Shown in pieces: positions 1 to 11,829 of a stretch of 11,829 bases of DNA; positions within the stretch are counted from its first letter, which is position 1, and every line of letters begins with the position of its first letter. Source of the stretch: Sphingobacteriales bacterium. GTDB taxonomy: Bacteria; Bacteroidota; Bacteroidia; Chitinophagales; Chitinophagaceae. The stretch is from assembly GCA_004294195.1 (NCBI GenBank), contig REAQ01000031.1, forward strand, positions 1 through 11,829, written 5' to 3'. A model generated the notes under the pieces. The model saw only the letters and a list, made by a program, of their open reading frames with translations, ran no database searches and was not told the DNA's origin. A program made the position numbers and the translations under genes.

Positions 1-884
1 GTGTTTTGTGGGGAACATCCTGCAACGAAACACCCAAGCAACCCCTCGGCATCAAGGCCGATGAAGCGCCATGGCAGGGATGGAACAAATACCAGATCAA
101 GCCGGAAGATACACTGGCCCGGTATGGACATGAACTCATTGCCAATACAGCATTGTATTTTGGACCGAAGGGAACCGTGGCGCCCATCACCAATGGTATG
201 AATTGCCAGAACTGTCACCTTGATGGTGGCACCCTGCCCTGGGGTAATAATTATAGCGCCGTGGTGTCAACCTATCCAAAGTTCCGTGCAAGAAGCGGTG
301 GCATTGAAACCATTCCCAAGCGTGTGAATGATTGCTTTGAAAGAAGCCTGAACGGAAAGGCCCTTGATTCCAACAGCAAAGAGATGAAAGCCATTGTTGC
401 CTACCTTCATTGGATCGGTGATGAGATCCCCAAAGGCGCCAAGCCGAAAGGCTCCGGCATCATGGATCTTCCATTGATGAACCGGGCCGCAAGTCCGGAG
501 AAAGGACAGATCGTTTATCAGCAAAAATGTGCAAGTTGCCACGGACCTAACGGTCAGGGACAACCGAATATTGAAGCATACGGCTTTGCCTATCCGCCAT
601 TGTGGGGAGAAAATAGTTACAACGATGGTGCAGGACTTTTCCGCCTATCGAGATTTGCAGGTTATGTAAAAGCCAATATGCCCTTTGGCGCCAACTACAA
701 GAGCACACAGCTTAGTGATGAAGAATCCTGGGACGTAGCGGCATTTGTGAATTCACAACCCAGGCCAAAGAAAGACATCTCACAGGACTGGCCAGACATT
801 TCGAAAAAACCATTTGACCATCCCTTCGGACCATTTTCCGATGGGAAGACGGAAGCGCAACATAAATACGGACCGTGGAGGTAG
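1..884 (+). CDS. tsdA: TsdA-like diheme cytochrome c (thiosulfate dehydrogenase family), 5' partial
   Basis: The reading frame enters from the left edge (first full codon at 3), so the true start is outside the window. Numbering from the TTG at 6, there are two class I heme sites: CQNCH (67-71) and CASCH (175-179). Between them lies RVNDCFERS with Cys110 and a following KEMKAIVAYL stretch, a combination characteristic of TsdA, where this Cys is the axial ligand of heme 1. NMPFG at 224-228 provides Met225 as the likely heme 2 ligand, at the expected spacing after the second CxxCH. TsdA enzymes couple two thiosulfates to tetrathionate, or run the reverse reaction, in the periplasm. Residues GTSC just before the mature region resemble a lipobox (Cys6), so the protein is probably membrane-anchored. 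The soxB gene follows 63 bp downstream, which supports a sulfur role. Family assignment is fairly secure; direction of catalysis and exact substrate are inference. Confidence 0.8.
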   Translation, partial: VLWGTSCNETPKQPLGIKADEAPWQGWNKYQIKPEDTLARYGHELIANTALYFGPKGTVAPITNGMNCQNCHLDGGTLPWGNNYSAVVSTYPKFRARSGGIETIPKRVNDCFERSLNGKALDSNSKEMKAIVAYLHWIGDEIPKGAKPKGSGIMDLPLMNRAASPEKGQIVYQQKCASCHGPNGQGQPNIEAYGFAYPPLWGENSYNDGAGLFRLSRFAGYVKANMPFGANYKSTQLSDEESWDVAAFVNSQPRPKKDISQDWPDISKKPFDHPFGPFSDGKTEAQHKYGPWR

Positions 885-910
885 GTTGAAGGTTGCAGGT
901 TGCAGTTGAA
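885..910 (+). repeat. Degenerate GGTTGCA heptamer tandem repeat
   Basis: Starting with the last base of the preceding stop codon (884), the units read GGTTGAA, GGTTGCA, GGTTGCA and GTTGAA, nearly four copies of a 7-bp unit. It fills the first half of the 63-bp gap between the cytochrome gene and soxB. Short phased repeats of this kind occur between genes in Bacteroidota. No function is visible; the repeat does not form a hairpin with itself. Confidence 0.6.
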
Positions 911-947
911 CCCTACTACGCACTTTGCGACTTAAAAAACGATTTCT

Positions 948-2657
948 ATGTGTCAAAACCATGACAGCTCAAGACGTGGATTTCTGAAAGATGTATCGAT
1001 GGCTGGCCTTGGCATGGCCGGCATTCCGCAGATCGCTTCGGCCCACGGAACGGATCCCGCTGATGAAAAAAGTTGGAGCCGCTCCAGAGCATTGCAAAAT
1101 GGAAAGGCACAACGCATCACCCTATTGCATACTGCAGACATCCATGCGCAGTTGTATACCCATGATGAATTTTTCTGGGAGAACAACCAGGCTGTCTATC
1201 GTAAGCTCGGCGGATTTGCCGTGTTGAAGACGATGCTGAAATCACTCAAAGCTACCAACCCTTCCAATACACTGATCATTGACGGCGGCGATTGTTTTCA
1301 AGGCTCCGGCGTTGCGTCTTTGAGCGAAGGGCGGGCCATCGTTCCATTGATCAACAATATCGGATATGATCTTGTGCTGCCCGGTAATTGGGAAGAGGTG
1401 TATGGCAAAGAGATGCTAATGAAAGACATGGGCGGCTACCAGGCACAGAAGATCTGCGCCAACATGTTCCATGAAGAAGAAGAAAAAAAAGGCGACCTGA
1501 TGTTTCCGCCGTATTGGACCACCCACTTCGGTGATGTGAAGATCGGGTTCATCGGATACAATGATCCGCTAACACCAAGAAGACAATCCCCTGCATATTC
1601 AAAAGGTATCAAGTTCACCCAGCCAGAGATCAATTCGGCAAAATATATTAAGTACCTACGCGACTATGAAAAGTGTAGCATGGTATTCCTGGTGACACAC
1701 ATGGGTATTGCGCAACAGGTTGACCTCGGCAACAATCCCGCGGTTGATGGTGTGGATTTCATCCTCGGTGCAGACACGCATGAACGAGTGCGGAAACCCA
1801 TCGATACAAAATATACGAAGGTCACCGAGCCGGGAGCCTTTGGTTCTTTTGTGGCCAAGCTGGATGTGATCATTGAAGATGGAAAACTAAAAGAAACACA
1901 GTACAAACTGCTGGAAGTGGATCCGGAAAAGTACAAGCCCGATCCCGAAATGACACAGCTCGTGAAACAAGCCAAAGCGCCATATGCCGCAGAGTTGGAT
2001 AAAGTCATCGGCTCCACCAAGACTACGTTGGTGCGTTATTTTGTGTTGGAGAATCCGATGGATAACCTGATCACGGATGCCATCATGTGGAAGTTTAATC
2101 CAGACATTGCACTCAGCAATGGATTCAGGTTTTGTCCACCCCTGCATGTTGCACCGGGCAAAGAAAAAGTAGACATCACCAATGAATTTTTGTGGAACAT
2201 GCTGCCCGTTGACAGTGATGCAAAAGAAGGATACATCACAGGTGAAAAGCTCTGGCAGTGGATGGAAAAAGAATTGCATAATGTGTTTGCAAAAAAAGCA
2301 TCGGAACGTTTTGGTGGCTGGGTGGTGCGTTTTTCCGGCATGGAGGTCAACCTCACCGCAAAGAATGAAAAGGGCAAACGCATCAACTGGATCAAGGTAA
2401 AAGGCGAGCCCGTAGACCTGAAAAAATCATATCGGATTGTGGCCTGCGAACGCGAGGGAGATCCGGAAGATATGATTTGTCGCATTGAAAACGTGAGCCA
2501 GCCGAAACTGCTGGGCACTACGCTTCATCCCATTCTTCGGGAATATTTAGCCAAGCATTCTCCCGTATCGCCAAAAGTTGTTGGCAAGGTTACTGCAACC
2601 GATCAGCCTGCTACGCTGCTGACGCAGCTTGAAGGATATGATTATCAGTTTTCCTAA
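948..2657 (+). CDS. soxB: Thiosulfohydrolase SoxB
   Basis: 569 aa, the usual SoxB length. SoxB is the periplasmic dinuclear-manganese enzyme that hydrolyses the sulfone from the SoxY-bound cysteine S-thiosulfonate, releasing sulfate. The N-terminus carries a Tat signal (SRRGFLK at 8-14, then a hydrophobic stretch and an Ala-rich cleavage region near 30-33), fitting export of a folded metalloprotein. The metallophosphoesterase/5'-nucleotidase fold is shown by HTADIHAQL (61-69, Asp64 and His66), GGD at 113-115, GNWE at 146-149, THMG at 250-253 and DTHE at 276-279. Trp in GNWE instead of the GNHE of nucleotidases points to SoxB. The C-terminal domain has NPMDNLITDA (369-378) and NGFRFC (391-396), matching the SoxB substrate-binding region with its conserved Arg (here Arg394). 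The ATG at 948 is chosen because the Tat motif follows at once; no Shine-Dalgarno is seen. Its partners SoxYZ are not in the window. Confidence 0.93.
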   Translation: MCQNHDSSRRGFLKDVSMAGLGMAGIPQIASAHGTDPADEKSWSRSRALQNGKAQRITLLHTADIHAQLYTHDEFFWENNQAVYRKLGGFAVLKTMLKSLKATNPSNTLIIDGGDCFQGSGVASLSEGRAIVPLINNIGYDLVLPGNWEEVYGKEMLMKDMGGYQAQKICANMFHEEEEKKGDLMFPPYWTTHFGDVKIGFIGYNDPLTPRRQSPAYSKGIKFTQPEINSAKYIKYLRDYEKCSMVFLVTHMGIAQQVDLGNNPAVDGVDFILGADTHERVRKPIDTKYTKVTEPGAFGSFVAKLDVIIEDGKLKETQYKLLEVDPEKYKPDPEMTQLVKQAKAPYAAELDKVIGSTKTTLVRYFVLENPMDNLITDAIMWKFNPDIALSNGFRFCPPLHVAPGKEKVDITNEFLWNMLPVDSDAKEGYITGEKLWQWMEKELHNVFAKKASERFGGWVVRFSGMEVNLTAKNEKGKRINWIKVKGEPVDLKKSYRIVACEREGDPEDMICRIENVSQPKLLGTTLHPILREYLAKHSPVSPKVVGKVTATDQPATLLTQLEGYDYQFS

Positions 2658-2694
2658 GGTGACCGTTGTCACTAAAATTGTTTTTGCGACCATC

Positions 2695-2702
2695 TACCTT
2701 TA
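2695..2702 (+). promoter_or_regulatory. Possible Bacteroidota-type -7 box upstream of sqr
   Basis: TACCTTTA matches 7 of 8 positions of the TAnnTTTG consensus and lies 22 bp before the sqr ATG, in the 67-bp gap after soxB. No TTG sits at the usual 19-21 bp upstream; the nearest (2678-2680 and 2666-2668) are too near and too far. It may be chance, with sqr simply co-transcribed with soxB. Confidence 0.2.
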
Positions 2703-2724
2703 TACAACCTTAAATGACCTCAAC

Positions 2725-3990
2725 ATGAACACACATTATCAGGTTGTAGTAGTGGGTGGTGGTACCGGTGGTATCATGACCGCAGCGCAATTGAAAAGGA
2801 AAGATCGCAACATGACAATCGCGATCATTGAACCCAATACAGAGCACTATTATCAGCCCGCGTGGACGCTGGTAGGTGCGGGCACATTTAATTTTGAAGA
2901 TACCAAGCGTGATGAAAAAAAATTGATCCCCCACGGTGTGGATTGGATCAAAGACCGCGTTACCACATTTGATCCGGAAAAGAATATTGTACATACCAAG
3001 AATAGCGGGGACCTTCACTATGATTATCTCGTGTTGAGTACGGGGATAAAAATGGATATCGATGGCCTTCCTGGTTTGGGCGAAGCTTTGAACACTGACA
3101 TTGTATGCAGCAACTACATCGATCCTGAAAAAACATATCGTGTACTGCAGAATTTCAAAGGTGGTAATGCCATCTTCACACAGCCCGCTGGCGCCATTCG
3201 TTGCGGTGGTGCGCCACAGAAGATCATGTACCTCGGCGAAGAATATTTTCAGAAATCAGGCGTGCGCAACAAGACCAACCTTGTGTTTGCCACACCGGGT
3301 ACTGTCATTTTCGGAACCAAGGAATTTGCCGATGAACTGAACAGAATCATCGAAAAGAAGCACATTAACTTCAAGCCCTTCTACAAACCCGTGAAGATTA
3401 ATGCTGCAAAGCAAGAGATCACATTTCAATACATTAAGCCAGACATAAAAAGATCTTATGCAGATTTAGACAGCACCCTCGGTGAGAGACTGGATGGTGA
3501 AAACCTGGTGACCGTTCATTATGATATGTTGCACATCGCTCCACCACAAACAGCACCCGATGTGATCAGTCAATCGCCTTTTGCTACGCCCGATGGCCCT
3601 AACAAAGGATATATGCAGGTTGACATCCACACCTTGCAGCACCTGAAGTATGTGAATGTGTTTGGTCTTGGCGATAATGCCGGACTGCCCACTGCCAAAA
3701 CAGGTGCAGCTATTCGCAAACAAGCACCCGTGGTGGTTGGGAATATTATGCAGATGATGAAGCAACAACCTTTTGGAGAACATCAATATCAAGGTTATTC
3801 TTCCTGCCCCATTGTTACGGGTTATGGTAAAATGCTGTTGTGTGAATTTAAATATGACAATGTGAGAGATTCTGATAAGTTGCTCACCAAATTTGTGAAC
3901 ACGGCTAAAGAACAATGGAGCATGTGGATCCTGAAAAAATATGGCCTGCCCTGGTTGTATTGGAACATGATGATGAAGGGACGGATGTAG
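2725..3990 (+). CDS. sqr: Type II sulfide:quinone oxidoreductase (SQOR-like)
   Basis: 421 aa from the ATG at 2725. The open frame reaches back to 2629, but that would overlap soxB by 29 bp and add 32 residues before the FAD-binding motif, which normally begins within a few residues of the N-terminus. The dinucleotide-binding motif is VVVGGGTGG (8-16); a second FAD contact is the NVFGLGDNAGLPTAKT segment (311-326). The two redox cysteines expected of this family are Cys160 in IRCGGAPQK and Cys361 in SSCPIVTGY. These motifs, the APPQTAPDV stretch and the C-terminal LYWNMMMKG closely match the mitochondrial SQOR (type II) group rather than bacterial type I. The enzyme oxidises sulfide to sulfane sulfur, given to an acceptor such as a thiol, and reduces quinone at the membrane. 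The C-terminal amphipathic or hydrophobic segment (about 398-416) is a likely membrane anchor. Position after soxB gives the cluster a sulfide entry point. Confidence 0.93.
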   Translation: MNTHYQVVVVGGGTGGIMTAAQLKRKDRNMTIAIIEPNTEHYYQPAWTLVGAGTFNFEDTKRDEKKLIPHGVDWIKDRVTTFDPEKNIVHTKNSGDLHYDYLVLSTGIKMDIDGLPGLGEALNTDIVCSNYIDPEKTYRVLQNFKGGNAIFTQPAGAIRCGGAPQKIMYLGEEYFQKSGVRNKTNLVFATPGTVIFGTKEFADELNRIIEKKHINFKPFYKPVKINAAKQEITFQYIKPDIKRSYADLDSTLGERLDGENLVTVHYDMLHIAPPQTAPDVISQSPFATPDGPNKGYMQVDIHTLQHLKYVNVFGLGDNAGLPTAKTGAAIRKQAPVVVGNIMQMMKQQPFGEHQYQGYSSCPIVTGYGKMLLCEFKYDNVRDSDKLLTKFVNTAKEQWSMWILKKYGLPWLYWNMMMKGRM

Positions 3991-3996
3991 ATTTAC

Positions 3997-4004
3997 TATC
4001 TTCG
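3997..4004 (+). promoter_or_regulatory. Possible -7 box giving a leaderless or near-leaderless GH63 transcript
   Basis: TATCTTCG matches 7 of 8 positions of the Bacteroidota TAnnTTTG element, in the 19-bp gap between sqr and the glycosidase gene. The ATG begins 6 bp after the box, about where transcription would start. No TTG is found at the proper upstream distance, so support is weak. Confidence 0.25.
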
Positions 4005-4009
4005 TCTGA

Positions 4010-6379
4010 ATGAGCAATGAACTTCAAAGACTCCATCATAATTCAAAGAAAAGAATACCCCTGGAACAGTGGGGACCCTATCTGAGTGAAAGACAGTGGG
4101 GAACGGTTCGCGAAGATTACAGCCAGCACGGAGATGCCTGGCGTTACTTTCCCTTTGAGCATGCCCACTGTCGCGCCTATCTCTGGGGCGAAGATGGCAT
4201 CGCGGGCATTTCAGATTTTTTCCAGAACCTCAATTTTTCGGTAGCCTTGTGGAACCACCAGGATCCCATCATCAAAGAGCGGATGTTTGGATTGGTGAAC
4301 TATGAAGGCAACCATGGTGAAGACGTTAAGGAGCTGTATTATTATCTGGATAATACCCCTACACACTTCTACATGGAGTATTTGTATAAATACCCGCAGA
4401 ATCCCTTTCCATATGATCAGCTGCGAGAAGAGAACCGAAAAAAAACCAGGCTGGAGCCGGAGTATGAAATATTGGATACCGATGCCTTTGCAGACAATGC
4501 CTATTTTGATACGCATGTGACGTACGCAAAAAACACCAGTACCGATATCTTCATCAGGATCCGCGTCATCAACCGCGGTAAGGAAGCCGCACCACTAACG
4601 GTGATGCCTACCCTATGGTTTTATAACCGTTGGCAGTATGATGATTCTATGCGCAAGCCATCGATCATCGCCAAAGAAGGGAACTATGTTCGCGCCTTGC
4701 ATGCAAGGCTTGGCTCTTACTATCTATACTATGATGCTCCCGAAGAATCATTTTTCACGGAGAACGAAACCAACCAACATCTTGTCACGGGCAAGGAGCA
4801 ACGCAGTCCGTTCACCAAAGACGCCATCAATAATGTCATTGTGTCCGGGAAGAATCTGCCGCTGATGCGAAAGCGAAAGCACGGCACCAAGTTTTCGCCC
4901 GTGTATCGGCTGAACCTTGCGGCAGGAGAGACCAAAGATATCTATCTAAGACTTGCGGACCATAAGGAGAACGAGCCATTTCCGGCAGAATTTCGTCAAC
5001 TGTTTGAGATCCGTAAGAAAGAGGCCGATGAATATTATAATACCATTTTATCTACTCCTCCGGATTCAGAACTGCGCAACATCCAGCGCCAGGCCCTTGC
5101 CGGCATGCTCTGGAGCAAGCAGTTTTATCATTATGATGTAGAACGATGGATCAATCAGGGCGATGGCATTTCAGACAATGGTCCGCACAAACAATATGGC
5201 CGAAACCATGATTGGAAACACTTGAAAAATCAGGACATTATTTCCATGCCGGACAAATGGGAGTTTCCCTGGTATGCCGCGTGGGATCTGGCCTTTCAGT
5301 GTATTCCGCTGGCACTAGTGGATCCGGCTTTTGCCAAGAACCAGTTGTTGCTGATCATGCGGGAGTGGTATATGAAACCTGATGGGCAGCTGCCGGCTTA
5401 TGAGTGGAACTTCTCAGACGTGAACCCGCCTGTGCAGGCCTGGGCCGTGCTGGAAGTGTACCAGACCGAGAAGAAAATGAAAGGGCAGGGTGATGTGGAT
5501 TTCCTGAAGCGCGCGTTTCACAAACTACTGATCAATTTCACTTGGTGGATAAACCGGAAGGATCCCAATGGCAACAACATGTTTGAAGGCGGATTCCTCG
5601 GCTTGGACAATATCGGTGTATTCAATAGGAGCGCTCCATTGAATGCAGGCATGCATCTGGAGCAGGCGGATGGTACGGCCTGGATGGGAATGTTTGCATT
5701 GAATATGCTGGACATTGCACTGGAGATCGCGATGCACGATCAGAGTTTTGAAGATACGGCTACCAAATTTTTTGAGCAGTTTGTATTGATTGCGGAAGCA
5801 CTCAATCACCACGGCATGTGGAACGAAGAAGATAAATTCTTCTACGATACTTTATCTGTTGCGGGGAGTCCGCCTTTGCAGTTGCGGATCCAATCCATTG
5901 TTGGCCTCACCAGTCTTTTTGCGGTATCTATCATTAAGAAAGAGATGTTTGATAAGTTGAAAGACTTTTCCAAACGCATCACCTGGTTTGAAAATTATCG
6001 AAAGAAAAATGACCTGTTCTGGCCCAACGAAGAGCACAATGAAAAAGACCGCGTGCTGGTGTCCCTGCTTCCCAAAGAGAGACTGGAAGCCTTGCTGCAC
6101 AGGGTGTTGAACGAGGCCGAGTTTTTATCAGACTATGGTATCCGTGCATTGTCGAAATACTACGAGAAGAATCCATACACCGTAGAGATCTCCGGTGTGC
6201 GGCATACCATTGAATATGATCCCGGGGATTCCACCAGTGATTTCTTCGGTGGCAACTCCAATTGGCGCGGACCGGTATGGATTCCGATGAACTACATCAT
6301 CATCCGCAGCATCCGCCGGTACGGAAGATTTTATGGCGAAGCTAACAGAGCGGCTCATCACCATCTTCACCAAGGATGA
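4010..6379 (+). CDS. GH63-like (MGH1-type) glycoside hydrolase, frameshifted near the 3' end
   Basis: 789 aa as read, beginning 19 bp after sqr. There is no signal peptide, so it appears cytoplasmic. The N-terminal half (about 1-340) is the beta-rich domain of large GH63-type proteins, with the conserved ERQWGTVREDYS (27-38) and a stretch around FFQNLNFSVALWNHQDP (70-86). The C-terminal half is an (alpha/alpha)6 barrel, with WEFPWYAAWDLAF (417-429), whose Asp426 sits where GH63 enzymes have the general acid, and NWRGPVWIPMNY (751-762). The family acts on alpha-glucosides or related glycans; the substrate here is unknown. After FYG (774-776) the frame runs into unrelated residues and stops at 6379. 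The family's conserved end, with EYFHGD and the presumed general base, lies in the next frame at 6333-6557. As written the product lacks that base and is probably inactive, unless the shift is a sequence error. Confidence 0.85.
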   Translation: MSNELQRLHHNSKKRIPLEQWGPYLSERQWGTVREDYSQHGDAWRYFPFEHAHCRAYLWGEDGIAGISDFFQNLNFSVALWNHQDPIIKERMFGLVNYEGNHGEDVKELYYYLDNTPTHFYMEYLYKYPQNPFPYDQLREENRKKTRLEPEYEILDTDAFADNAYFDTHVTYAKNTSTDIFIRIRVINRGKEAAPLTVMPTLWFYNRWQYDDSMRKPSIIAKEGNYVRALHARLGSYYLYYDAPEESFFTENETNQHLVTGKEQRSPFTKDAINNVIVSGKNLPLMRKRKHGTKFSPVYRLNLAAGETKDIYLRLADHKENEPFPAEFRQLFEIRKKEADEYYNTILSTPPDSELRNIQRQALAGMLWSKQFYHYDVERWINQGDGISDNGPHKQYGRNHDWKHLKNQDIISMPDKWEFPWYAAWDLAFQCIPLALVDPAFAKNQLLLIMREWYMKPDGQLPAYEWNFSDVNPPVQAWAVLEVYQTEKKMKGQGDVDFLKRAFHKLLINFTWWINRKDPNGNNMFEGGFLGLDNIGVFNRSAPLNAGMHLEQADGTAWMGMFALNMLDIALEIAMHDQSFEDTATKFFEQFVLIAEALNHHGMWNEEDKFFYDTLSVAGSPPLQLRIQSIVGLTSLFAVSIIKKEMFDKLKDFSKRITWFENYRKKNDLFWPNEEHNEKDRVLVSLLPKERLEALLHRVLNEAEFLSDYGIRALSKYYEKNPYTVEISGVRHTIEYDPGDSTSDFFGGNSNWRGPVWIPMNYIIIRSIRRYGRFYGEANRAAHHHLHQG

Positions 6380-6557
6380 AGAAGGCGCCAGGGCTGCGTT
6401 TGGAGAATATAATGAATTCTATCAGCGTCCCGGAAACGAGCATCTGATTATGTTCCATGAATATTTCCATGGAGACAGCGGGAAGGGACTGGGGGCGAAT
6501 CACCAGACGGGGTGGACGGCGTTGATAGCGGATCTCATAGAAAGACTTGCAAAATAA
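6333..6557 (+). pseudogene. Detached C-terminal fragment of the GH63-like hydrolase
   Basis: This 74-residue frame overlaps the end of the preceding frame and continues it by homology. KLTERLITIFTKDEEG, then YNEFYQRPGNEHLIMFHEYFHGDSGKG, then LGANHQTGWTALIADLI are the closing barrel helices and loop of GH63-like proteins. Glu43 in FHEYFHGD corresponds to the likely general base. Family members usually carry about 20 more residues (a Gly-rich, acidic linker) between the YG ending the first frame and the ERL beginning this part; those residues are absent in both frames. That favours a deletion over a single lost base. The ATG at 6333 has no visible ribosome binding site and is probably not a real start. 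The stop is at 6555-6557. Confidence 0.8.
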
Positions 6558-6712
6558 TTAGACAATTAGACAATTTGTGAATGCGGCAATGTAGGAAGGC
6601 GCGCCCTGCGTTGCGGCGCTCCTGCAGTCACTCCGGGTGGTTCTGCGCAGGCCGGCAACGCACGGCCGCGCTTCCTACATTGCCGCATTTCCGCATTGTC
6701 AAATTGCCGCAT
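6557..6712. repeat. Octamer-flanked GC-rich palindromic element
   Basis: A symmetrical 156-bp structure. The left flank on the plus strand is five 8-bp units (6557-6596): ATTAGACA, ATTAGACA, ATTTGTGA, ATGCGGCA, ATGTAGGA. The right flank on the minus strand (6712 down to 6673) is again five: ATGCGGCA, ATTTGACA, ATGCGGAA, ATGCGGCA, ATGTAGGA. The core (6597-6672) is 57 of 76 G+C. The arms 6580-6598 and 6671-6689 are perfect 19-bp inverted repeats. Pairing continues imperfectly inward, for example TGCGTTGC at 6607-6614 against 6655-6662, leaving a loop around 6625-6645. It can fold into a long hairpin on either strand and may act as a bidirectional terminator between the converging genes. It resembles a dispersed palindromic (REP- or MITE-like) repeat, but only one copy is visible here. 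No transposase is present. Confidence 0.8.
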
Positions 6713-9712
6713 TAAACCTTGTGATAATATTGTTGAAGAGATCAATCCACCAATAAGTACCAGTGCAAGCGGCGAGATCAGCGGATTGCTGTTCAGAGCA
6801 ATCGGAGTTAATCCGCCGATGGCGGTGAGTGAGGTAAGTACGATGGGTAGAAAACGAACCTCGCCAGCCTGCTTGATGGCATCGTTCAATTCCATTCCCT
6901 GCTCGCGCAGCTGGTTGGTGAAATCAACCAGAAGGATCGAGTTCTTTACTTCCACGCCGGCCAATGCAATGAAACCGATGATGGCCACAAAGGACAGCGG
7001 ATTGCCGGTAAGCCACAGCATCAATACGCCACCAATGATACCCAATGGAATCACAGAGAGCACAATGAGCATGCTCTTGAAGGTTTTGAATTCCAGCAGC
7101 AAAACCATGATGAAGAGGAATACCGTAGCGATCACCACCGTTCCAAAACTTCCGCCAAAGGCTTCTTGCCTGGATTCCACTTCACCCGCCAACTGGATAC
7201 TGTATCCATCGGGAAGATTCAAACTGGCCTGCTTCGCCATGAAATTATTGATGATGGTTTCTGCCAACACGCCATCCCGGTTGAATGCCGTCACCAATAC
7301 ATAACGCTCTTTGTTCAGGTGCTTGATGGTAGTAGGCGATGTCTCAAACTGGATATCTGCTACCTGCTTCAAAGGAATGGGTGTTCCAGTTGCGTTGTTG
7401 ACATAGATATTGTCGAACGAATTCAGGGTCGCGAATTTTTCCTTCGGCGCATTCATCACAATATCATAATCGTCTCCTTTTTCATTCGTGTACTGTCCGA
7501 GTTCAACACCACTAACGGCAAGGCGTACTGTTTTATCGATGTCGGATGTTAAGATGCCAAGGCTGCGCGACTTATCCGTGTTGATGTTCAGCTTGATGTC
7601 GCTTTTCAATAGATCCACATCGTTCCTCACATAAATCGCGCCATCAATAGTATTTAGCAATTGTTCAGCTTTGCCGGCCAGGGTCTTTAAAGTATCGAGA
7701 TCATCGCCCATGATGCGGATGGCGATGGGTGCTTCGATGGGTGGTCCTTGTTCAAAGTCTTTCACTTCGATCTTGGCGCCGGCCATTTGCCGGAACTGTT
7801 CACGCAGCTTGAGGATCAGCTTTTGTTTTTCTTTTGCGTTAAAATCTTTTTCCATCTGCACATAGATCTGCGCGAAGTCTGGTTTTTCATTTTCAGGAAT
7901 CTCGTTGTAATATATTCTTGGATTGCCCTTACCTACATTGGTGGTGAAATAGGTGATGGATGATTCCGCTCCCAGCACCTTCTCAACCTTCCTCGCCATC
8001 AGGTTGGTGGTTTCAATATTGCTTTGGAGCGGCATATTGATGTTCACCATGAACTGTGGTTTTTCAGAAGTGGGGAAGATGCGGAAACCGATGGCTTTGA
8101 ACAAGCCAAGGGATGCTACAAACAAGCCAAGTGAAATCACAAGGGTAGTCACCGGACGTGCCAGCGCTTTATCCAACAGTTTAGTATAAGAACCGCTGAT
8201 GAGTTTTTTCAATCCACGCATGAAGATGTTTCCTTCGGGACTGTGATCGGCTTTCAACAACCTGCTGGCCATGAAGGGAACGATGGTGAGGGAAACCAGC
8301 ATCGACGCAAATACCGAGGTGATCACCGCCAGTGGCAGACTGCGGATGAATTCTCCGGAACCTTCCGGAAGAAAAACCAGGGGTAGGAACGCAATGATCA
8401 AGGTTGCGGTACAACCAACCACGGCGAGTGTGATCTGCTTGGTTGCCTCAATGGCCGCGTAGGTTCTCGAATGCCCTTCGCGAAGCCATCGTTCAATATT
8501 TTCTACGACCACAATACTATCATCCACCAGCAATCCTAAGGCAACTACAAAGCCTACAATACTCAACTGGTTTAAGGAAAAGCCGAGGAAATTCAATGCA
8601 ACAATTCCGAGGCCCAAAGAAAGTGGAATAGCCACCATCACCACAATGGAGGCGCGACCGCCCAGGGGAAGAAGCGTGATCATCACGAGGCCAATGGCGA
8701 TGAGGAAATCGATCCCCAAGCCCGTGAGGCGCCTGTCCACATTATCTGCCTGGTCAAAATTTTTGATGAGATCAATATTGGGCGGAAGTGTTTTTTCAAA
8801 GCGGCTGATGATGGGGAGATATGCTTTCTGTGTTTTAGCGATGTTCTCGCCTTCTTTCTGCGCCGCAGTTACTAAAACGGCGCGATGGCCATTGATGCGT
8901 ACGATGTGTTTCTGTTCTTCATCAGCTAAGTTTACGCTGGCAATGTCTTTCAAGCGGGTGATGTTGCCATTGGCGGCATACACCACGGTGTTACCGATCT
9001 CTTCAATGTTTTTATATTTTCCGCTGGTTTTAATATTGAAGGTTTTCTCACCGGCGCGGATGCTGCCCGCAGGAATGTTCGCTGCTTCGCTTTGAATATT
9101 GCCGATGACATAGTTCATTGGAATATTCAGCTTGGCAATTTTATCCAGCTGCAGGTCAATCCGCACGGCCTGCTCTTGCGCACCCCAATACTCGATCTTT
9201 TTCAGGGATTTCAGTTTCTCGAGTTGCTCTTTCAGTTCTTTTGCATAGAACTTCATTTTTTCATTGGAGGCATTCTCGGAGACCAATGCGATCTGCAATA
9301 CGTTTACATCAGTGGGTGTGATCTTCTTGATGTCGATCTTGTAGATGTCTTGCGGAAGGCTCGAGCGTAAGCTATTCACTTCACGCACCAGTTCCTGGTA
9401 TTTGGCATCTACATCGGAACTATACTTGTAATCTACTTCAAGCACGGCGATGCCATCGTGGATATTGGTTTTGATTTCCTTGATGTCATCGAGCTCAGCA
9501 ATTTTTTTCTCGAGGGGTTTCACCACGAGTTCTTCCATGTCTTGTGGACTGGTACCGGGATATACAACAACGATGGGGAACTGGGGTGGATTGAGTTCGG
9601 GATCTTCGGACCGGGGCATATTCATCACTGTAGTGACAGACACCACCATGATCATCAGGAACAGCACCAGGGTCAGTTGGTAGTTTTTTACAAAAAACGA
9701 TGTGAGTTTCAT
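6566..9712 (-). CDS. RND efflux permease (AcrB/HAE1-like) with a repeat-encoded C-terminus
   Basis: 1048 aa from the ATG at 9712, 7 bp after the upstream partner's stop; the frame stays open to 9751 but that would overlap the partner. This is the inner-membrane proton-driven pump of a tripartite exporter. TM1 is at about 11-30; the first periplasmic loop starts with MPRSEDPELNPPQFPIVVVYPG. A central TM block spans about 333-480, a second large periplasmic loop about 545-850, and TM8-12 follow. Proton-relay residues are present: Asp397-Asp398 in GLLVDDSIVVVENIER and Lys923 in GVEVKNSILLVDF. These fit drug or organic-compound pumps (HAE1) rather than the heavy-metal type. After LIGGLISSTILS (986-997), where homologs continue with about RxVTPVLYKL and a short tail, this protein reads QGL and then 48 residues encoded by the palindromic element. 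The end of TM12 is thus replaced, and function is uncertain. Confidence 0.9.
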   Translation of the reverse strand: MKLTSFFVKNYQLTLVLFLMIMVVSVTTVMNMPRSEDPELNPPQFPIVVVYPGTSPQDMEELVVKPLEKKIAELDDIKEIKTNIHDGIAVLEVDYKYSSDVDAKYQELVREVNSLRSSLPQDIYKIDIKKITPTDVNVLQIALVSENASNEKMKFYAKELKEQLEKLKSLKKIEYWGAQEQAVRIDLQLDKIAKLNIPMNYVIGNIQSEAANIPAGSIRAGEKTFNIKTSGKYKNIEEIGNTVVYAANGNITRLKDIASVNLADEEQKHIVRINGHRAVLVTAAQKEGENIAKTQKAYLPIISRFEKTLPPNIDLIKNFDQADNVDRRLTGLGIDFLIAIGLVMITLLPLGGRASIVVMVAIPLSLGLGIVALNFLGFSLNQLSIVGFVVALGLLVDDSIVVVENIERWLREGHSRTYAAIEATKQITLAVVGCTATLIIAFLPLVFLPEGSGEFIRSLPLAVITSVFASMLVSLTIVPFMASRLLKADHSPEGNIFMRGLKKLISGSYTKLLDKALARPVTTLVISLGLFVASLGLFKAIGFRIFPTSEKPQFMVNINMPLQSNIETTNLMARKVEKVLGAESSITYFTTNVGKGNPRIYYNEIPENEKPDFAQIYVQMEKDFNAKEKQKLILKLREQFRQMAGAKIEVKDFEQGPPIEAPIAIRIMGDDLDTLKTLAGKAEQLLNTIDGAIYVRNDVDLLKSDIKLNINTDKSRSLGILTSDIDKTVRLAVSGVELGQYTNEKGDDYDIVMNAPKEKFATLNSFDNIYVNNATGTPIPLKQVADIQFETSPTTIKHLNKERYVLVTAFNRDGVLAETIINNFMAKQASLNLPDGYSIQLAGEVESRQEAFGGSFGTVVIATVFLFIMVLLLEFKTFKSMLIVLSVIPLGIIGGVLMLWLTGNPLSFVAIIGFIALAGVEVKNSILLVDFTNQLREQGMELNDAIKQAGEVRFLPIVLTSLTAIGGLTPIALNSNPLISPLALVLIGGLISSTILSQGLMRQFDNAEMRQCRKRGRALPACAEPPGVTAGAPQRRARLPTLPHSQIV

Positions 9713-9719
9713 GGTGCGT

Positions 9720-10760
9720 TTATTTGATGGCGGTGATGATGGATTGATCATTCAGGTAAGGGGATCCGGAAGAAACGATGTAAGCATAGCCTTCCAGTCC
9801 GGAGAGCACCTGAACCGTGTTGTTGTTGATCTGACCGATCAGCACTTCCACTTTCTTGACGGATTTCCCATCATTGCTGGCGAAGACGAATCCCGTTTTA
9901 CCATTCGCTTCCAGTAGCGATTCATAAGGGATGGTGTAGCCGTTTTGTTTGATTACACTTTTAATGGATGCTTTGCCGAACATTCCGGTTGCGGGTTGTT
10001 CCTTACCGAAGCTCACTTGCAATTCAATCGGGAAAGTTCCGTCTGCAGGATCAGCGGCGAGTCCTTTTCTGGACACAACGGCGGGGAAGGATTTTCCAGG
10101 GAAAGCTTCAAATGAAATGGTTGCGCTATTGCCTTTATCAATCAGGGCCCATTCTTTATCTGCAACACCGGTAGAGAGAATCCAGGCGGAGGACTTAGAT
10201 ACACCACCCAACAAAAGCACAGCTGAACCGGGTTCGCTGAGCTCGCCCTCGTTTTTGAGTTTGCGGATCACAAATCCGTCCTGCGTGGCATAGATTTTTG
10301 AGTACTGTTGATTGAACGAAGCCTGCGTGAGATTCTGTCGGGCGCTCTCCAATCCGGTTTTTGCATTCTGCAGTTGCTCAAGCGTAGCAACGCTATCGTT
10401 ATAGAGATTTAGCACACGTTGGTAGTCACGCTCGGCTTTTTGGAGGCCGAGTTGTACCTGTTGTACTTGTGCGGAGATCTCCGTCGATTTTGTGGTGGCG
10501 AGGAGCTGACCTCGTTTTACTTTATCGCCCTCAGAAACGAGGATGCGGTCTATGACGCCGCCGGTTTTGAAACTCAGGCGCATTTCATCCTGTGTGGAGA
10601 GATAACCGGTGACGCGAATGAGGTTGTCTGCCGCTTCCTCTTTGATGGAAATGAGCTTAACGGGAATCGTGTCCTTGGCGGCGATCTTTTTTTCTTCGGC
10701 TCTACTGTTGCAGGCATAAGCGGCAACAATGATCAGGAGCAGTGATAGTACGTTTCGCAT
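9720..10760 (-). CDS. RND efflux membrane fusion protein (HlyD/AcrA family lipoprotein)
   Basis: 346 aa, the periplasmic adaptor linking the RND pump to the outer-membrane channel. The N-terminus has a hydrophobic segment (3-14) and lipobox AYAC with Cys17, so it is anchored by lipid. A beta-barrel/lipoyl half-motif follows, with FKTGGVIDRILVSEGDKVKRGQLLA (64-88), the typical half-lipoyl segment, then an alpha-helical hairpin of coiled-coil type (about 93-150). The second lipoyl half is IYATQDGFVIRKLKNEGELSEPGSAVLLL (156-184). A beta-barrel domain follows (about 190-270), then the membrane-proximal end. The start is the ATG at 10758-10760, giving a complete signal peptide. It lies 22 bp after the TolC-type gene and 7 bp before the permease, so the three form one operon. 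It is a general adaptor; substrate specificity cannot be inferred. Confidence 0.92.
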   Translation of the reverse strand: MRNVLSLLLIIVAAYACNSRAEEKKIAAKDTIPVKLISIKEEAADNLIRVTGYLSTQDEMRLSFKTGGVIDRILVSEGDKVKRGQLLATTKSTEISAQVQQVQLGLQKAERDYQRVLNLYNDSVATLEQLQNAKTGLESARQNLTQASFNQQYSKIYATQDGFVIRKLKNEGELSEPGSAVLLLGGVSKSSAWILSTGVADKEWALIDKGNSATISFEAFPGKSFPAVVSRKGLAADPADGTFPIELQVSFGKEQPATGMFGKASIKSVIKQNGYTIPYESLLEANGKTGFVFASNDGKSVKKVEVLIGQINNNTVQVLSGLEGYAYIVSSGSPYLNDQSIITAIK

Positions 10761-10782
10761 ATAAAATCAGATGAGTGGTTGA

Positions 10783-11829
10783 TTAGTTGATGGGATAGGT
10801 GGCTGTTTGGCGTTCGTAATCGGCCATTGCAGAGAGCAACCTGAAATAGTTCAGTTCTTTTTGCAGTTGTGATTGGGTAAGTTGATTGCGGGCGTCAAGT
10901 AATTCAATAAAACTGTTGATACCTTCTTTGTATCCGCGATCAATGAGTTTAAAATATTTGGTGGCCGATGTTTCCTGTTGAATGGCCAGCAGGTAGTTGT
11001 TGTAATTGTTCCTCGCGTTGTTGCCCGAGTTGAAAGCCGTTACTTCCAGTTTACGTTTTAGATCAGCGGTGCCGAAGTCTGTGTTTTTGAGATCCAGTTC
11101 AGCAGATTTGATCTTATATAGGTTTCTGTTACCGGCAAAGAGTGGAACGGTTAGCTGCACGCCGCCGAGATAGAAGAACGAAGACTGCTGCACTTTGAAG
11201 TTGAAGTCTTGTGCGGCGAGATCAAGAAAGGCTCCAACCCTTGGCGTGTGATAGGCCTTTGATAATTTTAGTGCATCAGTCTGAATATCTTTCATGACGC
11301 CCATTTGTTTCAGCTCCTCGCGTGCGCTCACGTTACCATTCACCTGTAGCATGGCATCATTTCCCGCGTCGGCAATTTGGATGGTGGCGATGGTTACGGG
11401 TGCGTTTACATCCCTGTTCAGCAATGCATTGAACCATGCAATGGCTTTATCTTTTTCGTTCTTTGAGTTAGAAAGCTGTGTTTCCACCTGCCGCACTTCT
11501 GATTCTGCACGGGAAACATAGGCTGGCAATCCCTTGCCATTGGCCAGAAGGGATTGATTGAGCCTTAGGTTTTCATTTACGAGTGAAAGTGTGGAGCTAT
11601 AAATATTGATGGCCTTATCTGCCACCAAGATGGTATAGTAGCTCTGCTTGATCTCACGCACGAGCTCCCTTTTGTAAATCTTCACTTCGTTTTCCTGCAT
11701 CGTGACCTTCTTCTCGTGAATGGATTTATTGTATTTGAGTTCCGGATTGTAAACGGGTACCGTGGTCTTCAAACGAACATCGTAGAAGTTGTTGGGCAGG
11801 AACTGTTCAGATACATTTTCTATCTGTGG
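10783..11829 (-). CDS. TolC-family outer-membrane efflux protein, C-terminal part
   Basis: The frame is open to the right edge of the window, so the N-terminal part, signal peptide and start are missing; 348 codons plus the stop are visible. The apparent TTG start at 11772 is internal: the codons before it (reading PNNFYDVRLKTT) belong to the same protein. The visible part holds the second repeat of a TolC-type trimeric channel: long coiled-coil helices (YNKSIHEKKVTMQENEVKIYKRELVREIKQSYY broken as usual by small turns), a beta-strand region around FFYLGGVQLTVPLFAGNRN, and a final helix with NSFIELLDARNQLTQSQLQKELNYFRLL, the conserved TolC ending. It forms the outer-membrane and periplasmic tunnel of the exporter. 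It is first in the visible operon, followed by the fusion protein and permease. Any regulator or promoter would lie to the right of the window. Confidence 0.9.
   Translation of the reverse strand, partial: PQIENVSEQFLPNNFYDVRLKTTVPVYNPELKYNKSIHEKKVTMQENEVKIYKRELVREIKQSYYTILVADKAINIYSSTLSLVNENLRLNQSLLANGKGLPAYVSRAESEVRQVETQLSNSKNEKDKAIAWFNALLNRDVNAPVTIATIQIADAGNDAMLQVNGNVSAREELKQMGVMKDIQTDALKLSKAYHTPRVGAFLDLAAQDFNFKVQQSSFFYLGGVQLTVPLFAGNRNLYKIKSAELDLKNTDFGTADLKRKLEVTAFNSGNNARNNYNNYLLAIQQETSATKYFKLIDRGYKEGINSFIELLDARNQLTQSQLQKELNYFRLLSAMADYERQTATYPIN

What the first reader, a model, noticed from the sequence alone, without database searches (positions are those of the whole stretch)
6557..6712. 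Symmetrical element: five octamers, GC-rich palindrome, five inverted octamers
Both flanks are phased in exact 8-bp units starting with AT (consensus roughly AT-K-N-G-R-C-A), five on each side, oriented inward. The two innermost units are identical on both sides (ATGCGGCA, ATGTAGGA). The core is 75% G+C in a much less GC-rich neighbourhood and is itself an imperfect inverted repeat. The phased, mirror-symmetric design is more ordered than a plain terminator hairpin. It suggests a dispersed, possibly mobilised or RNA-structured repeat family; the octamer flanks could grow or shrink by slippage. That it is a family is inference, since one copy is seen.
Basis: seen in the sequence. Interest (0 to 1): 0.7.

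Follow-up and report, generated by a model that had tools for sequence, protein, structure and literature searches.

The report
Dispersed palindrome with phase-locked octamer arms
The element is one of about thirty copies of a non-coding DNA palindrome scattered between genes of this bacterium, framed by four-times-repeated eight-letter units that sit tight against gene ends, and similar framing arms turn up in many Bacteroidota without a known maker or job.

Summary
The unit is 158 bp (6556-6713): two inward-facing 36-bp arms, each four AATnnGnn octamers plus AATG, around an 86-bp, 71% G+C imperfect palindrome. The genome (75% complete) holds 30 loci with at least half the core. The 18 full copies aligned are all exactly 158 bp, so octamers do not grow or shrink in them. 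Over 144 octamers, positions 1 and 6 never vary and 3 varies once, while 4, 5, 7 and 8 vary far more than the core. The core was found in none of 24 congeners searched. The arm design is widespread but patchy: 103 of 396 order genomes; 79 of 80 listed named hits are Bacteroidota. Arms lie flush against gene ends with fixed polarity (outer edge 112, inner edge 8, of 219 arms). Ribosomal-protein gene junctions show arms in some species and none in relatives. A REP/RAYT origin is not supported; no T-tract terminator was found; arm pairing shows no clear covariation. Best reading: a non-autonomous dispersed hairpin whose arms are read in an 8-nt register by an unidentified factor.

The parts
6556..6591 (+). 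left arm: four AATnnGnn octamers (AATTAGAC AATTAGAC AATTTGTG AATGCGGC) + AATG; its first two bases complete the stop codon of the upstream gene
6592..6677 (.). 86-bp GC-rich imperfect palindromic core (70.9% G+C), shared with the other core-bearing copies of the genome
6678..6713 (-). right arm, inverted: AATGCGGC AATTTGAC AATGCGGA AATGCGGC + AATG read on the minus strand
6714..6723 (.). AAACCTTGTG, outer flank shared with one other copy (L028, contig C18), whose right half is nearly identical to this one
6724..9751 (-). RND efflux pump gene whose conserved C-terminal stretch, present in 10 of 10 related genes read, is replaced by sequence read from the element and its flank
4010..6557 (+). 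glycoside hydrolase gene (MGH1-like/GH63); its reading frame shifts near 6330-6376 and its stop codon overlaps the left arm by 2 bp

Best explanation
It is one copy of a non-autonomous, dispersed, non-coding hairpin element. Shown: the 158-bp architecture, the copy number, the phase-locked conservation of the arms, the flush and polar placement against gene ends, and presence or absence of arms at orthologous gene junctions. Inferred: the two arms are arrays of four recognition sites that an unidentified trans-acting DNA- or RNA-binding factor reads in an 8-nt register (A1 A2 T3 G6). That factor, or a machine that uses it, copies the element into intergenic gaps. Once there the element sits mostly in the 3' flank of genes as a long hairpin. 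The GC-rich core is a species-specific passenger or addition, because arms occur without it in this genome and around unrelated spacers in other genera.
For: 30 loci with at least half the core: 21 with both halves, 4 left only, 5 right only, one of these cut by a contig end. All 18 copies aligned (of the 21) are 158 bp with no gap. Octamer positions 1 and 6 are invariant in 144 of 144, position 3 in 143 of 144; identity at positions 4, 5, 7, 8 is about 64% against 93% in the core. Left and right arms are not more alike or better paired within a copy than between copies, so the constraint reads as sequence recognition rather than pairing. Outer arm edges lie within 10 bp of a called gene boundary in 30 of 45 own arms against 6.7 expected under uniform placement, maximum 14 in 2000 draws; also 50 of 77 in named loci (expected 10.6) and 15 of 23 in genus g23 (expected 3.5). 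Polarity: outer edge flush in 112, inner edge in 8, over 219 arms in four sets. Own rplF-rplR gap: an arm directly after the stop; none of the 29 relatives' gaps printed shows an AATnnGnn arm, read by eye. The region has no match in 39 relatives searched, 24 of them congeners, and a 22-base core string none in the GTDB contig scan (records near the own genome may be left out there).
Against: No target-site duplication was seen; the base outside the arm is T or C in 62 of 70 arms. Only one enzyme family (Y1) was tested as mobiliser. The window copy and L028 share 10 bp of flank beyond the arm, which suggests recombination or copying with flank rather than precise excision. The octamer class is absent from 39 of 41 genomes of the own genus and from 293 of 396 order genomes at this stringency. 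The genome is only 75% complete. No experiment bears on binding or movement. Flushness may partly follow from gaps that were short before insertion.
Confidence: 0.42

Rival explanations
1. RNA-level element: after transcription the paired arms form a long hairpin at gene ends that ends or protects transcripts from both sides (a bidirectional terminator or BIME-like 3' stabiliser); spread is secondary.
For: Very stable folds, -82 to -103 kcal/mol in 18 copies. Of 18 full copies 9 lie between convergent genes, 8 tandem, 1 divergent by a simple ORF caller. Flush after stop codons. Pairing of the drawn helix is 86.9% of cells against 31 to 43% when slid by 1 to 3 columns, and further pair types are slightly high (36 against 32.8, 43 of 500 shuffles as high).
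Against: No T-tract terminator on either strand. No covariation excess: 10 pairs with changes on both sides against 10.8 in shuffles, 86.9% of cells paired against 86.9%; the slid control is biased because the helix was drawn from one of the copies. Many arms have no partner within 220 bp (own 20 of 65, named 63 of 111). One of two paired arms tested inside the S10 operon folds only weakly (z -1.8; the other -3.8).
Confidence: 0.25
2. In-place generation: 7-8 bp units multiply by slippage at gene ends and are turned into inverted pairs by template switching; no mobile element is involved.
For: Arrays of period 7 with unrelated unit sequences are enriched as well (period 7, 51 against 2; period 8, 78 against 0; period 7, 23 against 3.8). 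Different unit classes stand right after the stop codon of the same glycoside hydrolase gene in own species, G015 and G021. Native leaders of rpmC resemble the outer octamer, by eye. L024 has the same 14-bp promoter-like flank on both sides, inverted.
Against: The same AATnnGnn class and, in this species, the same core occur at many unrelated loci. Unit number is constant in the full copies aligned. Left and right arms are not significantly more alike within a locus than between loci.
Confidence: 0.22
3. A REP/BIME family moved by a RAYT (Y1, HUH) transposase.
For: Size, palindrome, intergenic 3' location and inverted pairing resemble BIMEs (recalled); PMC6006769 (passages and section 25 read) reports a Bacteroidetes subclass 2.6 with atypical flanking structures.
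Against: Own Y1 fragment has the DHVH motif given there for IS200-type subclass 1.1. None of 20 Y1 loci is flanked by arms, and the 16 in which my motif search recognised a Y1 frame end in an NQ- or EQ-type motif; they were taken from the best-scoring hits, so class 2 proteins are under-sampled. Octamer-rich G351, G315 and G068 are not among the 290 Y1-positive genomes. A GTAG tag is present in only 10 of 18 left and 9 of 18 right ends.
Confidence: 0.06

Closest known systems
TAACTGA heptamer direct repeats of Beggiatoaceae, Cyanobacteria and five Bacteroidetes (MacGregor 2015, PMC4679880; abstract, passages and sections 9 and 16 read)
   Same: Short fixed-length-unit arrays, mostly intergenic, within a few bases of start codons, also inside ribosomal-protein operons, patchy across species, no transfer mechanism evident; candidate readers proposed there are S1, cold-shock and Csr proteins.
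   Different: Unit is one exact 7-mer in mostly direct orientation (one inverted case). Here units are degenerate 8-mers (other arrays have 7-mers), often in inward-facing pairs, flush with stop codons, and in this species with a palindromic core.
REP/BIME with RAYT (GTAG and CGTC families; PMC3733652 and PMC6006769, passages read)
   Same: Dispersed intergenic palindromes, often in inverted pairs.
   Different: No conserved GTAG tag; the arms are phased direct repeats and not themselves palindromes; no associated RAYT found.
BrickBuilt MITE of Porphyromonas gingivalis (PMC4596501, abstract and outline read)
   Same: Bacteroidota, intergenic, inverted ends plus tandem repeats, 19 copies.
   Different: 23-nt tandem repeat, 49 to 591 nt from coding sequences, no octamer phase.
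Correia elements of Neisseria (recalled, no call)
   Same: About 150 bp, inverted ends, dispersed, near genes.
   Different: TA target duplications and a conserved terminal repeat that is not phased.

Membership tests
REP/BIME moved by RAYT | cognate RAYT (Y1) gene flanked by the repeat | tested here: not met
   0 of 20 fetched Y1 loci flanked by arms, class 2 proteins under-sampled; own genome has one IS200-like Y1 fragment and is 75% complete
REP/BIME moved by RAYT | conserved GTAG or CGTC tag beside a short palindrome | tested here: not met
   GTAG in 10 of 18 left and 9 of 18 right ends; CGTC not scored
REP/BIME moved by RAYT | intergenic, 3'-flank placement, many copies | tested here: met
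   32 own arms flush with gene 3' ends against 2 with 5' ends, of 70 arms; 30 core loci
MITE | terminal inverted repeats with conserved length | tested here: met
   18 of 18 copies aligned are 158 bp, inward arms at both ends
MITE | target-site duplication | tested here: inconclusive
   flanks show no duplication; neighbouring base T 35, C 27, G 5, A 3 of 70 arms; no strain-level empty site available
MITE | parent transposon with the same ends | not tested
   no systematic search for a transposase bracketed by arms was run
TAACTGA-type heptamer repeats | unit TAACTGA in direct array upstream of start codons | tested here: not met
   unit is AATnnGnn; flush own arms mostly follow stop codons
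intrinsic terminator | GC stem followed by a T-tract | tested here: not met
   0 found in 6400-6900 on either strand by a consensus scan
known Rfam RNA | match above gathering score | tested here: not met
   0 matches in the window
BrickBuilt MITE | 23-nt tandem unit | tested here: not met
   unit 8 bp, four per arm

The most novel reading that the evidence does not exclude
A Bacteroidota-wide machine lays down four-unit arrays of 7 or 8 nt at gene boundaries as inward-facing inverted pairs. The register and the polarity are fixed by the machine (for example by a short nucleic-acid template that is reused, or by a modular protein that reads one unit per domain), while the unit sequence is exchangeable, so different species carry different unit classes at the same spots.
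Probability: 0.2. Interest if true: 0.88.

Novelty: new variant of a known kind. Interest (0 to 1): 0.6.

Why it matters
Intergenic DNA of many Bacteroidota is framed here and there by phase-locked, polar repeat arms that begin at the stop or start codon, in some species even inside ribosomal-protein operons. I found no mobiliser, reader or function. The flush, polar placement and the invariant AAT--G-- register make concrete, testable predictions: a binding protein, an effect on transcripts, or a copying machine. If one is found, a sizeable class of repeats in this phylum would be explained at once.

Tried and rejected
Slippage growth of octamers in the core-bearing copies: rejected, 18 of 18 aligned copies of equal length. 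Compensatory pairing of the arms: no clear signal (within-locus similarity p 0.59 to 0.78 for 19 own pairs, taken from 25 rows; p 0.10 for 24 own, 0.29 for 7 G415 and 0.17 for 15 named pairs; pairing p 0.34; structure counts). RAYT: see rivals. Phage or plasmid origin: no blastn match in phages or plasmids; a 22-base core string absent from viral contigs; 9 viral contigs hold an arm-like array, read only around the arm. An empty site for the window copy itself: no pump gene was found in the flanks of the 22 hydrolase loci fetched from relatives, so there is no direct orthologous junction. TA target duplication: not consistent. Literature: four strings of such arrays occur in no paper of the library; other searches. 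Subscription papers are mostly not held, so absence from print is not shown. A test of other candidate enzyme families across genomes was not run (all 12 genome searches used). A regular expression for the second, heptamer-bearing module was too strict (1 hit); the module was read by eye.

Full report
Anatomy. The window element spans 6556-6713, 158 bp. The left arm is AATTAGAC AATTAGAC AATTTGTG AATGCGGC AATG; the right arm, read on the minus strand, is AATGCGGC AATTTGAC AATGCGGA AATGCGGC AATG. The 86-bp core between them has 70.9% G+C against about 50% in the flanks and folds on itself: the strand gives -88 kcal/mol, z -9.4, 0 of 200 shuffles as good. The innermost 'octamer' is better read as AATG plus the start of the core.

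A family in one genome. A BLAST of the region against the own genome (G000, 1.96 Mb, 75% complete) gives 69 matches, among them self-palindromic ones. In the own stretches fetched (36 around hits and one around a Y1 gene; six more) I count 25 left core halves and 26 right halves. The union is 30 loci: 21 with both halves, 4 with the left only, 5 with the right only, one of these at a contig end. Some copies have part of the core replaced by a second module, GACGCTTCGCGAGGCA or a variant followed by 7-mers of the type GGCATTG, read by eye in about eight of them. Arms without the core also occur, for example in L039, L040 and L045. For the alignment I used 18 of the 21 two-sided copies, leaving out one with a short arm (second copy in L020), one with a core deletion (L028) and one with the second module (L032).

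Phase-locked arms. All 18 copies are 158 bp with no gap. Over 144 octamers position 1 is A 144, position 2 A 130 and G 14, position 3 T 143, position 6 G 144, while positions 4, 5, 7 and 8 are mixed. Mean pairwise identity is 93% in the core and about 64% at the mixed positions. So what is conserved is AAT--G-- every 8 bp. The left and right arms of one copy are not significantly more alike, and do not pair better, than arms of different copies. The hairpin shows no excess of compensatory change: 10 pairs with changes on both sides against 10.8 in shuffles; only the number of further pair types is slightly high (36 against 32.8, 43 of 500 shuffles as high). Constraint on the arms is therefore on the motif and register and is not explained by pairing.

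Placement. With a simple ORF caller, 30 of 45 own arms lying in called gaps have their outer edge within 10 bp of a gene boundary, against 6.7 expected for uniform placement in the same gaps. Named loci give 50 of 77 against 10.6, genus g23 15 of 23 against 3.5. The outer edge is flush with a gene end in 34 of 70 own, 53 of 102 named, 15 of 26 g23 and 10 of 21 g66 arms; the inner edge in 4, 2, 1 and 1. In the own genome nearly all flush ends are gene 3' ends (32 against 2). Of the 18 full copies 9 lie between convergent, 8 between tandem and 1 between divergent genes (in several rows, the window's among them, called ORFs run into the element). Two cautions: the ORF caller is crude, above all for start codons, and part of the flushness could follow from insertion into gaps that were short to begin with.

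The window copy. Its left arm completes the stop codon of the hydrolase gene. On the other side the pump gene loses the C-terminal stretch that 10 of 10 related genes read keep (identity to the query 56 to 85%), and its frame runs on through the element. The right half and 10 bp of outer flank are shared with the copy in L028, so this copy may have arisen by recombination with that one.

Relatives. The 156-bp query matches none of 39 relatives, 24 of them congeners, and a 22-base core string is absent from the GTDB contig collection. The octamer arm pattern rings in 2 of 41 genomes of the genus, the own one with 78 hits and G015 with 2, and in 103 of 396 genomes sampled from the order. The reversed control pattern rings in 26 of 396 by my count of the rows, a few strongly (G213, G246, G282, G046), so other phased families exist. 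In genus g23 many arms form inward pairs (32 of 42 arms in the loci fetched, which were chosen for pairs in part) around spacers of 20 to 110 bp with no obvious common core by eye.

Orthologous junctions. In the S10 operon of genus g23, 30 rplP loci were fetched (of 38 genomes with a match, 61 searched) and 20 were printed in detail; the other ten were seen only in part. G415 and G165 carry octamer arms between rplP and rpmC in gaps of 125 and 104 bp. Sixteen of the other 17 printed gaps are 15 to 22 bp and one (G470) is 28 bp, without arms; the 17-bp gap of G461 (AATTTCAAATTGACACA) resembles the end of an arm and could be a scar or a seed. Between rpsC and rplP, G415, G165, G461 and, in degenerate form, G470 carry arms; three others (G479, G438, G447) keep a single octamer-like stretch and G199 an irregular one. 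Between rpmC and rpsQ the same four carry 7-bp units instead, read by eye. A tree from these genes (21 of the 30 loci; G470 dropped for missing data) scatters the carriers among non-carriers, and one deep node has support of only 0.30, so gain and loss cannot be told apart. In the own genus the rplF-rplR gap of the own genome holds an arm directly after the stop codon, in front of a small hairpin (CTGGCAGNATCAG) that I see in 26 of 29 relatives; none of those 29 gaps shows an AATnnGnn arm.

Other unit classes. In own DNA (268 kb, chosen mostly around octamer loci) four-unit arrays of period 7 number 51 against 2 in a shuffle, and period 6 21 against 3. In 70 loci of congeners chosen by homology period 7 gives 23 against 3.8, period 6 23 against 8.2, period 8 only 2 against 0.8, so in congeners the octamer type is rare and the heptamer type is the enriched one. 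Of nine congener hydrolase loci given to the script three could be read to the end of the gene: right after its stop G015 has four AGGTTGC units, G021 GTTAGTA units with an inverted partner downstream, and G003 (L089) none.

Mechanism. I favour a non-autonomous dispersed hairpin with arms that are recognition arrays for an unidentified factor; the recognition step and the movement are inferred. The rivals are a transcript-level role and in-place generation. A RAYT origin is unlikely: 290 of 396 order genomes have a Y1 hit, while octamer-rich G351, G315 and G068 have none, and none of 20 Y1 loci fetched is flanked by arms. Weaker-scoring class 2 proteins were not examined one by one.

Prior art. 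The nearest published case found is the TAACTGA heptamer array (PMC4679880), which shares the intergenic, start-codon-adjacent placement and presence in ribosomal-protein operons. It differs in unit, orientation and the absence of paired arms and core. I found no paper describing AATnnGnn arms in the searches listed; the library lacks most subscription journals.

Noticed in passing
window 882-911: A second phased array, 7-bp units AGGTTGA/AGGTTGC, begins at the stop codon of the cytochrome c gene.
   Followed up: partly
window about 6330-6376: The glycoside hydrolase reading frame shifts near its end and is shorter there than in the relative G015; assembly error or real lesion cannot be told.
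   Followed up: partly
L024 (G000:C177): The one divergent copy has the same 14-bp promoter-like flank (AAAGATAGGAAGAC) on both outer sides, inverted, as if one flank had been copied to the other.
   Followed up: no
L136, L143, L144 (genus g23): A palindromic module containing GTCCGAAGGACTC or a close variant sits next to octamer arms, comparable to the GACGCTTCGCGAGGCA module of the own genome.
   Followed up: no
G213, G246, G282 (genus g120): The reversed control pattern rings many times (47, 71 and 23 hits), so these genomes carry another phased octamer family.
   Followed up: no
L394-L402 (viral contigs): Nine IMG/VR contigs contain arm-like octamer arrays, some longer than four units.
   Followed up: partly
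L384 (congener G017), after the pump gene: A different octamer class, GGCAAKGA units with an inverted partner, follows the stop codon of the pump homologue.
   Followed up: no
L041 and relatives, rplF-rplR gap: A small hairpin CTGGCAGNATCAG lies upstream of rplR in the own genome and in 26 of 29 relatives by eye, possibly a ribosomal-protein leader.
   Followed up: no
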